NCBI GenBank assembly: GCA_002898255.1
Contig: BEIE01000002.1
Location: 496,001 to 560,000, forward strand
Source of the DNA: a bacterium HR28
GTDB taxonomy: Bacteria > Chloroflexota > Chloroflexia > Thermomicrobiales > Thermomicrobiaceae
Reading direction: 5' to 3'
Length of the DNA stretch: 64,000 bases
The position numbers and the translations under genes are program-made. Below the pieces are notes generated by a model, which did not search any database, had not been told where the DNA came from, and was given only the letters and a program-made list of their open reading frames with translations. Below are positions 1 to 64,000 of the stretch, in pieces; within the stretch, counting starts at the first letter, position 1, and every line of letters begins with the position of its first letter.

Positions 1-660
1 CAACCCTGGCCTGACGCGCCGCAGCAAGGAGACGAGGATGAAGCGTGGCAGGATTCCAGTGAGATCGGTGCGACGATCGAGACAGCGGGAACCAGTTCTC
101 GCCTGGCCAGCCTCGAACGGCCCGGTGTCTGGCATAAAACCTACGAGGCAGACGAGTACAGCATCGCTCCAACGGGGAGAGGGCTGGACGACGGCACCTC
201 GCCCGGCTCGGCCGTCGGTCACAAGAGCGACCGAACAAGTTGCATGCGGTACGACCCACGAGACCCAGCCTCAGCCTTTCGACAGGAACCGCTCTCTCCG
301 CGAGAGCATGCCCGTGTCGCCCCTGGTCACTTTAGCACGAAGCTAAGAACCACACAAGCAAACCGTGGAGAAGGGAGGTGGCCGATGACGGACACGCTGC
401 TTTCTTGCAACGTGCATGTCGTGCATGCGCTGGCCCCTTTGAGCCGGGCTACTCCGGTCATGGGTGGAAGCATTGAAGTGTGTTACCAAGACGTCATTGC
501 ACGGCCCGGAACTCGACATCGTGCTGTTGCTCCAGGGTGGCAAGGGGATAGGGAAAAGCGCGCCGGCCGGACGGTTCGCTGCTCTTAAGACCAAACCTCA
601 GCCGACAGGGAAAGGTAGCGAATTCCAGAGCCCCTGTTCGCCGTTCGCGAACGGAAAGGG
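1..660. other. Leading non-coding stretch with a possible gene remnant
   Basis: No convincing intact gene was found here. Reading frames are short, mutually overlapping and of low protein character. A 6-bp hairpin (291-296 with 302-307) is the only clear small structure. The frame 464-664 encodes LQGGKGIGKS, which resembles a P-loop, and is listed separately as a possible remnant. Confidence 0.5.
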
Positions 661-664
661 TTGA
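464..664 (+). pseudogene. Possible P-loop ATPase fragment (VapE/primase-helicase-like remnant)
   Basis: This 66-codon frame contains ELDIVLLLQG followed by GKGIGKS, a pattern that resembles the Walker A region of VapE-type or SF3-helicase-like proteins, in which a hydrophobic strand leads into L-x-G-x-Q-G-x-G-K-S. Nothing recognisable precedes or follows it: no Walker B is visible and the frame closes 30 residues later. If real it is a decayed fragment. A chance match in GC-rich non-coding DNA is equally plausible, so this is only a weak call. Confidence 0.15.
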
Positions 665-704
665 CGGCGCTGTGGCACACCGCTATTTTATGCGTGAATA
701 AAAT
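661..704 (+). promoter_or_regulatory. Promoter with inverted-repeat operator for the fatty-acid operon
   Basis: TTGACG (661-666) and TATTTT (684-689) are separated by exactly 17 bp, a good sigma-70-type promoter. A perfect 7-bp inverted repeat, ATTTTAT (685-691) and ATAAAAT (698-704) with a 6-bp spacer, covers the -10 element and the likely start site near 696. This geometry is typical of TetR- or GntR-type repressor sites. Regulation by acyl-CoA is an inference from the genes downstream. Confidence 0.7.
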
Positions 705-817
705 GCGATCGTCCGGCCATCGGCAGCAGTGATTTCCCGCGGCGAAGAGAGGTCCGGCGCATCGTGGGAAGACATCCGAGAGCTGCGTGAGTACACCAAG
801 CGGGAGGGACAGGTCTC

Positions 818-2413
818 ATGAACTTGGACACGCTCACCATCCGACACGTCCTCCTCCGAACCAAATGCTATTTCCCGCGCTCCGAAATCGTGGAACGAGT
901 CGGTGAGGGACGCGTCTGCCGCTACCGGTATGCTCAACTCGCCGAGGAATCGCTGCGTCTGGCGAATGCGCTCAAAAGCCTTGGCGTTCAGGAAGGCGAC
1001 CGGGTAGCGACGCTCCTCTGGAACACCTGGCCACATCTCGTGGCCTACCTCGCGATACCGAACATCGGTGCGGTGATCCACACGCTCAACCTGCGCCTGC
1101 ATCCGAACGATCTCGCCTACATCACAGAGCATGCCGAAGACCGTGTACTGATTGTTGAAGAGTCGTTACTCCCGTTGTACGAGGGCTTTCGTGATCGGGC
1201 ACCCTTCGAGCATGTGATCGTTGTTGGTGACGCATCTAAGGTGCCCGGCGCACTGTCCTACCAGGAACTTATCCAACAGCACGAGCCGGATGAGCAGTGC
1301 TTGGCCGAGGTGCACTGGAACACGCCCGCTTTCCTCTTGTACACGTCAGGGACGACGGGACGACCGAAAGGCGTGCTCTACGTGCACGCGCAACTGGCAC
1401 TTGCGGCGCTTGCCTTAACCTCGACAATCACGTACTACGTGAGCAAGGACGACTCGATCCTGCTTTCGGTGCCGATGTTCCACGTGGCGAGCTGGGCGCT
1501 CCCCTACGCGGGGCTGATCGTCGGGGCCAAGATGGTGTTGCCGGGTCCGCACCCACAACCAGCTGACCTCTTGAATCTCCTCTCTGATGAGCAGGGAACA
1601 TTCGTCGCAGGGGTGCCGACCGTCTGGCATGATGCGGCAAATCTTGTGGAGCGGTATCCTGGGCGCTGGACGTTCTCGCCGCGACTTCGCCTGATCCTGG
1701 GTGGAAGCGCGGCGCCGGAGGCACTGGTCCGACGCTGGGAGTCGTTCGGCGTGACAGTCATCCATGGCTGGGGAATGAGCGAGGTGCTGCTCGGCCTGCA
1801 GGCCCATGTGAAGCTGAGCGACTTCCCACCGGAGCGGCACTATGAACTCCTCCTCAAGCAGGGGATGCCAGCGCCCTTCGTTGAGGCGAAGATCCTCACC
1901 TTCGACGGGAAGGAAGCGCCCTGGGACGGACAGACGATGGGCGAGCTCCTTGTACGCGGCGCCTGGATTGCGGATTCCTACTATCGTGGCGAAAGCCCCG
2001 ACTCCTTTGTTGACGGCTGGCTGCGCACGGGCGATGTAGGGATCATCGACTCCGAAGGGTACGTGAAGCTCGTCGACCGCTTGAAGGACGTGATCAAATC
2101 TGGCGGTGAGTGGATCAGCACAATCGAGCTCGAGAACGCGCTGATGAGCCACCCGGCGATCGAAGAGGCCGCAGTGATCGGTGTCCCGCATGAGCGATGG
2201 CAGGAGCGCCCGTTGGCAGTCGTTGTACTCCGTGAGGGGAAGACAGTCACACCAGAGGAGCTTCGCGAGTACCTGCGCGAGCGCTTTGTGCGCTGGTGGG
2301 TACCAGATGCTTTCGTCTTCGTCGACGAATTGCCCAAGACCTCGACCGGGAAGCTGGCGAAAGCGGTGCTCCGCGAGCGGTTCCGTGATTGGAAGTGGGA
2401 GGGGAGCGAGTGA
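818..2413 (+). CDS. AMP-forming acyl-CoA synthetase (fatty-acid--CoA ligase)
   Basis: The product (531 aa) should activate a fatty acid to its acyl-CoA through an acyl-adenylate. The ANL-superfamily motifs are all in order: P-loop-like YTSGTTGRPKG near residue 175, GWGMSEV near 315, LRTGDVG near 405, the hinge DRLKDVIKSGGEW near 420 and the catalytic lysine in PKTSTGKLAK near the C-terminus. Length is normal for the medium/long-chain family (AlkK/FadD-like). The ATG is preceded by GGGAGG at 802-807. It heads a three-gene beta-oxidation operon and its stop overlaps the next start. Chain-length specificity cannot be read from sequence. Confidence 0.93.
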   Translation: MNLDTLTIRHVLLRTKCYFPRSEIVERVGEGRVCRYRYAQLAEESLRLANALKSLGVQEGDRVATLLWNTWPHLVAYLAIPNIGAVIHTLNLRLHPNDLAYITEHAEDRVLIVEESLLPLYEGFRDRAPFEHVIVVGDASKVPGALSYQELIQQHEPDEQCLAEVHWNTPAFLLYTSGTTGRPKGVLYVHAQLALAALALTSTITYYVSKDDSILLSVPMFHVASWALPYAGLIVGAKMVLPGPHPQPADLLNLLSDEQGTFVAGVPTVWHDAANLVERYPGRWTFSPRLRLILGGSAAPEALVRRWESFGVTVIHGWGMSEVLLGLQAHVKLSDFPPERHYELLLKQGMPAPFVEAKILTFDGKEAPWDGQTMGELLVRGAWIADSYYRGESPDSFVDGWLRTGDVGIIDSEGYVKLVDRLKDVIKSGGEWISTIELENALMSHPAIEEAAVIGVPHERWQERPLAVVVLREGKTVTPEELREYLRERFVRWWVPDAFVFVDELPKTSTGKLAKAVLRERFRDWKWEGSE

Positions 2414-4623
2414 TTAGGCGGATCGGTGTCGTCGGCGCTGGGTCAATGGGAGCAGCAGTCGCGGCGCTCGCCGCTTCGACCGGACTCGACGTGGTCCTGC
2501 TTGATGTCAAGGGAGAAGACGACCCCGCTGGCCCAGCACGCCGCGGCCTGCAGCGCGCCGCACAGCAGCGTGCCTTCCTCAATCCCAGCGCGATCGATCG
2601 GGTACGAGTCGGCAACGTCGAGGACGATCTCGCATGGCTCACCGAGTGCGACTGGGTGCTGGAGGCGATTATTGAGAACCGCGACGCCAAGCGTGATCTG
2701 TTCCGCCGGTTGGACGCTGTCCTTTCTCCTGAGACGATCGTGACGACGAACACCTCGACCTTCACGCTAGCACAGCTCTTGCCGGCAGAACTGGGCGCAT
2801 GGCGTGAGCGGTTCTTCGTCACGCACTTCTTTAATCCACCGCGTGCGCTCCTGCTCTGTGAAGTAACCGCGTTCCCGGAGGGGGAGACCGCGCGCTTTGC
2901 GACCTTCGTCCGCTTCTTGGAACAACGACTGGGGCGACGCGTCCTCCTCGTGCGCGATACACCTGGCTTCGTCGCCAACCGCTTCGGCATCTATGCCCTC
3001 GTCCAGGCTGTCCGGCTCACCGGCGAACTTGGGCTTGCTCCGGAAGACGTCGATGCGCTCACTGGCCCGCTGTTGGGACGTCCTCGATCAGCAACCTTCC
3101 GGACAATCGATCTGACTGGCCTTGACATCTTGGTGCTGGGGACACGCAGCTTGCAGGAGTCGACCGGGGACGATTACGCAGTGCCGGATTGGATCCTTGA
3201 CCTGTACCAGGCAGGGCGACTCGGCGACAAGACCGGTGGAGGAATCTTCCGTCGCGAAGGGGAGCAGCAGCTGACGTACGATCCGCTGCAGCGCGCTGAT
3301 CGTCCCTTCCGCGCTGCAGTGATCCCCGGGCTCGAGGAACTTCTGCGCCAGCCGTTCCCGCAGCGTCTGCTTGGCGCGCTTGAGCTGCCTTCTCCATACG
3401 GTGACTACGTGCGGCAGTTGCTCGGCCGGACCTTTGGGTACGTGCTCCAGCGGACAACCGACGCGGCACGCGATATCGCGAGCGTCGATCGAGCACTGGA
3501 GTGGGGCTTTGGCTGGGCAGCCGGCCCATATGCCCAGATGGACTTCCTCGGCCCACAGCGCGTGCGCGCCCTGCTGGCGGAGGCAGGAGTGCCGGCTGCA
3601 GAGCTCCTTACGCTGGCCGAGCGGCGCGGCGGCTTCTTCCTGGATGGTCAGGTACTGGATCCGGCGAGCGGTGAACTTGTCCCCGAGGAACGCCTCCCTT
3701 CGACACGCCGCACGCGGCAGATTCGCACGCGGGAGGCACTCGAGCGCGAGGGAATGCGCGACCTTGGAGACGGTGTGCTCGCACTTCGTATACGGTCGCT
3801 TGAGGCATTGCCTCGAGCGCTCGAGGAAGCACTGGCGCGCTGGCCAAGTGCGCTCGTGCTCGTGCCTGCACTCGACAGCTTCGGCTATCCATACAGCGAA
3901 CTCCTCCAGTTGGCTGAATCGGGTGATCAGGCCGGACTTGAGGAGCGGCTCCGCGCGCTGCAGGCAGCGTTGCAAGCACTGACCCGTGTCCCAATCCCGG
4001 TCGTCGCGGCACTCGACGGTGAGGCGCGGGGTGCAGGGACAACGCTGGCGCTCTGGAGTGACGCGACGGTGTCCTACCTCACAACACCGCTTGGTTATCC
4101 GGGCGCGGCGGCCGGGCTGGTACCGCTCGGCGCACTGGTGGCTCTTCGCGTGCGCAGTGAGGCCCGGGCCTCCACGCTCGCTGCCCCACTGCGTGCAGAA
4201 CTGGGAGCAGCAAGCGCGCTGACGACACTCCTGGCTGCGGAACGGGTCGATTCGGCCCACTTGGCTGGAACACTCGGCCTCCTCGGTGACCGCTGGCTGG
4301 TAACGGTTGACCGGGACGGACTCTTGGAGACGGCAGCCGACCTGGCCCGGGCCCTGGCTCACGGCGTTCCAGCACGACCGCTCGCCTCGCGTGAGACGTT
4401 CGCCGAGGCTAGTCAGATGACCGCTGCCGGTCCTTCGCTCGCTGAGTTGGATCCGACTGCACGGAGTGTGGTTGAGACATTGGCCCGTGCGTTGCGAAGT
4501 GCGGGAACGTTGGAGGAGCTCCTGCGGGCTGAGCGGGCGGCGGTCGTTGAGCTACTCAGCCAGGCGGCACTTCGGGAGAAGGCAGCGGCTACATTGCAAG
4601 CCCTGAGTGCACCACGACGGTGA
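2410..4623 (+). CDS. FadN-like 3-hydroxyacyl-CoA dehydrogenase with degenerate crotonase domain
   Basis: The product (737 aa) has an N-terminal NAD-binding domain (GAGSMG near residue 10), the 3-hydroxyacyl-CoA dehydrogenase signature with catalytic His in HFFNPP, a second dehydrogenase helical domain, and a C-terminal crotonase-fold domain from about residue 440. This is the domain order of FadN rather than FadB. In the crotonase part the two catalytic glutamates of enoyl-CoA hydratases are not conserved: GGGCEL-type sequence reads GAGTTL and PE-x-GLIP reads YPGAAAGLVP. It probably therefore only oxidises 3-hydroxyacyl-CoA. I chose the GTG at 2410, overlapping the upstream TGA, because GGAGGGG lies at 2398-2404; an ATG at 2389 is possible. 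Confidence 0.88.
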   Translation: MIRRIGVVGAGSMGAAVAALAASTGLDVVLLDVKGEDDPAGPARRGLQRAAQQRAFLNPSAIDRVRVGNVEDDLAWLTECDWVLEAIIENRDAKRDLFRRLDAVLSPETIVTTNTSTFTLAQLLPAELGAWRERFFVTHFFNPPRALLLCEVTAFPEGETARFATFVRFLEQRLGRRVLLVRDTPGFVANRFGIYALVQAVRLTGELGLAPEDVDALTGPLLGRPRSATFRTIDLTGLDILVLGTRSLQESTGDDYAVPDWILDLYQAGRLGDKTGGGIFRREGEQQLTYDPLQRADRPFRAAVIPGLEELLRQPFPQRLLGALELPSPYGDYVRQLLGRTFGYVLQRTTDAARDIASVDRALEWGFGWAAGPYAQMDFLGPQRVRALLAEAGVPAAELLTLAERRGGFFLDGQVLDPASGELVPEERLPSTRRTRQIRTREALEREGMRDLGDGVLALRIRSLEALPRALEEALARWPSALVLVPALDSFGYPYSELLQLAESGDQAGLEERLRALQAALQALTRVPIPVVAALDGEARGAGTTLALWSDATVSYLTTPLGYPGAAAGLVPLGALVALRVRSEARASTLAAPLRAELGAASALTTLLAAERVDSAHLAGTLGLLGDRWLVTVDRDGLLETAADLARALAHGVPARPLASRETFAEASQMTAAGPSLAELDPTARSVVETLARALRSAGTLEELLRAERAAVVELLSQAALREKAAATLQALSAPRR

Positions 4624-4650
4624 GGCATGTTGGGGAATGGGAGAAGCGGG

Positions 4651-5421
4651 ATGGAGCGGATACTCCGCGAAGTACAAGATGGTGTGCTGTTGATCCGGCT
4701 GAACCGGCCGGACAAGCTCAACGCGATCGACGAACAGATGCTGCGCGAACTGTGTACAGCCCTGGACGAGGCACGCGTGGATGACGCAGTACGCGTCGTC
4801 GTCCTGACGGGGAACGAGCGAGCGTTTTCAGCCGGTGCGGACATCGATGGATTTGCTCAGGTGACGGTTGAGGAATTGGCAACCAGCCGTTCCGATTTAC
4901 CGCTGTGGGACACGATCCGGCGCTTTCCGAAGCCATTGATCGCAGCCGTTTCCGGCTATGTCTTCGGCGGTGGGCTTGAGTTGACGTTGGCCTGCGATCT
5001 TGTCGTTGCATCGCAGACTGCGCGCTTTGCCGCACCAGAGATTCGCATCGGTCTCATTCCAGGAGCGGGCGGAACACAGCTCCTCGCACGGCGCTTCGGG
5101 AAGTACCGGGCGATGGAGCTCGTCCTGACGGGTCGGGAGTTTTCAGCCGATGAGGCCGAACGTTGGGGACTAGTCAATCTGGTTACGGCTCCCGAAGAGT
5201 ACTTGACGCGTGCGCTCGAGCTGGCACGGCAGATCGCACAGCATTCGCCAGCAGCGGTGCGAGCTGCCAAGGCTGCAATTGTGCAGGGGCTTGAGATGCC
5301 GCTCGACCCTGCGCTCCGCTTCGAACGGGAGCTGTTCCTGCGCGTCTTCACCACACCGGAAGCACAAGAGGCGATCCGCAGTTTCCTGGAGCGGCGACGC
5401 GCTAAGCAACAGGGTGGCTGA
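4651..5421 (+). CDS. Enoyl-CoA hydratase (crotonase family)
   Basis: The product (256 aa) should hydrate trans-2-enoyl-CoA in beta-oxidation. Both catalytic glutamates are present: in GYVFGGGLELTLACD and in APEIRIGLIPGAGGTQ; the oxyanion-hole AFSAGAD is near residue 65. It follows the dehydrogenase by 27 bp in the same operon and supplies the hydratase activity that the fused crotonase domain of that protein seems to have lost. I prefer the ATG at 4651 (GGGAGA at 4639-4644, 6-nt spacing) over the ATG at 4627, whose only purine run is too close. Confidence 0.93.
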   Translation: MERILREVQDGVLLIRLNRPDKLNAIDEQMLRELCTALDEARVDDAVRVVVLTGNERAFSAGADIDGFAQVTVEELATSRSDLPLWDTIRRFPKPLIAAVSGYVFGGGLELTLACDLVVASQTARFAAPEIRIGLIPGAGGTQLLARRFGKYRAMELVLTGREFSADEAERWGLVNLVTAPEEYLTRALELARQIAQHSPAAVRAAKAAIVQGLEMPLDPALRFERELFLRVFTTPEAQEAIRSFLERRRAKQQGG

Positions 5422-5442
5422 GAACATCTCTCTGTGAGCACG

Positions 5443-5505
5443 GGAGAGACGGCCTGGCACCAATGTCGGGCCGTCTCTCCATCCCAGGCGAACATCTCTT
5501 CGCCT
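5443..5505. terminator. Tandem hairpins between convergent genes
   Basis: A perfect 12-bp stem (5443-5454 with 5469-5480, 14-nt loop) lies just after the hydratase stop, followed by a 7-bp stem with a 6-nt loop (5486-5492 with 5499-5505). There is no U-tract, which is common for hairpins between convergent genes in this window. The position suggests termination of the fatty-acid operon and possibly also of the deacetylase gene on the other strand. Confidence 0.6.
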
Positions 5506-5549
5506 AGGCCCCCTGCTTTCAGCTAGAGGACCACAAGCGGTGGCACCGC

Positions 5550-6905
5550 TCAGAACCGCTCGACATACCAGGCGAAGCGGTCGAGCGAGATCGTGCCGCC
5601 GATCTCGATGCGCGGCTCGGCCCAGCGCTTTTCACGCGTCCAATGAGTGCCGCCCCAGGCGGCCATGGCCCCGAAGTACCCAGTTGTGCTGACGATTGCG
5701 ACGACACGACCATTCCATTCGCCCCCAGGATAGGCGAAGAACAACACCGGTCCGCCGAGCCACTCTTCGAGTTTCTGGCGGCTGGTGACGGCCTCCCAAT
5801 GGATCTCTCCGTCGCTAAGGCGAGTCATCATGCGATGCGTCATGGAGTGGGAACCGATTTCGTGTCCCATGGATCGCAACTCTCGGAGCTCCGCTGGGCC
5901 TAGTGCACTACGGCCTGGGACGACAAAGAACGTCGCGGTCATATTGCGCGCCGCAAGTGCCCGTGCGGCGGCCATCTGACTTCGTGGTCCATCATCAAAG
6001 GTGATCACCACGGCCCGTTCGGGCAACGGGCCATCGGCCAGCAGCGCTTCGTAGGCCTGCTCCAGTGACACCGTCACATAGCCATTGGTGAGGAGCCAAT
6101 CAAGCTGCTGTTCGAGCCGCCACAGTGGAATGCGGTAGCGACCAGCTGGTTCACCGATATCGTGATACATCAGGACAGGTAACCGGAACGCACGGGGAAA
6201 AAGTGCGGGGTCATAGTCTGGCACATCCGGCTGACGGGCCACTGGGGAGGTATCGACGCCATCGCGAGTGGCGAGCGCAGCCCCGAGCCGGCCGAGCTGC
6301 ACCTCCCAGAGCGTGCCGAGTGCTTCAGGATGCCATTCGAAGCGCGCCCGCTCGAAGTACTGCACGGTGTAGGTTTGGCCGGTCTCCGGATCGGTCTCGC
6401 TAAACTCCTCAGAGATTGGATACCCGAAGACGGTGAGTGCACCGTTACGGAGCCAGTAGCGGAGGAAACCGTAGGCGAGCGTGTGGCCGGTCTCAGGGAA
6501 ATACCGGCGAAGCGGGGTGTCCGGCGGTGGAGGATCGAGCACGAGTGGCGCAAAGGCGGGTTCACTGCGTTCGGCAGAGAGGAGTGCACCAACGCGGGTG
6601 AGCTGCACAGGGCAATCTGTGAGGCCAGCGCATGTGAGGGGCGCTTCCATGCGCGCTCGCTCGAAGTACTGGACGAGCATCCCCTCGCGCTCGTGCACCT
6701 CGCTGATCGGATAGCCAAAGATGCGCAGTCCACCGTGGCCACGCCAGAAGGAAAGGAACGGTTCGGCGAGGTGGTGACCGGTCGCCGGAAAATAGACGAT
6801 CGATGGGCCGCTGCTGGCCCAAGCAGGCTGCGCGATCGGGACCGTACCGAGAACAGCAAAAGCCAACGCGAGCAGGAGACTAAGTCGCCCCATCCCCTTC
6901 CTCAC
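5550..6905 (-). CDS. Exported polysaccharide deacetylase with two FGYP modules
   Basis: The product (451 aa) has a signal peptide (hydrophobic run ending in QPAWA) and two copies of an extracytoplasmic module at roughly residues 35-115 and 130-215, each with a ...TGH...F..YW...FGYPISE...VQYFERAR pattern. A NodB-type carbohydrate esterase domain fills the C-terminal half: motif 1 VITFDDGP, motif 2 HSMTH and motif 3 FFAYPGGEW. It should deacetylate cell-wall or surface glycans outside the membrane. The start is GTG at 6905 or ATG at 6893; the first gives a more basic signal peptide. Related modules occur in four other genes of this window. Confidence 0.85.
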   Translation of the reverse strand: MRKGMGRLSLLLALAFAVLGTVPIAQPAWASSGPSIVYFPATGHHLAEPFLSFWRGHGGLRIFGYPISEVHEREGMLVQYFERARMEAPLTCAGLTDCPVQLTRVGALLSAERSEPAFAPLVLDPPPPDTPLRRYFPETGHTLAYGFLRYWLRNGALTVFGYPISEEFSETDPETGQTYTVQYFERARFEWHPEALGTLWEVQLGRLGAALATRDGVDTSPVARQPDVPDYDPALFPRAFRLPVLMYHDIGEPAGRYRIPLWRLEQQLDWLLTNGYVTVSLEQAYEALLADGPLPERAVVITFDDGPRSQMAAARALAARNMTATFFVVPGRSALGPAELRELRSMGHEIGSHSMTHRMMTRLSDGEIHWEAVTSRQKLEEWLGGPVLFFAYPGGEWNGRVVAIVSTTGYFGAMAAWGGTHWTREKRWAEPRIEIGGTISLDRFAWYVERF

Positions 6906-7528
6906 CCCTTCCCATCAGTTCGGATAGGCCGCACGAAGGCCCCACCATGAAGATGAACGAACAGCTTGGTCAACCGTTACAGGATTGTCATAGCACGGAC
7001 TACCAAACGGTCACTCCTCCGTGCAGCGTACGCACTGGTTGGTGCGCGCGCTTGCCAGAGCCAAATGGGGGCACGACCGTCTTGGTGGGGGGAGAGGAGT
7101 GCGATCGCTGGAGGTGGACAGGTACTTTCTTGGACACTGAGGTTGTGCCAACTCAACGATGAAATGAAGTACAACGGACGGCAAGCACACGGAATATCCA
7201 CGCCTTTCTCCTCCGTGAGGAGCAGCATTTCTACTCCCCACCGCGGAGATGGGTAACGAACCGAGTACAGGCACAACGCAGTATGTTCTGGCAGCGTCAC
7301 GACTCGCGCTCGCTGTCCCTCTTGGCACGTTTCTGTGGGGGAGATGAGAATCTCTCGTCACGGGCAGTTCCCATTCCGTTTGGGGCGATGGGAACTGCGA
7401 GACATCGTCGGGAGAACGCTGCCAGTAAGCAGCGACGCAGTGCGGTGCAGTCGCGGACAGGAGAAAGGAACTGATCGGGAACGCGCGGTAGGTTGTTCGG
7501 CCGATCGGGATTGATCGAGGGCCTTTTC
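6906..7528. other. 623-bp intergenic region
   Basis: This gap lies between the end of the Cmr operon and the start of the deacetylase, both on the minus strand. It should hold the operon's terminator and the deacetylase promoter, but I could not fix either with confidence. No repeat array, tRNA or plausible gene is seen. Confidence 0.5.
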
Positions 7529-8866
7529 TTAGGTCACCTCGGACAGGAGATCCACCTGTGGAAACTGGCGGTGCGGGAGCGGCCGGCGCACCTCCTTCTC
7601 CACGAGCACCGTGAGTCCGGCACGACAGAGTTCGATCCCGTCACAGCCGTACTCCCGCCAGACATTGCCCGTGACCGGCGTGAATCCGTGCGCGAGGAGC
7701 GAGTGGTTGCGGTGCCGCGTCCAGTCCAGGAGTCGGCCACGTTCGGCACGCAGCCAGTCAGCGAGTGGTTCATCAGGAAAGGCGGCCAACACATCCCAGG
7801 CCTGCAGGAGCGCGAGTGTCAGCGGACGTCCTGGCTCGACGCGGGACGCATATTGTACGCGGAGCGCCTCAGGAAGGCGTGCAAGATCAGCGTTGCTCGT
7901 ATCGATACGGTGGCCGAGCCAGAGGCGGAGCTGGACGAGGAGCTCCAGCGCGCGGTAGACGCGCGCCATCGCGTCGTCATAGCGGGCCTGAGCGGCACGC
8001 CGCTCAGCGTTGAGCAGAAGATCCTCGACAGCAACATAGGGATCGCGCAGCTGATCCAGGTCAATCAAGCGTGGTTGATCGGGGGATTGTCGGTTCTCCT
8101 TTGCAGTGAAGGCACGGGTGACTCCTTGGAGTTGTTGAAGCACTTCGAGCCATTGGTACCAATTCGCTCGATAGATTCCAAGAAGCGTGGCCGCTCGCTC
8201 CAGCTCATAGCGATCCCAAGCATCGAAGGCACGGCACAGGTTGCGAACTCGTTCCAACTGACCGCGCAGGGACGGGGAGATCTCGCGCTGGAGCGCTTGG
8301 CCAAGCAGGCGATCTGCCTCTGCGTAGTCGAAGCGCTCAAGGGCATCGCGAGCGCGGGACACGAGCCGCCGGGCACGCAGGTCATGAATACCGGAAACAG
8401 CAACAAAGCTTTCGGTACCAGGGATAACAGTGGCTTGCTGACCGCGTTGTCCGCGGACGAGGCGTAGCTTGACTTCGGGGCTCTGCTCGTTGTCCAAGGC
8501 AGCGAGGGCCAGCGCGGCACTCATGGTCTTCGTGCCAGCGGTATAGTCAGCGAGCAGCTCAGCTCCTGGGAAGCGGGCACGGAGACCTTCCAGGCACTGC
8601 ACGAGCTTTTGGTAACAATCGGCCAGGTCATCGGGATCCGGCAGCACGAGGGACTCATACTGATGCGGTGATAGGCTAACCAACCGAGCATATTCGCCAA
8701 CATAGTCGAGGCTACCAGCCTGAGGTCTATCAGGCTGTGAACAAACGAAGACGACGTAATCGGGTTGGGCCTCGCGGAGAGCGACCGCCTCTGGGCGTTG
8801 GGAGACGTCACCGTTCACTGGCTTCCCGACGTTGAGGACGAGGATACGACGGACGGAAGCGCTCAT
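7529..8866 (-). CDS. CARF-HEPN ribonuclease, Csm6-like (TIGR02710/Cas02710 type)
   Basis: The product (445 aa) is the last gene of the Cmr operon, 3 nt after cmr6. Residues 1-160 form a CARF-like sensor domain, starting ILVLNVGKPV and carrying the ligand-loop signature D107-x-T-x-G-T-K113. The C-terminal region carries an HEPN active-site pattern, R386-N387 and H393, in RNHSLLAHGF. Family knowledge: such proteins are switched on by cyclic oligoadenylate made by Cas10 and degrade RNA non-specifically. The middle is helical. Assignment to the TIGR02710 group rests on the RN-x-S-x-x-AHG and D-T-x-GTK signatures, not on a search. Ring size of the activator is not predictable. Confidence 0.82.
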   Translation of the reverse strand: MSASVRRILVLNVGKPVNGDVSQRPEAVALREAQPDYVVFVCSQPDRPQAGSLDYVGEYARLVSLSPHQYESLVLPDPDDLADCYQKLVQCLEGLRARFPGAELLADYTAGTKTMSAALALAALDNEQSPEVKLRLVRGQRGQQATVIPGTESFVAVSGIHDLRARRLVSRARDALERFDYAEADRLLGQALQREISPSLRGQLERVRNLCRAFDAWDRYELERAATLLGIYRANWYQWLEVLQQLQGVTRAFTAKENRQSPDQPRLIDLDQLRDPYVAVEDLLLNAERRAAQARYDDAMARVYRALELLVQLRLWLGHRIDTSNADLARLPEALRVQYASRVEPGRPLTLALLQAWDVLAAFPDEPLADWLRAERGRLLDWTRHRNHSLLAHGFTPVTGNVWREYGCDGIELCRAGLTVLVEKEVRRPLPHRQFPQVDLLSEVT

Positions 8867-8869
8867 GAT

Positions 8870-9784
8870 TCAGCCTCCTCCACGGAACACACCGTAACCA
8901 CTGGTCGTCTTGGCGCCGAAACCGAGCAGCGCCAAACCTCTGACGAGCCACTGGAGAGCCAGATGTCGCAGACGACCATCTGGATCCTCAACACCTCGAC
9001 GGAGGCCAATCGCAATGCGATAGCGTGCCCCCGGAGCGACAGTCAGGAAGGTGATTGGGTTTGGGTTCTGCCAGGGCGTGGGTAGCGCCTTTCCGGCGTA
9101 ATAGTTCGGGAAGTGTGGTGTCATCACATCGAGCTCGAGACGCCACCCGGGCTCGGGGTAGGCGTCAAAGAAGACAAGAGAGCCAGCCTCTGCGTCCTTT
9201 TTCGGCTCACCTTGGTGCTCTTTCTGAGGAGCACGACCGAAGATTCGGCGAAAATCCTCATTCGATTCCTCAAGCCCCTCCAGGAGATGCGCATAGGCAC
9301 GGGCGACACCTTTCAGACCGCTACCAGGAAGTACCGGGAAGCCCATGCGGTCGAAACGGAAGCCGATCTCGAGTGGGCCGTGGGCGCCCAGACCAGTGAC
9401 AAGCCGGCTCTGGAGCTCCACCACGACTGGCTCGGCCCCTGCAGCACGGACGGTTGCCTCCCACCGGCCAAGGATTTCCCGGGCTAGGTCGCTCGCCGCG
9501 AGCCGCTCCGCCGCCTCGATGACCTGACGCAAGAAGTCACGGCGCGGTGTCGTCGTCGCCTCATCGCCAAAGACAGCAGCCTCGGGTGCAAAGCGGTCGA
9601 AAAGGAGACCAGGGTTCGCTGTCTTCTGCTGGAGTGTTTCCCACAATTGGCGTGTTGGGCGAGGGAGGAGCGGATACGGGCGGCTTGTCGGCTGTGGACG
9701 GGGAGACAGCGGACCGCCACTGCCTCCGCGTCGCGGGGGAGAGCCATCGCGCCGCGACTGACTGGATCGTGGTCGCTCGTGCAT
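8870..9784 (-). CDS. cmr6: Type III-B CRISPR RAMP protein Cmr6
   Basis: The product (304 aa) is a Cas7-fold RAMP subunit capping the Cmr complex filament. A Pro/Arg/Ser-rich tail of about 40 residues precedes the fold. The RAMP core shows LVTGLGAHGPLEIGF and the glycine-rich FPVLPGSGLKGVARAYA loop typical of Cmr6, with a second glycine-rich segment near the C-terminus (LLGFGAKTTSGYG). The ATG at 9784 lies 4 nt after the cmr5 stop, with AAGGAG just upstream. It is in the middle of a tightly packed seven-gene operon. Confidence 0.9.
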   Translation of the reverse strand: MHERPRSSQSRRDGSPPRRGGSGGPLSPRPQPTSRPYPLLPRPTRQLWETLQQKTANPGLLFDRFAPEAAVFGDEATTTPRRDFLRQVIEAAERLAASDLAREILGRWEATVRAAGAEPVVVELQSRLVTGLGAHGPLEIGFRFDRMGFPVLPGSGLKGVARAYAHLLEGLEESNEDFRRIFGRAPQKEHQGEPKKDAEAGSLVFFDAYPEPGWRLELDVMTPHFPNYYAGKALPTPWQNPNPITFLTVAPGARYRIAIGLRRGVEDPDGRLRHLALQWLVRGLALLGFGAKTTSGYGVFRGGG

Positions 9785-9788
9785 CGAC

Positions 9789-10208
9789 CTACTCCTTCAC
9801 CAACTCGGCCTCAGCGAACCGCTTCAACCAGGTCAAGAAGGCAAGCGCCTCCACTGTTGCTCGACGATACGCGGCGACGTCGGCCTGACTGGCAATCCAC
9901 TCACGGAGGTCATCGCGCGATTCGCCGAGTATCTGTTGACTCACCCACCGGGAAAGGTCACGGGCAAGCTGGAGATGCCCGTTGACTTCGTTTTGCTTCT
10001 TTGGCCTCTTCGACATGAGGAAGGCAAGCGTTTGTCCTAAGCCGTGCATCTGGACGAGCGAGGCGGCCTGGCGGGCAAGCTGGCCGTAGTCCTCGGCGTA
10101 CTGAGTGTTCCGAGCCGCTGTCACACACTGCCACGCTGCAGCAGCTCGCTGCTGCTCGAGCGTACGCTGGAGGCTTTGGCGTGGAGATCGGGCTGGCGAC
10201 TGGCTCAT
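9789..10208 (-). CDS. cmr5: Type III-B CRISPR small subunit Cmr5
   Basis: The product (139 aa) is the all-helical small subunit that lines the Cmr complex backbone. It begins MSQSPARSPRQSLQRT and contains the family pattern of a conserved A..W..V segment followed by YGQLARQAASLVQMHGLGQT and LAFLMSK. I chose the ATG at 10208 because GGAGGTG lies 7-8 nt upstream and because it falls just after the cmr4 stop; the open frame extends further upstream but that part overlaps cmr4 and is not protein-like. Confidence 0.88.
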   Translation of the reverse strand: MSQSPARSPRQSLQRTLEQQRAAAAWQCVTAARNTQYAEDYGQLARQAASLVQMHGLGQTLAFLMSKRPKKQNEVNGHLQLARDLSRWVSQQILGESRDDLREWIASQADVAAYRRATVEALAFLTWLKRFAEAELVKE

Positions 10209-10221
10209 GGTTCCACCTCCG

Positions 10222-11145
10222 TCAAACGCGAGCAACGCGCAGAACGACCGCACCACGGCCGGTCGTCTCGTCACCACCGAGGCGGACACGCTGCCCATCG
10301 AGCTTCTGGACAAGCCAGCTGAGAAGTGCGCGACCATCCTCCTCGAGCCCGTCGTAGCGGGAGCGGGTAGCAGCAAGCAGGCCGACCAGAAGCGTCTCGG
10401 CCGGCAGCGCCTCGGTTGTCCACAGTGCACCTTGGTCAACGGTCTTTGTGTCGTCCTTCAGACGGACATGTGCCTCGATTTCGGTACCGTAAAGGACAAA
10501 GTCGCGGAAGTCGTCGTCAGCAAGCACGCAAAGGTGCTTGGCCAAGTTCTCGCGCCACCAGGCGTACTCCGACCCTTGCGGCAGGGCATGGACATTCAGC
10601 CACTCGGCAAGCGCTGAGACGAGCCCAGCAAGCTCGCCAGCAAGGGTGAAGCTGTACTCCTCAAGGACGACGCCGAGCTGCTGGCCAGCCTGCGCCAACA
10701 AAGCGCTCCCATTGGCCACTGCGCACTGCCCCTGGCCCAGCGTGGCAAAGCGGGTTGGGTCGACCGGTCCTTCCAGTCCAGCTAGCTTGGCGAAGCGTCC
10801 GAGACGGGCGAGCGCGGCTGGGCAGGTTGTCCAGGCAAAGACGCCAGCCAGCGACCGGACGGGGAAGAGGAGGACCTGGAGATCGGTCACTTGCAGTGCA
10901 CCGGCATGACTCGATGCCTCTTCGGGGCGCTCCGGGCCGAAGACGGCGCGGTGACGCGCTGCATCAGCTCCGTTTGCGCGGGTGACATCCCGCAAGACAC
11001 CTTTGACGCTGGAGGCCTGGACGATGGGAAACCCGGTGATGCGCTCGCGCTGGATGGGGAGATCAACTGTCCCGACAGCACGACCGGTCCCGGCATGGAG
11101 GGGCATCTCGCAGTACGCGAAGAGCAAGGCACTCGCCTCGGCCAT
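10222..11145 (-). CDS. cmr4: Type III-B CRISPR RAMP protein Cmr4
   Basis: The product (307 aa) is the Cas7-family backbone subunit that binds crRNA and cuts target RNA. The signature N-terminus is present: a C-E-M-P-L-H-A-G-T-G segment followed by VDLPIQRERITGFP and QASSVKGVLRD. The Asp in VDLPIQRE aligns with the catalytic aspartate of characterised Cmr4 proteins, so target-RNA cleavage looks intact. GGAGG precedes the ATG, which lies 1 nt after the cmr3 stop. Confidence 0.92.
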   Translation of the reverse strand: MAEASALLFAYCEMPLHAGTGRAVGTVDLPIQRERITGFPIVQASSVKGVLRDVTRANGADAARHRAVFGPERPEEASSHAGALQVTDLQVLLFPVRSLAGVFAWTTCPAALARLGRFAKLAGLEGPVDPTRFATLGQGQCAVANGSALLAQAGQQLGVVLEEYSFTLAGELAGLVSALAEWLNVHALPQGSEYAWWRENLAKHLCVLADDDFRDFVLYGTEIEAHVRLKDDTKTVDQGALWTTEALPAETLLVGLLAATRSRYDGLEEDGRALLSWLVQKLDGQRVRLGGDETTGRGAVVLRVARV

Positions 11146-11146
11146 C

Positions 11147-12217
11147 TCACCAACCTCCGATCAGCACAGTCCCAAATCCGATCTCGCGTCCCCAGTCACT
11201 GACAGTGACCCACGGCAGATTGCCGTCCCGCCGGAGCCGTACCGTCCCGTGGGCACGGAAGTAGTAGACGCTCCCAGCAGGGACAGCGTGGCGTGCTGGC
11301 CGCTCAGCACCGCGCGCCAGGTCAAAGCCACCGATCACCTCGGCACGGTCAAGCGCAGCAGCCACCAACTCCACTGATCCCTCGAAGAAGGCACTCCAGT
11401 CAGCTGGCAGCCAGCCGCGTTCGAAGACTGCCGGGGTCAAGAAGAAGAGGGTGAAGCGCTCGGGGAGAGGATCCGGTGGTGTGGGCAGCGCGAACTCCGG
11501 CACGGCCAAAAACCGAGCGGAGCGGCGCTCACCGCCCAGCGCCAGTACCCCTTCCGTCTCGGGCCAGTCGAGTCCGGTGAAGGAGACAACCAGCCCGACC
11601 CCAGGATACAGCCGGACATAGCGGGCCTCGTAGTAGAGCCCCTCGCGCGTCGTGCGGCGGTTAGAGTCCTGCGCAATTCCAATCCGGACTTCTTCGTCCC
11701 AGAGTTCGTCCTGAGACACACCAGCCACCGTCTCGCGACGGGAGTAGGCAGGGAAATCGACGAGTCGCAGCCAGAGACGCGAGCTAGTCTTCTCTGAACT
11801 CGCCTCGGTGAGTTCCCAGAGCGGAAAGAGTGCTCGAGTAGGGGCTGGCACCCGCAACCAACGCGGCGGTTCCTGCGGTGGCGGCAGGCGCTGCAAACCA
11901 TCGCCGCGCGCAACGGCGTCAGCTGGTGGCGGGAGCAGCACTTCGAGCGTGCCGTCACCGAGCTGGCGAGCGAGGAGCGGGCCGATCATCCGCAGCGGCC
12001 CCCAGTCGTCGGGCCCACCGATCGCCCCGGCCACGGCGGGAGCATTCCACGGTGGGACACGAGTGTGGGTCAGTAAGTGGTACGCACGGAGCGCCCCCTG
12101 GACGGCGAGCGGGCTGGGCGGAAAGCGGCTGGCAGCGCGGAACTGCTGACCGGCGGTAAAGGGCCGGCCATCGCGGAAGAGCCAGACGTCAAGTGGTTCC
12201 AGAAAGAGCGTCGTCAC
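11147..12217 (-). CDS. cmr3: Type III-B CRISPR RAMP protein Cmr3
   Basis: The product (356 aa) is the Cas5-family subunit that binds the 5' tag of the crRNA next to Cas10. The typical start FLEPLDVWLFRDGRPF and the following SRFPPSPLAVQGALRAY are clear, and the C-terminal RAMP glycine-rich loop reads GGFDLARGAERPARHAVP. The start is GTG at 12217, which overlaps the cmr2 stop in a GTGA arrangement and has GAGGAGGTGG just upstream; an ATG 14 codons earlier lies inside cmr2. Confidence 0.9.
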   Translation of the reverse strand: MTTLFLEPLDVWLFRDGRPFTAGQQFRAASRFPPSPLAVQGALRAYHLLTHTRVPPWNAPAVAGAIGGPDDWGPLRMIGPLLARQLGDGTLEVLLPPPADAVARGDGLQRLPPPQEPPRWLRVPAPTRALFPLWELTEASSEKTSSRLWLRLVDFPAYSRRETVAGVSQDELWDEEVRIGIAQDSNRRTTREGLYYEARYVRLYPGVGLVVSFTGLDWPETEGVLALGGERRSARFLAVPEFALPTPPDPLPERFTLFFLTPAVFERGWLPADWSAFFEGSVELVAAALDRAEVIGGFDLARGAERPARHAVPAGSVYYFRAHGTVRLRRDGNLPWVTVSDWGREIGFGTVLIGGW

Positions 12218-14025
12218 TCGCCACCTCCTCTCGCCAGGAAGCGTGCTAGCGCCAGCCATTCGGCCAGCTGGGCTGTGCCCTCGGGCACTGCACGAGCAAC
12301 GGGTGCGGACCCCGACCCATCCGACTTGCTCCGGAGGTCGTCATAGCTCCGCGCGAATGCGTGCAGCCGCGCGACCAGTTGATCACGCTCCTGTGCTGTG
12401 CCTTCCGGCCATTCACCTTGCCGTTTGACTGACCGTCCCAGCACTGCGCGGAAGCTTTCGTCCGCCGTCGGCAACGCACGGGCGGCAACCCGCAGGTCGG
12501 TCGGCAGGCGACCAGAGAGACTGCCAGGACCCTCGCGCCGAAAACGGTCAATGAGCTCGCCGAGCTGGAGCTCGGCGAGCGCCGTCCGTTTGGCAACGAC
12601 GCGCACGATCTCCCCACCGCGTGGTTGAAGCTCTACCGCGATGGCGTCCTTGCCCGGCAGACGCTTCGCGCGCTTTTCCGCTTCGCGGGCAGCTTGCAGG
12701 AGATCACCGAGCGGCTCCAGCCAGTGGGCGATGGCGATGCCAGCTGAAGCCGTGCGACCACCAGTGACCTCGTGGAACTGCTCAGCGAGCGTGAGGGCAA
12801 GGGGGACAGCCTCTTCGGCCGGGGCCAGCGCCAGCACGTCGTCGCCACCGAGGTAGATGGGTACGGCGTTGGGGAAGGAATCAGCGAACACTTGCCGGGC
12901 CTTCTGAGCGAAGCTGGCAAGCTTTTGACTGATATCCTGGTGCGCCGCCTCACCCCCCTCGGCAAGGGCTCGAGACAGCCATTCGCCCATCGAGTCACCA
13001 TCAAGCACGAGGACAGCGACGTAGCGTGAAGGACGCTGGCCGACCGCTCGATAGAGTCCCGTGAGGGCAGCGCGGGCTGCGGAGCGCATGTTTTCGGTTT
13101 GGGTTCGGAGCGGTTCGCAGCTCGCACGGTCGAGCCCGAGTTCCTCGATCAACGCTGACCACTCGAGCATCGCCTCGTAGAGGAAGGCGCCATCATAGGG
13201 AAAAGTGTCGATGCCGAGGCCGCTGCGCCGGTATCGCTGTGGACGCTCACCGAGCGACGTGACGAGAAGTTCGAACGCGTCCCGGTAGGCCTCGAGCGCT
13301 CGCTGGGCCTTCGTCGCGGCTATCCGAGCGAAGGGGCGAGCCGCAACGGTGGGGAGAGAGGGGAAGGCAGCGTCGAGGGGGAAGAAGCGCTTGACCGCAC
13401 CAACCGCGTCCAGTACCTCGTGCTCGCCGACAAGCCGGACACCGTCCGGTCGTCGGCGCACTGCCCGCCAGAAGGCTCGCGGATCCTCGCCGTCACGGGC
13501 GAGCGCGGCGCGATTACCGCTCAGGACATCCTTCGAGCCGGCCTCCAGCTGCTGGCTGAAGGTGCGCGTCTTCTTAAGTGCGGCAACACCGGCGGCAGCC
13601 CGCCGGAAGGCGGTGGCATAGTCACCGTTCTCGATGGGGACAGCGGCCCAGTAGAGTTCCCAGCGGTCAGTAGTCTGACGCTGCCACTGCTGACGCAGAG
13701 CATCGTCGAGGGTCACCAGACGCTCGAGCTCGCCGAGCGCTTGGTCGGCAAAGTCCCGCCAGCGTACATGCAGCGCCGCAGCAGCCTGCTGGGCGAGCTC
13801 CTCGGCCCGCTCCCAGGGAACGCGGGCGACGATAACGTTGGGTGGGTCACTGGTCAGGTCAGCTGGGTAGACCAGTTGGGCTCCACCCTGCTGGAGTGCA
13901 TGGGCAACAGCACGAGCAAGTTCAGCGAGAATCCGACTACCAGCGTAGAGGTCAGCCGTACGACGGGCCTCAGCAATAAAGCTCTGGATGGGGCCGAAGG
14001 TGAAGCGGAGGAGAGCGTCAGGCAT
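12214..14025 (-). CDS. cmr2: Type III-B Cas10/Cmr2, short form without HD domain
   Basis: The product (603 aa) is the large Cmr subunit. It starts directly with the first Palm domain (FTFGPIQSFIAEARRT and DLYAGSRILAEL), so the N-terminal HD DNase domain of longer Cas10 proteins is absent. The second Palm has LVLDGDSMGEWL (D342, D344) and the cyclase motif GGDD at 393-396, so cyclic-oligoadenylate synthesis should be possible. Only one cysteine is present in the protein, so the usual zinc-binding site is missing too. Cmr2 of Pyrococcus is near 870 aa. The ATG at 14025 follows GGAGGTG and overlaps cmr1 by 8 bp. Defence therefore likely rests on RNA cleavage plus the CARF-HEPN effector. Confidence 0.92.
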   Translation of the reverse strand: MPDALLRFTFGPIQSFIAEARRTADLYAGSRILAELARAVAHALQQGGAQLVYPADLTSDPPNVIVARVPWERAEELAQQAAAALHVRWRDFADQALGELERLVTLDDALRQQWQRQTTDRWELYWAAVPIENGDYATAFRRAAAGVAALKKTRTFSQQLEAGSKDVLSGNRAALARDGEDPRAFWRAVRRRPDGVRLVGEHEVLDAVGAVKRFFPLDAAFPSLPTVAARPFARIAATKAQRALEAYRDAFELLVTSLGERPQRYRRSGLGIDTFPYDGAFLYEAMLEWSALIEELGLDRASCEPLRTQTENMRSAARAALTGLYRAVGQRPSRYVAVLVLDGDSMGEWLSRALAEGGEAAHQDISQKLASFAQKARQVFADSFPNAVPIYLGGDDVLALAPAEEAVPLALTLAEQFHEVTGGRTASAGIAIAHWLEPLGDLLQAAREAEKRAKRLPGKDAIAVELQPRGGEIVRVVAKRTALAELQLGELIDRFRREGPGSLSGRLPTDLRVAARALPTADESFRAVLGRSVKRQGEWPEGTAQERDQLVARLHAFARSYDDLRSKSDGSGSAPVARAVPEGTAQLAEWLALARFLARGGGE

Positions 14026-15199
14026 AGTGCACCTCCGCAACGTTGGGAAGCGTGTTTACTGCCTGGGCAATCCAGTTATAAAGCTGTTCCAGTTGCTCCG
14101 GGCTGTTGGAGTGGCGGGGCAAAAACTGACACTGGAAAAGGGTGGCGATGCCAAGCAGGTTGCCGTTCGTCGCACGTGTCACAGTCAGCCACAGTGGGGA
14201 TGGACGCCGATCAGCCTGCTCGTACCCTGGAGGTGGAGGCACTGCTTCACCCCGTTGTGGAATGACCAGCGGAGCGCCAAAAATCAGTCGCTGTGCGGTC
14301 GGCAGCTGCCGGCGGGTATCCCGCAGCCAGGAGCCGATCGCGTCGGCCACTGCCGGCCACCCACGTTCTCCGCTCGTCCAGTCTCGCTCGCCGAAGACCC
14401 AGATCCGGCACCAACGGGGGTCGAGAACCTCCCATGCTGGGCGCTCAGGGTTGGCGTCAGGACGAGCATGAAGGCGTTTTCGTAGAGACGTTAAGGCTTG
14501 ACCCAGCTCCTGAGCCGCCTCTTTCGGTGATGGATCGAGGTCAAAAGGAAGACTCAAATGGCGAGGCACCGACGTCACCACCCGGTCGTCGGCAGTGCGG
14601 CGTGGGACAGGACGATGGGCAAGTGCACCACCTAGACGGCGCGCGCGAGCACCGAGGCCGCCAAGGTGCAGGAGGAGCCACGCAGCACGGACGGCGGTAT
14701 AGAGCGCCTCACGTGCGTCTAGCTCAGGGAGGCCCGGTCGTGAGGCAAGTTCAAGATCGAATTCAAACTGGGGATCAATAAAGGAACGAGCAGGGATCTC
14801 TTGTCCACGAACTCTTGAGGAGGCCATCGAGAAGAAAAGGTAGCTCCGTGGACGATCACGGGGTGTATTCCAGGGGTGGATAAAAGATGCAGCTTGTTCG
14901 GAACCTGATCTTGCTCTTGAGGCAGGCAGAACGCGCACGACAACCTTCGATGCGCCCGCACCGTCACGCCCGCCGGCTGCGCCGAAGGTCTGCGCTTCTT
15001 GCTGTCGAATCGCCTGCAGGGCATGCTCATCTGCGCCGTAGCAGCCACCGAGGAGAGCGCGGAGCCAAAAGCGGAGGGCGCCGCGTATGGAGCTGGCGCG
15101 GAGCTCGGGCTGGCCGCGGGGCTCCGCCCCACCGAGGAAGAGCGGAGTGAGCGTGACGAGCGGCAGACGAATCGAAAGAAAATCACGCTGCGTGCTCAT
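14018..15199 (-). CDS. cmr1: Type III-B CRISPR RAMP protein Cmr1
   Basis: The product (393 aa) is the Cmr-specific double-RAMP subunit at the 3' end of crRNA. The N-terminal signature is clear: LPLVTLTPLFLGGAEPRG followed by ELRASSIRGALRFWLRALLG; the second half contains SFIDPQFEF and GGLGARARRLGG typical of the family. GGGAGGG directly after the upstream protease stop acts as its ribosome-binding site, so cmr1 is probably co-transcribed with the protease gene 15 nt upstream. It heads the seven-gene CRISPR unit. Confidence 0.92.
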   Translation of the reverse strand: MSTQRDFLSIRLPLVTLTPLFLGGAEPRGQPELRASSIRGALRFWLRALLGGCYGADEHALQAIRQQEAQTFGAAGGRDGAGASKVVVRVLPASRARSGSEQAASFIHPWNTPRDRPRSYLFFSMASSRVRGQEIPARSFIDPQFEFDLELASRPGLPELDAREALYTAVRAAWLLLHLGGLGARARRLGGALAHRPVPRRTADDRVVTSVPRHLSLPFDLDPSPKEAAQELGQALTSLRKRLHARPDANPERPAWEVLDPRWCRIWVFGERDWTSGERGWPAVADAIGSWLRDTRRQLPTAQRLIFGAPLVIPQRGEAVPPPPGYEQADRRPSPLWLTVTRATNGNLLGIATLFQCQFLPRHSNSPEQLEQLYNWIAQAVNTLPNVAEVHYA

Positions 15200-15214
15200 G
15201 GTTCATGGCCCTCC

Positions 15215-16024
15215 CTAATAGGCACCGACAACGACAAGCTCAACCTCCTCGATCGCGACGGCGAAGTTCAGCCCCTGGGCTGGGATGTCACCAGCCCAGG
15301 GTACGCTACCCACGACCATGCCGACAACGACACCCTGCTCGTTGAGGAGTGGGCCACCACTGGTCCCAGGATTGAGCGCGGTGTCCGTCTGCAGGTACTC
15401 GACGCCGTCAAAAGTCCGCCGCCCAGAGAGGACACCACGTGTCACCGTTGGGTCGCCGAGCAGCTCATCACCGAGGGCGAAGCCAATTGCTGTGAGCCCT
15501 GTGCCAAGCGGTAATGTCTGTGACTCTCCACGTGGCAATGCCACAACACCTGCTATCGCTGGCGCTTCGAGAACCGCAACGTCACGGTGCGTGTCCCGGC
15601 TCAGAACCCGGGCAGAATGGCTTGTGCCGTCTGGAGCAATCAGGGCCACGGCCGACTCGTTGGCGACGACGTGTGCAGTAGTGACTACGATCGTCCGTGC
15701 TGTTTCCATCGCCCACACAAAGCCGGTGCCGATGCCGAGGGACGTACGGATCTGGACCACTCCTCGGAGCGCATCATCGACGGTACGGAACGACGTTCGT
15801 GTCGCTGCTTGTTGTGTGGGGGTGGTCACAGCGGTCGGCGTCGAGGGATTTGGACTGAGCGGTGCGACCGTCGGCACAGGCGTGACCGTCAACACGACGC
15901 GGGGATCGAGTGCAGGTCGTGCCGGTGGTGTTTGCCACCGGACGACGAGGAGGACCAGTAGTGAGATCACACCAAAGCTGGCGAGGATGACCAGGATGGT
16001 CAAGACGATGTTCAACCGCCGCAC
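15215..16024 (-). CDS. Membrane-anchored exported trypsin-like serine protease
   Basis: The product (269 aa) has an N-terminal transmembrane helix after a short basic start (VRRLNIVLTILVILAS), a Pro/Thr-rich linker at about residues 35-75 and a trypsin-fold protease domain. The catalytic triad is visible: His in VVTTAHVVA, Asp in THRDVAVLE and Ser in NPGTSGGPL. No PDZ domain follows, unlike DegP/HtrA. The basic start and linker place the protease outside the membrane. The GTG at 16024 follows GGAGCAGG, 10 nt after the upstream gene. It sits 15 nt before cmr1, but its predicted location outside the cell argues against a direct role in Cmr interference. Confidence 0.85.
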   Translation of the reverse strand: MRRLNIVLTILVILASFGVISLLVLLVVRWQTPPARPALDPRVVLTVTPVPTVAPLSPNPSTPTAVTTPTQQAATRTSFRTVDDALRGVVQIRTSLGIGTGFVWAMETARTIVVTTAHVVANESAVALIAPDGTSHSARVLSRDTHRDVAVLEAPAIAGVVALPRGESQTLPLGTGLTAIGFALGDELLGDPTVTRGVLSGRRTFDGVEYLQTDTALNPGTSGGPLLNEQGVVVGMVVGSVPWAGDIPAQGLNFAVAIEEVELVVVGAY

Positions 16025-16034
16025 GGTCCTGCTC

Positions 16035-17003
16035 CTACTGCCGCAGCTGATCAAGGAGTTGAGCGCGCCGGGCGAATAGTTGGTCCAGCTTTTGTGCACT
16101 CTCTTCGGCCCGTCGGGCAGCACTCTCGAATGCGAGCCGATTGCCGAGGTAGTATGCGTCTTGCATCTCGAGGACTGCAGTGTAGAAGCGCTGGAATTCC
16201 TCGTGGATCTCGTCATCGATGGCAACGACCTGTGCGAGCACGAAGCTGAACTGTTCGGCAGTTTCCGCCCGTTGTTGTTGCCGTGAGGCTTCCGCACGAC
16301 TTTCACTCAGCTGGCGACTCTGTTCCTGCACCTGCCCAGTGAGTTCTCGGATCTGTTTCTCCTGTTCGGCATTCTTCGCCTCGAGTTCTCCGACACGGGC
16401 AACAAGCCGGTCACGCTCGGCGGCAAGTGCGTCACGTTCGCTCGTCAGGCGATCACGCTCGCCGGTGAGCGACTGCACTTGCGACTGAAAGTCCAGGTTT
16501 GCCTGGGTGAGGCTTGCTACCTGCCCGGCGAGCGCCTGCTCGCGCGCAATGCGCCGGTCGAGCTCCACGTATGCCAATGCACCACCAGTCACGAGCGCTA
16601 GCAGGAGCAGCCCACTCAGAAGCCCAAGGAGAAGCGTTGTGCGATTTCGCCGGGTTCCTGTTGCGACTTCGGTCGGTGTCGAGACGAGAGCGGCCTGACC
16701 GGGGAGGAGTGCCCGCGGAACCTCAGGTACTCCATCGGAAGCGGCATCCGACACGCCCGGGGAAGGCGATGACAACTCTCCCCGCGATGGCCTTTCGCCG
16801 GAGATGATCCCTTCCTCGGTAGAGACGGACGAGGCCTCTTCATCTCCTTGTTCCGTTGGTCTGTTCGTCGTTGCGATCAGCTGTCCGCACGCCGGACAGA
16901 AGCGGGCACCACTTGGCAGCGGCCGACCGCAAGCGAAGCAGTACAGGAGATGCGCCTCACTCGCGTTGTCATTTCCACTTCGCTCGAGAGGAGAGTCGCT
17001 CAT
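16035..17003 (-). CDS. Membrane protein with zinc ribbon and long coiled coil
   Basis: The product (322 aa) starts with a zinc ribbon (YCFACGRPLPSGARFCPACGQ, two CxxC knuckles, about residues 21-40), then an acidic Ser/Pro-rich stretch, one transmembrane helix (about 120-142, TTLLLGLLSGLLLLALVTGG) and a coiled coil of about 90 residues with heptads such as LTSERDALAAERDRL. The C-terminal segment is helical. The topology suggests a cytoplasmic ribbon and an external coil. AAGGAGG precedes the ATG. It is the gene before the exported protease (10-nt gap), so the two may act together outside the cell. No known function. Confidence 0.8.
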   Translation of the reverse strand: MSDSPLERSGNDNASEAHLLYCFACGRPLPSGARFCPACGQLIATTNRPTEQGDEEASSVSTEEGIISGERPSRGELSSPSPGVSDAASDGVPEVPRALLPGQAALVSTPTEVATGTRRNRTTLLLGLLSGLLLLALVTGGALAYVELDRRIAREQALAGQVASLTQANLDFQSQVQSLTGERDRLTSERDALAAERDRLVARVGELEAKNAEQEKQIRELTGQVQEQSRQLSESRAEASRQQQRAETAEQFSFVLAQVVAIDDEIHEEFQRFYTAVLEMQDAYYLGNRLAFESAARRAEESAQKLDQLFARRAQLLDQLRQ

Positions 17004-17211
17004 CCTGCGGCCTCCTTGATCCGCATGACTCCATCGTCCAATCGACTGCTCAGGAACAAGGGGACGATGCCATTGCGAAACCCCATCTCACCCGGACGCC
17101 TGTCGTCAGCATCTCTGGCACGCCCTCGCGCCACGCCTGCACGCCCCAGGTACCAGTCACATCCATCCCGTGGAGCCAATGGGCGGGGCGCCAACATCCA
17201 AGCTGCCGTCC

Positions 17212-18558
17212 TCAAGAGAGCACGTCGGTACGATGCCGCAGCTCAGTTCCGTCCCTCGGATACGCAAGTTCCTCAGGGGCAAGCACCTCGAGAATCGCGC
17301 GGAGACCATTACTCATATCCTGCTGTCCTTCGAGAATCACCAGAGGATCATTGCGGTCAAGGCCACGGCGCACTTTGGCTGCTCCTTGCTCAAAGAGATT
17401 CAGTCCAGCCATGAGACCAGTGTGAAAGTTCGAGAGTGTTGGTGGAGGTGCAGTCTCCCGCATGGCACGGGCGCAATCCTGGGCGAAGATGAGTCGGCGT
17501 TCGATATCAGCGCGCCAAGCCGGATTGTCGAGCGCGGGATAGCGGAGGAGCGTCATGAGGGGCTCTAGGCTGGCAGCCAACTGCACAACTGTCGGAATTA
17601 CGGCATCCAGATACGGAAGTTCCTCTGGCCGGCTTGTGTCCCAGGTCACTGGCTGGGCACCAAGTTGCCCATAACGCCACTGGTAGTAGTGCAGTCCCAC
17701 GTTACCAGCCTCAACGCGCCAACCAGGTGGATTGTCCGGGGTGTAGGTCAGCACACGCCGCTCGAAGACCTGCACCAGCACGCGCTTGGGAACGCCACCG
17801 ACCAGCACCGTCGTCCAGTAGGCCTCGGTCAGTGGCAAGCCAGTGGCGTAAAACGGGTTCTCGAAAAGCCGGTCGTCACGGAAGGTGCCGTCGACATAGA
17901 CCGTACCGCGGGCGTTCATGAAGTCCCAGAAGACACTTGCCACCGTGTGGTTTGTCTCGCGCACGTGGACGGCGGCGGTCACTCCAAAGCGCGCCAGCGT
18001 CTGGTCGGCTCCGACTGTACCGTTGCGGTCGACCGTCTGGATAATCGTCATGCCGACCGGCAGTGGCTGGTAGCCCATCAGCGGGGCGAAGGTCGCATAG
18101 GTGGGTGCATTGGGGTCATTCAAATCACCGGCGACGGGCACCTGAGCAGGCGGACCCTGGCGAAACCGGTTATGGCCGAGCTGAAGCTGCCCGGTAATCA
18201 GTTCTTTGGCCAGAAGACCGTTGGTGACATACCACGGGTTGACCGGGTCACCTCCGTCGTCCGTCACCTCCATGCGGGTCTTGTCGAAGTACTGAACCCA
18301 TCGGACACCGACCATCTCTCCAGAGAGGTCGGTGGCCTCGTCGTACTCCTCAAAGAGGACGTTGGTAATCGGTGCTGGTCCCCACATCCAGGTACGCGCT
18401 GCTCGCCCTTCGGCCACTGGACGATCGGTACGAGCCCAAGTCCGCCAGAAAGCAACACTGAGCCCAGGCTGCTGGGCCGCCACAACGGACAGTGGGGGAG
18501 CCACAAGAGTGGCAAACAGAACCAGGGCTCCCATCACTGAAAGGCGCCGTCTCCGCAT
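17212..18558 (-). CDS. Exported protein of the FGYP/QYFER-type extracytoplasmic family
   Basis: The product (448 aa) has a signal peptide (MRRRRLSVMGALVLFATLVA...VVAA). The body matches, segment by segment, the C-terminal part of the protein at 45524-47440: FWRTWAR...RPVAEG, WVQYFDKTRMEVTDDGG, WYVTNGLLAKELITGQ, VPVAGDLND, TNHTVASVFWDF, FYATGLPLTEAYW, VQVFERRVLTYTP and GNVGLHYYQWRYG. About 130 residues of helical sequence with a Cys follow. No catalytic motif is recognised. I chose the ATG at 18558 (GGGGAGGAAGG upstream); an upstream in-frame extension lacks signal-peptide character. Likely a cell-surface protein. Confidence 0.78.
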   Translation of the reverse strand: MRRRRLSVMGALVLFATLVAPPLSVVAAQQPGLSVAFWRTWARTDRPVAEGRAARTWMWGPAPITNVLFEEYDEATDLSGEMVGVRWVQYFDKTRMEVTDDGGDPVNPWYVTNGLLAKELITGQLQLGHNRFRQGPPAQVPVAGDLNDPNAPTYATFAPLMGYQPLPVGMTIIQTVDRNGTVGADQTLARFGVTAAVHVRETNHTVASVFWDFMNARGTVYVDGTFRDDRLFENPFYATGLPLTEAYWTTVLVGGVPKRVLVQVFERRVLTYTPDNPPGWRVEAGNVGLHYYQWRYGQLGAQPVTWDTSRPEELPYLDAVIPTVVQLAASLEPLMTLLRYPALDNPAWRADIERRLIFAQDCARAMRETAPPPTLSNFHTGLMAGLNLFEQGAAKVRRGLDRNDPLVILEGQQDMSNGLRAILEVLAPEELAYPRDGTELRHRTDVLS

Positions 18559-18610
18559 CACCTTCCTCCCCTCTCGCATCGAACCACTTCCCTTACTCTC
18601 GTCCGACCAC

Positions 18611-18628
18611 GGGAATACAGGTGTTCCC
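18611..18628. promoter_or_regulatory. Imperfect 18-bp palindrome in a divergent promoter region
   Basis: GGGAATACAGGTGTTCCC is a dyad with seven matching bases per arm and lies in the 125 bp between the divergent exported-protein and M20 peptidase genes. A possible minus-strand promoter (TTGCGC, 16 bp, TATTCC) overlaps it. It is a candidate operator; no regulator can be named. Confidence 0.4.
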
Positions 18629-18683
18629 GTCCTGCGCAATGTCCGCAGCTTTGCGATACTGCTGGGCGGAAAGGAGGCTGGCG

Positions 18684-20078
18684 ATGGATGAGTTGCTTCA
18701 GCGGTGCGATGCCTATCTGGCTGAACACGAGGCCGAGCACCTAGGGTTGCTGCAGGACTTTTTGCGCATCCCGAGCGTCAGCGCATTGCCCCAGCACCAG
18801 ACCGATGTCCAGCGCGCAGCAGAATGGGTTGCCGCCCGCTTGCAGGCGCTGGGTATCCCCGATGTTCGACTCTTGGCAACAGAGCGGAACCCGATTGTCT
18901 TTGGGCAGTGGCTGGTTGATCCTACCCTGCCAACGGTCTTGGTGTACGGGCATTACGACGTTCAGCCCCCCGATCCGCTCGAACTCTGGGAGACACCCCC
19001 CTTCGAACCCGTCGTGCGGAATGGCCGCCTCTATGCCCGCGGCGCATCAGACGACAAAGGCAACATGTTCGCCGCGCTGTGCGGGATTGAGGCACTCATC
19101 CGTATTATCGGTCGCCCACCGGTGAACCTCAAGTTCTTTTTTGAGGGAGAAGAGGAGATCGGTTCGCCCAGCATGGCAGCGGCCGTTCGGCAGTACCGTG
19201 AACTTTTGGCATGCGATGTGGTGGTCTCAGCCGATGGTGGAATGTATGGGCACGACCAGCCTTCACTGACCCTCTCCTCGAAAGGGATCTGTGCCTGTCA
19301 GGTTGATCTCCGGACCGCATCGACTGATATGCACTCTGGGCAGTATGGCGCGGTTATCGCCAATGCTGTGCAGACACTGGTCCAATTGGCGGCAACGTTC
19401 CACACCCCGGAGGGGCGCGTTGCTATCGCTGGCTTCTACGACCGGGTACGAGAGCTTTCACCAGAGGAACGGGCGGAGATTGCCGCGGTCCCGTTTAATC
19501 CGGACGAATTCCTTGCGAATGTCGGCGCGAAGATGTTCTGGGGTGAACCGGGCTACACGCCACTCGAGCGCGCGTGGACTCGGCCGACACTCGATCTCAA
19601 CGGCTTCTGGGGTGGTTTTCAAGGTGAAGGCATCAAGACGGTAACGCCCTGCGAAGCGCATCTGAAGATCACGTGCCGGCTCGTGCCTGACCAAGATCCC
19701 GACGAGATCCTCAGCTTGATCGAGCAGCATATCCGGACACATTGTCCGCCGTGGGCCGAGGTACAAGTGACGCGCCTCCCGGGCTCAGCACGTCCCTTTG
19801 CTATTCGGCGAGATCATCCGGCGCTCGAGGCGGCTCGTGACGTCCTGCGGGAGCTGTACGGCAAGGAGCCACTGATGACCCGTGTTGGTGGGACCATTCC
19901 AGTTGCAGAGCTCTTCCAACGTGAACTGGGCGCCGATATGCTGTTCTTTGCCTGGGGCATGCCCGACAACCGCGTCCACGCGCCGAATGAGTCATATCGG
20001 CTTGAGGACTTCCGGACGATGGCCCGCGCCTATGTCCGGCTCTTGCCACGACTGACCAGGAGCTCCGCGGGGCGGTAA
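18684..20078 (+). CDS. M20-family metallopeptidase (dipeptidase)
   Basis: The product (464 aa) is a zinc aminopeptidase/dipeptidase of the CNDP/PepV-like M20 group. Metal ligands and catalytic residues can be placed: His in VLVYGHYDVQPPDP, bridging Asp in YARGASDDKGN, Glu pair in FFEGEEEIGSPS, Asp in VSADGGMYG and the late His in RVHAPNESYR. Length and the lid domain are normal. AAGGAGG at 18671-18677 fixes the ATG at 18684. It is cytoplasmic (no signal peptide) and stands alone. Substrate is not predictable beyond small peptides. Confidence 0.9.
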   Translation: MDELLQRCDAYLAEHEAEHLGLLQDFLRIPSVSALPQHQTDVQRAAEWVAARLQALGIPDVRLLATERNPIVFGQWLVDPTLPTVLVYGHYDVQPPDPLELWETPPFEPVVRNGRLYARGASDDKGNMFAALCGIEALIRIIGRPPVNLKFFFEGEEEIGSPSMAAAVRQYRELLACDVVVSADGGMYGHDQPSLTLSSKGICACQVDLRTASTDMHSGQYGAVIANAVQTLVQLAATFHTPEGRVAIAGFYDRVRELSPEERAEIAAVPFNPDEFLANVGAKMFWGEPGYTPLERAWTRPTLDLNGFWGGFQGEGIKTVTPCEAHLKITCRLVPDQDPDEILSLIEQHIRTHCPPWAEVQVTRLPGSARPFAIRRDHPALEAARDVLRELYGKEPLMTRVGGTIPVAELFQRELGADMLFFAWGMPDNRVHAPNESYRLEDFRTMARAYVRLLPRLTRSSAGR

Positions 20079-20428
20079 CGGTTCCGACCTCGCCGCGGCA
20101 TGGGTAGCGGTCTGGTCGTAGCTGTGGTACCGCAGAGTTGAAGTTCATCGCTGCCCGCTTCGCAGTGCCCAACTCGCAAGGGCTGGTCATACCTGTGCCC
20201 TTGCGAGCTTGGGGCACTTACGGTGCTGAACGGAGCCGATCGTGGACTTGTTCTGGATGTACGCAACACACACGGCACAGCCACTCTCAGCGTGCTTGCT
20301 CCTGACGCCTCGATAGCTCTGTTGAGCAGCTCGTCAAGCAGTCCGTGCTGGAGCGCTGCGGATGCGACTCCCGGGATAGCTGCTTTGAGTTCTTCACGCC
20401 TGAGCCGCTTGTCCTCGTGTGGCATCAT
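20030..20428 (-). CDS. Doubtful small protein, no known family
   Basis: A 132-codon frame starts MMPHEDKRLRREELKAAIPG after AGGAGGG with 10-nt spacing, and its first 55 residues look like a helical, charged protein (HGLLDELLNRAIEASG). The remainder is low in protein character and runs across the large hairpin and 49 bp into the M20 gene on the other strand. It could be a real short gene, a decayed one or chance. Confidence 0.22.
   Translation of the reverse strand: MMPHEDKRLRREELKAAIPGVASAALQHGLLDELLNRAIEASGASTLRVAVPCVLRTSRTSPRSAPFSTVSAPSSQGHRYDQPLRVGHCEAGSDELQLCGTTATTRPLPMPRRGRNRYRPAELLVSRGKSRT
20164..20218. terminator. Large perfect two-part hairpin
   Basis: Two nested stems are perfect: 7 bp (20164-20170 with 20212-20218) and 11 bp (20173-20183 with 20197-20207) around a 13-nt loop. 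It lies 86 bp after the M20 peptidase stop. No T-run follows on either strand. It may be a terminator, or the core of a small structured RNA. Confidence 0.5.
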
Positions 20429-20533
20429 GCGGTGCTTTCCCTCCTGTAGAACGCTCCTGATCTGAGACTTGCTCAGCCACTGAGATGCGCTTTTGCTTCG
20501 TGCTATGCTGGAAGTGTGGGGAGGACACGAGCT

Positions 20534-21724
20534 GTGACGATCGACAGTCTTGTAGACCAACTGCTTGAACGGCTTCGGCAAGACCCTGAGCTGCGCCGGC
20601 AACTCGCGCAGTTGCTGTTTGGTCGGGAACTTGCGGAGTTGACCAGCCATGTGCAGCAACTGGCTGAACTGCTTGGGCAACTTGCCGAAACAGTCAACAA
20701 GGGCTTTCGGCGAATTGATGAGCGGTTTATGAATGTTGAGGCTCGACTGGAAGAACTCAGCCGGATTGTCGCGGAGCACAGCGTCCAGCAACGAGAGACG
20801 ACAGCACAGATTGCAGCGTTGACTGAGCGAGAGCGGGCCATGACATCCCACATTGAAGGGCTCGCTTCTCAGCAACGTGAGACGTGGACCCAAATTGCCG
20901 CTTTGACAGAGCAGCAGCGAGAGACAACCGCCCAGATCCTGGCTCTCACGGAACAGATAGAGCGCGTCGAGGCACAAATTGCAGCGCTGACAGCACGCAC
21001 CGCGCAGGTTGAGGCACAGATTGCGGCGTTGACCGAGCAGCAACGGGAAACCTCTGCCCAGATCGCAGCGCTGACAGCACGCATGGAGCGTGTCGAGGCC
21101 CAGATCGCGTCCCTCACCGAGCGCATGGAACGTGTCGAGGCCCAGATCGCGTCCCTCACCGAGCGCATGGAGCAGGTGGAGACGCAAATCGCTCTGCTCG
21201 TGGAGATCGTGAGGAAACACGATGAGCGACTCGAGCACCTGGCAGCAATGGTCGAGCGACACGATCGTCGCCTCGAACGTGTGTTGGGTTGGTCACTCGA
21301 GGTCTGGGCGCGTGATCGTGCTCCCGCCATCTTCGGCCGTTGGATGGAGAAGACGCAGGTCGTTGAGCCCGCTGAAGTGCGGAGACGAGCACGAGAGGTG
21401 CTGAGTCGAGATGACGTGCACCGTCTGCTCGATGCTGACATTATCGCTTCAGGAGTGTTGGATGAACATCCGGCCAGACCGACAGTGTGGTTGGTCATTG
21501 AGGTCTCGGCCACGATCGACCGCAACGATGTCCAGCGTGTCCTTGAATGGTCGGAACTGCTGCGGCGCGTTGTTCCAGATGTCATCCCGGTTGTCTTGGG
21601 TGAAACGGTGACCGAAGGTGGTAGGAGCGCCGCGAGCGAGCAGCGTGTGGTCCTTGTTCGCAATGGCAGCATCATCGGTTGGACGGAAGCAGTAGAGCGC
21701 TGGGTCACCAGCTCTGCAAGCTAG
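20534..21724 (+). CDS. Coiled-coil protein with tandem 14-residue repeats and nuclease-like C-terminus
   Basis: The product (396 aa) begins with a helical region, then about 170 residues of coiled coil built from 14-residue units such as TERMERVEAQIASL. The C-terminal 120 residues resemble the PD-(D/E)XK-like domain that follows such coils in DUF3782-type proteins: LLDADIIASG then PTVWLVIEVSATIDRNDVQR. The usual E-x-K reads E-V-S, so the catalytic lysine is missing and activity is doubtful. Two 42-bp units are nearly identical at 21081-21164. GGGGAGG at 20518-20524 favours the GTG at 20534. Function unknown; such proteins may be defence- or mobile-element related, but that is inference. Confidence 0.7.
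   Translation: MTIDSLVDQLLERLRQDPELRRQLAQLLFGRELAELTSHVQQLAELLGQLAETVNKGFRRIDERFMNVEARLEELSRIVAEHSVQQRETTAQIAALTERERAMTSHIEGLASQQRETWTQIAALTEQQRETTAQILALTEQIERVEAQIAALTARTAQVEAQIAALTEQQRETSAQIAALTARMERVEAQIASLTERMERVEAQIASLTERMEQVETQIALLVEIVRKHDERLEHLAAMVERHDRRLERVLGWSLEVWARDRAPAIFGRWMEKTQVVEPAEVRRRAREVLSRDDVHRLLDADIIASGVLDEHPARPTVWLVIEVSATIDRNDVQRVLEWSELLRRVVPDVIPVVLGETVTEGGRSAASEQRVVLVRNGSIIGWTEAVERWVTSSAS
21081..21164 (+). repeat. Two tandem near-identical 42-bp units inside the coiled-coil gene
   Basis: Two consecutive 42-bp copies encode the 14-residue unit RMERVEAQIASLTE and differ by one silent base (GAG/GAA). Less similar copies precede them. The near identity, including codons, indicates recent in-frame duplication. 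Confidence 0.85.
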
Positions 21725-22293
21725 TCCACCAAAGCATCATGCCTTGCTTAAGGGGATAGAGATGGTCGACTTTTCGCGCAGTCTGCTGCTTGCCGCAGCC
21801 TTTTCCAAGAGGTTTCGCAAAAGGAAAGCACCATCAGCTCGGGTGTAACCAACGCTACGTCTGGGTCAGTCTGCGTCGGTGACCGCCGACGGTGTGAGAG
21901 TAGGCTCGTTGCCACGGATCACCTGGGACGCCCAGATGCGATGCCGCGGTACGCTCTCGTATGGTGGAGGAACGACACTGTGTCTCGCACCTCTCGTAAG
22001 CGCCGCAGCGCATTCCTTGCACTGCTGACGAAGCACTATTCATACGCTGTCTCCTCTGTTTATGGGGGCTCATGTCGCCCCTCTTTCCAAAAGCAATCTC
22101 GGGAATCAACTATGAGAAGCGTACCTGTGCGTTGCATTACTTACGCCTTTTGCCACCGGCTGAGGCGATACCGCAACCAGCGACCAACGCCGGCTCCTAG
22201 CCTTACCTTGTGCGCCGTGAGTGCTCTCTCCCTTGCTTCTGCTGGATGGTGGAGACAGCGTAAGATAGGCGTGAGAGAGCGGGGAGGGTTACG
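21725..22293. other. 569-bp intergenic region
   Basis: I see no convincing gene here. Short frames on both strands lack protein character. It should contain the promoter of the cell-envelope cluster that starts at 22294, but no clear -35/-10 pair with good spacing was found. Confidence 0.45.
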
Positions 22294-23031
22294 GTGCGCC
22301 AGTTGCTCGTCTCAGTGCACGACGTGGCACCGGCGTACCTCGACGAACTGCGCTGGCTACTTGCTGAACTTGACGCGATCGGTGCACGGCCACGGAGCCT
22401 GCTCGTCATCCCCTGCCATCGTGGACAAGACGACTTGCGACGACACCCGAAACTCGTCGCGCTGCTTGAGGCGGAAGTCGCCAAAGGCTCAGAACTCGTC
22501 CTCCATGGATACACGCACGCGCGAGCCGGGCGTTGGCGGGGTGATCCACTCACAGTCACCCGGGCCGCACTGTTTGCCCGGGAGGTAGCCGAGTTTGTGA
22601 GCTTGGAATGGCCGGAGCAACGGGCACGCCTGATCGCTGGCCGCGAGCTCCTTACCAGCCTCGGCTTTGAGACAGTAGGGTTTTGCCCACCTGGCTGGCT
22701 GCACACGCCGGAACTCCCTGCGCTCCTTGCAGAACTTAGCTTCGCCTATCTCGTTGAGATGCTGTTTCTCGTTGATGTCCGCGACAAGCGTCGACTCGCC
22801 ACTCCCTGGATGGGCTTCATGGGTACTGGCTGGCTGCACGAGGAACTGACCCAGCTGGGGGCACGGCTGCTCGGCCCCTGGCGTGCGGTCGCGCCGCGCA
22901 TCTCGGTCTTTCTCCACCCCCAGGGAGCGCCACGCTCACCCGTCTGCCGACGAGTCTTGCGCCAGCTTGCACAGGAGCTGGAACAGGGAGGAGAACTCTT
23001 GACGTATGCCGCGGCGATCGAGACGACCTGA
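22294..23031 (+). CDS. DUF2334-type polysaccharide deacetylase-like protein
   Basis: The product (245 aa) has the NodB-like fold of the DUF2334 family: an initial VSVHDVAP with the metal-binding Asp, LHGYTH with the two metal His, and a C-terminal FLHPQG. It has no signal peptide and is likely cytoplasmic or membrane-peripheral. GTG start with GGGGAGG upstream. It is the first gene of a four-gene cluster with two glycosyltransferases and a YkoP-like protein, suggesting assembly and trimming of a surface glycan or glycolipid. Substrate unknown. Confidence 0.82.
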   Translation: MRQLLVSVHDVAPAYLDELRWLLAELDAIGARPRSLLVIPCHRGQDDLRRHPKLVALLEAEVAKGSELVLHGYTHARAGRWRGDPLTVTRAALFAREVAEFVSLEWPEQRARLIAGRELLTSLGFETVGFCPPGWLHTPELPALLAELSFAYLVEMLFLVDVRDKRRLATPWMGFMGTGWLHEELTQLGARLLGPWRAVAPRISVFLHPQGAPRSPVCRRVLRQLAQELEQGGELLTYAAAIETT

Positions 23032-23719
23032 CATCAGTATCGTTATCCCCGCGCGCAACGAAGCGGCGACAATCGAACGCGCACTCGACTCGGTGCTTGC
23101 TCAAGCCTGGCCCCTGGAGCGGCTGGAGGTCATCGTCGTCGATAACGGTTCCCACGATCAGACAGCAGCAGTCGTGCGACGGTTCACACGGCGACATCCG
23201 GAGCTCCTGGTACGTCTCGTCCGCGAACCGCGTCTGGGAGTGAGCCGGGCACGCAACCGCGGGGCGCAGTACGCACGCGGCGAGGTCTTGCTGTTCTTGG
23301 ACGCCGACTCGCGGCTCGCGCCGACGATGGTCGCGAGCGTGCTTGCACATCTCCACCGCGGTGAGTCGGCGGTGAGTTTGCGCGTCGTGGCTGACTCGAC
23401 CGACCCCCTCGACCGTGCCTTTTTCTTCGCTGCGACGTGGCTCAAGGAGCGTGTGCGAGTTCCGACACAACTGTGCGCGGTACACCGTGATGTCTTCTGG
23501 GCAGTTGGGGGATTCGACGAGCGGTTACGCATAGCCGAGGACTACGACCTCCTGCGTCGGATCCGGAAAGCGGGATATCCCGTCGGATTCGTCACGGAAA
23601 GCGTCGTCTTGACATCGACGCGACGACTGCATCGCTGGCCGCTGCGGCTTGGTCTTTTGGCGACGGCTTTGCAGTGGCTACTCGCACTGGCTGGCATCGG
23701 TCGCGACTGGCCGTACTGA
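23006..23719 (+). CDS. Family 2 glycosyltransferase (first tandem copy)
   Basis: The product (237 aa) is a GT-A-fold transferase: nucleotide-binding start ISIVIPARNEAATI, VIVVDNGS, and the DXD-type LLFLDADSR metal site near residue 100. The start overlaps the deacetylase gene by 26 bp, indicating translational coupling. It is shorter than many GT2 enzymes and has no transmembrane helices. It is a paralogue of the next gene, sharing AWPLERLE and a C-terminal RWPLRLGLLAT block. Confidence 0.87.
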   Translation: MPRRSRRPDISIVIPARNEAATIERALDSVLAQAWPLERLEVIVVDNGSHDQTAAVVRRFTRRHPELLVRLVREPRLGVSRARNRGAQYARGEVLLFLDADSRLAPTMVASVLAHLHRGESAVSLRVVADSTDPLDRAFFFAATWLKERVRVPTQLCAVHRDVFWAVGGFDERLRIAEDYDLLRRIRKAGYPVGFVTESVVLTSTRRLHRWPLRLGLLATALQWLLALAGIGRDWPY

Positions 23720-23732
23720 GGCGGAAGTGCTG

Positions 23733-24437
23733 GTGAGCAGGGCCATCGACGTCTCGGTGGTGATTCCAGCCCGGAATGAGGAGGCGTACATTGGACGTGC
23801 TCTCCGGTCGGTCGCGTTGCAAGCCTGGCCACTCGAGCGGCTGGAGGCGATCGTCGTTGACAACGGCTCGACAGACGGGACAGCACGCATAGTGGAAACA
23901 CTTGCACCGTCACTCGCGCCACTGCGAGTCCTCCTGGTACAGGAGCCACGACCGGGCCGGAGTCGCGCCAAAAACCGTGGTGCAGCGAAAGCACGCGGCG
24001 AACTCCTGCTTTTTCTCGATGCTGATTCCGCCATGGCTCCGACATTGGTCGCCGAACTGGTAGCTCACCAGCATGGAGGTTATCCGGCGGGGAGTATCCG
24101 CGTTATCGCGGACACGGTCGACTTCTTCGACCGCTGGTTCTTCGATCTCATGGAGGTCGGCAAGACCTACTTTGGCATCCGCGCACAGATGTTGTACTGT
24201 AGCCGCGCCTGGTTCGAGCGTCTTGGAGGATTCGACGAGTCGCTGGAGATCGCGGAAGATCGCGAATTCTTGCAGCGTTTACAGGGAAGGGGTATCCCAG
24301 TTTGTCACTTAACGACGAGCTGGATCGCGACGTCGCCGCGTCGCCTACGCCGGTGGCCACTCCGCCTGGGGCTGGTGGCCACCTTCCTCCGCTGGCTCCT
24401 CGCCGAACTCGGCGTCGGTCGGCGCTGGCGCTACTGA
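23733..24437 (+). CDS. Family 2 glycosyltransferase (second tandem copy)
   Basis: The product (234 aa) repeats the layout of the previous gene: VSVVIPARNEEAYI, AIVVDNGSTDG, LLFLDADSAMAP and the closing RWPLRLGLVATFLRWLL. The two clearly arose by tandem duplication. The start is GTG at 23733 or GTG at 23727, both after GAGGCGGAAG. The differing acceptor-side regions suggest that the copies add different sugars or act in sequence. Sugar specificity cannot be read. Confidence 0.86.
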   Translation: MSRAIDVSVVIPARNEEAYIGRALRSVALQAWPLERLEAIVVDNGSTDGTARIVETLAPSLAPLRVLLVQEPRPGRSRAKNRGAAKARGELLLFLDADSAMAPTLVAELVAHQHGGYPAGSIRVIADTVDFFDRWFFDLMEVGKTYFGIRAQMLYCSRAWFERLGGFDESLEIAEDREFLQRLQGRGIPVCHLTTSWIATSPRRLRRWPLRLGLVATFLRWLLAELGVGRRWRY

Positions 24438-25033
24438 AGGAGTTCCCCTGGTGGCTGATCCGGCTGGGGCGCGCCGGTGGAGGGCGGGCAATTGGCGTCC
24501 TGGCAGTCTGGCTGGGTTGGGAACGCTTGACCGAGCTCGTCTGGCGGCCACAGCACGTCCGGCCAGGAGGGTTCTTCCGCTACCGGATCGTCTACTATCG
24601 CGGGCCGGCAACGACGCTCGCAGACAGGACACGCATCGAGCCGGGCGACCGGGTGGTGGAGCTCCACTTCGACAACCGACGCCTCCTCGCACTTGCCCTC
24701 GCCGGAGCACAACTTCCGTGGGAACTCCTGAAACTGGCACGGGAGGATCTAGCCGAACTGGCCTGTCGCATCGCTCGAGGGGAACTTGACGAGGTGAAGG
24801 CACTCGTTGGGATCACCCTCTTCGCACGAGCCGGCCGACGGCTCGGATTTGAGGTACACCCGCTGCCACCGACCTGGTACACGCGCTTACAACGCTTCTT
24901 TTTTGTGGGGCTTGTCGCCGTCTACCACCCGCTCGGCTGGCGGATGGCCGAGCGTTATCGCGAGCGAGCCTGGCCCGGTCAGGCCTGGATGAGCCGGAAC
25001 ACCCTCTTGGCTCGCTATGGCACGGGCTGCTGA
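24353..25033 (+). CDS. YkoP-like domain protein
   Basis: The product (about 226 aa from GTG 24353) has a basic N-terminus and a core RYRIVYYRGPATTLAD...IEPGDRVVELHFDN that matches the YkoP-like domain found beside DUF2334 deacetylases and glycosyltransferases. A hydrophobic segment near residue 195 (FFFVGLVAVYHPLGW) may contact the membrane. The start is uncertain: the frame overlaps the glycosyltransferase by about 85 bp and no clear ribosome-binding site is seen. Its 3' end overlaps the convergent VKOR gene by 19 bp. Probably part of the same surface-glycan pathway. Confidence 0.7.
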   Translation: MATPPGAGGHLPPLAPRRTRRRSALALLKEFPWWLIRLGRAGGGRAIGVLAVWLGWERLTELVWRPQHVRPGGFFRYRIVYYRGPATTLADRTRIEPGDRVVELHFDNRRLLALALAGAQLPWELLKLAREDLAELACRIARGELDEVKALVGITLFARAGRRLGFEVHPLPPTWYTRLQRFFFVGLVAVYHPLGWRMAERYRERAWPGQAWMSRNTLLARYGTGC

Positions 25034-25509
25034 CGTCGACCGCGTTTGGGCGGCGGAGTCACTGGCTCAGACAGCGGCGCAGGACGCAGCAGCTGGCGGA
25101 GCCCCCAGAACTCAACAAGCATCAGTCCGGTCACAATAAGTGCACTGGTAACGCACCACTGGCAGATCGCGTGGATGACAAAAAGTTCCAGGTACGTGAG
25201 GTAGGCCGAGTAGAGCGTGCCGGCAAGCGCAATCCCAGCATTAGCACTCGTAAGAACGTCGGCCTTTTGCCACCAGCGCCAGCGAGCCAACGACAAGGCA
25301 AAGAGGGCGAGATACATGAGAAGACCAAGGAGCGCAATCGGGACACCAGCGATCTTCGCGTAGGGGCTGTTCTGCACCGTGGAACAATCGCCAAGACCAC
25401 AGACCAGCAATGACTGGTCGAAGGCGACAAGCGTCAGATAGCCCGCGACCCCGACGCCAGCGAAGGCAAGCGCTGTGGAGGCAAGCGACCAGCGGGGCAA
25501 GCGGTTCAC
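25015..25509 (-). CDS. VKOR-family disulfide-forming membrane protein
   Basis: The product (164 aa) is a bacterial homologue of vitamin K epoxide reductase, which re-oxidises DsbA-like proteins with quinone. Four transmembrane helices, the loop cysteines CGLGDC, a Ser in the STVQNSPYAKIAG segment and the redox pair CQWC are visible. It has no fused thioredoxin domain. The GTG start overlaps the DsbA-like gene in a GTGA arrangement, so the oxidase and its partner are translationally coupled. The basic tail is after the last helix. Confidence 0.92.
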   Translation of the reverse strand: MNRLPRWSLASTALAFAGVGVAGYLTLVAFDQSLLVCGLGDCSTVQNSPYAKIAGVPIALLGLLMYLALFALSLARWRWWQKADVLTSANAGIALAGTLYSAYLTYLELFVIHAICQWCVTSALIVTGLMLVEFWGLRQLLRPAPLSEPVTPPPKRGRRQQPVP

Positions 25510-26267
25510 GGTAGTGCTTCCTCAATCCGCTGTGTCAGATCACCCAAGCTCCGGATCGTGAAGGGAGCGCTGCCATTGACACTGAAAGACGGGGTGGCGC
25601 GTACGCCGAGCGACTGTGCCTCCCGTACCATCTGCTGGACGTCTTCCTTATGCGTCCCATCGCGCAGGCAGCTACGGAACTGCCCGACGTCGAGACCAAC
25701 GACGCGAGCGATCTCCTCAAGACGACGGTCGCTGAAGGCACCAACGTTCTCACCCGTCTGGTTGGCATAGAGTGCCGCGTGGAACTCCCAGAACTTCCCC
25801 TGGTCAAGCGCACAGTAGGCCGCCTCCGCAGCGCGCGCCGATTCTGGCCCGATAAAGGCGAAGTCGCGGAACTCCCACCGCACCTTTCCGGTTGCGATGT
25901 ACTGCTCAAGGATCGTGGGGAAGAAGCGTTGCTCGAAGCTCTTGCAGGCTGGGCACTGATAGTCTCCCCACTCAATGACGTGGACAGGCGCGTTTGGATC
26001 ACCCAGGAAGCGACCGTCATGGGGGACACTGGTGTACTTGGAGACGTCTGGCATCTGGACGGCCGCGACCTCCTGAGCGCTGCGCTGGTTCCACCAAACG
26101 CCGATCCCAACCGCTACCAGCGCAATGACGATCGGGACGATCACGAGGAGGCGGCGGCGTTGGCGAGCACGACGCTCGGCCTCGAGCTTGCGCTGAGCAC
26201 GCCGCGACAACCGCTCCTGTTCCGCACGCGAACCAGTTCTCGGCGGAAGTTCACGAGACGTCGACAT
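25506..26267 (-). CDS. Membrane-anchored DsbA-like thioredoxin-fold oxidoreductase
   Basis: The product (253 aa) has a very basic N-terminus, one anchoring helix (LLVIVPIVIALVAVGIGVWW, about residues 38-58) and an extracytoplasmic DsbA/Thioredoxin_4 domain with active site CPAC in WGDYQCPACKSFE and the cis-Pro in RATPSFSVNG. It should introduce disulfides into exported proteins, with the adjacent VKOR as electron acceptor. I chose the ATG at 26267 (GGAAGG upstream). A second Cys pair (C-A-L-D and S-C-L-R) is further along, as in many DsbA relatives of Gram-positives. Confidence 0.9.
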   Translation of the reverse strand: MSTSRELPPRTGSRAEQERLSRRAQRKLEAERRARQRRRLLVIVPIVIALVAVGIGVWWNQRSAQEVAAVQMPDVSKYTSVPHDGRFLGDPNAPVHVIEWGDYQCPACKSFEQRFFPTILEQYIATGKVRWEFRDFAFIGPESARAAEAAYCALDQGKFWEFHAALYANQTGENVGAFSDRRLEEIARVVGLDVGQFRSCLRDGTHKEDVQQMVREAQSLGVRATPSFSVNGSAPFTIRSLGDLTQRIEEALP

Positions 26268-26582
26268 TGCCCAAGCCTTCCGTCGTCCTATCCCGTTCCG
26301 TCGGCCGGAATGGTACCAGAGGACGCCCCAGAAACGCGGGGCGCCGGAAGAGGAGACGTTCCGGTCTGGTGAGATCACGAGTGTCGTATCTGGAAGCACG
26401 TTCACCTTGATCCTGTCTTTCGCAATCTCTCGCCGAGTCGTCTGTTCGGTACCGCACCCGGGTGGACGAAGCCAGTGGTTCGGTTACAGCGAGCACGAAC
26501 GGTTGTTTGGGAAAAGAGGCCACGGGGCTGTAGCCGCGAGGAGGGTTCTCGAGAGCGTAGACTGGTGCAGAGGGGTTGCTGT

Positions 26583-27542
26583 ATGGAGCAGAGAACGTTT
26601 CGCGACGAGCCACCGTGGACAACCTGCGAGCTGCCATATACGGTAACAGACATTTCGGCGGCACTTGCGACACCCAGCGGACGGCGCTGGCTGCGGCTCA
26701 CCGTGCTCCCCCAGCTTTCCCCCGCGGCTGCCGCTGAACTGGCAGAGCAGCTGCTGGCTTTCCGCGAAGACTTCTTCGCGGTGCGACGCGACCGCTCCAC
26801 GTGGCTGGTCGTCCAACGTCTTGAGCGTACAACGCTCCTGGAACACGCCGAATGGCTGGCAGGGAGCAACGCGGCACTCGCCCTATGGGAGCGGTTGGGC
26901 ACAGAGGGACTTAGCGTACTCGTCACCGTGGCGCTGCGTGTCCTCCGCCGTGGAACGCCACAGGCGCGGGAAACCGTGCTCACGCTGCTGGTCGCTGATC
27001 CCACACGGGAGGTCGTGCTCCCGCGCTGGGCCAAACGAGCGCTACTCATGGTCGCGCTGGCGGATCCAGACGCAGTGGTGCGGGGACTTGCAGCTGAGAC
27101 GGCAGCGACCCAGCTGCCGGAGCTCCTGCTCCCTGCCTGGCGCGCATGGGTGCGCGACCAGAGTCAGCGCGTACGGCGTGCGACGTGGGCTGTAGTCCTC
27201 GGGCGACGGAGCGACGCCGTGCCGGCTGCGCAAGAGCTTCTGACTGAGGAGGGAGCACCAGCGCCAGTGCGAGCCGATGCCCTTTGGGCACTGGGGCAAA
27301 CCCTCTCGACATCAGAATTCGCACCGATCCTCGCTGCCTGCATCCAACATCCGGCCCGAGAGCTGGCGGAAGTCGCTGCCGAACTTCTATGGACACAACA
27401 CCGGCACCCCCTCCCAGCTCAGGCGGCGTTAAAGAGTCCTCATGCATCGGTGCAGGCTATTGGAGAATGGCTACTCCACCCACAGCGCGGCTCGCCGGCT
27501 GCTGGTGGTGGCCGTCCAGGGATGCCACTGCCCCTGGTGTGA
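26583..27542 (+). CDS. HEAT-repeat-like protein of unknown function
   Basis: The product (319 aa) is helical and leucine/alanine rich, with several HEAT-like units in the second half, for example ADPDAVVRGLAAETAATQ and VRADALWALGQTLS. No catalytic motif, signal peptide or transmembrane helix is present. The ATG at 26583 follows AGAGGGG. It is divergent from the DsbA-VKOR pair. It could be a scaffold or a phycobilin-lyase-like repeat protein, but there is nothing to choose between these. Confidence 0.65.
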   Translation: MEQRTFRDEPPWTTCELPYTVTDISAALATPSGRRWLRLTVLPQLSPAAAAELAEQLLAFREDFFAVRRDRSTWLVVQRLERTTLLEHAEWLAGSNAALALWERLGTEGLSVLVTVALRVLRRGTPQARETVLTLLVADPTREVVLPRWAKRALLMVALADPDAVVRGLAAETAATQLPELLLPAWRAWVRDQSQRVRRATWAVVLGRRSDAVPAAQELLTEEGAPAPVRADALWALGQTLSTSEFAPILAACIQHPARELAEVAAELLWTQHRHPLPAQAALKSPHASVQAIGEWLLHPQRGSPAAGGGRPGMPLPLV

Positions 27543-28234
27543 GGTCACGGGGGAGGAACGTTCGCACGAGCTGCCTGCAGGGAAGAGGTGCCGATTCTCT
27601 GCTGCGACGCCGAGTCGACGGGGATACTGTGCGCAGTCGTAGTCACGCTCACAGGGGAAGAACTCGCTCGCCGGCGAGTTTGTCTCGCGCCGGGGATGAA
27701 CCCGGGATCGATAGCACAGTGAGCAGAGGATCCGTCATGTGGCAGTTGCGGGAAAGGGATTGACCCAAGCGAGCAGCGCAAGGGTCAGCCTGCGAGCTCC
27801 CATCAGGCACGGTTGCAGCGTTGCGGAAGCGGAGCATCGAGCGATGCCGAGCAGGCGGATCTGCGAGGGTCACCTCTACGGCCCTTAGAGACATGACAAA
27901 ACTGCCACGCTGCAGAAGAGGAAGCTGATCGTGAGCGTGATGCGAAATGCCCATCGTCGCACTATGGGGTTCGCATCGCGGGCAGGGAGCCATCTTCTTC
28001 TCGACGATCCTCAACGGTGAGCCCCTCGACACTCCTTGCGTCCTGTGGCTCGCCCACCTTTCCAGGCACCCACTCCTCCCGGGGCGGTCGGACGCCCGCA
28101 CAACGAGAAATCAGCTGAGTCGAATAGGGGGAAGATTCTCGAACACAACAGCTGCGCGTGGCTGACTGCAGTCCGAGGCCAGAGCTGCGAGATGACGATG
28201 CGCCAGTTTCGGTCGCATGGATACCTCACCTCGC
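27543..28234. other. 692-bp region between convergent genes
   Basis: No gene is recognised. A 9-bp inverted pair, GTGGCAGTT (27739-27747) and AACTGCCAC (27900-27908), is 152 bp apart; it is too weak to call an insertion-sequence remnant. No T-rich terminator was found. Confidence 0.45.
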
Positions 28235-29905
28235 TCATGGTGATCCGATCTCATTCCATTCGGCGAAGGGGATGACCCGTACCGTCACCGGACGTTCCAT
28301 CAGGGCAGAGAGGATCTCACGCACCGCGACGAGCCAACGACGCTCCAATTGGCGCCGTACCGCGTCACTCGGAACTCCCAGGACGAGCTCGCCTGGTGAA
28401 GGAGCAGCCAGGAGTCGTGCCGGCCGGATGCACTCCGCAAAGGCAGACGGCGGAAGGCGTTCACTCAAGTGCTCCTGAGCGAGTGACCAAATGGCTGCAA
28501 GAGCAGGTGGTGACTCGGGAAGAGGAGTAGCCCGCTCCGGGGTGCGGGAATCCAGGGGAACAACAGAATGCTGAGTGCGGTTAGGTATGGCAAGACGCTG
28601 CGCAATCGCTTCCTCGAGCCGTGCCACAAGGAGATCGAGGGCCGGTGAGGTCAGCAAGCTCTGGAGCGAGAGTGCATTGGGAGTGGGAAGAGCGTCCGAC
28701 GACCGTCCGCTCCCCGCTTGGTTCACTGAGCGGGAAGCTGTGTCGCTCGCCCGAAGGGAATGACGCGACCAGCGAGAGAGGATTTCACGGATCCGCTTGG
28801 GCGCGACATAGCGCGAACCGCTGGCCACTGCCTCGCGAATGGCTGCAACGAGGAGCTCGGCCGAGCTTTCGCCGCGACTTGCCGCGAGCGGGAGAAACTC
28901 CCGCTCGAGTTCTGCCAGGAGGGTGCGCTCGAGCGGCGAGGCAGGGCGGGCATTGGCTGCCTCAAAGCAGGCGACAACCTCCGGTGACGGCTCGAGCAGC
29001 GGACCGGCGGCGTCGGCGGGTGGCAAGTCCGGGAAGGGGGAAACACTCGTCGTAGTCGTTGCCAAAGCTTGGTCATACGTCCTGTCGGCTGGAGCAACAC
29101 TGCTTGCCTCCTCTCTGTTGGACGGGCCAACCATGGTTTGGCTTTCAAGGGGGGAAGCATTGTTGGAGGGAGCAACAACGGCCGGCGAACCATTGTCGCT
29201 GCCGGCAACAGTGGTTGAGGAACCATCGTCGCTTGGTGCAACAGAGGATTGTGCCTCGTGGGAGGCCTGGGTGGCCTTGCGTCGGGCATGACCAGCGCGG
29301 GTGCGAGCGGAGAAGCGGGCATCTTCGGCTGCGGCGCGGGCGGCGAGTTGCTGCCAGAGTGGATGACGGCGGACGATGGGAAGAATTTGGTGCCACACAT
29401 TCTCGCGGTCGATAGGGGCGAAGCGGGGCGAGAAGATGTGGCGGATGTAGCGATAGACTGCCTCGTCGCGCGCGGCGAGTTCCACGACGCGCAGGACGGC
29501 CTCAGCGCTGAGCACGAACCCTTCGGGGCGATCTTTGACTCGATAGAAGTTATGCGGCACCCGCCAGCGGCGACCGGCCTCGTCGGTGCGTGTGACCATC
29601 TCCTTCCGGATCTCGATGAGATCGAGCGCGACGAGGATTTTGTTGATGGTGATGAGTTCGGCACGGTCCTCGCCGTAGAAGGCAGCCTCGGCCTGCTGGG
29701 AGGGGAAGGCGTAGCCGCGGTAGGGCGAATGCTCGCGACGATCGGTCCAGACAGTGTAGGAGTTGAGCAACCCCACACCCTTGAGCCCGATCAGGGGTGC
29801 GAACTGCGTGATGATGGTGTTCCAGTGCCAGAACCAGCCGCGTCGGCGGCTGTCCTCGCCGCTTCGCTCCGGTTGGTCGGCTGGGGCCACCGGCCGGTCG
29901 GACAT
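28235..29905 (-). CDS. Composite replication-initiator-like protein with C-terminal DnaA_N-like domain
   Basis: The product (556 aa) has an N-terminal winged-helix-like region (about 20-150, with GLLNSYTVWTDRREHSPYRG) as in plasmid initiators, a Ser/Asn/Pro-rich low-complexity block (about 220-280, repeated VAPSNN-type units), a helical segment like DnaD/DnaB_2 (about 310-375, ending in YVAPKRIREILSRW) and a C-terminal domain that resembles DnaA domain I (IWSLAQEHLSERLPPSAFAE...ELVLGVPSDAVRRQLERRW). No AAA+ ATPase is present. The ATG at 29905 is supported by a promoter at 29940-29968. I infer a role in initiation or loading of the helicase on a chromosome, plasmid-derived or mobile replicon. 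The exact family is not certain. Confidence 0.65.
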   Translation of the reverse strand: MSDRPVAPADQPERSGEDSRRRGWFWHWNTIITQFAPLIGLKGVGLLNSYTVWTDRREHSPYRGYAFPSQQAEAAFYGEDRAELITINKILVALDLIEIRKEMVTRTDEAGRRWRVPHNFYRVKDRPEGFVLSAEAVLRVVELAARDEAVYRYIRHIFSPRFAPIDRENVWHQILPIVRRHPLWQQLAARAAAEDARFSARTRAGHARRKATQASHEAQSSVAPSDDGSSTTVAGSDNGSPAVVAPSNNASPLESQTMVGPSNREEASSVAPADRTYDQALATTTTSVSPFPDLPPADAAGPLLEPSPEVVACFEAANARPASPLERTLLAELEREFLPLAASRGESSAELLVAAIREAVASGSRYVAPKRIREILSRWSRHSLRASDTASRSVNQAGSGRSSDALPTPNALSLQSLLTSPALDLLVARLEEAIAQRLAIPNRTQHSVVPLDSRTPERATPLPESPPALAAIWSLAQEHLSERLPPSAFAECIRPARLLAAPSPGELVLGVPSDAVRRQLERRWLVAVREILSALMERPVTVRVIPFAEWNEIGSP

Positions 29906-29939
29906 CCTCTGGCCCCTTCCCGCACTCCGCTCGTCCCCT

Positions 29940-29968
29940 AGCATAGAAGCACGTGCAGCTTGAATCAA
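29940..29968 (-). promoter_or_regulatory. Promoter of the initiator-like gene
   Basis: On the minus strand TTGATT (29968-29963) and TATGCT (29945-29940) are exactly 17 bp apart. Transcription would start near 29933, about 28 nt before the chosen ATG at 29905, which rules out the longer in-frame starts. Confidence 0.7.
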
Positions 29969-31172
29969 GGCATGACTTCCTTTCATCACATGCTTCACGC
30001 ATTACTTCCTTTGCTCCGCGTCGATCATCAGACGATCTCTGTGGCGGGGGAGTGTGCTCTGTCGGCACGATACGAGTCGTCTGCGAGGAAAGCCATGGCA
30101 CCGCGATCGCCATTCGGAGGCGGAGTACATCGCATCGGCGGTGCCGGTGGCCGAGAGCAGTTCCGGAGGAGCAGCGTCGTGTGAGGGTGTTTCGGCACGA
30201 GATGGCGCGGACTCTGGGGGAAGGCCCGTGCCTTGGGTAACAGGGCTAGCTGCGGGATTCCAGCTTTGTTGCCCCTGTCGCGGGCGCGAATGGTGGACGA
30301 CGCGAGGTGGGCAAAAGCTCCCGAAAGAAGATTCCCCAGCTCGCACTCTGTTTGTGGGTGCACACTCTTGCTCCTCAATAAGAAACACAGTTTCGGTGGG
30401 CGGAAAGCGGACAGGGTCGACTGTGGAGGAATCACTGGAGCAGTCGATCCTGTGCGGGGAAAAGAGGGAGTGGGGCAGGCGCCCTATGGGGACGGTGCCA
30501 GATCGCCCACTCTGATGAGGCTGCGACCGCCATACTCCTTCTGGCCTGATGAGTCTCACGCGGTCGGTGAGTATCGCGGACACGAGTTCGGCTCGTGGTG
30601 CCTGATCGCTTCGTGCACGCTGGCGTGGCGACCACGTTGTTACGAAGACGGCTGGGGCGTTCCAGTAGCCATCACAGTGTGAGACTCGGCTGTGAAACAT
30701 TGGGAAACAGAGACCAAAAATCGGCCAAGCGCCGGAGAGCACGAGCCAGCGGCGGGATAACCCTCATGCTCCCGTGATCCAGCACGCAGGATGTCGGGAC
30801 TCCGGTGCGATAGGTGGCTTGAGGTTCCGCGTGCAGAATAGCGTGCTGTGTTGCGGTGCTGAGCGAGTGGCGAAGTGCAAAAGGAGGTTTGCCCTGCGCG
30901 AGGGGAGTCCGCGTGCCCATCCAGGCGCCGACTCGTGGACAACTCGCCTGAGCGGTCGACGGCACGTCCCCGTCGCTTGAGGCAAGTGGATGTCTCACCG
31001 GAGTGGCAATCCCTGGAACGGTCACGCGCACGCAGCAGAGCAGGGACGCGAACAGGCTGTGAGCTGTGGGCACCTCGAGGTTTCGAATACGATCTCGGTC
31101 CGATGTGCCAATGAGGGAAAAGCAACTCCCGTGCGCGTGACGCTTTGCTGGGGAATTGCATGGACGTATTGC
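29969..31172. other. 1.2-kb region with no recognisable gene
   Basis: This is the longest gene-free stretch of the window, between the divergent initiator-like and winged-helix genes. Open frames on both strands look like chance. One DnaA-box-like nonamer (TTGTCCACG, minus strand, 30942-30934) is seen, but no cluster, iterons or AT-rich block, so I do not call an origin. It may contain decayed genes or an RNA. Confidence 0.5.
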
Positions 31173-31227
31173 TTGCGTATCCACTTGAGAGGTGCTAGTA
31201 TAGTCGCGTGAGGATGTGCGGGAGGAG
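31173..31227 (+). promoter_or_regulatory. Promoter and ribosome-binding site of the winged-helix gene
   Basis: TTGCGT (31173-31178) and TAGTAT (31196-31201) are 17 bp apart; GGAGGAG at 31221-31227 is 5 nt before the ATG at 31233. The transcript leader is short, about 25 nt. Confidence 0.65.
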
Positions 31228-31232
31228 TTGAG

Positions 31233-32009
31233 ATGGCGATTCTCTTGCCTTATCGCACTGATCCGCGCTTGTTGTTCCAGGTGCTCGAGTACGCCAAGGG
31301 ACGTGGAGTCGATCGCAGCGTATTGGAGGCTCGCTTGGGGGGTGGAGAGCCGCTGCGTGAGACGCTGAATGCGCTGGAGCAGTTGGGGCTGATCGAGCGG
31401 GATGACGCCGAGGTGCGCTTGACCGAGGCCGGACGGCGACTTGCCTACGCTACAGATGCTGTGGAACGCCGACGGGAGCTCGCGCGGGTGGTCTTGAGCT
31501 ATCCACCCTACGGGGGTGCGATCGAACGAGCGCTCCGCGAGGGGCTCAGTGTGATGGATGGGCCGTGGGTCGAGCGGGTCTGGCAGGTGGAGATGCGCCT
31601 CGGGCAGCCGCGCAACCGGGTAGAGGAGGCTCGAACATTCTTCTTCAAGCTCGCCGAGGAGGCTGGGCTGGGCGTCTTCCGCCGTGGTGTGCGGGGTCAG
31701 CCGTCGCGGCTGGTACTTGCACCGGACCTAGAAGAGCAGGTTCGAGCGCTTCGCCCGTTGCTGGCGCGAGCGGAACCATTGCGGGGTGTTTCCGAAGAGG
31801 CAAGCGAGGAGCAGACGGAACGTGCGGAGGTGCAGCCGGAGATGCCACCACGCCTCGCCGGGGAGGGGACATTCGAAGCGGCAGGTGGCGTGCCGATCAC
31901 GGTGACAATGACGGTGACCGTCGATCTTACGACGTGGGAGCTCGAAAAGATTGAGGCGTTCTTGCGCCTTCTAGGTATGGTGCCCGAGGGCGTGCGACTG
32001 TCACGGTGA
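31233..32009 (+). CDS. Winged-helix protein, DUF5343-like
   Basis: The product (258 aa) starts with MAILLPYRTDPRLLFQVLEY and a winged-helix-like region in which RETLNALEQLGLIERDDAEVRLTEAGRRLAY ends, then a helical segment with LSYPPYGGAIERAL and a second helical unit (FFFKLAEEAGLGVFRR). This layout recalls DUF5343-type proteins, but I cannot confirm the family. The C-terminal part has TVTMTVTVDLTTWELEKIEAFLRLLG after an acidic linker. It has its own promoter and is divergent from the initiator-like gene; it may bind DNA. Function unknown. Confidence 0.7.
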   Translation: MAILLPYRTDPRLLFQVLEYAKGRGVDRSVLEARLGGGEPLRETLNALEQLGLIERDDAEVRLTEAGRRLAYATDAVERRRELARVVLSYPPYGGAIERALREGLSVMDGPWVERVWQVEMRLGQPRNRVEEARTFFFKLAEEAGLGVFRRGVRGQPSRLVLAPDLEEQVRALRPLLARAEPLRGVSEEASEEQTERAEVQPEMPPRLAGEGTFEAAGGVPITVTMTVTVDLTTWELEKIEAFLRLLGMVPEGVRLSR

Positions 32010-32053
32010 ACGAGGGATATCAGGAAATAGTCTGCTCACGGTGCCGCGCCCGG

Positions 32054-32109
32054 AGCAGTATGGTGCAGGGTGCTGCCAGTGCATCTGACCCCATGGTCAC
32101 CATACTGCT
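32054..32109. terminator. 12-bp stem between convergent genes
   Basis: A perfect 12-bp stem (32054-32065 with 32098-32109, 32-nt loop) lies between the winged-helix gene and the end of merA. The long loop and lack of a T-run make it a modest terminator candidate. Confidence 0.45.
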
Positions 32110-32166
32110 TCCTTGATCGGTACCTTTCTTCTTTGGGGCGGTCGCCCATTCCCGCATACCAGCTGA

Positions 32167-33819
32167 TCAGGCGCAGCAAGAGAGGTGCGCGATGTCCTGA
32201 CTGGCGGCAAGAGCCGCGAGCCGTAGACCCTCGGCACAGGTCAAGTAAGGGGCGAGGTGCTCGCGCAGGTCATCGAGGGTCAAGCGGTGGGCAATGGCCA
32301 GCACCGCAGCATCGATGAGCTCGCCAGCGGCACTGGCGACGGCTTGGGCGCCGAGTAGGCGCCCACTTTCCCTGTCGGCCAGAACGAGGACACCGCCATA
32401 GGGCTGGAAATTGACGCGTTCCCGAGCGATCGCCTCCGCGGGAGCGAAGCCAGTGAGGAGACGGTATCCAGCAGCTGTGGCCTGGGCTCGCGTGAGCCCG
32501 ACCGTGGCGAGTTGTGGGTCGGTAAAGAGCACAGCTGGGACAGCAGAGAGATCGAACGGTCGGTTCTCCCCGAGGAGTGCGTTTCGTGCGGCAATTCGGC
32601 CAGCTGCTGCGGCGACGTAGACAAACTGAGGGGTGAGCACTACGTCGCCCGCGGCGTAGACGCGCGGGTTCGTTGTGCGCAGAGTGGCATCGATGATCGG
32701 CGCGCCGCGTTCGTCGACAGCGATCTGAGCAGTAGGAAGATTGAGCGCGTCGGTATTCGGGAGACGTCCAGTGGCCACGAGCACGGCGTCGGCATCGAGT
32801 GCCTCTTCGTGCTCCCCTCGGGTCATGAGGAGGCGTATGCCTGAGGGCGTGCGGTCGATGCGCTGGACATGAGTGCCGAGCAGAAACTGGAGACCTTCGG
32901 TGGCGAGGGCCTGCTGGAGAGCTTCGGCGAGTTCTGGCTCGACCTCGGGGAGGAGCCGAGGACGTCGCTGGACAAGCGTTACTGCGGTACCAAGTCGGTG
33001 GAACGCTTGGCCAAGTTCAAGTGCGACAAAGCCAGCACCAAGGATGACGAGAGAACGGGGCAGACGCTCCAGATCGAGCGCGCTGGTGCTGGTAAGAAAG
33101 GGGACGTCGAGGAGCCCTGGAAGCGGAGGAATGGCGGGACGAGCGCCGGTGGCGAGGAGGGTAGCACGGGGCCGGATGCGCCGTTGCCCAACAACGACCG
33201 TTTCAGGATCAAGGAAGCGGGCCGTGCCGCGGATGAGTTCCCAGCCATAGTAATCGACGAGTGCCTCGTACTTTTCCGCGCGGAGTGCGGCGATCAGCGC
33301 ACGCTGCTGGCTACGCAGTGCGGCGAGATTGACCGCATCGAGGCTGGTCTCGATGCCACGGTAGGGGTGAGTCGCGGCAAGATGAGCGAGTTCCGCAGCG
33401 CGGAGAAAGAACTTGCTTAGAACACAGCCAACATTCACGCAGGTGCCGCCGAGCGTGCCCTTTTCGACCATAACGACGCGGGCGCCCAGTTGTCGAGCCT
33501 CGATCGCTGCAGCGAAGCCGGCGCTACCGCCACCGATGATCAGGAGATCTGTATCGAAGGCGTGAGAAGCGTTTACGAGAAGCACTCGTTGCAGGTGGGA
33601 GTCGCTGCGGGCTGTCTTCGGGGGGTTGTCAGGGGCCGTTGGAACATCCATTTCTTGCCGGAATTCCTGAGACGGGCGGAAAAGCCGGCTGTGAGGCCCC
33701 GTACCATCACGTGACTGATCAGCTGGGGAATTGTGCGTCTGGGAGTGGGGAAGTGATTCGCCGTGACAGGTGGGGCAAATCGGATCTCGGCCGTCGTGGA
33801 GCGCTAGCTCGTCAGTCAT
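32167..33819 (-). CDS. merA: Mercuric reductase-like flavoprotein
   Basis: The product (550 aa) is a class I pyridine-nucleotide-disulfide oxidoreductase with FAD motif IIGGGSAGFAAAIEA, redox pair GGTCVNVGC, NAD(P) motif ILGAGFVALELG and second FAD motif VYAAGDV. The C-terminus ends LSCCA, the vicinal cysteine pair diagnostic of MerA, which passes Hg(II) to the active site. The usual GCVPSK reads GCVLSK. No HMA metal-binding domain is present; instead about 95 residues carry CPTCH and are otherwise low in structure. The ATG at 33819 (GGAAGG upstream) overlaps the preceding small ORF by 8 bp. A start nearer the FAD domain cannot be excluded. Confidence 0.85.
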   Translation of the reverse strand: MTDELALHDGRDPICPTCHGESLPHSQTHNSPADQSRDGTGPHSRLFRPSQEFRQEMDVPTAPDNPPKTARSDSHLQRVLLVNASHAFDTDLLIIGGGSAGFAAAIEARQLGARVVMVEKGTLGGTCVNVGCVLSKFFLRAAELAHLAATHPYRGIETSLDAVNLAALRSQQRALIAALRAEKYEALVDYYGWELIRGTARFLDPETVVVGQRRIRPRATLLATGARPAIPPLPGLLDVPFLTSTSALDLERLPRSLVILGAGFVALELGQAFHRLGTAVTLVQRRPRLLPEVEPELAEALQQALATEGLQFLLGTHVQRIDRTPSGIRLLMTRGEHEEALDADAVLVATGRLPNTDALNLPTAQIAVDERGAPIIDATLRTTNPRVYAAGDVVLTPQFVYVAAAAGRIAARNALLGENRPFDLSAVPAVLFTDPQLATVGLTRAQATAAGYRLLTGFAPAEAIARERVNFQPYGGVLVLADRESGRLLGAQAVASAAGELIDAAVLAIAHRLTLDDLREHLAPYLTCAEGLRLAALAASQDIAHLSCCA

Positions 33820-34141
33820 CGCGGCCTTCCTTTCGCCGTGTCTGCCTACTGCACAAGATGCAGGCGTTGCTCCCATTGGGCAGCGCAACGCGATGCTGTA
33901 CCCGATCTCCGAGCTTGAGCAGGGTCACTGCGCCGACGAAGAAGCAGAGCCCAGGGATCAGGCCACTGTTCAAAGGGCGCTTCAGCACAGCAAGCCGGAG
34001 CCAGACGAGGGTCGCCAAGAGCCGGACGACCACCGTGACGTCTCCAATGAGGAGCCGGACGAGCAGTTTGCGGGTAATGCCACCGGCGAGACCGAAGAGA
34101 GCCACGCTCTTGATGGCCGTGCTGCGGGTTGAGGCAACCAC
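33812..34141 (-). CDS. Small hydrophobic protein overlapping merA
   Basis: The 109-residue product has two hydrophobic stretches (VALFGLAGG and LIPGLCFFVGAVTLL) separated by LLVRLLIGDVTVVVRLLATLVWLRL, and a C-terminal NACILCSRQ. Its TGA overlaps the merA ATG (8 bp), suggesting coupled translation. Hg(II) import with the C-I-L-C cysteines is conceivable, but the sequence is not MerT, MerC or MerP. The GTG start at 34141 has no clear ribosome-binding site, so the 5' end is uncertain. Confidence 0.5.
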   Translation of the reverse strand: MVASTRSTAIKSVALFGLAGGITRKLLVRLLIGDVTVVVRLLATLVWLRLAVLKRPLNSGLIPGLCFFVGAVTLLKLGDRVQHRVALPNGSNACILCSRQTRRKEGRDD

Positions 34142-34453
34142 GTAACGAGGCTAGGGTGTTCCCACAGGGTGTGGGGAGGAGACGAACCGGCCGCTGCACC
34201 GTGGCCCCGCAACAGCATGTGAGTTCGCAGAGGGCAAGGTGCGCGAGCGTGGTGAGACTGCTGCTTTCCATCAGCGAGATGCTCCTTGCGCGACGGGTGG
34301 TCCTCTGGGGTCAAGAGTCACCAGCGGGGATATCCCGCTCGCTCTACATTCGCCGTTGTCTCATTCGCCTTTTCGTTCGCTGTAATCGCGGACATGGTGA
34401 GTTGCGCGCTTCCTCCAAGCGGGATATCTGGCCTGCGCAGTGGAGTCTAATAT
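34142..34453. other. 312-bp gap upstream of the merA pair
   Basis: I looked for a MerR or ArsR regulator on both strands and found none intact. A minus-strand -35-like TTGCAT (34473-34468) and AT-rich -10-like bases flank the palindrome at 34454-34469 and could drive this operon. Confidence 0.4.
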
Positions 34454-34469
34454 ATACGGATATCCGTAT
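34454..34469. promoter_or_regulatory. Perfect 16-bp palindrome (operator candidate)
   Basis: ATACGGATATCCGTAT is a perfect dyad in the divergent region between the merA pair and ctaA. TAATAT at 34448-34453 abuts it. The size and AT-rich ends suit ArsR/SmtB- or MerR-type regulators. Which direction it controls is not certain. Confidence 0.6.
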
Positions 34470-34488
34470 GCAATGAGTCACGGTTCGT

Positions 34489-34618
34489 CGACTTGTGGAC
34501 GGTGTGCCTGGGCCAAGTCGTCATCGCCAAGGCGGAACCCTTGTCTCCGAGAAGGGAGACGGAAGGGCCCCGGGGGCGATGCGCCCCGGACAGCAGTCGG
34601 TTATCCTTCCCGACAAGT
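34489..34618 (+). promoter_or_regulatory. Structured leader upstream of ctaA (riboswitch-like)
   Basis: Stems found by eye: CGACTTG (34489-34495) with CAAGTCG (34514-34520); GTCTCC (34543-34548) with GGAGAC (34555-34560); CCGGGG (34570-34575) with CCCCGG (34584-34589); GTCGG (34596-34600) with CCGAC (34610-34614). In addition ACTTGT (34491-34496) can pair with ACAAGT (34613-34618), closing the entire element and excluding the first and last stems. No known riboswitch consensus was recognised. Confidence 0.45.
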
Positions 34619-34652
34619 GGGCATCGCTGAGAGGGACTCAGGGAGTACTCCG

Positions 34653-35639
34653 ATGGGGACGAGACGACGAGAGCGATGGGTTGGGCGACTGGCTTGGGCA
34701 AACGCCGTCGCCATGGGGCTGGTGGTCCTACTCGGTGCGACAGTGACCGCGACCGGTTCAGGGTTTGGGTGCGGCGAGTCATGGCCACTCTGCCATGGAA
34801 GACTATTTCCACCGCCGACGGCGGAAGGAATCATCGAATACAGCCACCGGGTGGCGACGCTGGTGAGCGGGCTCCTGTTGCTGGTGCTGCTCGGGCTGGT
34901 GGCTCTCGAGCGGCGTCAGGTGTTCGCGCGCTGGGAGGCGCGCATCATCGCTGGGTTGTTAGTCGGCACGCTCCTGTTGCAGTCAGCGCTCGGGGCCTGG
35001 GCTGTTCTGGCACCGCGGTATCCACCGGTCATGGCTGTGCATTTTGGCGTCTCACTGACAGTGTTTGCCAGCGCACTTCTCCTTGCGCTGGTGCTGACAC
35101 GTGGTGATGTCTTGCATGCCTTGCGGGCGTATGGTGCGCCGCGTGCAGTGACGCGTGGTGCGTGGGCGCTGCTTCTCGGCACGTACGCGGTGGTCTATCT
35201 CGGTGCATACGTGCGACACACGAACGCAAGCCTGGCCTGTGTCGACTGGCCACTCTGTCAGGGGCGGTTGGTACCGGAGCTGAGTGGAGCGGCCGGGATC
35301 GTCTTCCTGCATCGGCTCAGTGCAGCTGTTCTGACGCTCGGCCTTTTGGCACTCGTGATACGGCTTCGGAGAGATGCGGAACTCCGGCGCGTGCGCCCAG
35401 ATCTCGTGACCAGTAGCATGCTCGCGCTTGGACTGCTGCTCGCGCAGTCAGCAACCGGGGCCTGGGTGGTATTGAGCCGAATGAGCTTGGTCAGCGTGCT
35501 CGGGCATGCGGCGGTGGTGACGGTGCTCTTCGGCGTGCTGTCGGTCTTGGCGATGCAGTCACTGCCGAGTCGAGCGGCAATGCAGGAGATAGCGCCGGTT
35601 GTCCGAGCCGAGCAGCAGCTTCAGACATCGCGCTCATGA
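34653..35639 (+). CDS. ctaA: Heme A synthase (COX15/CtaA family)
   Basis: The product (328 aa) is an eight-helix membrane enzyme that oxidises heme O to heme A for cytochrome oxidase. Paired heme-binding His are visible in EYSHRVATLVSG and HFGVS of the first half and HTNASL and LHRLSAAV of the second. Both extracellular-loop cysteine pairs are present: FGCGESWPLCHG and ACVDWPLCQG. GGGAG precedes the ATG at 34653. It is the first gene of a run with rsgA and a DinB-family gene and is preceded by a structured leader. Confidence 0.93.
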   Translation: MGTRRRERWVGRLAWANAVAMGLVVLLGATVTATGSGFGCGESWPLCHGRLFPPPTAEGIIEYSHRVATLVSGLLLLVLLGLVALERRQVFARWEARIIAGLLVGTLLLQSALGAWAVLAPRYPPVMAVHFGVSLTVFASALLLALVLTRGDVLHALRAYGAPRAVTRGAWALLLGTYAVVYLGAYVRHTNASLACVDWPLCQGRLVPELSGAAGIVFLHRLSAAVLTLGLLALVIRLRRDAELRRVRPDLVTSSMLALGLLLAQSATGAWVVLSRMSLVSVLGHAAVVTVLFGVLSVLAMQSLPSRAAMQEIAPVVRAEQQLQTSRS

Positions 35640-35658
35640 GGCTTTCGAGGGGGAACTG

Positions 35659-36648
35659 GTGGCGGAAGAGGCGGAGCACACGAAGGAGTCGTGGCCAGAG
35701 AATATCGTCGTTCGAGTACGTGGACCGTTTTACGACGTCTGGACATCGCAGGGTGTCATCCGCTGTGTCGTGCGCGGAGCACTAAAGCGGGAGCGGCGGC
35801 GGGAAGACTTGGTTGTCGTCGGTGACCGCGTGGAGGTGCGGATTGTCGGGCCAGGCGAAGGGGTGATCGAGGCGGTTGCGCCGCGACGGCGAGCGCTGGT
35901 GCGGCGAGCGCGCGACCGCGAGGTGGCACAGGTGATTGTGGCCAATCTCGATCAGTTAGTGGTGGTCCTCGCGGCGGCGCAGCCAGAACTCAGCCTTGGA
36001 ATGTTGGATCGCTTCCTCGTGGTCGCTGAATCGCAAGATCTTCCGACGGTGATCTGTTTGAACAAGGTTGACCTGGATCCGGAGGGACGAGCACGGGCGG
36101 CACTCGCACCGTACCGAGCGATCGGCTATCCGGTGGTCGAGACGAGTGTCGTGACGAGGGTCGGGCTCGAAGAGCTCTGGCGGATGCTCGAGGGGAAGCT
36201 CTCCGCGCTCGCTGGGCCGTCGGGAGTAGGGAAGACCAGCCTGGTGAAAGCATTCCGACCGGAGCTGGAGCTCCGGATCGGTGCAGTGAGTGAGGCGACT
36301 GGTCGTGGCAGGCACACGACGACGGCGAGCGAGCTGATCCAGCTCGACGAGCGGACATTTCTCGTCGATACCCCGGGGATCGGGGTGTTGCATCTGTGGG
36401 CATTGCTTCCTGAGGAGCTGGGACAGTATTACCGGGAATTTCGGCGGTATCTTGGCGCCTGTGCCTACCGTGATTGTCGGCATCTTGACGAGCCAGGATG
36501 TGCCGTTCGCGCTGCGGTCGAAGCAGGCGAGATTGATGCTGGCCGGTACGAGCGCTATCGGGCGATCTACCAAGATCTCGAGGAAGAGGCAGAACGGCAG
36601 GGCCGGTGGGAAGTGGAGCGGTTGCGCCGCGAAAGGAGGACACGGTGA
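35659..36648 (+). CDS. rsgA: Ribosome small-subunit biogenesis GTPase RsgA
   Basis: The product (329 aa) is a circularly permuted GTPase that helps 30S maturation. OB-fold N-terminus, then G4 NKVD, G5-type ETSV, G1 GPSGVGKTSL and G3 DTPGIG occur in the permuted order, followed by a C-terminal zinc site C-x4-C-x-H-x5-C (CAYRDCRHLDEPGC). GTG at 35659 has GAGGGGGAA upstream; the frame is open further upstream within ctaA. The stop overlaps the next start by GTGA. Confidence 0.93.
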   Translation: MAEEAEHTKESWPENIVVRVRGPFYDVWTSQGVIRCVVRGALKRERRREDLVVVGDRVEVRIVGPGEGVIEAVAPRRRALVRRARDREVAQVIVANLDQLVVVLAAAQPELSLGMLDRFLVVAESQDLPTVICLNKVDLDPEGRARAALAPYRAIGYPVVETSVVTRVGLEELWRMLEGKLSALAGPSGVGKTSLVKAFRPELELRIGAVSEATGRGRHTTTASELIQLDERTFLVDTPGIGVLHLWALLPEELGQYYREFRRYLGACAYRDCRHLDEPGCAVRAAVEAGEIDAGRYERYRAIYQDLEEEAERQGRWEVERLRRERRTR

Positions 36649-37124
36649 GCGGCGAGTTGGTGACGGCGGTGCGAGAAGCGGTGGCAGCGACCTTGCGGGA
36701 GCAGCACCAGGTGCTACGGGAGCTCGTTCGTGGACTCAGCCCGGCTGTCCTCAACTGGTCACCAGGACCGGAGATGAATTCACTCGCCGTGTTGGTGGGG
36801 CATCTCCTGGATGCAGAACGTTATCTCGTGGCCGCGGCAGTGCATGAAGCGGTCGAGCGTGACCGTGAGCGCTGGTTTCGCTACGAGGCAGCGAGCGATA
36901 CGGCTCTGCTCGAGTTGATTGACCAGACTGAAGCGGAGAGTCTCGCACGCCTGGAGCGGTTAACGGCGGACACGTTGACGCGTGAGTGGACGCCGCCGAA
37001 CGATCGGCTGGGGCGGCGGTTCACTGACATGCGCTGGCTTCTCCATGCCATTGGGCACAACCGCGAACATATTGGGCATGCGTCGTTGACGCGGCAGCTC
37101 GCCGAGCAGCGTGGCATTGGCTGA
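36645..37124 (+). CDS. DinB-family protein
   Basis: The product (159 aa) is a four-helix-bundle DinB-like metalloprotein. The three expected metal ligands can be placed: His in VLVGHLLDAE, and the late His pair in HAIGHNREHIGHASL. Such proteins include thiol-dependent S-transferases and many of unknown role. The GTG start overlaps the rsgA stop and follows AAAGGAGG. Confidence 0.82.
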   Translation: MSGELVTAVREAVAATLREQHQVLRELVRGLSPAVLNWSPGPEMNSLAVLVGHLLDAERYLVAAAVHEAVERDRERWFRYEAASDTALLELIDQTEAESLARLERLTADTLTREWTPPNDRLGRRFTDMRWLLHAIGHNREHIGHASLTRQLAEQRGIG

Positions 37125-37145
37125 TAGGGGTGCGCAGGGGGCGCC

Positions 37146-37244
37146 GTGCCGTTGTGGTTCCTGCGCCTGTTGGGTGTCGTGCTCGCGCTGGGTATCGTCG
37201 CCGGCTTGTTCCTGCTCGCCTTTGCCAAGGCAGGGTTGCTCTAA
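37146..37244 (+). CDS. 32-residue single-span membrane peptide
   Basis: GTG at 37146, preceded by GCAGGGGG, opens a short frame encoding one clean transmembrane helix (LGVVLALGIVAGLFLLAFA) between aromatic/basic VPLWFLRL and AKAGLL, closed by TAA. It follows the DinB gene by 21 bp on the same strand. Hydrophobic composition and ribosome-binding site support it, but no family can be assigned. Confidence 0.5.
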   Translation: MPLWFLRLLGVVLALGIVAGLFLLAFAKAGLL

Positions 37245-37569
37245 AGCAAGAGGCGATGCCCTTACCAAATCGCGGTGAACTGGCGGAAAGGTGTTCTGCT
37301 TCCAAGGGGCGTCGTCTCGTTGTCGCTTCTCGGCGGGGTGTACCAGGGTTGTGATGAGGCATGCGCTCAAGTACTACGGTGCTCCGCATTCTGAGTGGCC
37401 GAGGGCACGAGCGGTCGCAACCGTGTGAGATGGGAAGATCCTGCTCCGATTGGTGTCGATGGGACAGTCATCCAGAGCGGCGCGCTGATGCCTGCTGGGA
37501 ACGGTAGGGAGGGGCGGGGTGCCGGTGTACCGGCACCCCGCGTAGAAAGACACGGCCAGTGGGGTTGCG
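37245..37569. other. 325-bp region between convergent genes
   Basis: No gene is recognised apart from the hairpin near its right end. The region separates the rsgA run from the GntR regulator on the other strand. Confidence 0.45.
37514..37541. terminator. Perfect 12-bp GC-rich hairpin
   Basis: The arms 37514-37525 and 37530-37541 are perfectly complementary around a 4-nt loop, 29 bp beyond the stop of the GntR gene on the minus strand. No T-run follows, as with other hairpins between convergent genes in this window. Confidence 0.65.
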
Positions 37570-38358
37570 TCAGTTCGCAAAGTGGTGCCCGTCGCCAGAT
37601 ACGGCCCCAACAGCTTCCCGGGTCGGTAGTTCGAGATCAGCGCGGATATTGTTCTCGAAGTATTCGACGTGTCGCCGCATCGCCTCGCGGGCTGCGAGTG
37701 GATCGCCGGCGGCGATTGCCGTGTAGATGTCCTCGTGCCCGCGGAGTGAGCGAGTGAGCCGCTCCGGTGTTCGGGTGGTCATAAGCCAGCCGCTGAAGAG
37801 GACATCGCTGAGCGGCCGACGTGCTTCGCGGAGCAGGCGGTTCCCTGCTGCCTCCATGATCACCTCATGGAAGGTCACATCGAGGCTGACATAGGTCGCG
37901 GCGTCGGCATCGGCGACTGCGGCACGCATGCGTCCGAGGAGATCGTTGAGCCGAGCCAGGTGTTCCGGTGTGCGGCGTACCGCCGCGAGTTCGGCCGCGG
38001 CAAGCTCGAGAATCTTCCGGAGCTCCAAAATCTCCTCCAGCCAGCTTGGATCGCGGTTGGAGCGCAGCCGCTCGAACAGCACCATCGGATCGAGATGGTT
38101 CCACTGTTCGGCCGGTTGGACCCACATGCCGCTTCCGTGCCGGACAGCGACCAGCCCCTTCTCAACCAAGATGCGGATTGCTTCGCGGATCACGATGCGA
38201 CTCACACCGAACTGACGGGCAAGTTCCGGCTCGGAGGGGAGTGCGGTACCGGGTGGGATGGCACCGCTGACGATTTGCTTGAGGAGTTCCTCGACGACGC
38301 GCTGGTGGAGTCGCTCGTGGGTGATTGGCTTACCGGTCACTCGTGTTGCTCTCATCAT
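37570..38358 (-). CDS. GntR/FadR-family transcriptional regulator (FCD domain)
   Basis: The product (262 aa) has an N-terminal GntR winged helix (IPPGTALPSEPELARQFGVS and IREAIRILVEKGLV) and a C-terminal all-helical FCD domain, with likely metal ligands in SLDVTFHEVIMEAAGN and, later, RGHEDIYTAIAAGD and MRRHVEY. This subfamily binds organic acids. The first of two ATGs (38358) follows GGAGAG. The gene stands alone; no obvious target operon is adjacent, so the effector is unknown. Confidence 0.9.
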   Translation of the reverse strand: MMRATRVTGKPITHERLHQRVVEELLKQIVSGAIPPGTALPSEPELARQFGVSRIVIREAIRILVEKGLVAVRHGSGMWVQPAEQWNHLDPMVLFERLRSNRDPSWLEEILELRKILELAAAELAAVRRTPEHLARLNDLLGRMRAAVADADAATYVSLDVTFHEVIMEAAGNRLLREARRPLSDVLFSGWLMTTRTPERLTRSLRGHEDIYTAIAAGDPLAAREAMRRHVEYFENNIRADLELPTREAVGAVSGDGHHFAN

Positions 38359-39095
38359 GGTGTTCTCTCCTAACCTCCGTGTTCGACGAGACCATCGTTT
38401 CGTTCCTAAAGTGTACAGCTCACGACGTGACGAGTGCGCTAGCGCGTTTCGCCACTGCGAACAGTTTGCCAATATCGTGCTGTGCATGATGCCGGGAAAC
38501 TCCTGATCGGTGCAGTGCAGCGTGACGATCTGGCCTGACTATGTTGCGGGGATGTGACTCTGGACAGTAAAGGGCGCTTCGGATCTCCTAGAATGCCTTC
38601 GGGAACAGGCGTACCGCTGTATAGCAGTGTCTTCGTCTTTCTGTGGTTGCTGGACGCAGTCGGCGGCGCGGGATGCCGACCGGATGGCTCGTTAGTCTCA
38701 TCCCACACGTTCTCTCCAGGAAGGTACCTTTCAGCTGTTCCCGTAGGGGGAAGAGCGGTGCACGATGCCTTGCAGGGCATGGTTTGGCTTCTGCTGGGCT
38801 TGCTGGAGAGGCATGGAGGCTGCCGTGCCAAGGCAGACGTGCTGCACCGTTTCCCAGGGAGATACCATCCTTACCTTTCTCTGTGGAGACAGCCGCAATC
38901 GGCACGGGAAGCGCCTGCCCGTGTGGGCAAGGAAGGACTTGGGTCGAGAGATGGGAGGTGAAAGGCCCTGACGTGCTGCGAGGTGCGTGGAGTGGGTCCT
39001 GCAAGGGGTCGACGACAGTTCGGATCCGCCACTGACGTGGACGCCCTTTGTCTCCGGGTTGGATATACTCGTGCCAGGACACTCCGGGGGAAGGG
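38359..39095. other. 737-bp intergenic region upstream of alr
   Basis: No gene could be supported. There are a few short hairpins but no recognised riboswitch or T-box sequence. A -10-like TATACT lies at 39064-39069, about 30 bp before the alr start, without a good -35 partner. Confidence 0.4.
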
Positions 39096-40358
39096 ATGGG
39101 GACGACACACGACCCCAGCTCTGGGGTTTCGTGCCATTGCGCGACCAGCTGGGATATTCGCCTCCACGCCGCGCAGGCTGCGCTCCATGCTGTCATCGAC
39201 CTCGACCAGCTTACGACCAACGCTCGTGCGCTCCTGCGGGCGCTTCCGCCTGATGCGGAACTCCTTGCTGTTCTCAAGGCGAATGCCTACGGTCATGGAC
39301 TCGTCCCCGTGGCGCAGGCGGCGCTGGCGGGTGGTGCGCGCTGGCTCGGCGTTGCCCGCATCGAGGAAGGACTCATCCTCCGCCGCGCCGGCATCACGGC
39401 ACCGATTGTCGTCCTCGGCCCACCAAACCACGCGCGTCTCCGCGAGGCGCTCGCTGCCGATATCGCTCTCGCCGTCGGCTCGGCTGCTGATGTGGCTGCG
39501 GTACGAGCTGCCGCGGCACAGCTAAATCGGCGGGCCCGGCTTCACCTCGAGGTTGATACCGGCATGCACCGCTTTGGGTGCGAGCCGCAGGAAGCCATTG
39601 CACTTGCTCGTGCTATTACCTCGGACCCGTTCCTCGAGCTCGAGGCTGTCTATACCCACTTCGCCACCGCCGATGCACCGGATTGTCGCACGCTCCATCT
39701 CCAGCAGACACGCTTCCGTGCAGTCCGCGAGCGACTGCGTGACGAAGGACTTCACCCACCGGTCGTTCACCAGGCGAATAGCGCTGCGGCACTTCGCGGC
39801 GCGATCGGCGATCCCGATCTTCCCGGCCGGCGCGTTGTCCGCGCTGGTATCGCCTACTACGGCCTCCCGCCGGCGCCGGGACTCGCCTTGCCAGCCGGTA
39901 TCCGCCCGGCGCTGGAGCTCCGCGCTCGACTGGCGCGCTGCTTCACCGTTGCGCCTGGCGAGGGGATCTCTTACGGTCACACCTTCATCGCTGACCGCCC
40001 GTTCCGCTGTGGGCTTGTCCCGATCGGCTACGCTGATGGGCTCCCGCGCGCACTCTCCAACCGCGGTTGGTTTGCCGTGAGTGGCATTCCGTGCCGTATC
40101 CTTGGGCGTGTCTGCATGGACCAGACGATCATTTCCCTGGAGGAGCTCCCTGCGGCAAAGCCCGGCGACCCGGTCGTTATCCTCGGTCGTGGGGATGACG
40201 GCGCGATGACTGCGTGGGACGCGGCGGAACTTAGTGGCACAATCGCCTACGAGATCCTCACCAGCCTGGCTGCGCGTATCCCACGCCTCTACCAGCGTGG
40301 TGGCCAGATTGTTGCTCTCGCTGATGTCTCCGGACTCGCCTGGCATCCCGACGCGTAG
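39096..40358 (+). CDS. alr: Alanine racemase
   Basis: The product (420 aa) is a fold-III PLP enzyme producing D-alanine for peptidoglycan. The PLP lysine is in AVLKANAYGHG (near residue 68), the domain start is VIDLDQL, and the second active-site region has ISYGHTF, VPIGYADG and RVCMDQ. Its C-terminal beta-domain is complete. About 30 residues precede the normal start of the family; the ATG at 39096 follows a GGGGGAAGGG run. A start a few codons later is possible. Confidence 0.92.
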   Translation: MGTTHDPSSGVSCHCATSWDIRLHAAQAALHAVIDLDQLTTNARALLRALPPDAELLAVLKANAYGHGLVPVAQAALAGGARWLGVARIEEGLILRRAGITAPIVVLGPPNHARLREALAADIALAVGSAADVAAVRAAAAQLNRRARLHLEVDTGMHRFGCEPQEAIALARAITSDPFLELEAVYTHFATADAPDCRTLHLQQTRFRAVRERLRDEGLHPPVVHQANSAAALRGAIGDPDLPGRRVVRAGIAYYGLPPAPGLALPAGIRPALELRARLARCFTVAPGEGISYGHTFIADRPFRCGLVPIGYADGLPRALSNRGWFAVSGIPCRILGRVCMDQTIISLEELPAAKPGDPVVILGRGDDGAMTAWDAAELSGTIAYEILTSLAARIPRLYQRGGQIVALADVSGLAWHPDA

Positions 40359-40451
40359 TAGCATTGACTTGCCCGAACATGGGAAGATTGTCCTGCAACA
40401 CGATGCTGCCGATGCGACAGATCCTATCGGCAGCTGGCAGGACGGCAGGCA

Positions 40452-42749
40452 ATGTCCGATCGACCAATTCGCATTCTCGTCGTTGACGACCACGCGCTCT
40501 TCCGACAAGGTCTGCGTCAGCTCCTGGCGACGACCGACGATCTTCTTGTCGTCGGTGAGGCGGGCTCGGGTAGCGAGGCCGTGGAGCTTGTCACCCGACT
40601 TGCACCGGATGTTGTGCTCATGGACATCGCGATGCCGGATCTCGATGGCATCGCCACGACCGAAATCCTGCGCCAGCGTTACCCGGGGATCCGCATTGTG
40701 ATGCTTACCATGTATGACGCTGCAACGCATGGAGCGGCAGCGCGCGCTGCTGGTGCTAGTGCCTATGTGGTCAAGAGTAGCCGTCCCGAGGAACTGTTCC
40801 AAGCTATCCGGGCTGCCGCGAACGGTGCCAGTCCTCCGCCAAACGGAAATCCGCATCTGCGTCCGACCGTAAGTAGGAAGCCCTCTGACGACGACCGGCT
40901 CGCACACCTGGAACGTCGGTTGCGCTGGCTCGAGTCGCAACTGGCCGAACTCGCTGCGCGTCAGGCTGCGACCCCACCAGCGGAGCCGAATGGAGCAGCT
41001 CGAGCTGCTCGAAGTGTTCCGGCCGCACCAGTCACAGAAGAGGCGCCGCCTGTTCCTCCGCCCCCACCACCCCCCACATCCGCTTTTCCTGTTGCGGCTC
41101 CAGTCGGAGGAGTCCGTCCGACGAGGATTCCACGCTCCACTCCAGCTCCTGCACCCATGCGACGGCGCCTGCTGATCTTCGGTGCAGGGACACTAGCAGC
41201 TCAGGCGGTGGCGTTGGTCGCACTTCTTGCACCGTTGTCTCTCCCTCTTCCCACAACCTGGGTCGCAATGAGTAGTGGACTCGCAGCCAGCGTTCTTCTC
41301 CTTACGCTGGCAGCAACTGAGCGCGAACGACCAGGTCTTGCCCATCTCGTCTTACTGCTTATGCTGGCGAGTGCTGTTTCCTGGAGCATCCTCACGACCT
41401 GGCAGGCGAACGTCTTCCTCCGCACCACCGCCTTTGCTGGCCTCGTCCTCCTCGGAATATCGGCCCTTGGGTTGTCCTGGTGGCGAGGCTACCTCCTCGC
41501 CGCTGGGCTCGCTCTCGCCATGGTCGCTCTGACACCGTTCCTGTTGAAGATGCTTCCGGCCTACCTGATGCTTCCCTGGATCACTGGATCGGTTGGGATC
41601 GCAACGGTGCTTGCCTGGGTGCGGCTGCGCACCCGCGATGTCCCGGTCGCTTGGGAGTGGCTGCCGCTTGCCCCGCTGTTCGCCGGACTTCCCTTGCTCC
41701 TAGGCTGGGCGGAGCGTGCGCACAGTATGGAAACAGCGCTGCTTGCCGTACCTTGGCTGGTGCTTGTCCCGCTCCTCTGGCAAGCAACTCGTGCCGGCCG
41801 CCGATCCGTGACTGTCGTCCTGCTCGTTGCCGTCGGACTTCTCCTCGGCACCGGGGGCTGGCTCCTGCGTAGCGCAGCCCCCGCAACGCAAGCGGCCGCG
41901 CTCACGGTCGTCGCGGGTAGCCTCGCGCTCCTGGCGCTCCTGCTGTGGCAGGCGGCGCAGCAAGAGCCGCTTGTCCCCGCACCCTGGGAGACAACAGCAG
42001 GCCTGGCCGCGCTCAGTCTGGCTATCGGTGCAGCTCGCCATCCGGAGCCAGTCGTCGCACCGGTTGCCTGGTGCGCGCTTGCCGTGCTTATGGCTGTCTC
42101 AGAGCGGCGGCGGATGTTCCGACAGTGGGCGGCTTTCGCGCTCTTCCTCGCTGGAGGTCTCGCAGCGCTCTCGGTTGTTCTCCGTTCAGACGACACGACG
42201 CGGGTTGCCTCGGTGCTCGTGGCTGTTGCGCTCACGACGGCGAGCGCTCCCTTTGTGGTGATGAGACCACGGCTCCAACTCGCTTGGCTTGCTGCCGGCG
42301 CACTCATGCTCGGCCTCGCTGCGGCTCAGCAATTCGAAGGAGTGGGCGAGATCGCTGCACTGAGCGTACTCGCCCTTGCCGCGCTTCTGCTTGCTCGCTT
42401 TTCCCCAATGGTGGCGAGTTGGAGCTGGCTTCCGGCCGCGGGGCTCGGCGCCGCTGCCCTCCTGGCGGCACTCACCGGTCCACTCTCGCCAGCCCGTCTC
42501 GGGCTTTCGCTCCAGCCAGCGGTTCCTGCGACAAGCGAGCCGGTCGTTGCGGCGACCATCCTCGTTGCGGCAGCACTCGCTGCTGGCCGCGTGCTCGGCC
42601 GGCGCTGGCGCTGGGCTGCGATTGCTACCGCTTTACTTGTCGTCGCCTATGCCCTCCCAGCGGTGCTTCCGGATGCTGCGCTTGTTGTGAGTTGGCTTGC
42701 ACTCGCCGTTGCGCTTGCTCATGCGCTCGGTGGTAGTCCGTGGCGGTGA
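40452..42749 (+). CDS. Response-regulator receiver domain fused to a polytopic membrane domain
   Basis: The product (765 aa) begins with a canonical receiver domain (1-125): acidic pair D12/D13, phosphoacceptor D58 in LMDIAMPD, T86 and K108. A short coiled coil (about 148-172) and a Pro-rich linker (190-236) follow, then about 500 residues of hydrophobic helices, probably 15 or more spans, resembling DUF2339-type membrane proteins. No HTH output domain is present. A phosphorylation-controlled membrane protein is a rare architecture. The fusion is within one continuous frame with no sign of a frameshift. It lies 94 bp after alr, so may be co-transcribed. Output function unknown. Confidence 0.82.
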   Translation: MSDRPIRILVVDDHALFRQGLRQLLATTDDLLVVGEAGSGSEAVELVTRLAPDVVLMDIAMPDLDGIATTEILRQRYPGIRIVMLTMYDAATHGAAARAAGASAYVVKSSRPEELFQAIRAAANGASPPPNGNPHLRPTVSRKPSDDDRLAHLERRLRWLESQLAELAARQAATPPAEPNGAARAARSVPAAPVTEEAPPVPPPPPPPTSAFPVAAPVGGVRPTRIPRSTPAPAPMRRRLLIFGAGTLAAQAVALVALLAPLSLPLPTTWVAMSSGLAASVLLLTLAATERERPGLAHLVLLLMLASAVSWSILTTWQANVFLRTTAFAGLVLLGISALGLSWWRGYLLAAGLALAMVALTPFLLKMLPAYLMLPWITGSVGIATVLAWVRLRTRDVPVAWEWLPLAPLFAGLPLLLGWAERAHSMETALLAVPWLVLVPLLWQATRAGRRSVTVVLLVAVGLLLGTGGWLLRSAAPATQAAALTVVAGSLALLALLLWQAAQQEPLVPAPWETTAGLAALSLAIGAARHPEPVVAPVAWCALAVLMAVSERRRMFRQWAAFALFLAGGLAALSVVLRSDDTTRVASVLVAVALTTASAPFVVMRPRLQLAWLAAGALMLGLAAAQQFEGVGEIAALSVLALAALLLARFSPMVASWSWLPAAGLGAAALLAALTGPLSPARLGLSLQPAVPATSEPVVAATILVAAALAAGRVLGRRWRWAAIATALLVVAYALPAVLPDAALVVSWLALAVALAHALGGSPWR

Positions 42750-42910
42750 CTCGTCCACGGAATTCTTGCCGGTTGGGGCGAGGATTGCTCCGGTATACGA
42801 CGGCGTCTCCGCGACGGCCTGCATTTTCCTGAGCAGTACCTCTCCGGCTCTGTCCGTTGCGTAGTGCCGAGGGGAGTGTCTCCCGAGCCTCCAGGAGAAC
42901 GGACAGCATC

Positions 42911-43954
42911 CTAGAGCGCGAAGCCGGTAGGGAAGGGGTCATCATCCCGCAGGATGAGTGTGGCGATCCCCATGCAGTACGACATGGTGCTGATCTCGCT
43001 GTGGATTGCATCCCCTTCGCGGCGCAGCGGGCGCGCTATGAAGCGGAGGCCGACGGGGCTTTCGTGGTAGTAACTCGCACCGAGCGGGAGACGGTTGCTG
43101 GCGACGAGCGCCGCGACGCGGGCTGCGGTGCCGGTGCCAGACGGAGTGCGACCCATGGTACGCGGTGCGTAGAAGTTGGCGACGCGTGCGCCAGCCGGTT
43201 GCCTGCTTGATCCGGATGGGAGTGGCGAGCCGTTGGCATCGAGTTCCTGGACGAGGGTGACAAGATCGACAGGGCGACCGGAGGTGACACCGGGGACATC
43301 GGCGCGAAGCTGAGCACGAGCTGCCTGCCACAGGAGGGTGCCAACCTCAAGTACGCGCTCGCGCGCACTCGGTGGGAGTTCGGGGCCTAACTCGAGACCG
43401 AGCGCAGTAGCGTCGACAAAGGCGTAGAGGAGCCCACCCCAGGCAAGCGTGACGGGAACAGGGCCGAGTTCGTGTGTTTCCAGCACGGCGTCACCAAGGG
43501 CATAGGAGGGGCCACTGGCCATGGTAGCGGCGACGACGCGCCCCTGCCGAAGACTAATGCGCACCGGGACGGTGCCGAGCACGGTGTCGAGCAAGAGCTC
43601 CTGCTCGCCGTCTTCGACCGTACGCGGTACTAAGCCGCTCTCGACGAGAGCGATAGCGACGCTGAAGGTGGAGTCACCGCAGGCATCGAAGTAGCCATCG
43701 GGATGGACGAAGATGACGCCGGCATGGCTGGTGGGATGTTCCGGCTCGGTGAGGAAGGCTCCGAGAAGATTGCGATGCCCGCGAGGTTCTCGGCAAATGA
43801 GCGCACGCAGATGGTCGTAGCGGGCGGAGAGGTCGTTTTGCTTCTCGCGCATGGTGCGACCGCGAAGTGGTGGACATCCGGCGACAACGATGCGGGTGGC
43901 CTGGCCATGATGGTAATCCCAGACATGGAGCACGTGGCGTGCATTGCCGAACAT
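42911..43954 (-). CDS. Proline racemase/hydroxyproline epimerase-like protein with altered active site
   Basis: The product (347 aa) has the proline racemase two-lobed fold. The first catalytic motif, normally MCGHGT, is here ACGDST (C92 kept, His lost). The second, normally SPCGTG, is here TPSGTG (S272 in place of Cys). Characterised trans-3-hydroxy-L-proline dehydratases have a Thr at the second place, so a Cys/Ser pair is not a standard racemase. It may be a dehydratase-like or otherwise diverged enzyme. GGGGGAG precedes the ATG at 43954. No proline-catabolic genes are adjacent. Confidence 0.8.
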   Translation of the reverse strand: MFGNARHVLHVWDYHHGQATRIVVAGCPPLRGRTMREKQNDLSARYDHLRALICREPRGHRNLLGAFLTEPEHPTSHAGVIFVHPDGYFDACGDSTFSVAIALVESGLVPRTVEDGEQELLLDTVLGTVPVRISLRQGRVVAATMASGPSYALGDAVLETHELGPVPVTLAWGGLLYAFVDATALGLELGPELPPSARERVLEVGTLLWQAARAQLRADVPGVTSGRPVDLVTLVQELDANGSPLPSGSSRQPAGARVANFYAPRTMGRTPSGTGTAARVAALVASNRLPLGASYYHESPVGLRFIARPLRREGDAIHSEISTMSYCMGIATLILRDDDPFPTGFAL

Positions 43955-44754
43955 GGTGGGTCTCCCCCTTCCCACGTGGATGACCGGCGCGTCTCCCACG
44001 ACGTCCCGCGGTCGCAGCGCTTCCCCGTTGCTGCGAGAGGCGATTGTGGCTGAGCTCCACCGACCGGTTGCGGCGATGCGCCGTGGACTTGTGGCTTTTC
44101 GCGTGCCCTCTCGGGCACTGCGACAAGAGTTCGTGAAGGAGTGCGTTCGGTTTGGTGTTGTCGCGTGCCAGAGAGCAGAGCACGGCCCCACCCATGATAC
44201 GACGGGGGAGCGTCTCAGGAGGCAGCAGGGAGACCGAGTAGGAGCGCAATGAATCGCGCCCGCTCGTTGGTCGGCCGTGAGATGATCGATCGCACTCACC
44301 TGAGCACTTCGCGATCTCAGGCACGGACGAGGCGGATGTGGCCGCTAGGCGCTGGATTGCACGCGTCTGGTTCACGCGAAAGCAGCGCTGCAGGGGATCA
44401 CTGCTGCAGAACAAGACAAGCGGTGATACTGCTCGTGTCGCGGGTGAATGTAGCAGAACGGATAGAGCAAGAAGCGCGCTTGGCGTCACACCGCTGATGC
44501 TGGGGCTGCTCGACCTGGTAAGGGGTGGGCGGGAACACGGCACCTTGTTGGTCCCGTTGGCGAAACGTGTTTTCGCTGGCTCAGCGCTCGGTGGGGACAG
44601 AGCAGATCGGTAGCCTCGATGACTGCGGAAGTGGTGCTGGTATGCTGCCTGCGTCGGATGTCTGCCGAGAGGTGCGGGCACCGAACTCGAAGAGGCACTG
44701 AATGAGAGACACCGGCTGCAGAGTGGTGATAGGAGAGCGTGAGAGGGTAAAGCG
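43955..44754. other. 800-bp intergenic region
   Basis: No gene or RNA was recognised. Open frames on both strands are poor. A 6-bp hairpin with a 4-nt loop (GTGCCC/GGGCAC) occurs near 44101-44116. The region separates divergent genes. Confidence 0.4.
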
Positions 44755-45213
44755 ATGAGTCATGAGCCGTACGCACGCGGACTGGTACCGGAGCGGCCAT
44801 TCGTGGCGGTTGAGGAAATGGAGGGGGAATTCGTTGCGGTGCTGGGGGTGAGCTTTCCCAACCGGGATCTAGCGTTGGAGCCGTACGGCTCGCGGGCATT
44901 TCCGGACGGGTCGATTGCCGAGGTGTGCGTAACGGACGAATCGGCAGCGGCACCAGGGAAGCGGGTGGCACGGGCTGCATACCTTGGATTCGTACGGTTT
45001 GTGCGGGGTGGGGTGATTGCGGTTGGGATGGAGTGCCGGATGGAGGGGGAGATCGTCGGTGAGGTGGTGGGGTTCGACGGGGCACATGCGCCGAACCACT
45101 GGAACATCGTGGTGCGGGGATCGCGCTTCGCCAACGGCGCGGAGCGGGGAATCCACCTCAACGAGCGGATCCGGTTTGTTTACCAGTCGTATGCAGAATC
45201 CTCGTTAGGGTAG
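44755..45213 (+). CDS. Uncharacterised conserved-looking protein
   Basis: The product (152 aa) appears beta-rich and soluble. Notable segments are GSIAEVCVTDESAAAPG, GGVIAVGMECRMEG and EVVGFDGAHAPNHWNIVV, the last with two His. No signal peptide or transmembrane helix is present. GAGAGGG precedes the ATG. I do not recognise the family; the composition and ribosome-binding site support a real gene. Confidence 0.7.
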   Translation: MSHEPYARGLVPERPFVAVEEMEGEFVAVLGVSFPNRDLALEPYGSRAFPDGSIAEVCVTDESAAAPGKRVARAAYLGFVRFVRGGVIAVGMECRMEGEIVGEVVGFDGAHAPNHWNIVVRGSRFANGAERGIHLNERIRFVYQSYAESSLG

Positions 45214-45219
45214 GAGTGG

Positions 45220-45244
45220 AGCGGCCGTTGGAGGTGCGGCCGCT
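45220..45244. terminator. 8-bp stem after the uncharacterised gene
   Basis: The arms AGCGGCCG (45220-45227) and CGGCCGCT (45237-45244) enclose a 9-nt loop, 7 bp after the stop at 45213. No U-tract follows. Confidence 0.5.
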
Positions 45245-45523
45245 GATCTGCTCGCGCTATCCAAGCTCCATTAGGTTCCTGGCGACCAGAGTGAACAAGG
45301 CTGACCTCCTTGCCGCCCTGGTGATTTTTCTTCTACCCAAGCCTTGCAAGGAACGAGGCGTGCCTTGTGTAGGCAGATGTCCAGCAGGGTGACTAGGAGG
45401 GATGCCGCGGCAGATAAGGGACGGTAAACCAGCCGAACCTCGACTGGCGTGCTCGGAGGGTAGTGCGAGCGGCTAGGATACGATGCGAGCGGCGGGTGCG
45501 CTGCTCCTGGGAAGGGGAAGAGC
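45245..45523. other. Short intergenic region before the exported propeller gene
   Basis: No gene is seen in these 279 bp. A -10-like GATACGAT at about 45477-45484 is 40 bp before the next start, without a clear -35. Confidence 0.35.
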
Positions 45524-47440
45524 ATGCGGGGTGCGCGGAGCGCTCTGCTGATGTTTATCGTCCTCACTGTGACGGTACCGCTCGGTGTCTCAGCACAAGA
45601 GGCGACACCGGTGTGGTGGTCGCTCGCCGGGATCGATCGCGACCGGGCGCTGGTGCTGGTCAACGGGGATGGGAGAGTGCGCACCGCGCTCGTACAGGGA
45701 ATGCCCGTGACCGAAGTGGTGTGGTCACCAGAAGGTGGCCGACTTGCCTTCACGGGACTACAGAACGGAGTGCCGGTGGTGGGGATTGCGACAACCGGTT
45801 CGCCGCCACGCGCGTGGGTGCTTGCTCCCGGTAGGGATCCCGCGTGGTCGGCGGATGGGCGGTGGCTCGCATGGCGCGATGGGGACGAGGTGGTGATTGC
45901 GACCCGCGAGGGTGAGCTGGTGCGGCGGGTCGCGGTGGGAGCGAACAGGCTCGTTTGGTCGTTGGATGGTCGCTGGTTGGCCTTCACCAAGCCGACGGGT
46001 GAGCCAGACTATTCGTCCTGCCCGGTGGTCGAGGTGGGATGGATTGCACGTGCGACTGGAGCGGTGACGATTCTCGGGCGAGGGATCGGGGACGTGGCGT
46101 GGATCGCCCGGCGGGGAGATGCTGAGCAGCCGCAGCTGGTATATACGGGTGCGAGCGACGCACGACTCCGGTGGGCCGACCCGACGAGTGGAACGAGTGG
46201 TGTGCTCTGGGACGGATATGCTGAGACGTGCCGCGGGCCACTGCTCACCTCAGCGGACGGGCAATGGCTAGGTTTTCTGGATGTGGCCGGAGGCGGAGAC
46301 GACGTCGTTCTGCTGAATCTGGTGACAGGAGGAACGCGGCGGTTGGACGACCTTCCGGTCGGATACCCGAGCGTGCAGCTACCGCGGGTGTATCTCTGGC
46401 TGGATCCACTGGCGCGTTTTCTCTACGCGAGTAGGAGTTTCCCGACGGTCGTGACGCGCGTGGACCTGGTCACAGGGGCGCGAACGGTCGCGGCGACAGA
46501 TCCGGGGATTCTGGTTGCAGTGGGGCCAGAGGGGGAGCGTCTTGCCTTCGTCCGGAACTCGCCAGGAAAGCCGCCCGTGCTGGTCATCGTCGAGCCAGCG
46601 ACCGGACACATGGAAACAGTGGAGAGGCTCGGCTGGGTAGCCTGGGAGCCAGCGGCCTACCAACCGGTCGTGTTCAGTGCCTGGCGGCGGACGTGGGAGC
46701 GGGAAGACCGGCCGGTAGCGGCAGGACTGGCGGCGCGGAGTTGGACGTGGGGATCGCAGCCACTGCGGGTGACCATCGAGGAGTACCGCGATGCGCCGGG
46801 TGGGCGTCGGGCAGTGCTGTACTGGGACAAAGCGCGGATGGAGGTGACAGCGCTCTCGGGGAGCCGTGATACCCGCTGGTATGTGACGAATGGGCTTTTA
46901 GCAAAGGAACTGATTACTGGGCAGGTGCAGGTGGGGGACGCGGTGTTTGAGGAGCGGGAACCGGCGATGATTCCAGTGGCTGGTGACCTAGACGATCCAT
47001 CCGGCCCGACATACGCGACATTCCGCGACTTCCTGACGGCGCCGCCACTGCCGGTGGGAGCGGAGATCCGCTGGCGGATGCATCGGGATGGGAGAGTAAC
47101 GGAAGACGGCCCGGGCGGGGTGTATGCGGCAGTGCTGATCCCGGAGACGAACCACACGGTGGCTGATGTGTTCTGGGCATTCCTCCAGAGCGAGGGGGTC
47201 GTCTGGGGGGATGGCCAGGCGACGGAGGGGCGACTCTTCGAGCCGACCTTCTTCGCGACAGGGTTTCCGATCACCGAGCCATACTGGGCAACAGTGAAAG
47301 TAGGAGGTGTGTTCCGGGACGTGCTCGTACAATGCTTCGAGCGGCGTTGTCTGACCTATACGCCGAGCAATGCGCCCGGTTGGCAGGTGGAGATGGGGAA
47401 TGTGGGACAGCACTACCTCACCTGGCGTGATCACTGGTGA
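45524..47440 (+). CDS. Exported TolB-like propeller protein with C-terminal FGYP-family module
   Basis: The product (638 aa) has a signal peptide (LLMFIVLTVTVPLGVSAQ), an N-terminal beta-propeller of TolB/WD40-like blades (repeated VVWSPEGGRLAFTG, PAWSADGRWLAWRD, LVWSLDGRWLAFTK; about 30-370) and a C-terminal 260 residues nearly colinear with the exported protein at 17212-18558 (VLYWDKARMEVT, WYVTNGLLAKELITGQ, TNHTVADVFWAF, FFATGFPITEPYW, FERRCLTYTP). It is probably surface located and may bind a ligand or partner through the propeller. GGAAGGGG precedes the ATG. Confidence 0.82.
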   Translation: MRGARSALLMFIVLTVTVPLGVSAQEATPVWWSLAGIDRDRALVLVNGDGRVRTALVQGMPVTEVVWSPEGGRLAFTGLQNGVPVVGIATTGSPPRAWVLAPGRDPAWSADGRWLAWRDGDEVVIATREGELVRRVAVGANRLVWSLDGRWLAFTKPTGEPDYSSCPVVEVGWIARATGAVTILGRGIGDVAWIARRGDAEQPQLVYTGASDARLRWADPTSGTSGVLWDGYAETCRGPLLTSADGQWLGFLDVAGGGDDVVLLNLVTGGTRRLDDLPVGYPSVQLPRVYLWLDPLARFLYASRSFPTVVTRVDLVTGARTVAATDPGILVAVGPEGERLAFVRNSPGKPPVLVIVEPATGHMETVERLGWVAWEPAAYQPVVFSAWRRTWEREDRPVAAGLAARSWTWGSQPLRVTIEEYRDAPGGRRAVLYWDKARMEVTALSGSRDTRWYVTNGLLAKELITGQVQVGDAVFEEREPAMIPVAGDLDDPSGPTYATFRDFLTAPPLPVGAEIRWRMHRDGRVTEDGPGGVYAAVLIPETNHTVADVFWAFLQSEGVVWGDGQATEGRLFEPTFFATGFPITEPYWATVKVGGVFRDVLVQCFERRCLTYTPSNAPGWQVEMGNVGQHYLTWRDHW

Positions 47441-47444
47441 GCGG

Positions 47445-48380
47445 GTGTTCCAGCCAGCCAGTGTGACGGCGGACGCACCACGCGGTGTCTGGGTCGTGGT
47501 GGTCAACTACAACACCGCGGGGCTGCTGGAGCGGTGTCTCGAGGCATTGCGAGCGAGCAGCCTTGATCGCCCCTGTACGGTCATCGTGGTCGACAACGGG
47601 TCGCGCGACGGCTCGGTGGCACTCTTGCGGGAGCGGTTTCCCGAGGTGCTGTTGCTCGAAGCAGGGCGCAACATCGGCTTCGCGCGGGCGAACAATGTGG
47701 CGTTGCGGCGCGTGCTGGCACTTGTCCCTGAGCGCGTTCGTGGCGAACACGCTGTGCTGCTGTTGAATTCCGATTGCTTTGTCGAGCCGGACACAATCCA
47801 GCGGTTAGTGGCGGTGTTGGACGACGACCCGGGCGTCGCGATCGCTGGACCCAAGCTGGTCTTGCAGGATGGTCGATTGGACCTGGCGTGCCGGAGAAGT
47901 TTTCCGACTCCGGGATCGGCCTTCTGGAAGCTGACGGGGCTCGCGACCTTGTTCCCGCGGAGTCGATGGCTCGCGCGGTACAACTTGACGTTTCTTGACC
48001 CAGACACACCGGCAGACGTCGATGCAGTCAGTGGGGCCTGCATGCTGGTGCGGCTCTCGGCGATTGCCGAGACTGGGCTTTTAGACGAGGCGTATTTCAT
48101 GTATGGCGAGGATCTGGACTGGGCCTACCGCATCAAGGCGCGGGGGTGGCGGGTACGGTACGAGCCAGCGGCCCAGGCGCTGCACCTGAAAGGAGGATCG
48201 TGGGGGCGGAGAGATCCGCGTGTCCTCTGGGAGTTCTACCGGGCGATGGCGCTCTTCTACCGGCGGCACTACGCGCCGCGGCAGCCCTGGCCGGTACGGG
48301 CACTGGTCTATGCCGGGATCGGTGCACGGTTCCTCGTGGCGCTGGCGGCGCTCGCTGTCCGACGCGTCGTGCGGCGGTAG
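47445..48380 (+). CDS. Family 2 glycosyltransferase (rhamnosyltransferase-like)
   Basis: The product (about 311 aa) has the GT2 signature VVVVNYNTAGLLERC, VIVVDNGSRDGS, NIGFARANN, the DXD-like LLNSDCFVEPD and EDLDWAYRIKARGW, a pattern common in WbbL/rhamnosyltransferase-type enzymes. A hydrophobic C-terminal helix may attach it to the membrane. The frame overlaps the end of the propeller gene; GTG at 47445 after GGTGAG is the likely start, with GTG 47427 or 47463 possible. The stop is 4 bp from the convergent next gene. Confidence 0.87.
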   Translation: MFQPASVTADAPRGVWVVVVNYNTAGLLERCLEALRASSLDRPCTVIVVDNGSRDGSVALLRERFPEVLLLEAGRNIGFARANNVALRRVLALVPERVRGEHAVLLLNSDCFVEPDTIQRLVAVLDDDPGVAIAGPKLVLQDGRLDLACRRSFPTPGSAFWKLTGLATLFPRSRWLARYNLTFLDPDTPADVDAVSGACMLVRLSAIAETGLLDEAYFMYGEDLDWAYRIKARGWRVRYEPAAQALHLKGGSWGRRDPRVLWEFYRAMALFYRRHYAPRQPWPVRALVYAGIGARFLVALAALAVRRVVRR

Positions 48381-48384
48381 GGCG

Positions 48385-48729
48385 TTAGTCGAGCGCTTGG
48401 TCGACTTCATCACGGGTGCGCTCGATTGCCCAGGCAAGTTCCTCGCGCTCACGGACAGCGTCGGCGTCGATTTCCAAGGAGTCCTCGACAAGGGTCACGA
48501 GGTAGGCATCGAGGGCGATTGCGGCCAACTGGGACTCCGGATAGCGGGCTGCAAGAGCGTCGGCGCAGTCCTGGTCGCAGACGACAAAGACCGGTGCACC
48601 GCCGATGGCGAGAGGGGAGTCGATGCTCCACAAGATAAGGCCAGTTTCGGCGGTGACGCTGTCGCCGCAGTGGTCGCAGCGGACAGCGGGAACGAATCCT
48701 TCAGGCTGGAGCTCCATGACGAAGGGCAT
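48385..48729 (-). CDS. Small putative zinc-binding protein
   Basis: The product (114 aa) carries CDHCGDS and later CDQDCADAL, a four-cysteine arrangement that could bind zinc, followed by an acidic helical tail (EREELAWAIERTRDEVDQALD). GGAGGAG precedes the ATG at 48729. It resembles small FYVE-like or MYM-like fingers only loosely; no family is recognised. Confidence 0.65.
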   Translation of the reverse strand: MPFVMELQPEGFVPAVRCDHCGDSVTAETGLILWSIDSPLAIGGAPVFVVCDQDCADALAARYPESQLAAIALDAYLVTLVEDSLEIDADAVREREELAWAIERTRDEVDQALD

Positions 48730-48793
48730 AACGGTACTCCTCCGCGCAGCCTTTGTGCGCGGAATGTGAGGATAGCACGCGGGAACAGTCGAG

Positions 48794-49276
48794 GTGACGA
48801 TGCAGGAGTTGGCACGAATTCTCCTCGCAGGTTTGGTCGGCACGATCGTGTTGACGGTGGTGTTGCGGGGCAGCCAACTTGCCGGGCTGACGCGGATGGA
48901 CTTACCGCTCATCCTGGGGTTGTGGCTCACTGGTGACCGCGAACGGGCCAAGCTACTTGGAGTGCTTCTGCATCTTCTTGTTGGCTGGCCACTCGCGTTC
49001 ATCTATGCGGGCCTTTTCTCGCTGTTGGGTGGAGCTCGGTGGTGGTTGGGCGCAGTCTTGGGGCTCTGGCATGCGCTCTTTGTTCTCCTGGTGGTCTTGC
49101 CTGGCCTACCGGGGGTGCACCCTCGCATGGCGAGTGAGCGGACGGGGCCGGATCCGACGCGACACTTGCAGCCTCCCGGCCTAGCAGGGCTGAACTACGG
49201 GCGGCGAACAGCAGCGGCGACGATTCTTGGGCATGTCTTCTACGGCGCGGTGCTTGGATTTCTGCTCAGCCGGTGA
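48794..49276 (+). CDS. Small membrane protein of unknown function
   Basis: The product (160 aa, from GTG 48794 or ATG 48800) has four hydrophobic segments: LLAGLVGTIVLTVVL, LLGVLLHLLVGWPLAFIYAG, LGAVLGLWHALFVLLVVLP and ILGHVFYGAVLGFLL. A His and Arg-rich loop (PGVHPRMASERTG) lies before the last. It is convergent with the glycosyl hydrolase, 1 bp away. No known family. Confidence 0.68.
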   Translation: MTMQELARILLAGLVGTIVLTVVLRGSQLAGLTRMDLPLILGLWLTGDRERAKLLGVLLHLLVGWPLAFIYAGLFSLLGGARWWLGAVLGLWHALFVLLVVLPGLPGVHPRMASERTGPDPTRHLQPPGLAGLNYGRRTAAATILGHVFYGAVLGFLLSR

Positions 49277-49277
49277 A

Positions 49278-51110
49278 TCAGCTCGCGGCGAGGCGGGGCG
49301 CCGACAAGCGTTGGGTAGCTTCCTCGAGGGCGAGTGCGGCGCTGATGAGGCCGATATGGCTGAAGGCCTGGGGGAAGTTACCAAGGTGCTCACCGGTTTC
49401 GGGGTCGATCTCCTCGGCGTAGAGTCCGACATCGTTGGCGCGGGCCAGCAGCTGCTCGAAGCGTCGGTGTGCCTCGTCGAGGCGACCGATACGGGCCAAG
49501 GCCTCAACGAGCCAGAAGGAGCAGATGACGAACGCTCCTTCTGGACTGGCAAGGCCATCCGGTCGCCGGTAGCGGTAGAGGAGGTCGCCATGCGCCAGTT
49601 CGCGAACAATTGTCTCAACTGTGCCGATGACCCACGGGTGGTCAGGAGCGAGAAAGACATCCTGGAGTGCCACCCAGAGCAGGGCGGCATCGGGCCCACC
49701 GTTCGGGACGGCGACAAAGGCGTTGCGGGTCGGGTCAACGCCGTAAGTGATAAGCCAGCGCTCGAGTTCGGCAGCGACACGGCGGTAGCGGTCAAGCGGT
49801 AGTCGCACGCGGTCGAGGGTGGCGAGACGCTCGAGATGGCGGAGCCCGACGAGCGCCATGATCTTTGAGTGGACGTGCTGGGCGCGGCCAGAGCGGACTT
49901 CCCAGATGCCGTCATCCGGCTCGTGCCAGCGACGGAGGATGACATCAGCGAGGCCGCGGAGGAAACGGTAGTCGTCGCGGTCGAGTGGGCGGCCGAAGAG
50001 GCGATAGCGGGCGAAGGCATCAATCACTTCGCCATAGACGTCGAGCTGGAACTGCCGGGAAGCACCGTTCCCTCGGCGGACGGGGCGACTGCCGCGATAG
50101 CCGTCAAGGTCAACAAGGGCCTGTTCCGGGATGTGCGGGTCGCCGTAGAGGGTATAGACAACGCGGAGCTCCGGTTGAGTGAGGCGGGTGGCGTAGAGGA
50201 TCCAGTCGAGGAATGCGTCGGCTTCCTCGTGGTAGCCCAGGCCCAGTAGGGAGCGGATGGTGAAGGCGGCATCGCGGAGCCAGCAATAGCGGTAGTCCCA
50301 GTTGCGCGGACCGCCTGGCCACTCGGGGAGTGAGGTGGTAGGAGCCGCAACGATCGCGCCAGAAGGAGCAAAGGTGAGGAGCTTGAGGGTAAGGGCACTG
50401 CGTTCGACTGCAGCGCGGTAGGGGCCGGTGTAGGCACAGCGGATTGCCCAGCTGACCCAGTAGTCGACAGTCAGCCGTTCAAAGGTATCGAAGAGGAGAG
50501 GGACCGGGAGCTCGACTGGCGCTTCATCGGCATACGCGAGGGCGAAGTCGGCGGACTGACCAGCCTCGAGGACGAAGGTACGGCGGAGGAGACTCCCGTA
50601 TTGTTCCAGGGGGACACTAGCGTAGAGCACGGCTGCACTGTGTCCCCAGCCGTACTGGTACCAGTGCTCAGCGAAGCGCCGGAGCTCGGGCGTCCAGCGG
50701 CCGAAGCGGGGACGGAGGCGGATGGCCACGTTGACCGAGACGCGTCCCGCAGTGCAGCGGAGCCGACGCAGCAGAAGGGTTTGCGAGATGGGATAGTGAC
50801 GTTTCTGTTGCTCGGTGAGTGCAGGGAAGAAGTCGGTCAGGCGGAGCTGGCCAGTCGCGGTGGTGAACTCGGTGTCGAGGACGTTGGTGTGGGGGCGGTA
50901 GGTGCGACGGATGGACTGGATGTCCTGGGGAGTAATAACCCAGGAGCCACCGAGGTTCGCATCGAGGAGCCGGGAGAAAACCGGATCGGAGTCAAAGCGT
51001 GGGAGGCAGAGCCAGTCGATGGATCCCCGGCGGGAGACGAGGGCTCCGGTGCGTCCGTCGCCGATGAGCGCGTAGTCAGCGATGGGAGAATAGGAGTGGG
51101 GAGAGGACAT
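49278..51110 (-). CDS. Family GH15 glycoside hydrolase (glucoamylase/trehalase-like)
   Basis: The product (610 aa) opens with PIADYALIGDGRTGALVSRRGSIDWLC, which is the usual N-terminus of bacterial GH15 proteins, and has an (alpha/alpha)6 catalytic domain with NWDYRYCWLRDAAF. The probable general acid is the Glu in DDGIWEVR and the base the Glu in EEIDPETGEHLGNFPQ. There is no signal peptide, so it acts inside the cell, on glucan or trehalose. The ATG at 51110 lacks a strong ribosome-binding site. Substrate not predictable. Confidence 0.9.
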   Translation of the reverse strand: MSSPHSYSPIADYALIGDGRTGALVSRRGSIDWLCLPRFDSDPVFSRLLDANLGGSWVITPQDIQSIRRTYRPHTNVLDTEFTTATGQLRLTDFFPALTEQQKRHYPISQTLLLRRLRCTAGRVSVNVAIRLRPRFGRWTPELRRFAEHWYQYGWGHSAAVLYASVPLEQYGSLLRRTFVLEAGQSADFALAYADEAPVELPVPLLFDTFERLTVDYWVSWAIRCAYTGPYRAAVERSALTLKLLTFAPSGAIVAAPTTSLPEWPGGPRNWDYRYCWLRDAAFTIRSLLGLGYHEEADAFLDWILYATRLTQPELRVVYTLYGDPHIPEQALVDLDGYRGSRPVRRGNGASRQFQLDVYGEVIDAFARYRLFGRPLDRDDYRFLRGLADVILRRWHEPDDGIWEVRSGRAQHVHSKIMALVGLRHLERLATLDRVRLPLDRYRRVAAELERWLITYGVDPTRNAFVAVPNGGPDAALLWVALQDVFLAPDHPWVIGTVETIVRELAHGDLLYRYRRPDGLASPEGAFVICSFWLVEALARIGRLDEAHRRFEQLLARANDVGLYAEEIDPETGEHLGNFPQAFSHIGLISAALALEEATQRLSAPRLAAS

Positions 51111-51193
51111 AGCGACTGATCCCCGTGTGCTACGATGCGATGCTGTTGGTTGCGTGCCGCCAGTTGGGGCGGCAGAGGAAGGATACGGGAACG

Positions 51194-51994
51194 ATGGACG
51201 CGCAGGAACGGTACGTGCTGTGGGAGATGACCTGGCCGGAGCTTGAGGCGGCGATGGCCGAGATTCGGCTAGTCGTGATTCCGGTCGGAGCGACGGAGCA
51301 ACACGGGCCGCACGCCACATTCGCGACAGACGCGGTGCGGGCGTACGAGTTCAGTCTGCGGTTGGCGGAGCGGCTGTATCCGGAAGTGCTGGTGGTACCG
51401 GTGATGCCGTTCGGGGTTTCGCCTCACCACATGGCTTTCCCCGGGACGATCACGCTGTCGGGCGAGACGTTCATGCAGGTGCTCTACGAAGTAGTAGAGA
51501 GCCTAGCCGAGCACGGCTTCGAGCGGTTCTTGTTCGTCAACGGTCACGGTGGGAATCGTCCGGCGCTGGAGCTCCTCGTGCAGCGGCTGCGGCGAGAGTT
51601 GGACGTGCTGGCGGCATGGGTGTCAATCACGGAGCTGGCGAACGACGTCGTACAACGTGGGAAGGTCTCAGAGGTTATCGGACACGCCTGCGAGAGTGAG
51701 ACAAGCCAGCTTTTGTACTTGGCGCCGTGGGCAGTACGAGAGGAGGCGCTGGCGGCGGGTGAGCTGCTCGAGCAGGCCTATCCGCATGCCTCGTGGTGGG
51801 GTCCGGTGCACGTGGCGTCCTCGTTCGACGAGATTACGGCAAATGGGGCGCTCGGGGATGCGCGCGCGGCATCGGTCGAATTCGGCGAAGAGATCGTCGA
51901 GACGGCGCTCAACCGGCTGGTGGAGTTTGTTGAGGCGTTCATCGAGGAGAGTCCGTACGAGGAACTTGAGCTCGAGGAGGAAGAAGAGGAGTGA
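51194..51994 (+). CDS. Creatininase-family amidohydrolase
   Basis: The product (266 aa) has the metal-binding motifs of the creatininase/MftE family: IPVGATEQHGPHATFATDAV with Glu, His and Asp ligands, FGVSPHHM, FVNGHGGN and a late Glu in ACESETSQL. The family opens cyclic amides or peptide-like bonds. An acidic tail of about ten Glu ends the protein. No mycofactocin genes are nearby, so I do not call mftE. It is coupled with proC by a GTGA overlap. Confidence 0.88.
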   Translation: MDAQERYVLWEMTWPELEAAMAEIRLVVIPVGATEQHGPHATFATDAVRAYEFSLRLAERLYPEVLVVPVMPFGVSPHHMAFPGTITLSGETFMQVLYEVVESLAEHGFERFLFVNGHGGNRPALELLVQRLRRELDVLAAWVSITELANDVVQRGKVSEVIGHACESETSQLLYLAPWAVREEALAAGELLEQAYPHASWWGPVHVASSFDEITANGALGDARAASVEFGEEIVETALNRLVEFVEAFIEESPYEELELEEEEEE

Positions 51995-52896
51995 GGGCGA
52001 GCGGAGGGCGAGCAGAGTTGCCAGGTCGGCCGGCTGGGCTGCAGCAGTCGCCGCTGAGCGGGAAGCGGATTGCCTTTATCGGCTGCGGCGTGATGGCGGA
52101 GGCGATGGCAGCGGCGCTGTTGCGTGCTGGGCTGGTGAGTGTGCACCAGCTGACGGGCGGTGAACCGAACGCACGACGACGGCAGGAGCTCCTGGCTCGG
52201 CTGGGGATGGAGACGACGGCGGACAACGTGGTGGCGGCCGCGGGGGCGGATCTGGTTGTGCTCTCGGTGAAGCCGCAGACGCTGGATGCGGCGATGCGCG
52301 ATCTGGCTGGACGACTGGCGCCGGAGCAAGTGGTGCTCTCGATTGTGGCGGGGGCGACACTCCAGCGACTGCAGGAGGGGTTGCAACACGAGCGAGTAGT
52401 GCGCTCAATGCCGAACACGCCGGCACAGATCGGCTATGGGGCGACCGTGTGGTGCCCCGCACCAGCAGTGACCGCGGAGGACGAGCGGCTCGTGCGGGCC
52501 GTCTTGGAGGCGATGGGGCTGGCGATCCGAGTCGACAACGAAGACTTTGTCGATATGGCGACGGCGTTGAGCGGGACGGGGCCAGCCTACGTCTTTTTGA
52601 TCATGGAGGCACTGATCGACGCGGGTGTTCACCTGGGATTCTCGCGGAGCGTGGCGGAGCAGCTCGTGCAGCAGACGATCTTGGGCTCGGTACTGTTTGC
52701 GCGGGAGACCGGAAAGCACCCAGCGGAACTGCGGAACATGGTCACGACGCCCGGTGGGACATCGGCAGCAGCGCTCTACGAGATGGAGCGGGGTGGACTG
52801 CGGACAGTCATCGCGCGGGCAGTCTGGGCGGCCTACCGGCGGGCGAAAGAACTGGGCGCGGGCAAACCGAACGGTGGGCCGAGTGACCTGGCGTGA
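51991..52896 (+). CDS. proC: Pyrroline-5-carboxylate reductase
   Basis: The product (301 aa) reduces pyrroline-5-carboxylate to proline. NADP site IAFIGCGVMAEAMA, SVKPQ, VRSMPNTPA and the C-terminal signature TALSGTGPAYVFLIMEAL, TTPGGTS are present. The GTG at 51991 overlaps the stop of the upstream gene and follows GGAAGAAGAGGA; an extension of about 27 residues precedes the Rossmann fold. The stop is 3 bp from the convergent next gene. Confidence 0.93.
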   Translation: MRASGGRAELPGRPAGLQQSPLSGKRIAFIGCGVMAEAMAAALLRAGLVSVHQLTGGEPNARRRQELLARLGMETTADNVVAAAGADLVVLSVKPQTLDAAMRDLAGRLAPEQVVLSIVAGATLQRLQEGLQHERVVRSMPNTPAQIGYGATVWCPAPAVTAEDERLVRAVLEAMGLAIRVDNEDFVDMATALSGTGPAYVFLIMEALIDAGVHLGFSRSVAEQLVQQTILGSVLFARETGKHPAELRNMVTTPGGTSAAALYEMERGGLRTVIARAVWAAYRRAKELGAGKPNGGPSDLA

Positions 52897-52899
52897 GGG

Positions 52900-54624
52900 T
52901 CACTGTGGTGCGCGCAGGCTCGGGATGAGCTTGACGACGCGGCCGGTGCCCGCATCGGCGACGTAAAGCGTTCCGTCGAGACCGACCGTCATCGAGACAG
53001 GGTGCACAAGGCCGCTCAAGAAGGGGAACAGGTCGGCACCTTCCCCATCGGCGCGAGGGACGGCACGCAGGAGGGCGCCAACCGTGTCGCGGGTGCCCCA
53101 GAAGAAGAGCGTCCCGGGGATCGGGTCAGCCCAGAGTTGGGCAGTATAGGCCAGGCCACCGAGGGGAGTGAAACCGATCGGAAGTTCGAGGAATGGGCGT
53201 CGACTTGTGGTACCGGTGGTCAGGTCTAGACGTTCCACCCGAGTGTGGCTGTCGCCGGAGTCGACGACAGCGAAGAGGAGTTCGCCCCAGGTGAAGAGAC
53301 GAACGAGCCCGGAGGGAGCAGGAACGAGGGGGAAAGCTCGGTCGTCCTGGATGACCAACACCAATGCTGACATTGGTGACTCTCTCGTGGTTGTCGCTAG
53401 GTAGACACGGCCACGCTGGTCGGCGACGGGGGCTCCAGCAGGACCGGGGAGTGGGTGGAGGCCAAGCGGGAGGAGTTGTGTCCGGTCGGCAATGCCATCG
53501 CCGTCGTCGTCGCGGAGGCGGGTGAGGCCGCGGTCGTCGGCGACGTAGACCCATGGGCCAGCGGTGGCGAGTCCTCGTGGGTTGATGAAGCCGGAGGCGA
53601 AGGTTGTCAGGCGTGCAGCGCGTCCCTCAGCATCCTCGGCGGTGACAAGGAGAAGGGAACCGCCGGCAGTGAGGATGAGGACGTTGCCATCCGGAGCGAG
53701 CGCGAGGTCAACCGGATCACGCACACCCTCAAGGAAGAGCCCGGCGCGGAAGTCCTGGGGAACAGTGAGAGGCAATTCGGCGCCCGGAAGCGGGGACGGC
53801 CAAGGCTTGGAGGGATCGACACCATAGCGCCAGCGGTAGTAATGGCGACCAGTATTGGCGATGGTGAAGCGCTGGTCGGTGGGGAGAGAGGGGGTATAGA
53901 CGAGGATGCGGCGCTCGAAGACTTGGATCAGGGACGGGAGCGCTGTTGTGCCGCGCCGGTAATAGGCCCACACCGGTTCGCTGATGGGATATCCGAACGT
54001 TTCGACCCAGGCGTCTGGTCCGAGCGGGGAACGATCGAAAAGCGCGACGGTCACGTCTGGTAGGTTGTGGCCGGTCGCTGAGACGAAACGACCGGGACGC
54101 ACTGGGGCCGGTGGAGAGTCAGTGTGGAGTGTGCCATCAGCGGTGAGCCACTCCTCAAGTGGCCGGTTGGTCGTCGTGCGGTCGCTTGCGGGCGTTGCGA
54201 CAAGGCGCGCGAGCGCGGCATAGGTGGGAACGCGGGGGTCGGGTGAGCCGCCGTCGATGGGGAGATCTGGTGGAGGGCGGCGAGCGACGAGGTCACTGCC
54301 GAGCGCGATCTGGCCGGTGGTGAGTTCCCAGGCGAGGCGACCTTGCGTGACCAGGGTGCGGGAGGACCCGGCCTGGGCGGTGAGTTCCATGCGACCGCGG
54401 TCGAAATACTGGACGAGGCGGCGGCCGGCGGGAGCATCAGTGTAGGGCTCGATACGCCAGGCAAGCGGTGTTTGCCCCCAAAGGTCAAGTTGCCCGTTCT
54501 GCTGCTTGAGCCAAAGTTGCTCAAAGGCAGGGCTGGCGAAGGGTGGGGTGCTGGCCTCACGAACCGGCAGGGCTGCAACGAGCGCCGTGACTGCTGCAAG
54601 GACGACAAGGGCTTGCTTCCACAC
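52900..54624 (-). CDS. Exported FGYP-family protein with C-terminal beta-propeller
   Basis: The product (574 aa) has a signal sequence (VWKQALVVLAAVTALVAALPV), an N-terminal part related to the other FGYP-family proteins (LVQYFDRGRMELT, LAWELTTGQIALG, ATGHNLPDV, ETFGYPISEPVW, IQVFERRILVYTP, IANTGRHYYRWRYG) and, from about residue 300, a propeller with NHL/ScyD-like blades (DPVDLALAPDGNVLILT, GLDGTLYVADAG). The GTG at 54624 follows GGGAGGG with good spacing. The order of parts is the reverse of the protein at 45524-47440. Confidence 0.82.
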   Translation of the reverse strand: MWKQALVVLAAVTALVAALPVREASTPPFASPAFEQLWLKQQNGQLDLWGQTPLAWRIEPYTDAPAGRRLVQYFDRGRMELTAQAGSSRTLVTQGRLAWELTTGQIALGSDLVARRPPPDLPIDGGSPDPRVPTYAALARLVATPASDRTTTNRPLEEWLTADGTLHTDSPPAPVRPGRFVSATGHNLPDVTVALFDRSPLGPDAWVETFGYPISEPVWAYYRRGTTALPSLIQVFERRILVYTPSLPTDQRFTIANTGRHYYRWRYGVDPSKPWPSPLPGAELPLTVPQDFRAGLFLEGVRDPVDLALAPDGNVLILTAGGSLLLVTAEDAEGRAARLTTFASGFINPRGLATAGPWVYVADDRGLTRLRDDDGDGIADRTQLLPLGLHPLPGPAGAPVADQRGRVYLATTTRESPMSALVLVIQDDRAFPLVPAPSGLVRLFTWGELLFAVVDSGDSHTRVERLDLTTGTTSRRPFLELPIGFTPLGGLAYTAQLWADPIPGTLFFWGTRDTVGALLRAVPRADGEGADLFPFLSGLVHPVSMTVGLDGTLYVADAGTGRVVKLIPSLRAPQ

Positions 54625-55086
54625 CGGCGACCCTCCCGTGATCGCTCCTCCAGAGTACCAACGAGCAAGCGGTGCACGCAGGTGCGGATGTGTGTCGAGG
54701 AGGGTGACGGTGAGGCGGTTGCTCACAACCTCATGTGGGCGGGGTAGACGACGAGAGCAAGTGGTGCCGAGCGGGGATGAGTGACGATGGCCAGTGTTCC
54801 ACTGGAGGTGGGTATACGGTCACGCATGGTGTGGCCTGGGTTGGAGTCCTGTGCATCAGATGGGGAAGAGGCAAGAAGATGTGCAGTCGCAGGAAGCGTG
54901 AGGCGGGGTGGTGGACTGGCGTGGTGATGGCCGGTGGAGCAGCAGGGACGGTGAACTGGTGGACGCGCCTTCGACCGTGACGGCTGTGCATTGTCCCTCC
55001 TGGCGCGTCCACAAATCCTCGCCCCAGGTGTGACGGATAGTCAGTGAGCGAGGGGAGTGTGCACAGTGCGCTTCCTGTCTGAACAG
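54625..55086. other. 462-bp divergent intergenic region
   Basis: No gene was recognised. The right end holds the promoter of the HAD-kinase operon (listed separately). Confidence 0.45.
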
Positions 55087-55128
55087 TTGCGTTGAGCGGC
55101 ACAAGGGCCTACGATTCGACTCAACGCA
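55087..55128 (+). promoter_or_regulatory. Promoter with 9-bp inverted repeat for the HAD-PfkB operon
   Basis: TTGCGT (55087-55092) and TACGAT (55110-55115) are 17 bp apart. A perfect inverted repeat, TGCGTTGAG (55088-55096) and CTCAACGCA (55120-55128), covers the -35 element and the likely start site near 55122. Two operator halves so placed would suit a dimeric or looping repressor; LacI, IclR and GntR families often control such sugar-acid kinases. Confidence 0.65.
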
Positions 55129-55146
55129 TGGTGCGGAGGGTGGCGT

Positions 55147-55815
55147 TTGGCTGAGCGAGCGATTGAAGCAGTCGTCTTGGACGTGTATGGGACACTGTTC
55201 GGATTTGGGCGGCTGGCGGAGCGGGCGCGGGCGATTGTTGGTGATCTGCCTCTCCTCGACCACTGGAGGACGAAGCAACTGGAACAGAGCTTCCTCCGGA
55301 CAATCCTCGGAGAGTACGTCGACTTTTGGAAAGTGACGGAGGAAGCACTCGACGCCGTCTGTGCGCAGCTCGAGCTGGAACTGATGCCGGAGGAGCGGGA
55401 GCACCTGTTGCACGGGTGGCTGGAACTCGACCCGTTCCCAGAAGTGCAGGGGGCATTGGAACTCTTGCGCGAGCGTGGGCAGCGCCTGGCTGTTCTCTCT
55501 AACGGGAGTCCAGCGATGCTCGAGTCGCTCCTCCAGCACGCCGAACTCGATACGTTGTTCGAGGTGGTCTTGAGTGCGGATGCGGTGCGCCGTTACAAAC
55601 CCTCGCCCGCGGTCTACGCGCTTGCGCCGGCGGCGCTCGTAGTACCGCCGGAGCGAATCATGTTTTGCTCGGCGAATGGGTTCGATGTGGCGGGTGCGCT
55701 CCGGTTCGGCTTTCAGGTCTGCTGGGTGAACCGGGGGAATACGAAGCTGGATGCGCTAGGGAAGCAGCCGCACTTCACGGTGCACTCCCTCCTGGAGCTC
55801 GTGGAGTACCTGTGA
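55147..55815 (+). CDS. HAD-superfamily hydrolase, haloacid dehalogenase type II-like
   Basis: The product (222 aa) has all HAD motifs: DVYGTLFGF with the nucleophile Asp, LSNGSP, RYKPSP with the Lys and SANGFDVAGA. The motifs and length are those of L-2-haloacid dehalogenases, though many relatives are phosphatases or of unknown role. The start is TTG at 55147 with GGAGG upstream. Its stop overlaps the kinase start (GTGA), so the two form an operon. Confidence 0.85.
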   Translation: MAERAIEAVVLDVYGTLFGFGRLAERARAIVGDLPLLDHWRTKQLEQSFLRTILGEYVDFWKVTEEALDAVCAQLELELMPEEREHLLHGWLELDPFPEVQGALELLRERGQRLAVLSNGSPAMLESLLQHAELDTLFEVVLSADAVRRYKPSPAVYALAPAALVVPPERIMFCSANGFDVAGALRFGFQVCWVNRGNTKLDALGKQPHFTVHSLLELVEYL

Positions 55816-56789
55816 GAGGGGCGGACGTGCGCTGGGACGTGGCGAGTTTTGGGGAAACGATGATCCGCCTCGCCGTGCCGGTGGGGGAGCGACTCGAGAC
55901 AACGACCCGACTCGACGTGGGGATCGGCGGTGCGGAAGCGAACGTGCTGGTGGCGCTGGCCCGGCTTGGGCGTCGGACGGCGTGGGCATCCGTGTTGCCG
56001 CGGAATCCCTTGGGAGAGCGGATCGCACGGGAACTTGCCTGGCATGGGGTGGACACGTCATTGGTTCAGTGGGTCGAGCGGGGACGCGTGGGCGTGTACT
56101 TCCTCGACACTGGGATACCGCCGCGCCCAACAATGGTGCTCTACGACCGAGCCGGATCGGCAATAGCCTCTGTCGATCCTGAGGTATTTCCCGTCGAGTG
56201 GACCGCAGAGACTCGCTGGCTCCATCTGACTGGGATCACCCCGGCCTTAAGTGAGGGATGCCAGCAAATTGCTTGGAAGCTCCTCCTGCGAGCTCGGGCG
56301 TTGGGCGTACCCGTTTCGTTCGACGTGAATTATCGGAGTCGGCTGTGGAGTAGTGAGGAAGCGGCACAGGCTCTCGCGCCGTTCTGCGCCCAGGTAACGG
56401 TCCTGTTGTGTGGTGAGGGGGACGCGCGAACGCTGTGGGGCTTCGAAGGGGCACCAGAGCAGATTGTGGCTGGCCTGGCAGAGCGGTTTGGTGCAGCGGT
56501 GACGGTGGTGACACTGGGCGACGGCGGAGCCATTGCCCTGACGCGCGATGGGAACCTGGTCAAAATCGGAGCACTGCCTGCCACGGTTATCGACCGGGTA
56601 GGAGCAGGAGACGCGTTTGCTGCCGGTTTTCTGCACGGTTATGTGGATGACGGCGATCTTGAGCGGGCGATGCGCTACGGAACGGCCTTAGCCGCCTTGA
56701 AGCTCACGGTGCGTGGGGATCTGGCCCTCGTCACGGCTGCGGAACTCGAGGCAGCGCTCCGAGACGTGCGAAGAACAATCGTGCGGTGA
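55812..56789 (+). CDS. PfkB-family sugar kinase (2-keto-3-deoxygluconate kinase-like)
   Basis: The product (325 aa) is a ribokinase-fold kinase. The GG substrate-lid region IGGAEANVLVALARLG and the catalytic anion hole DRVGAGDAFAAGFLHG (Asp base) are clear; DVNYRSRLW is typical of the 2-keto-3-deoxygluconate kinase branch. The start is GTG at 55812 (overlapping the HAD stop) or GTG at 55827 after GAGAGGGG. Substrate is inferred from motif likeness only. Confidence 0.87.
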   Translation: MRGADVRWDVASFGETMIRLAVPVGERLETTTRLDVGIGGAEANVLVALARLGRRTAWASVLPRNPLGERIARELAWHGVDTSLVQWVERGRVGVYFLDTGIPPRPTMVLYDRAGSAIASVDPEVFPVEWTAETRWLHLTGITPALSEGCQQIAWKLLLRARALGVPVSFDVNYRSRLWSSEEAAQALAPFCAQVTVLLCGEGDARTLWGFEGAPEQIVAGLAERFGAAVTVVTLGDGGAIALTRDGNLVKIGALPATVIDRVGAGDAFAAGFLHGYVDDGDLERAMRYGTALAALKLTVRGDLALVTAAELEAALRDVRRTIVR

Positions 56790-56977
56790 GGAGTACCGCC
56801 GCGCGATGGATTGCTCTCACCAGCGGAACTCTTCGGCGCACGCTGACCGGAAGAGCCTCTGCCGCACTCGTGCATTTGGGAACCAACGACGGTGCAGGCC
56901 ATCCCCGGGCCGCGCCACGAGCAAAGTGGAGAATGGTGAACGGCACTGCTCTCCGCCTGAGGGTGCTGTGTGATACC

Positions 56978-57493
56978 TCAGGGATGCTCCTGGCCCTGGA
57001 AGCGCCCGGTATAGCGGGCACGGCCGACACATTCTTCGAGGATGATCTGGCAGATGCGAATTCCCGGACGAATGGCAAGCGGGATGGGGCCAGCGTTGTT
57101 CATCTCCAGCACCTGGCGCGTACGAACCATGCCCGGCTGGATGAAGTTGGCGGTCACATGCACCATGAGCCCGACACGGGCAAACCGGCTGCGTCCCTGA
57201 ATCCAGCCACAGATGTAGTCAGGCAACGTGAGTCGTTCTTCGGTGATGCCGAGTACTGCTTGGCCCGGGAGGAGGAGCAGGTGATCATCAACGGTGACGA
57301 GCTCGGTGACCTCACGGTGATCAGTGTCCTCGGTCACGTGGAGAATTTCGCGGGCATGGCGGAAGAGGCGGAACTCACGGCCGAGGTGGAGATCGATCGA
57401 GGCCGGACCGACCTGCGAGGGGTCGAAGGGTTCAATGACGATCTCGCCTGCCTCAATGAGCCGAAGAATTTCTGGTCGCGTGAGGACGCCCAT
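56978..57493 (-). CDS. dcd: dCTP deaminase
   Basis: The product (171 aa) deaminates dCTP to dUTP. Motifs: VGPASIDLHLGREF, QGRSRFARVGLMVHVTA (Ser and Arg of the active site) and the catalytic Glu in VLEMNN. The usual PGF-x-G segment reads PGMVRTRQ, a divergence near the active site. Length is normal. GGAG lies before the ATG. It follows the amidase gene in the same direction by 89 bp. Confidence 0.87.
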   Translation of the reverse strand: MGVLTRPEILRLIEAGEIVIEPFDPSQVGPASIDLHLGREFRLFRHAREILHVTEDTDHREVTELVTVDDHLLLLPGQAVLGITEERLTLPDYICGWIQGRSRFARVGLMVHVTANFIQPGMVRTRQVLEMNNAGPIPLAIRPGIRICQIILEECVGRARYTGRFQGQEHP

Positions 57494-57582
57494 TGTCTGG
57501 CTCCGTTCGTGACGGTCAGCTGAGTCCCAAAACGCTGCGATATCTTGCCGAATCTGTCAAGGGTCGCCCAAGCTGTTTTGGG

Positions 57583-58887
57583 CTAGGTGAGTGGTGGCGG
57601 TGGAAGGCCAGGAAGGATGCGCTCGCACCAGGCAGCGACGTGGAGGAGATGGCGGTCATGGCCGTAGCGAGCGACGAGTTGCGTGGCGAGGGGTAGTCCG
57701 TCGCGTGTCAATCCGCTGGGGACGGAGATAGCCGGCGTTCCCAGGAGTGTCCAGACAGCTTGGAAGCGACGGTCACCGGTTGTTTCACGGCCTGGCGCCG
57801 GACCAGAGGCAGTGGGAAGCAGGGCCGCGTCGGCCTGGGCGAGGAAGGTGTCGAGCAGTGCTCCCAAGCGCCGGCGGAGACGACGCGCATGCAGGAGCGC
57901 GCCCGACGGGATAAGCTGGCCCACCTCGACCGCGGAACGCAGGCGCGGACCGTAGGCGTCTGGGTGGCGCTCAAGCATCTGCTGGTGGAGCGCACCCATT
58001 TCGGCGAGCATGATGACGTGATGGACAGCGAGGAGGAGTCCCACATCGACCGGCAGACGCCGCTCCTCAACACGAGCGCCGGCCTCGCGGAAGCGACGGG
58101 CCACGTCAAGGAGGTGCTCGGCCACCTCAGGCTCAGCGAGTTCGAGGAAATCGACGAGGAGGAGGAGACGCGGTGGCTCAGTCAGGAGCGGAAGCTCAAG
58201 ACGTTGATGAGCGCAGAGCGCGACGTAGACGTAGGCTGCGTCTTCCACCGAGCGGACAAAGAGACCGAGGTGGTCGAGTGTCCAGGCGAGGGGGATCACG
58301 CCGTCAAGAGGAAGCCAGCCGAGGCTCGGCTTGAAACCGACGACGCCGCAGTAGGCCGCGGGACGAAGCACAGAGCCGGCGGTCTGTGTTCCGACGGCAA
58401 GGGGGACTTGGCGGGCAGCGACAGCCGCGCCTGATCCGGAACTGGAGCCACCGGGGGTGCGTTCCGGGTTCCAGGGGTTGCGTGTCGGTGCCGGATCAGC
58501 GAACGCGAGCTGGGTGGTGTGGGTCTTGCCAAGGACAACTGCACCGAGTTCGCGCAGGCGCGCGACGATCGTCGCATCTGCTTGAGCGGGGCGATCAGAC
58601 AAGGGTGCGAAGCCGGCACGGGTCGGTAGGCCAGCGACATCGATCACATCCTTGAGGCCAACGGGAACACCGTGGAGCGGGAGGACGGTACCGCGGGTCG
58701 CGAGTCGATCAAGCCGCTCGGCCTCGCGGAGTGCGCCATCGCGATCGATCTCGGCCCAGGCCTGGAGAGTGGGATCGGTGCGATCGATCCACTCGAGGAG
58801 CGCTTGGACGAGCTCGGTGGCGCTCAGTTCTCGTTGGCGGATACGGAGCGGGATCTCGCGAACGGAAAGCTGGATCAGCGCAGTCAT
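57583..58887 (-). CDS. Amidase (amidase-signature family)
   Basis: The product (434 aa) has the Ser-cisSer-Lys triad of the amidase-signature family: Lys in GVPVGLKDVID, the cis-Ser in TPGGSSSGSGAAVA and the nucleophile Ser in GTQTAGSVLRPA. Its N-terminus lacks extra domains. It is coupled by an ATGA overlap to a small upstream gene resembling a GatC/AtzG subunit, an arrangement as in AtzE-AtzG. Substrate unknown. Confidence 0.9.
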   Translation of the reverse strand: MTALIQLSVREIPLRIRQRELSATELVQALLEWIDRTDPTLQAWAEIDRDGALREAERLDRLATRGTVLPLHGVPVGLKDVIDVAGLPTRAGFAPLSDRPAQADATIVARLRELGAVVLGKTHTTQLAFADPAPTRNPWNPERTPGGSSSGSGAAVAARQVPLAVGTQTAGSVLRPAAYCGVVGFKPSLGWLPLDGVIPLAWTLDHLGLFVRSVEDAAYVYVALCAHQRLELPLLTEPPRLLLLVDFLELAEPEVAEHLLDVARRFREAGARVEERRLPVDVGLLLAVHHVIMLAEMGALHQQMLERHPDAYGPRLRSAVEVGQLIPSGALLHARRLRRRLGALLDTFLAQADAALLPTASGPAPGRETTGDRRFQAVWTLLGTPAISVPSGLTRDGLPLATQLVARYGHDRHLLHVAAWCERILPGLPPPPLT

Positions 58888-59087
58888 GAGCGGTCAACCC
58901 TTTCGATCGGGAAATCGACCGGTGACTCAGCATGGAAGTTGAGCGGTTCACTGAGGACACGAGCGACGGCCTCGGCCATGGCACGGAGTTCGTCCGTGAG
59001 GACAGCGGCGCGCTCAGAACCGAAGCGGAGTTCTGCGCTCGTGCGGAGGATCGTGAACCACTGGTCGCTGGTGCGTTCGGTGGCCAT
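58884..59087 (-). CDS. Small GatC/AtzG-like amidase partner
   Basis: The product (67 aa) is a short helical protein (TDELRAMAEAVARVLSEPLNF...FPIERV) whose stop overlaps the amidase ATG by 4 bp. GatC and AtzG are small helical subunits that wrap around amidase-signature enzymes and are encoded next to them; the size, position and C-terminal proline/acidic pattern fit, although similarity is weak. GGAG precedes the ATG at 59087. Confidence 0.6.
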   Translation of the reverse strand: MATERTSDQWFTILRTSAELRFGSERAAVLTDELRAMAEAVARVLSEPLNFHAESPVDFPIERVDRS

Positions 59088-59676
59088 GGTCGGACTCCAT
59101 CCCACTCCACAACAACGCAGGGAGTGTGAGGGGAGAGCGGGGTGATTGTCAAGGGTGGGGGATTCTGTCCGGTCTGCTGCCGACGATCTCCTGTGAGCAA
59201 TCTCTCGCCCGATTCACCTCATCGAAGGAGCGTGCCGATCTCCTCGACCGACCCATTCGGACGTGTTATTCGCAGCACCGGTCTTGCGTCCGAAGGAGCA
59301 CCCCCAACGGCTTCCTTCACTGGGTGAGGACTCTCTTCGGAGTCGGTGCTCTGCAGCTGGTCGAACGCGTGTGGCAGCGCGGGCACCCAGGGCTAGCTAA
59401 TGCCGCGCCGGGGCAAGGACAGGAAGGAACCGGTTGTGCGGTTCGCCGGATTGAGTTAAGCTATAACCTGAAGACTCTGTAGGACACAGGAGAGAGTGAT
59501 AGTGGGGGAGAGCGGGCCAAGGCGCGCAGGCTGACTGGGAGGTGCTTTCGCTCAGTGCGTCGCTTGGCAGGAGGCGTTGCGTCTAGAGGATGAGCATCCT
59601 ATGGCAGCCCGTGGACCACCAAATCGGCGGACGACCGGGAGTATCTTTGGCCTGACGTACGAAGAGGGGGCAAGCG
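59088..59676. other. 589-bp divergent intergenic region
   Basis: No gene could be supported. A possible promoter toward the demethylase gene, TTGTGC (59434-59439) and TAAGCT (59457-59462) with 17-bp spacing, would give a leader of about 210 nt. Confidence 0.35.
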
Positions 59677-61107
59677 ATGGCTGCTGCACAGGAGTTCCGG
59701 TCGTTGCAGCATCTCATCGACTCTGTGCCGAATATCGTGGATTACCTCTTTGGGAACCAGAAAAGCGCACTGACCCCCTTTATCACCTTGCTCCAACCAT
59801 CACCCCATGTCTTGCCCGAGTTCACAAATTGGCGCGACGAGCAGCGGTCCTGGTGGGAGTCGGTGGGGCTCTCTGACCAGTCGTTCCACATGGTGAACCT
59901 CTGGGTGCGCGGGCGCGACGCGGTGCGGCTGCTGGAGTCGCTTGGCGTCAATAGTTTCAAGACGTTTGGGCCGGGGAAAGCCAAGCAGTTCGTGGCCTGT
60001 GCGCCAAGCGGGCACATCATCGGAGACGCCATCCTGTACTGTATCGAACCAGAAACCATGCTCCTTGTTGGTGCCGATATGACGATGAACTGGATCAAGT
60101 ACAACGCAGTGACAGGTGGCTTTGATGTCACGATCGAGGAAGACCCGCTCTTTGCGTTGAATCCGTCTGGACGACGGACAGTGTATCGCTTCGAGATAGA
60201 AGGGCCGAACGCGACACCCTTGCTCGAAACACTGATCGGTGGGCCGATCCCAGAGATCAAGTTCTTCAACTTCGTTGAGCTACCAATTGCTGGTCGCCCG
60301 GTGTGGGTAATGCGACACAGTATGACTGGTTCGCCGGGGTTCGAACTCTCCGGGCCGTGGGAGGACCGCGAGACGGTCCTTGACGCGCTGGTGGAAGCTG
60401 GGAAGCGGTTCGGTCTGCGGCGACTGGGGCCACTTGCGTACTTCACGAATGCGTTGGAGTCCGGATGGTTCGCTGCTCCCTTGCCAGCCATCTATACCGG
60501 CGAGGAGCTCCGGCCGTACCGGGAGTGGCTCCCCGCGACCTCGGCCGAAGCCACCCGGGCGCTTGGTGGGAGCTTCTATTCGCCGAACATTGAGGACTAC
60601 TATGTAACCCCTTACGAACTCGGGTATGAGCGGATTATCAAGTTCGACCACGAGTTCGTGGGCCGACCAGCCCTCGAGCAACTGCGCGAGCGACCGCGGC
60701 GCCGAAAGGTGACGCTGGTCTGGAATACCGATGACGTGTTGGCCCTGATGCGTGCGGCACTTTTTGACGACGGTACACCAGCAAAATACCTTGACCTGCC
60801 TGTGGCCCAATATGCAGTGTGGAAGTACGACCAAGTGCGAAACCTGCGAGGAGAAACGATCGGGATCTCGCAGTGGACCGGATATCTCGCAACCGAGCGG
60901 CGAGTCGTTTCGCTTGGCCTGGTGCAAGAGGAAGAAGCTACACCGGGGACCGAGGTGGTCGTGGTATGGGGCGAAAGCGACGGTGGGGAGCGGAGCCAGC
61001 CGTGGATCGAGCGGCACCGGCCGTTCGAAGTACGAGCAACTGTGGCTCCCGTACCGCTGAGTCGCGTGGCGCAGGAGTACTGGGCGCAGGTAAAGGGGCG
61101 TCGCTAA
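59677..61107 (+). CDS. GcvT-fold O-demethylase-like protein (LigM/DesA type)
   Basis: The product (476 aa) has the tetrahydrofolate-binding aminomethyltransferase fold. Length and segments such as VNLWVRGRDAVRLLESLGVNSF, RHSMTGSPGFELSGPWEDRE and NTDDVLALMRAAL match vanillate/3-O-methylgallate and syringate O-demethylases of the LigM/DesA group more than glycine-cleavage GcvT. It would move a methyl group from a methoxyaromatic (or similar) to tetrahydrofolate. No ring-cleavage genes are nearby, so the substrate is open. GAGGGGG precedes the ATG. Confidence 0.8.
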   Translation: MAAAQEFRSLQHLIDSVPNIVDYLFGNQKSALTPFITLLQPSPHVLPEFTNWRDEQRSWWESVGLSDQSFHMVNLWVRGRDAVRLLESLGVNSFKTFGPGKAKQFVACAPSGHIIGDAILYCIEPETMLLVGADMTMNWIKYNAVTGGFDVTIEEDPLFALNPSGRRTVYRFEIEGPNATPLLETLIGGPIPEIKFFNFVELPIAGRPVWVMRHSMTGSPGFELSGPWEDRETVLDALVEAGKRFGLRRLGPLAYFTNALESGWFAAPLPAIYTGEELRPYREWLPATSAEATRALGGSFYSPNIEDYYVTPYELGYERIIKFDHEFVGRPALEQLRERPRRRKVTLVWNTDDVLALMRAALFDDGTPAKYLDLPVAQYAVWKYDQVRNLRGETIGISQWTGYLATERRVVSLGLVQEEEATPGTEVVVVWGESDGGERSQPWIERHRPFEVRATVAPVPLSRVAQEYWAQVKGRR

Positions 61108-61115
61108 GAGGCGGC

Positions 61116-61150
61116 CTGGCAGGGGACGGTGAAGCACCGTCCCCTGCCAG
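61116..61150. terminator. Perfect 16-bp hairpin between convergent genes
   Basis: The arms 61116-61131 and 61135-61150 are perfectly complementary, with a 3-nt loop. It lies between the stops of the demethylase (+) and the exported protein (-) and probably serves both. No T-run on either side. Confidence 0.7.
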
Positions 61151-61171
61151 ATCCCTAACAAGTTCACGGGC

Positions 61172-62812
61172 TTAGCGACGTACACGGACGAGCTGCGCGT
61201 CGTTTCCACTGGTGCTGTTCTGGGTAACGATGAGAGAGCCATCGGGAGCGAAGGCGAAGGCGGTCGGCATGACCAGCCCGGTCAGCAGCAGTGGCGTGTA
61301 GGTGCCGTCTGGAGCGAGTTCCCCAAGTGCGCCCTCGACGAGGCCTTCCTGAGCTGCAAGAAGACCGTGGGCGGTGATTTCCAGGACGATCAGGTTCCCG
61401 TGGGGATCGGTTGCCAGGTCGATCATGTTGGTGAACTCGGTCGCGGCGATTTCGGGCGCCTGCCCAGGGATGACCCGCCACAAGCGTGCTCGTCCCGCCG
61501 GGAAGGGGAAGCCGGTCAGCTCGCTGACATAATACGCCTCGTCGGCCCCCTTGACGATGCTGGTCGGGACAGGCTGCGCCGGTATCTCCGTGCCCGGCGG
61601 GAGATTCAGGAACGGCGGTGCCGGGGCCATAAGCGTTGGGAAGACCGCAAGTGTAGAGATCTCACCGCTTGCGGTGACTGCCAACAAGGTGTTCGCCCCT
61701 GCATCGACGACAATCAGTTGATCACCGTCGACAAGGAGAGCGAAGGGATTGCTGTCAGGCCCCAGGCGGTCCGGATCATTGGCCGTTTCATAGGCGGCAA
61801 GGTCGGCAAGAGGAGTAATGTCACCATCGGGGGTGATACGCAGTAGTTGCCCCAGATATTGGCCGTCACTCGGAAGCTCGGCGCGCACTGCTGGATCAGC
61901 ACCGAGACCGACGGCAACGTAAAGCGTGCCATCGATACCGAGCGCGACGTCTTGCGGGCCGAGCGCAAAGCTGCCGTCAGGAGCGGCAAGCGAGGGAAGC
62001 CCTGTCACAATCCGTTCGACGGACGAACCCGCGATGCGCACGACTGCACCTGATGTACCGAAGCAAATCTGGTTGCCCTCTGGCCCGGCGAGACAAGGAC
62101 CAGAACCACCATTTCCTGCTTCGGCGACATAGATTGTGCCGTCCGATGCCACCGCGATGCCCCGGGGATTATGGAGACTGCTCGCGAGCGTCTCCAATGA
62201 GCGTGCGCGGAGTAGTTCTGCACCGAGCAAACCAAGCATCACGTCCTGGCGCTCCGGTGCTGCCCCGGGATGGAGTTCGAACCGGGCGCGCTCAAAGTAT
62301 TGGACCGTTATGCCGTGGTCAAGAAATGCCTCGCTCAGCGGATAGCCGAAGAGAGATACACCACCGGATTCCTCCCAGAAGGATTGGAAAGCACCAGAAA
62401 CATTGTGACCGGTCGCCGGAAAGAAGCGTGCATCAGATCGGGGCTCGGTCGGCTGGAACGCCGGTAAGGAGCTCCAGCCGGCAGAATATTCAGCACCGAT
62501 CCGCCCCAAGAGGACGTCGTGCTGAGAAGGAGCAGCGTTCGGGTGCCATTCGAAGCGAGCACGCTCGAAGTACTGGACGACGGTGCCCTCTTCAGTCATT
62601 TCGTTGCTCATCGGATAGCCAAAGATGGGCAAGCCACCGAAGTCGTTCCAGAAAGCGAGGAAGCCGTGGCAGATCTGATAGCCCGTTTCAGGAAATTCAC
62701 GACATGGAATCGTATCGTTTGCGGCGTTGGTCACGCGTGGACTCACGAGCGTGACCGCAAGGAGAACGGCGAGTGTGAAAAGGAGAAGCCGGTGAGTGAG
62801 GCGTTCGAACAT
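61172..62812 (-). CDS. Exported ScyD/ScyE-like propeller protein with two FGYP modules
   Basis: The product (546 aa) has a signal peptide (LLLFTLAVLLAVTLVS...TNA), two FGYP modules at about 35-115 and 125-205 (FPETGYQICHGFLAFWND, LPIFGYPMSN, VVQYFERARFEWHP; then FFPATGHNVSGAFQSFWEE, LFGYPLSEAF, VQYFERARFELHP) and a C-terminal six-bladed propeller of the ScyD/ScyE type (HNPRGIAVASDGTIYVAEAG, LGPQDVALGIDGTLYVAVG). The ATG at 62812 has GAAAGGA upstream. It combines the modules seen in the deacetylase at 5550-6905 with a propeller as at 52900-54624. Confidence 0.83.
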   Translation of the reverse strand: MFERLTHRLLLFTLAVLLAVTLVSPRVTNAANDTIPCREFPETGYQICHGFLAFWNDFGGLPIFGYPMSNEMTEEGTVVQYFERARFEWHPNAAPSQHDVLLGRIGAEYSAGWSSLPAFQPTEPRSDARFFPATGHNVSGAFQSFWEESGGVSLFGYPLSEAFLDHGITVQYFERARFELHPGAAPERQDVMLGLLGAELLRARSLETLASSLHNPRGIAVASDGTIYVAEAGNGGSGPCLAGPEGNQICFGTSGAVVRIAGSSVERIVTGLPSLAAPDGSFALGPQDVALGIDGTLYVAVGLGADPAVRAELPSDGQYLGQLLRITPDGDITPLADLAAYETANDPDRLGPDSNPFALLVDGDQLIVVDAGANTLLAVTASGEISTLAVFPTLMAPAPPFLNLPPGTEIPAQPVPTSIVKGADEAYYVSELTGFPFPAGRARLWRVIPGQAPEIAATEFTNMIDLATDPHGNLIVLEITAHGLLAAQEGLVEGALGELAPDGTYTPLLLTGLVMPTAFAFAPDGSLIVTQNSTSGNDAQLVRVRR

Positions 62813-63247
62813 GTTGGGACGTCCTTTCTTCCATTGCCTGTCGTTTCTCACAATCGGAGTGTGGCGCGATGATCGCACCCCGGTTCATTTCCAAGCCATA
62901 GTGAACCCCCTCATAGTCCGGACACTGTGTCGAAGGGTACTGCTGGTGAGGTGGATGCCGGTAATCAGTTCTTTTTCAGAACGTAACGAGTTCATCGCAC
63001 AAGTTTGCTAGCCGCGACGAGCATGCACACTGAGACACGTTCCGGTGGCGATATTCCTGAAGGCAATACAGGCATACATGTCGGGAGGGATCAACGTGCT
63101 GCCTTGGATCGCGATATCACTCGTGGATGGGATCACGGGCGAACGATGAAGATCGTGCATGCTGCTGTCGGCTTGGTCCCTGTGACGGCGTGGATGATGA
63201 CGGAGCGCATCTCGGGAGCAATCGAGTCGGTGTCTGTCATGGCAGGC
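62813..63247. other. 435-bp intergenic region
   Basis: No gene could be supported. It separates two minus-strand genes and should hold the promoter of the exported propeller protein, but no well-spaced elements were found. Confidence 0.4.
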
Positions 63248-63289
63248 AAAAAAGATCGGGGCAACTCGGGTATCCGAGCCACCCCGATC
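63248..63289 (-). terminator. Rho-independent terminator of the alcohol dehydrogenase gene
   Basis: An 8-bp stem (63254-63261 with 63282-63289) with an inner 5-bp stem is followed on the minus strand by six T (63253-63248). It lies 86 bp after the stop of the dehydrogenase. This is the only hairpin in the window with a clear T-run. Confidence 0.85.
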
Positions 63290-63374
63290 GAGGGCCGGGT
63301 CACCTCGCGAGGAGTGTGCATGGTTGGAAGCTGGCGGAGATTGCTCCGCGATCCGCCAGTGTCAGGCGGCGTGC

Positions 63375-64000
63375 TCAGTGATCGAAGAGCAGCACGCCGC
63401 GGATAACGCGTCCTTCGACGACGTCGCGATATCCCTCGTTGATCTGCTCGAGCTTATAGGTCTTCGTGACGAGTTCGTCGAGCTTGAGTTTGCCCATCCG
63501 ATAGAGTTCAAGGAAGCGCGGGATATCGACCTTTGGATTGGAATGTCCGTAGATGGTTCCCACGATCTCCTTGGCGAGGAGCATGAACTCACGGGGGGTC
63601 ACATCGATGTGGTCCATGCCGCGGCCGGAGGCGCCAACGATGACGGTGCGACCGGCCTTGCGCGTGACTTGGGTTGCGAGGCCCACGTGCTCCGGCTTAA
63701 CGTGGTCGAGGGTGAGGAGCACCTTGTCGCAACCAACACCGTTGGTAATCTCCATGATACGCTGATAGACATCCTCGCGCGTGGCATCAATGGTATGTGT
63801 GGCGCCGAATTCCTTGGCCTTTTCCAGCTTCCACGCGACTCGGTCAACAGCAATCACTCGGACTGCGCCGGCGAGGACTGCACCCTGCACCGCGTTCATG
63901 CCCACGCCGCCGACCCCGATCACAGCGACCGTATCACCGGGACGGACGCCACCGCGGAACATCGCAGCGCCGGCTCCGGTCGGGACAGCGCAGGCGACGA
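63375..64000 (-). CDS. Zinc-dependent alcohol dehydrogenase, 3' part (class III/NDMA-dependent type)
   Basis: Only the C-terminal 208 residues lie in the window; the 5' end is beyond 64000. The visible part starts in the helix VACAVPTGAGAA that precedes the Rossmann domain, with dinucleotide motif VIGVGGVGMNAVQGA and IAVDRVAWKLEKAKEFGATHT, the Asp indicating NAD preference. This matches medium-chain dehydrogenases of the class III/NDMA-dependent group. The catalytic zinc ligands would be in the missing part. A strong terminator follows. Confidence 0.88.
   Translation of the reverse strand, partial: VACAVPTGAGAAMFRGGVRPGDTVAVIGVGGVGMNAVQGAVLAGAVRVIAVDRVAWKLEKAKEFGATHTIDATREDVYQRIMEITNGVGCDKVLLTLDHVKPEHVGLATQVTRKAGRTVIVGASGRGMDHIDVTPREFMLLAKEIVGTIYGHSNPKVDIPRFLELYRMGKLKLDELVTKTYKLEQINEGYRDVVEGRVIRGVLLFDH

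What the first reader, a model, noticed from the sequence alone, without database searches (positions are those of the whole stretch)
40452..42749. Response-regulator receiver domain fused to a large polytopic membrane domain
All receiver-domain residues are present (D12/D13, D58, T86, K108), joined by a coiled coil and Pro-rich linker to about 500 residues of membrane helices with no DNA-binding output. Receivers controlling a many-spanning membrane protein are rare, and the output domain resembles DUF2339 only in general character. This could be a phosphorylation-gated transporter, channel or polymer-export component.
Basis: partly seen in the sequence, partly recalled or inferred. Interest (0 to 1): 0.7.

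Follow-up and report, generated by a model that had tools for sequence, protein, structure and literature searches.

The report
Phosphorylation switch fused to membrane-protection protein
Heat-loving bacteria of the Thermomicrobium group carry one gene that joins a two-component phosphorylation switch to a many-helix membrane protein of the DUF2339/Arc3A family, so a family known elsewhere for protecting cells against membrane-cutting toxins is here probably controlled directly by a signalling kinase, without going through gene expression.

Summary
The fusion is real. The 765-aa ORF at 40452-42749 has an intact NarL-type receiver (D12/D13, D58, T86, Y105, K108), a coiled coil, a Pro-rich linker and about 17-21 membrane helices. 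No DNA-binding domain is found. It is not a sequencing merge: nine intact copies occur in three genera of one family, including T. roseum, where it is annotated as a transcription factor.

The membrane part is a diverged, C-terminally shortened DUF2339 (Arc3A) domain. Sister-genus fusions pass Pfam's DUF2339 cut-off. Profile comparisons link the window protein to DUF2339 directly (93%) and through those sisters (99.5%), against at most 1.7% for controls. Coiled coil plus Pro-rich linker is the ordinary DUF2339 front end; only the receiver is new. No other DUF2339 protein examined carries one. The tree fits one fusion event.

The receiver derives from a NarL-type regulator that still sits beside its kinase. 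The kinase-docking helix is kept, the output face is remodelled.

Best reading: a kinase-controlled Arc3A-like membrane protein acting on membrane-lipid damage. Arc3A protects P. aeruginosa against phospholipase toxins by an unknown mechanism. T. roseum membranes are diol-based, so the substrate probably differs. Phosphotransfer, partner kinase and activity are untested. Transporter, channel or polymer export has no support.

The parts
40452..42749 (+). whole fusion gene, receiver + DUF2339-like membrane domain, 765 aa
   Evidence: single open frame; nine intact orthologues aligned
40452..40826 (+). NarL-type receiver (REC) domain, residues 1-125
   Evidence: PF00072 E 4.2e-28; best PDB match NarL 1a04, E 2e-23
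40623..40625 (+). codon of the phospho-acceptor D58
   Evidence: invariant in all nine fusion copies, as are D12, D13, T86, Y105, K108
40887..40970 (+). coiled-coil helix, residues 146-173
   Evidence: the only region of the single-sequence model with block mean pLDDT above 70; equivalent coiled coil precedes most REC-less DUF2339 domains
40971..41159 (+). Pro-rich linker, residues 174-236
   Evidence: sequence; fastest evolving part, dN/dS about 0.45-0.62 in close pairs
41160..42746 (+). diverged DUF2339/Arc3A-type polytopic membrane domain, residues 237-765, N-terminus in
   Evidence: profile comparison with DUF2339 92.9%, E 3.7e-7, and 99.5% with the sister-genus fusions that hit PF10101; K+R 24 inside vs 9 outside in the N-in model
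42420..42728 (+). best conserved C-terminal membrane unit, residues 657-759 (GPLSPxRLGLxLxP...EP...GR..G...Y.LP...P.A.V.SW)
   Evidence: densest run of invariant membrane-domain columns; dN/dS 0.13-0.17
39048..40358 (+). alanine racemase (alr), 93 bases upstream on the same strand
   Evidence: PF01168/PF00842 and TIGR00492; adjacent to the fusion in Thermomicrobium, T. roseum and G009, 2-5 kb away in G008/G016
37570..38487 (-). GntR/FCD (FadR-like) regulator, conserved neighbour
   Evidence: PF00392 + PF07729; within about 4 kb of the fusion in every copy with flanks examined
42911..44299 (-). proline-racemase-family protein, conserved neighbour in Thermomicrobium and G009
   Evidence: PF05544; synteny

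Best explanation
The protein is an Arc3A-type (DUF2339) membrane protein whose activity is set directly by a two-component kinase. A NarL-type receiver was joined once, in an ancestor of the Thermomicrobium / G008-type / G009-type genera, to the cytosolic coiled coil and Pro-rich front end of a DUF2339 protein. Shown here: the fusion, its conservation and selection, the homology of the membrane domain to DUF2339, the origin of the receiver from the neighbour-kinase NarL regulator, and the retained kinase-docking helix with a remodelled output face. Inferred: a HisKA_3 kinase, most likely the one paired with the parental regulator (G000 C1:1014035), phosphorylates D58; the alpha4-beta5-alpha5 face then changes its contact with, or the dimer state of, the coiled coil, and this switches or localises the membrane domain. 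Inferred from Pseudomonas Arc3A: the membrane domain limits build-up of damaged (lyso-type) polar lipids, here possibly diol-based ones. Fusion would replace transcriptional control of Arc3A (Gac/Rsm in Pseudomonas) by fast post-translational control.
For: Receiver intact and all catalytic residues invariant. Fusion in nine intact copies. Sister-genus copies match PF10101 at 65 bits against a cut-off of 33.6; hhalign A3-A5 100%, E 2e-59; A2-A3 99.5%, E 3e-22; A2-A5 92.9%, E 4e-7; reversed, block-shuffled and 29 natural polytopic controls score at most 1.7%. Fusion membrane domains lie on one side of a 100/100 branch. Receiver groups with the parental NarL regulators. Within genus g3 alpha1 is 95% identical to the parental regulator, while alpha4/beta5/alpha5 are 69/67/56%; in Thermomicrobium 70% against 34/25/57%. 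The parental regulator sits beside a related kinase in every fusion-bearing genome checked. Family function: Arc3A protects against Tle3, TseL and Tle1 lipases and prevents lysophospholipid accumulation (PMC8926400, PMC12663445).
Against: No kinase is encoded next to the fusion, and no phosphotransfer is shown. The Thermomicrobium domain is too diverged for PF10101 to detect and all nine fusions lack the C-terminal DUF2339 module found in Chloroflexota relatives, so function may have shifted. T. roseum membranes are long-chain 1,2-diols and lack the usual glycerolipids (PMC2615216), so the Arc3A phenotype cannot carry over literally. The neighbours alr and FadR/GntR do not point to lipids. The copy in G005 is broken, so the gene can be lost or is misread there.
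Confidence: 0.45

Rival explanations
1. Membrane-tethered phosphate sink or competitor. The membrane domain only anchors the receiver, which draws phosphoryl groups from, or dimerises with, the parental kinase-regulator pair and so tunes that DNA-binding regulator.
For: The receiver is a close relative of the parental regulator, with near-identical alpha1 in genus g3; no dedicated kinase is adjacent.
Against: A pure anchor would not need about 20 helices under purifying selection (dN/dS 0.21-0.37, C-terminal unit 0.13-0.17) with invariant polar residues and prolines, nor an output face that diverges systematically from the parent.
Confidence: 0.2
2. The receiver is a scaffold or dimerisation module that is no longer phosphorylated in use; the DUF2339 domain works constitutively.
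For: Single-sequence data cannot show phosphorylation; no cognate kinase is adjacent.
Against: Six catalytic or switch residues are invariant in nine copies down to 32% overall identity; dN/dS of REC is 0.05-0.07 in distant pairs.
Confidence: 0.15
3. Phosphorylation-gated transporter, channel or polymer-export component.
For: About 17-21 membrane helices and an N-in topology.
Against: Homology is to DUF2339/Arc3A, for which no transport activity is described in the two papers read; no transporter, channel or polysaccharide-export family matches; no export genes among the conserved neighbours.
Confidence: 0.12
4. Artefact: two genes merged by a sequencing or assembly error near 41150.
For: One relative, G005, has frameshifts in this gene.
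Against: Nine independent intact copies, including a closed T. roseum megaplasmid.
Confidence: 0.01

Closest known systems
Arc3A / DUF2339 (PF10101) membrane proteins, e.g. PA5114 of Pseudomonas aeruginosa
   Same: coiled coil, Pro-rich linker and a very large number of membrane helices; homologous membrane domain by profile comparison
   Different: N-terminal receiver in place of a zinc ribbon, TM helix or signal anchor; C-terminal module missing; no Arc3B (PF13163) hit in the family (the negative is weak); host membrane chemistry differs
NarL/FixJ response regulators
   Same: receiver domain, catalytic residues, relation to HisKA_3-partnered regulators of the same genome
   Different: LuxR-type GerE DNA-binding domain absent; output is a membrane domain; alpha4-beta5-alpha5 face remodelled
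WP_012642735.1 of Thermomicrobium roseum (TRD_RS13820), 'response regulator transcription factor'
   Same: orthologue, same architecture and same place after alr
   Different: about 51% identical to the window protein; its annotation as a transcription factor is not supported, since no DNA-binding domain is found

Membership tests
DUF2339 / Arc3A | PF10101 match over the curated cut-off | tested here: not met
   Window and other Thermomicrobium copies have no match. Fusion orthologues of genus g3 do match, 65 bits against 33.6, so the family is diverged at this end, not unrelated.
DUF2339 / Arc3A | homology of the membrane domain by profile comparison | tested here: met
   92.9% direct, 99.5% through sister fusions, 100% for sister fusions to DUF2339; controls at most 1.7%
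DUF2339 / Arc3A | coiled coil and Pro-rich linker before a very large number of TM helices | tested here: met
DUF2339 / Arc3A | C-terminal DUF2339 module (Pfam positions about 405-659) | tested here: not met
   absent in all nine fusions by a motif made for the Chloroflexota type; Pfam matches end at position about 405. The motif does not recognise Pseudomonadota members, so it defines only the local type.
DUF2339 / Arc3A | protection against phospholipase toxins, no lysophospholipid accumulation | not testable with these tools
   needs complementation and lipidomics
DUF2339 / Arc3A | Arc3B (PF13163) partner gene | tested here: inconclusive
   no hit in 21 genomes, but no control genome rang either; Arc3A exists without Arc3B in other phyla
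NarL/FixJ response regulator | receiver with catalytic Asp/Thr/Lys | tested here: met
NarL/FixJ response regulator | GerE (LuxR-type) HTH output | tested here: not met
   no HTH match in any fusion copy; present in the paralogue L002

The most novel reading that the evidence does not exclude
A two-component receiver was fused once to an Arc3A-type protein, giving direct kinase control of a membrane-damage defence or lipid-homeostasis machine, re-tuned to the diol-based membranes of Thermomicrobium. It would be a response regulator whose output is a large polytopic membrane domain that acts on the membrane itself.
Probability: 0.3. Interest if true: 0.75.

Novelty: new variant of a known kind. 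Interest (0 to 1): 0.55.

Why it matters
DUF2339/Arc3A is widespread and its mechanism is unknown. A natural version with a built-in phosphorylation switch gives a handle: D58A and D58E forms offer off/on states to purify, reconstitute and compare. It would also be a response regulator that acts in the membrane, not on DNA, and it lies in a lineage whose best-studied member has diol membranes, which tests whether Arc3A proteins really handle lysophospholipids or damaged amphiphiles in general. It also flags that RefSeq calls such proteins transcription factors.

Tried and rejected
The single genome-contig scan with the full alignment returned receiver-only relatives, because the conserved patches used as patterns were in the receiver. 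Sequence search of the PDB with the membrane profiles gave nothing. Merge by sequencing error: rejected (nine intact copies). An orphan DegS-like kinase at G000 C1:293341 was looked at as a partner; it has no adjacent regulator, and nothing ties it to the fusion. The alpha1 helix does not single out one partner kinase, since another NarL regulator of the genome (L003) matches it about as well. In the receiver tree an ANTAR protein joins the Thermomicrobium fusions, flagged by the tool as a long-branch artefact. Searches for papers on membrane-bound response regulators by that phrase found none, and two surveys of response-regulator outputs are not held, so rarity in the literature is not established.

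Full report
Observation. The frame 40452-42749 (+) encodes 765 residues. Residues 8-120 are a Response_reg domain, E 4.2e-28, and nothing else passes a Pfam cut-off. The nearest solved receiver is NarL (1a04, E 2e-23). D12, D13, D58, T86, Y105 and K108 are invariant in nine copies. A helix at 146-173 is followed by a Pro-rich stretch and then a polytopic domain. Hydropathy finds 17 segments in this copy and 14-18 in the others, with more basic residues inside (24 against 9) if the receiver is cytosolic. The low-confidence single-sequence model (mean pLDDT 49) shows a receiver-like order of strands and helices and about 21 helices after residue 235.

Not an artefact. The fusion occurs intact in Thermomicrobium genomes G000, G001, G002 and G003, in T. 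roseum NC_011961 (WP_012642735.1, 770 aa), and in two further genera of the family (G008, G013, G016; G009). G018 has the membrane part at a contig end, so its receiver cannot be seen. In G005 the gene is broken by several frameshifts although alr, GntR and the proline racemase beside it are intact; this is either a pseudogene or a local read error. Between G000 and the others dN/dS is 0.05-0.29 for the receiver, 0.21-0.37 for the membrane part and 0.13-0.17 for its last 116 residues, while the linker is far looser.

What the membrane part is. PF10101 (DUF2339) does not see the window protein, but it matches the fusion proteins of genus g3 at up to 65 bits against a cut-off of 33.6. Profile comparisons give 100% (E 2e-59) for g3/G009 fusions against REC-less DUF2339 proteins of the same order, 99.5% (E 3e-22) for Thermomicrobium fusions against g3/G009 fusions, and 92.9% (E 4e-7) for Thermomicrobium fusions directly against DUF2339. 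Reversed and block-shuffled profiles score at most 1.7%, and 29 unrelated polytopic proteins at most 1.0% (one of these, L243, is itself a far Pseudomonadota DUF2339 protein that scored 0.4%, so the comparison does not reach all of the family). The match stops at about Pfam position 405: all nine fusions lack the C-terminal module of the local DUF2339 type.

Where the parts come from. REC-less DUF2339 proteins of Chloroflexota already have coiled coil and Pro-rich linker, some preceded by a zinc ribbon or a TM helix. Among the DUF2339 proteins of the class and phylum samples and 30 of Pseudomonadota, none outside this family has a receiver; G014, of the same family, has a REC-less one. In a tree of membrane domains all fusions lie on one side of a 100/100 branch, which fits a single fusion. 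The receiver groups with NarL-type regulators of the order (95/94) that carry a GerE domain and sit beside a related kinase in all fusion-bearing genomes examined. Between fusion and parental regulator in genus g3, alpha1 is 95% identical while alpha4, beta5 and alpha5 are 69, 67 and 56%; in Thermomicrobium the figures are 70 against 34, 25 and 57. Kinase docking is kept and the output face has changed, as expected when a DNA-binding output is exchanged for another one. These comparisons were chosen after the fact and are supportive, not proof.

Surroundings. alr lies 93 bases upstream on the same strand without a terminator-like site between. It is adjacent in all Thermomicrobium copies and in G009 (there downstream), 2-5 kb away in G008 and G016, and not found near the G013 copy. 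A GntR/FCD regulator lies within about 4 kb in every copy examined. A proline-racemase-family gene is conserved in Thermomicrobium and G009. None of these tells what the membrane domain does.

Mechanism. DUF2339 proteins include Arc3A of P. aeruginosa, the factor most critical for survival of the phospholipase toxin Tle3. Its loss lets lysophosphatidylethanolamine and monolysocardiolipin accumulate, and distant homologues complement; how it works is unknown (PMC8926400). A second study confirms protection against TseL and Tle1 (PMC12663445). There Arc3A is under transcriptional control by GacS/GacA. The most likely reading here is that control has been moved onto the protein: a HisKA_3 kinase, probably that of the parental regulator, phosphorylates D58, and the altered output face acts through the coiled coil on the membrane domain. 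The phosphorylation step, the partner and the activity are inference. T. roseum has long-chain 1,2-diol lipids in place of glycerolipids (PMC2615216), so the substrate cannot simply be the one known from Pseudomonas; this may explain the divergence of the Thermomicrobium domain, but that is speculation.

Verdict. Observation confirmed, interpretation partly supported. The finding is a new domain architecture made of two known families: a new variant of a known kind, not a new kind of system. Whether receiver + DUF2339 occurs in other phyla was sampled, not exhausted.

Noticed in passing
L019 6001-8313 (T. roseum NC_011961.1, 143988-146300): The orthologue WP_012642735.1 is annotated 'response regulator transcription factor' although it has no DNA-binding domain; automatic naming follows the receiver alone.
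   Followed up: yes
L049 about 4687-6981, minus strand (G005 C94): Fusion copy with at least three frameshifts, while neighbouring alr, GntR and proline-racemase genes are intact: pseudogene or local sequencing error.
   Followed up: partly
L064 / L072 (G025 C132): A 1579-aa REC-less DUF2339 protein built of several tandem copies of a repeated multi-helix unit, a possible clue to how the family grows and shrinks in helix number.
   Followed up: no
L058, L155, L195: DUF2339 proteins whose N-terminus is a zinc ribbon (CxxC...CxxC) in place of a TM helix: the DUF2339 front end is a slot for exchangeable cytosolic modules.
   Followed up: partly
L220 745-2052 (G000 C1:293341): Orphan DegS-like (PF05384) kinase-like protein without an adjacent response regulator.
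   Followed up: partly
window 42911-44299 and 39048-40358: Two racemase-family genes (proline racemase, alanine racemase) flank the fusion; in G008 and G013 a further enzyme that looks like the enolase superfamily (read by eye) lies next to it.
   Followed up: no
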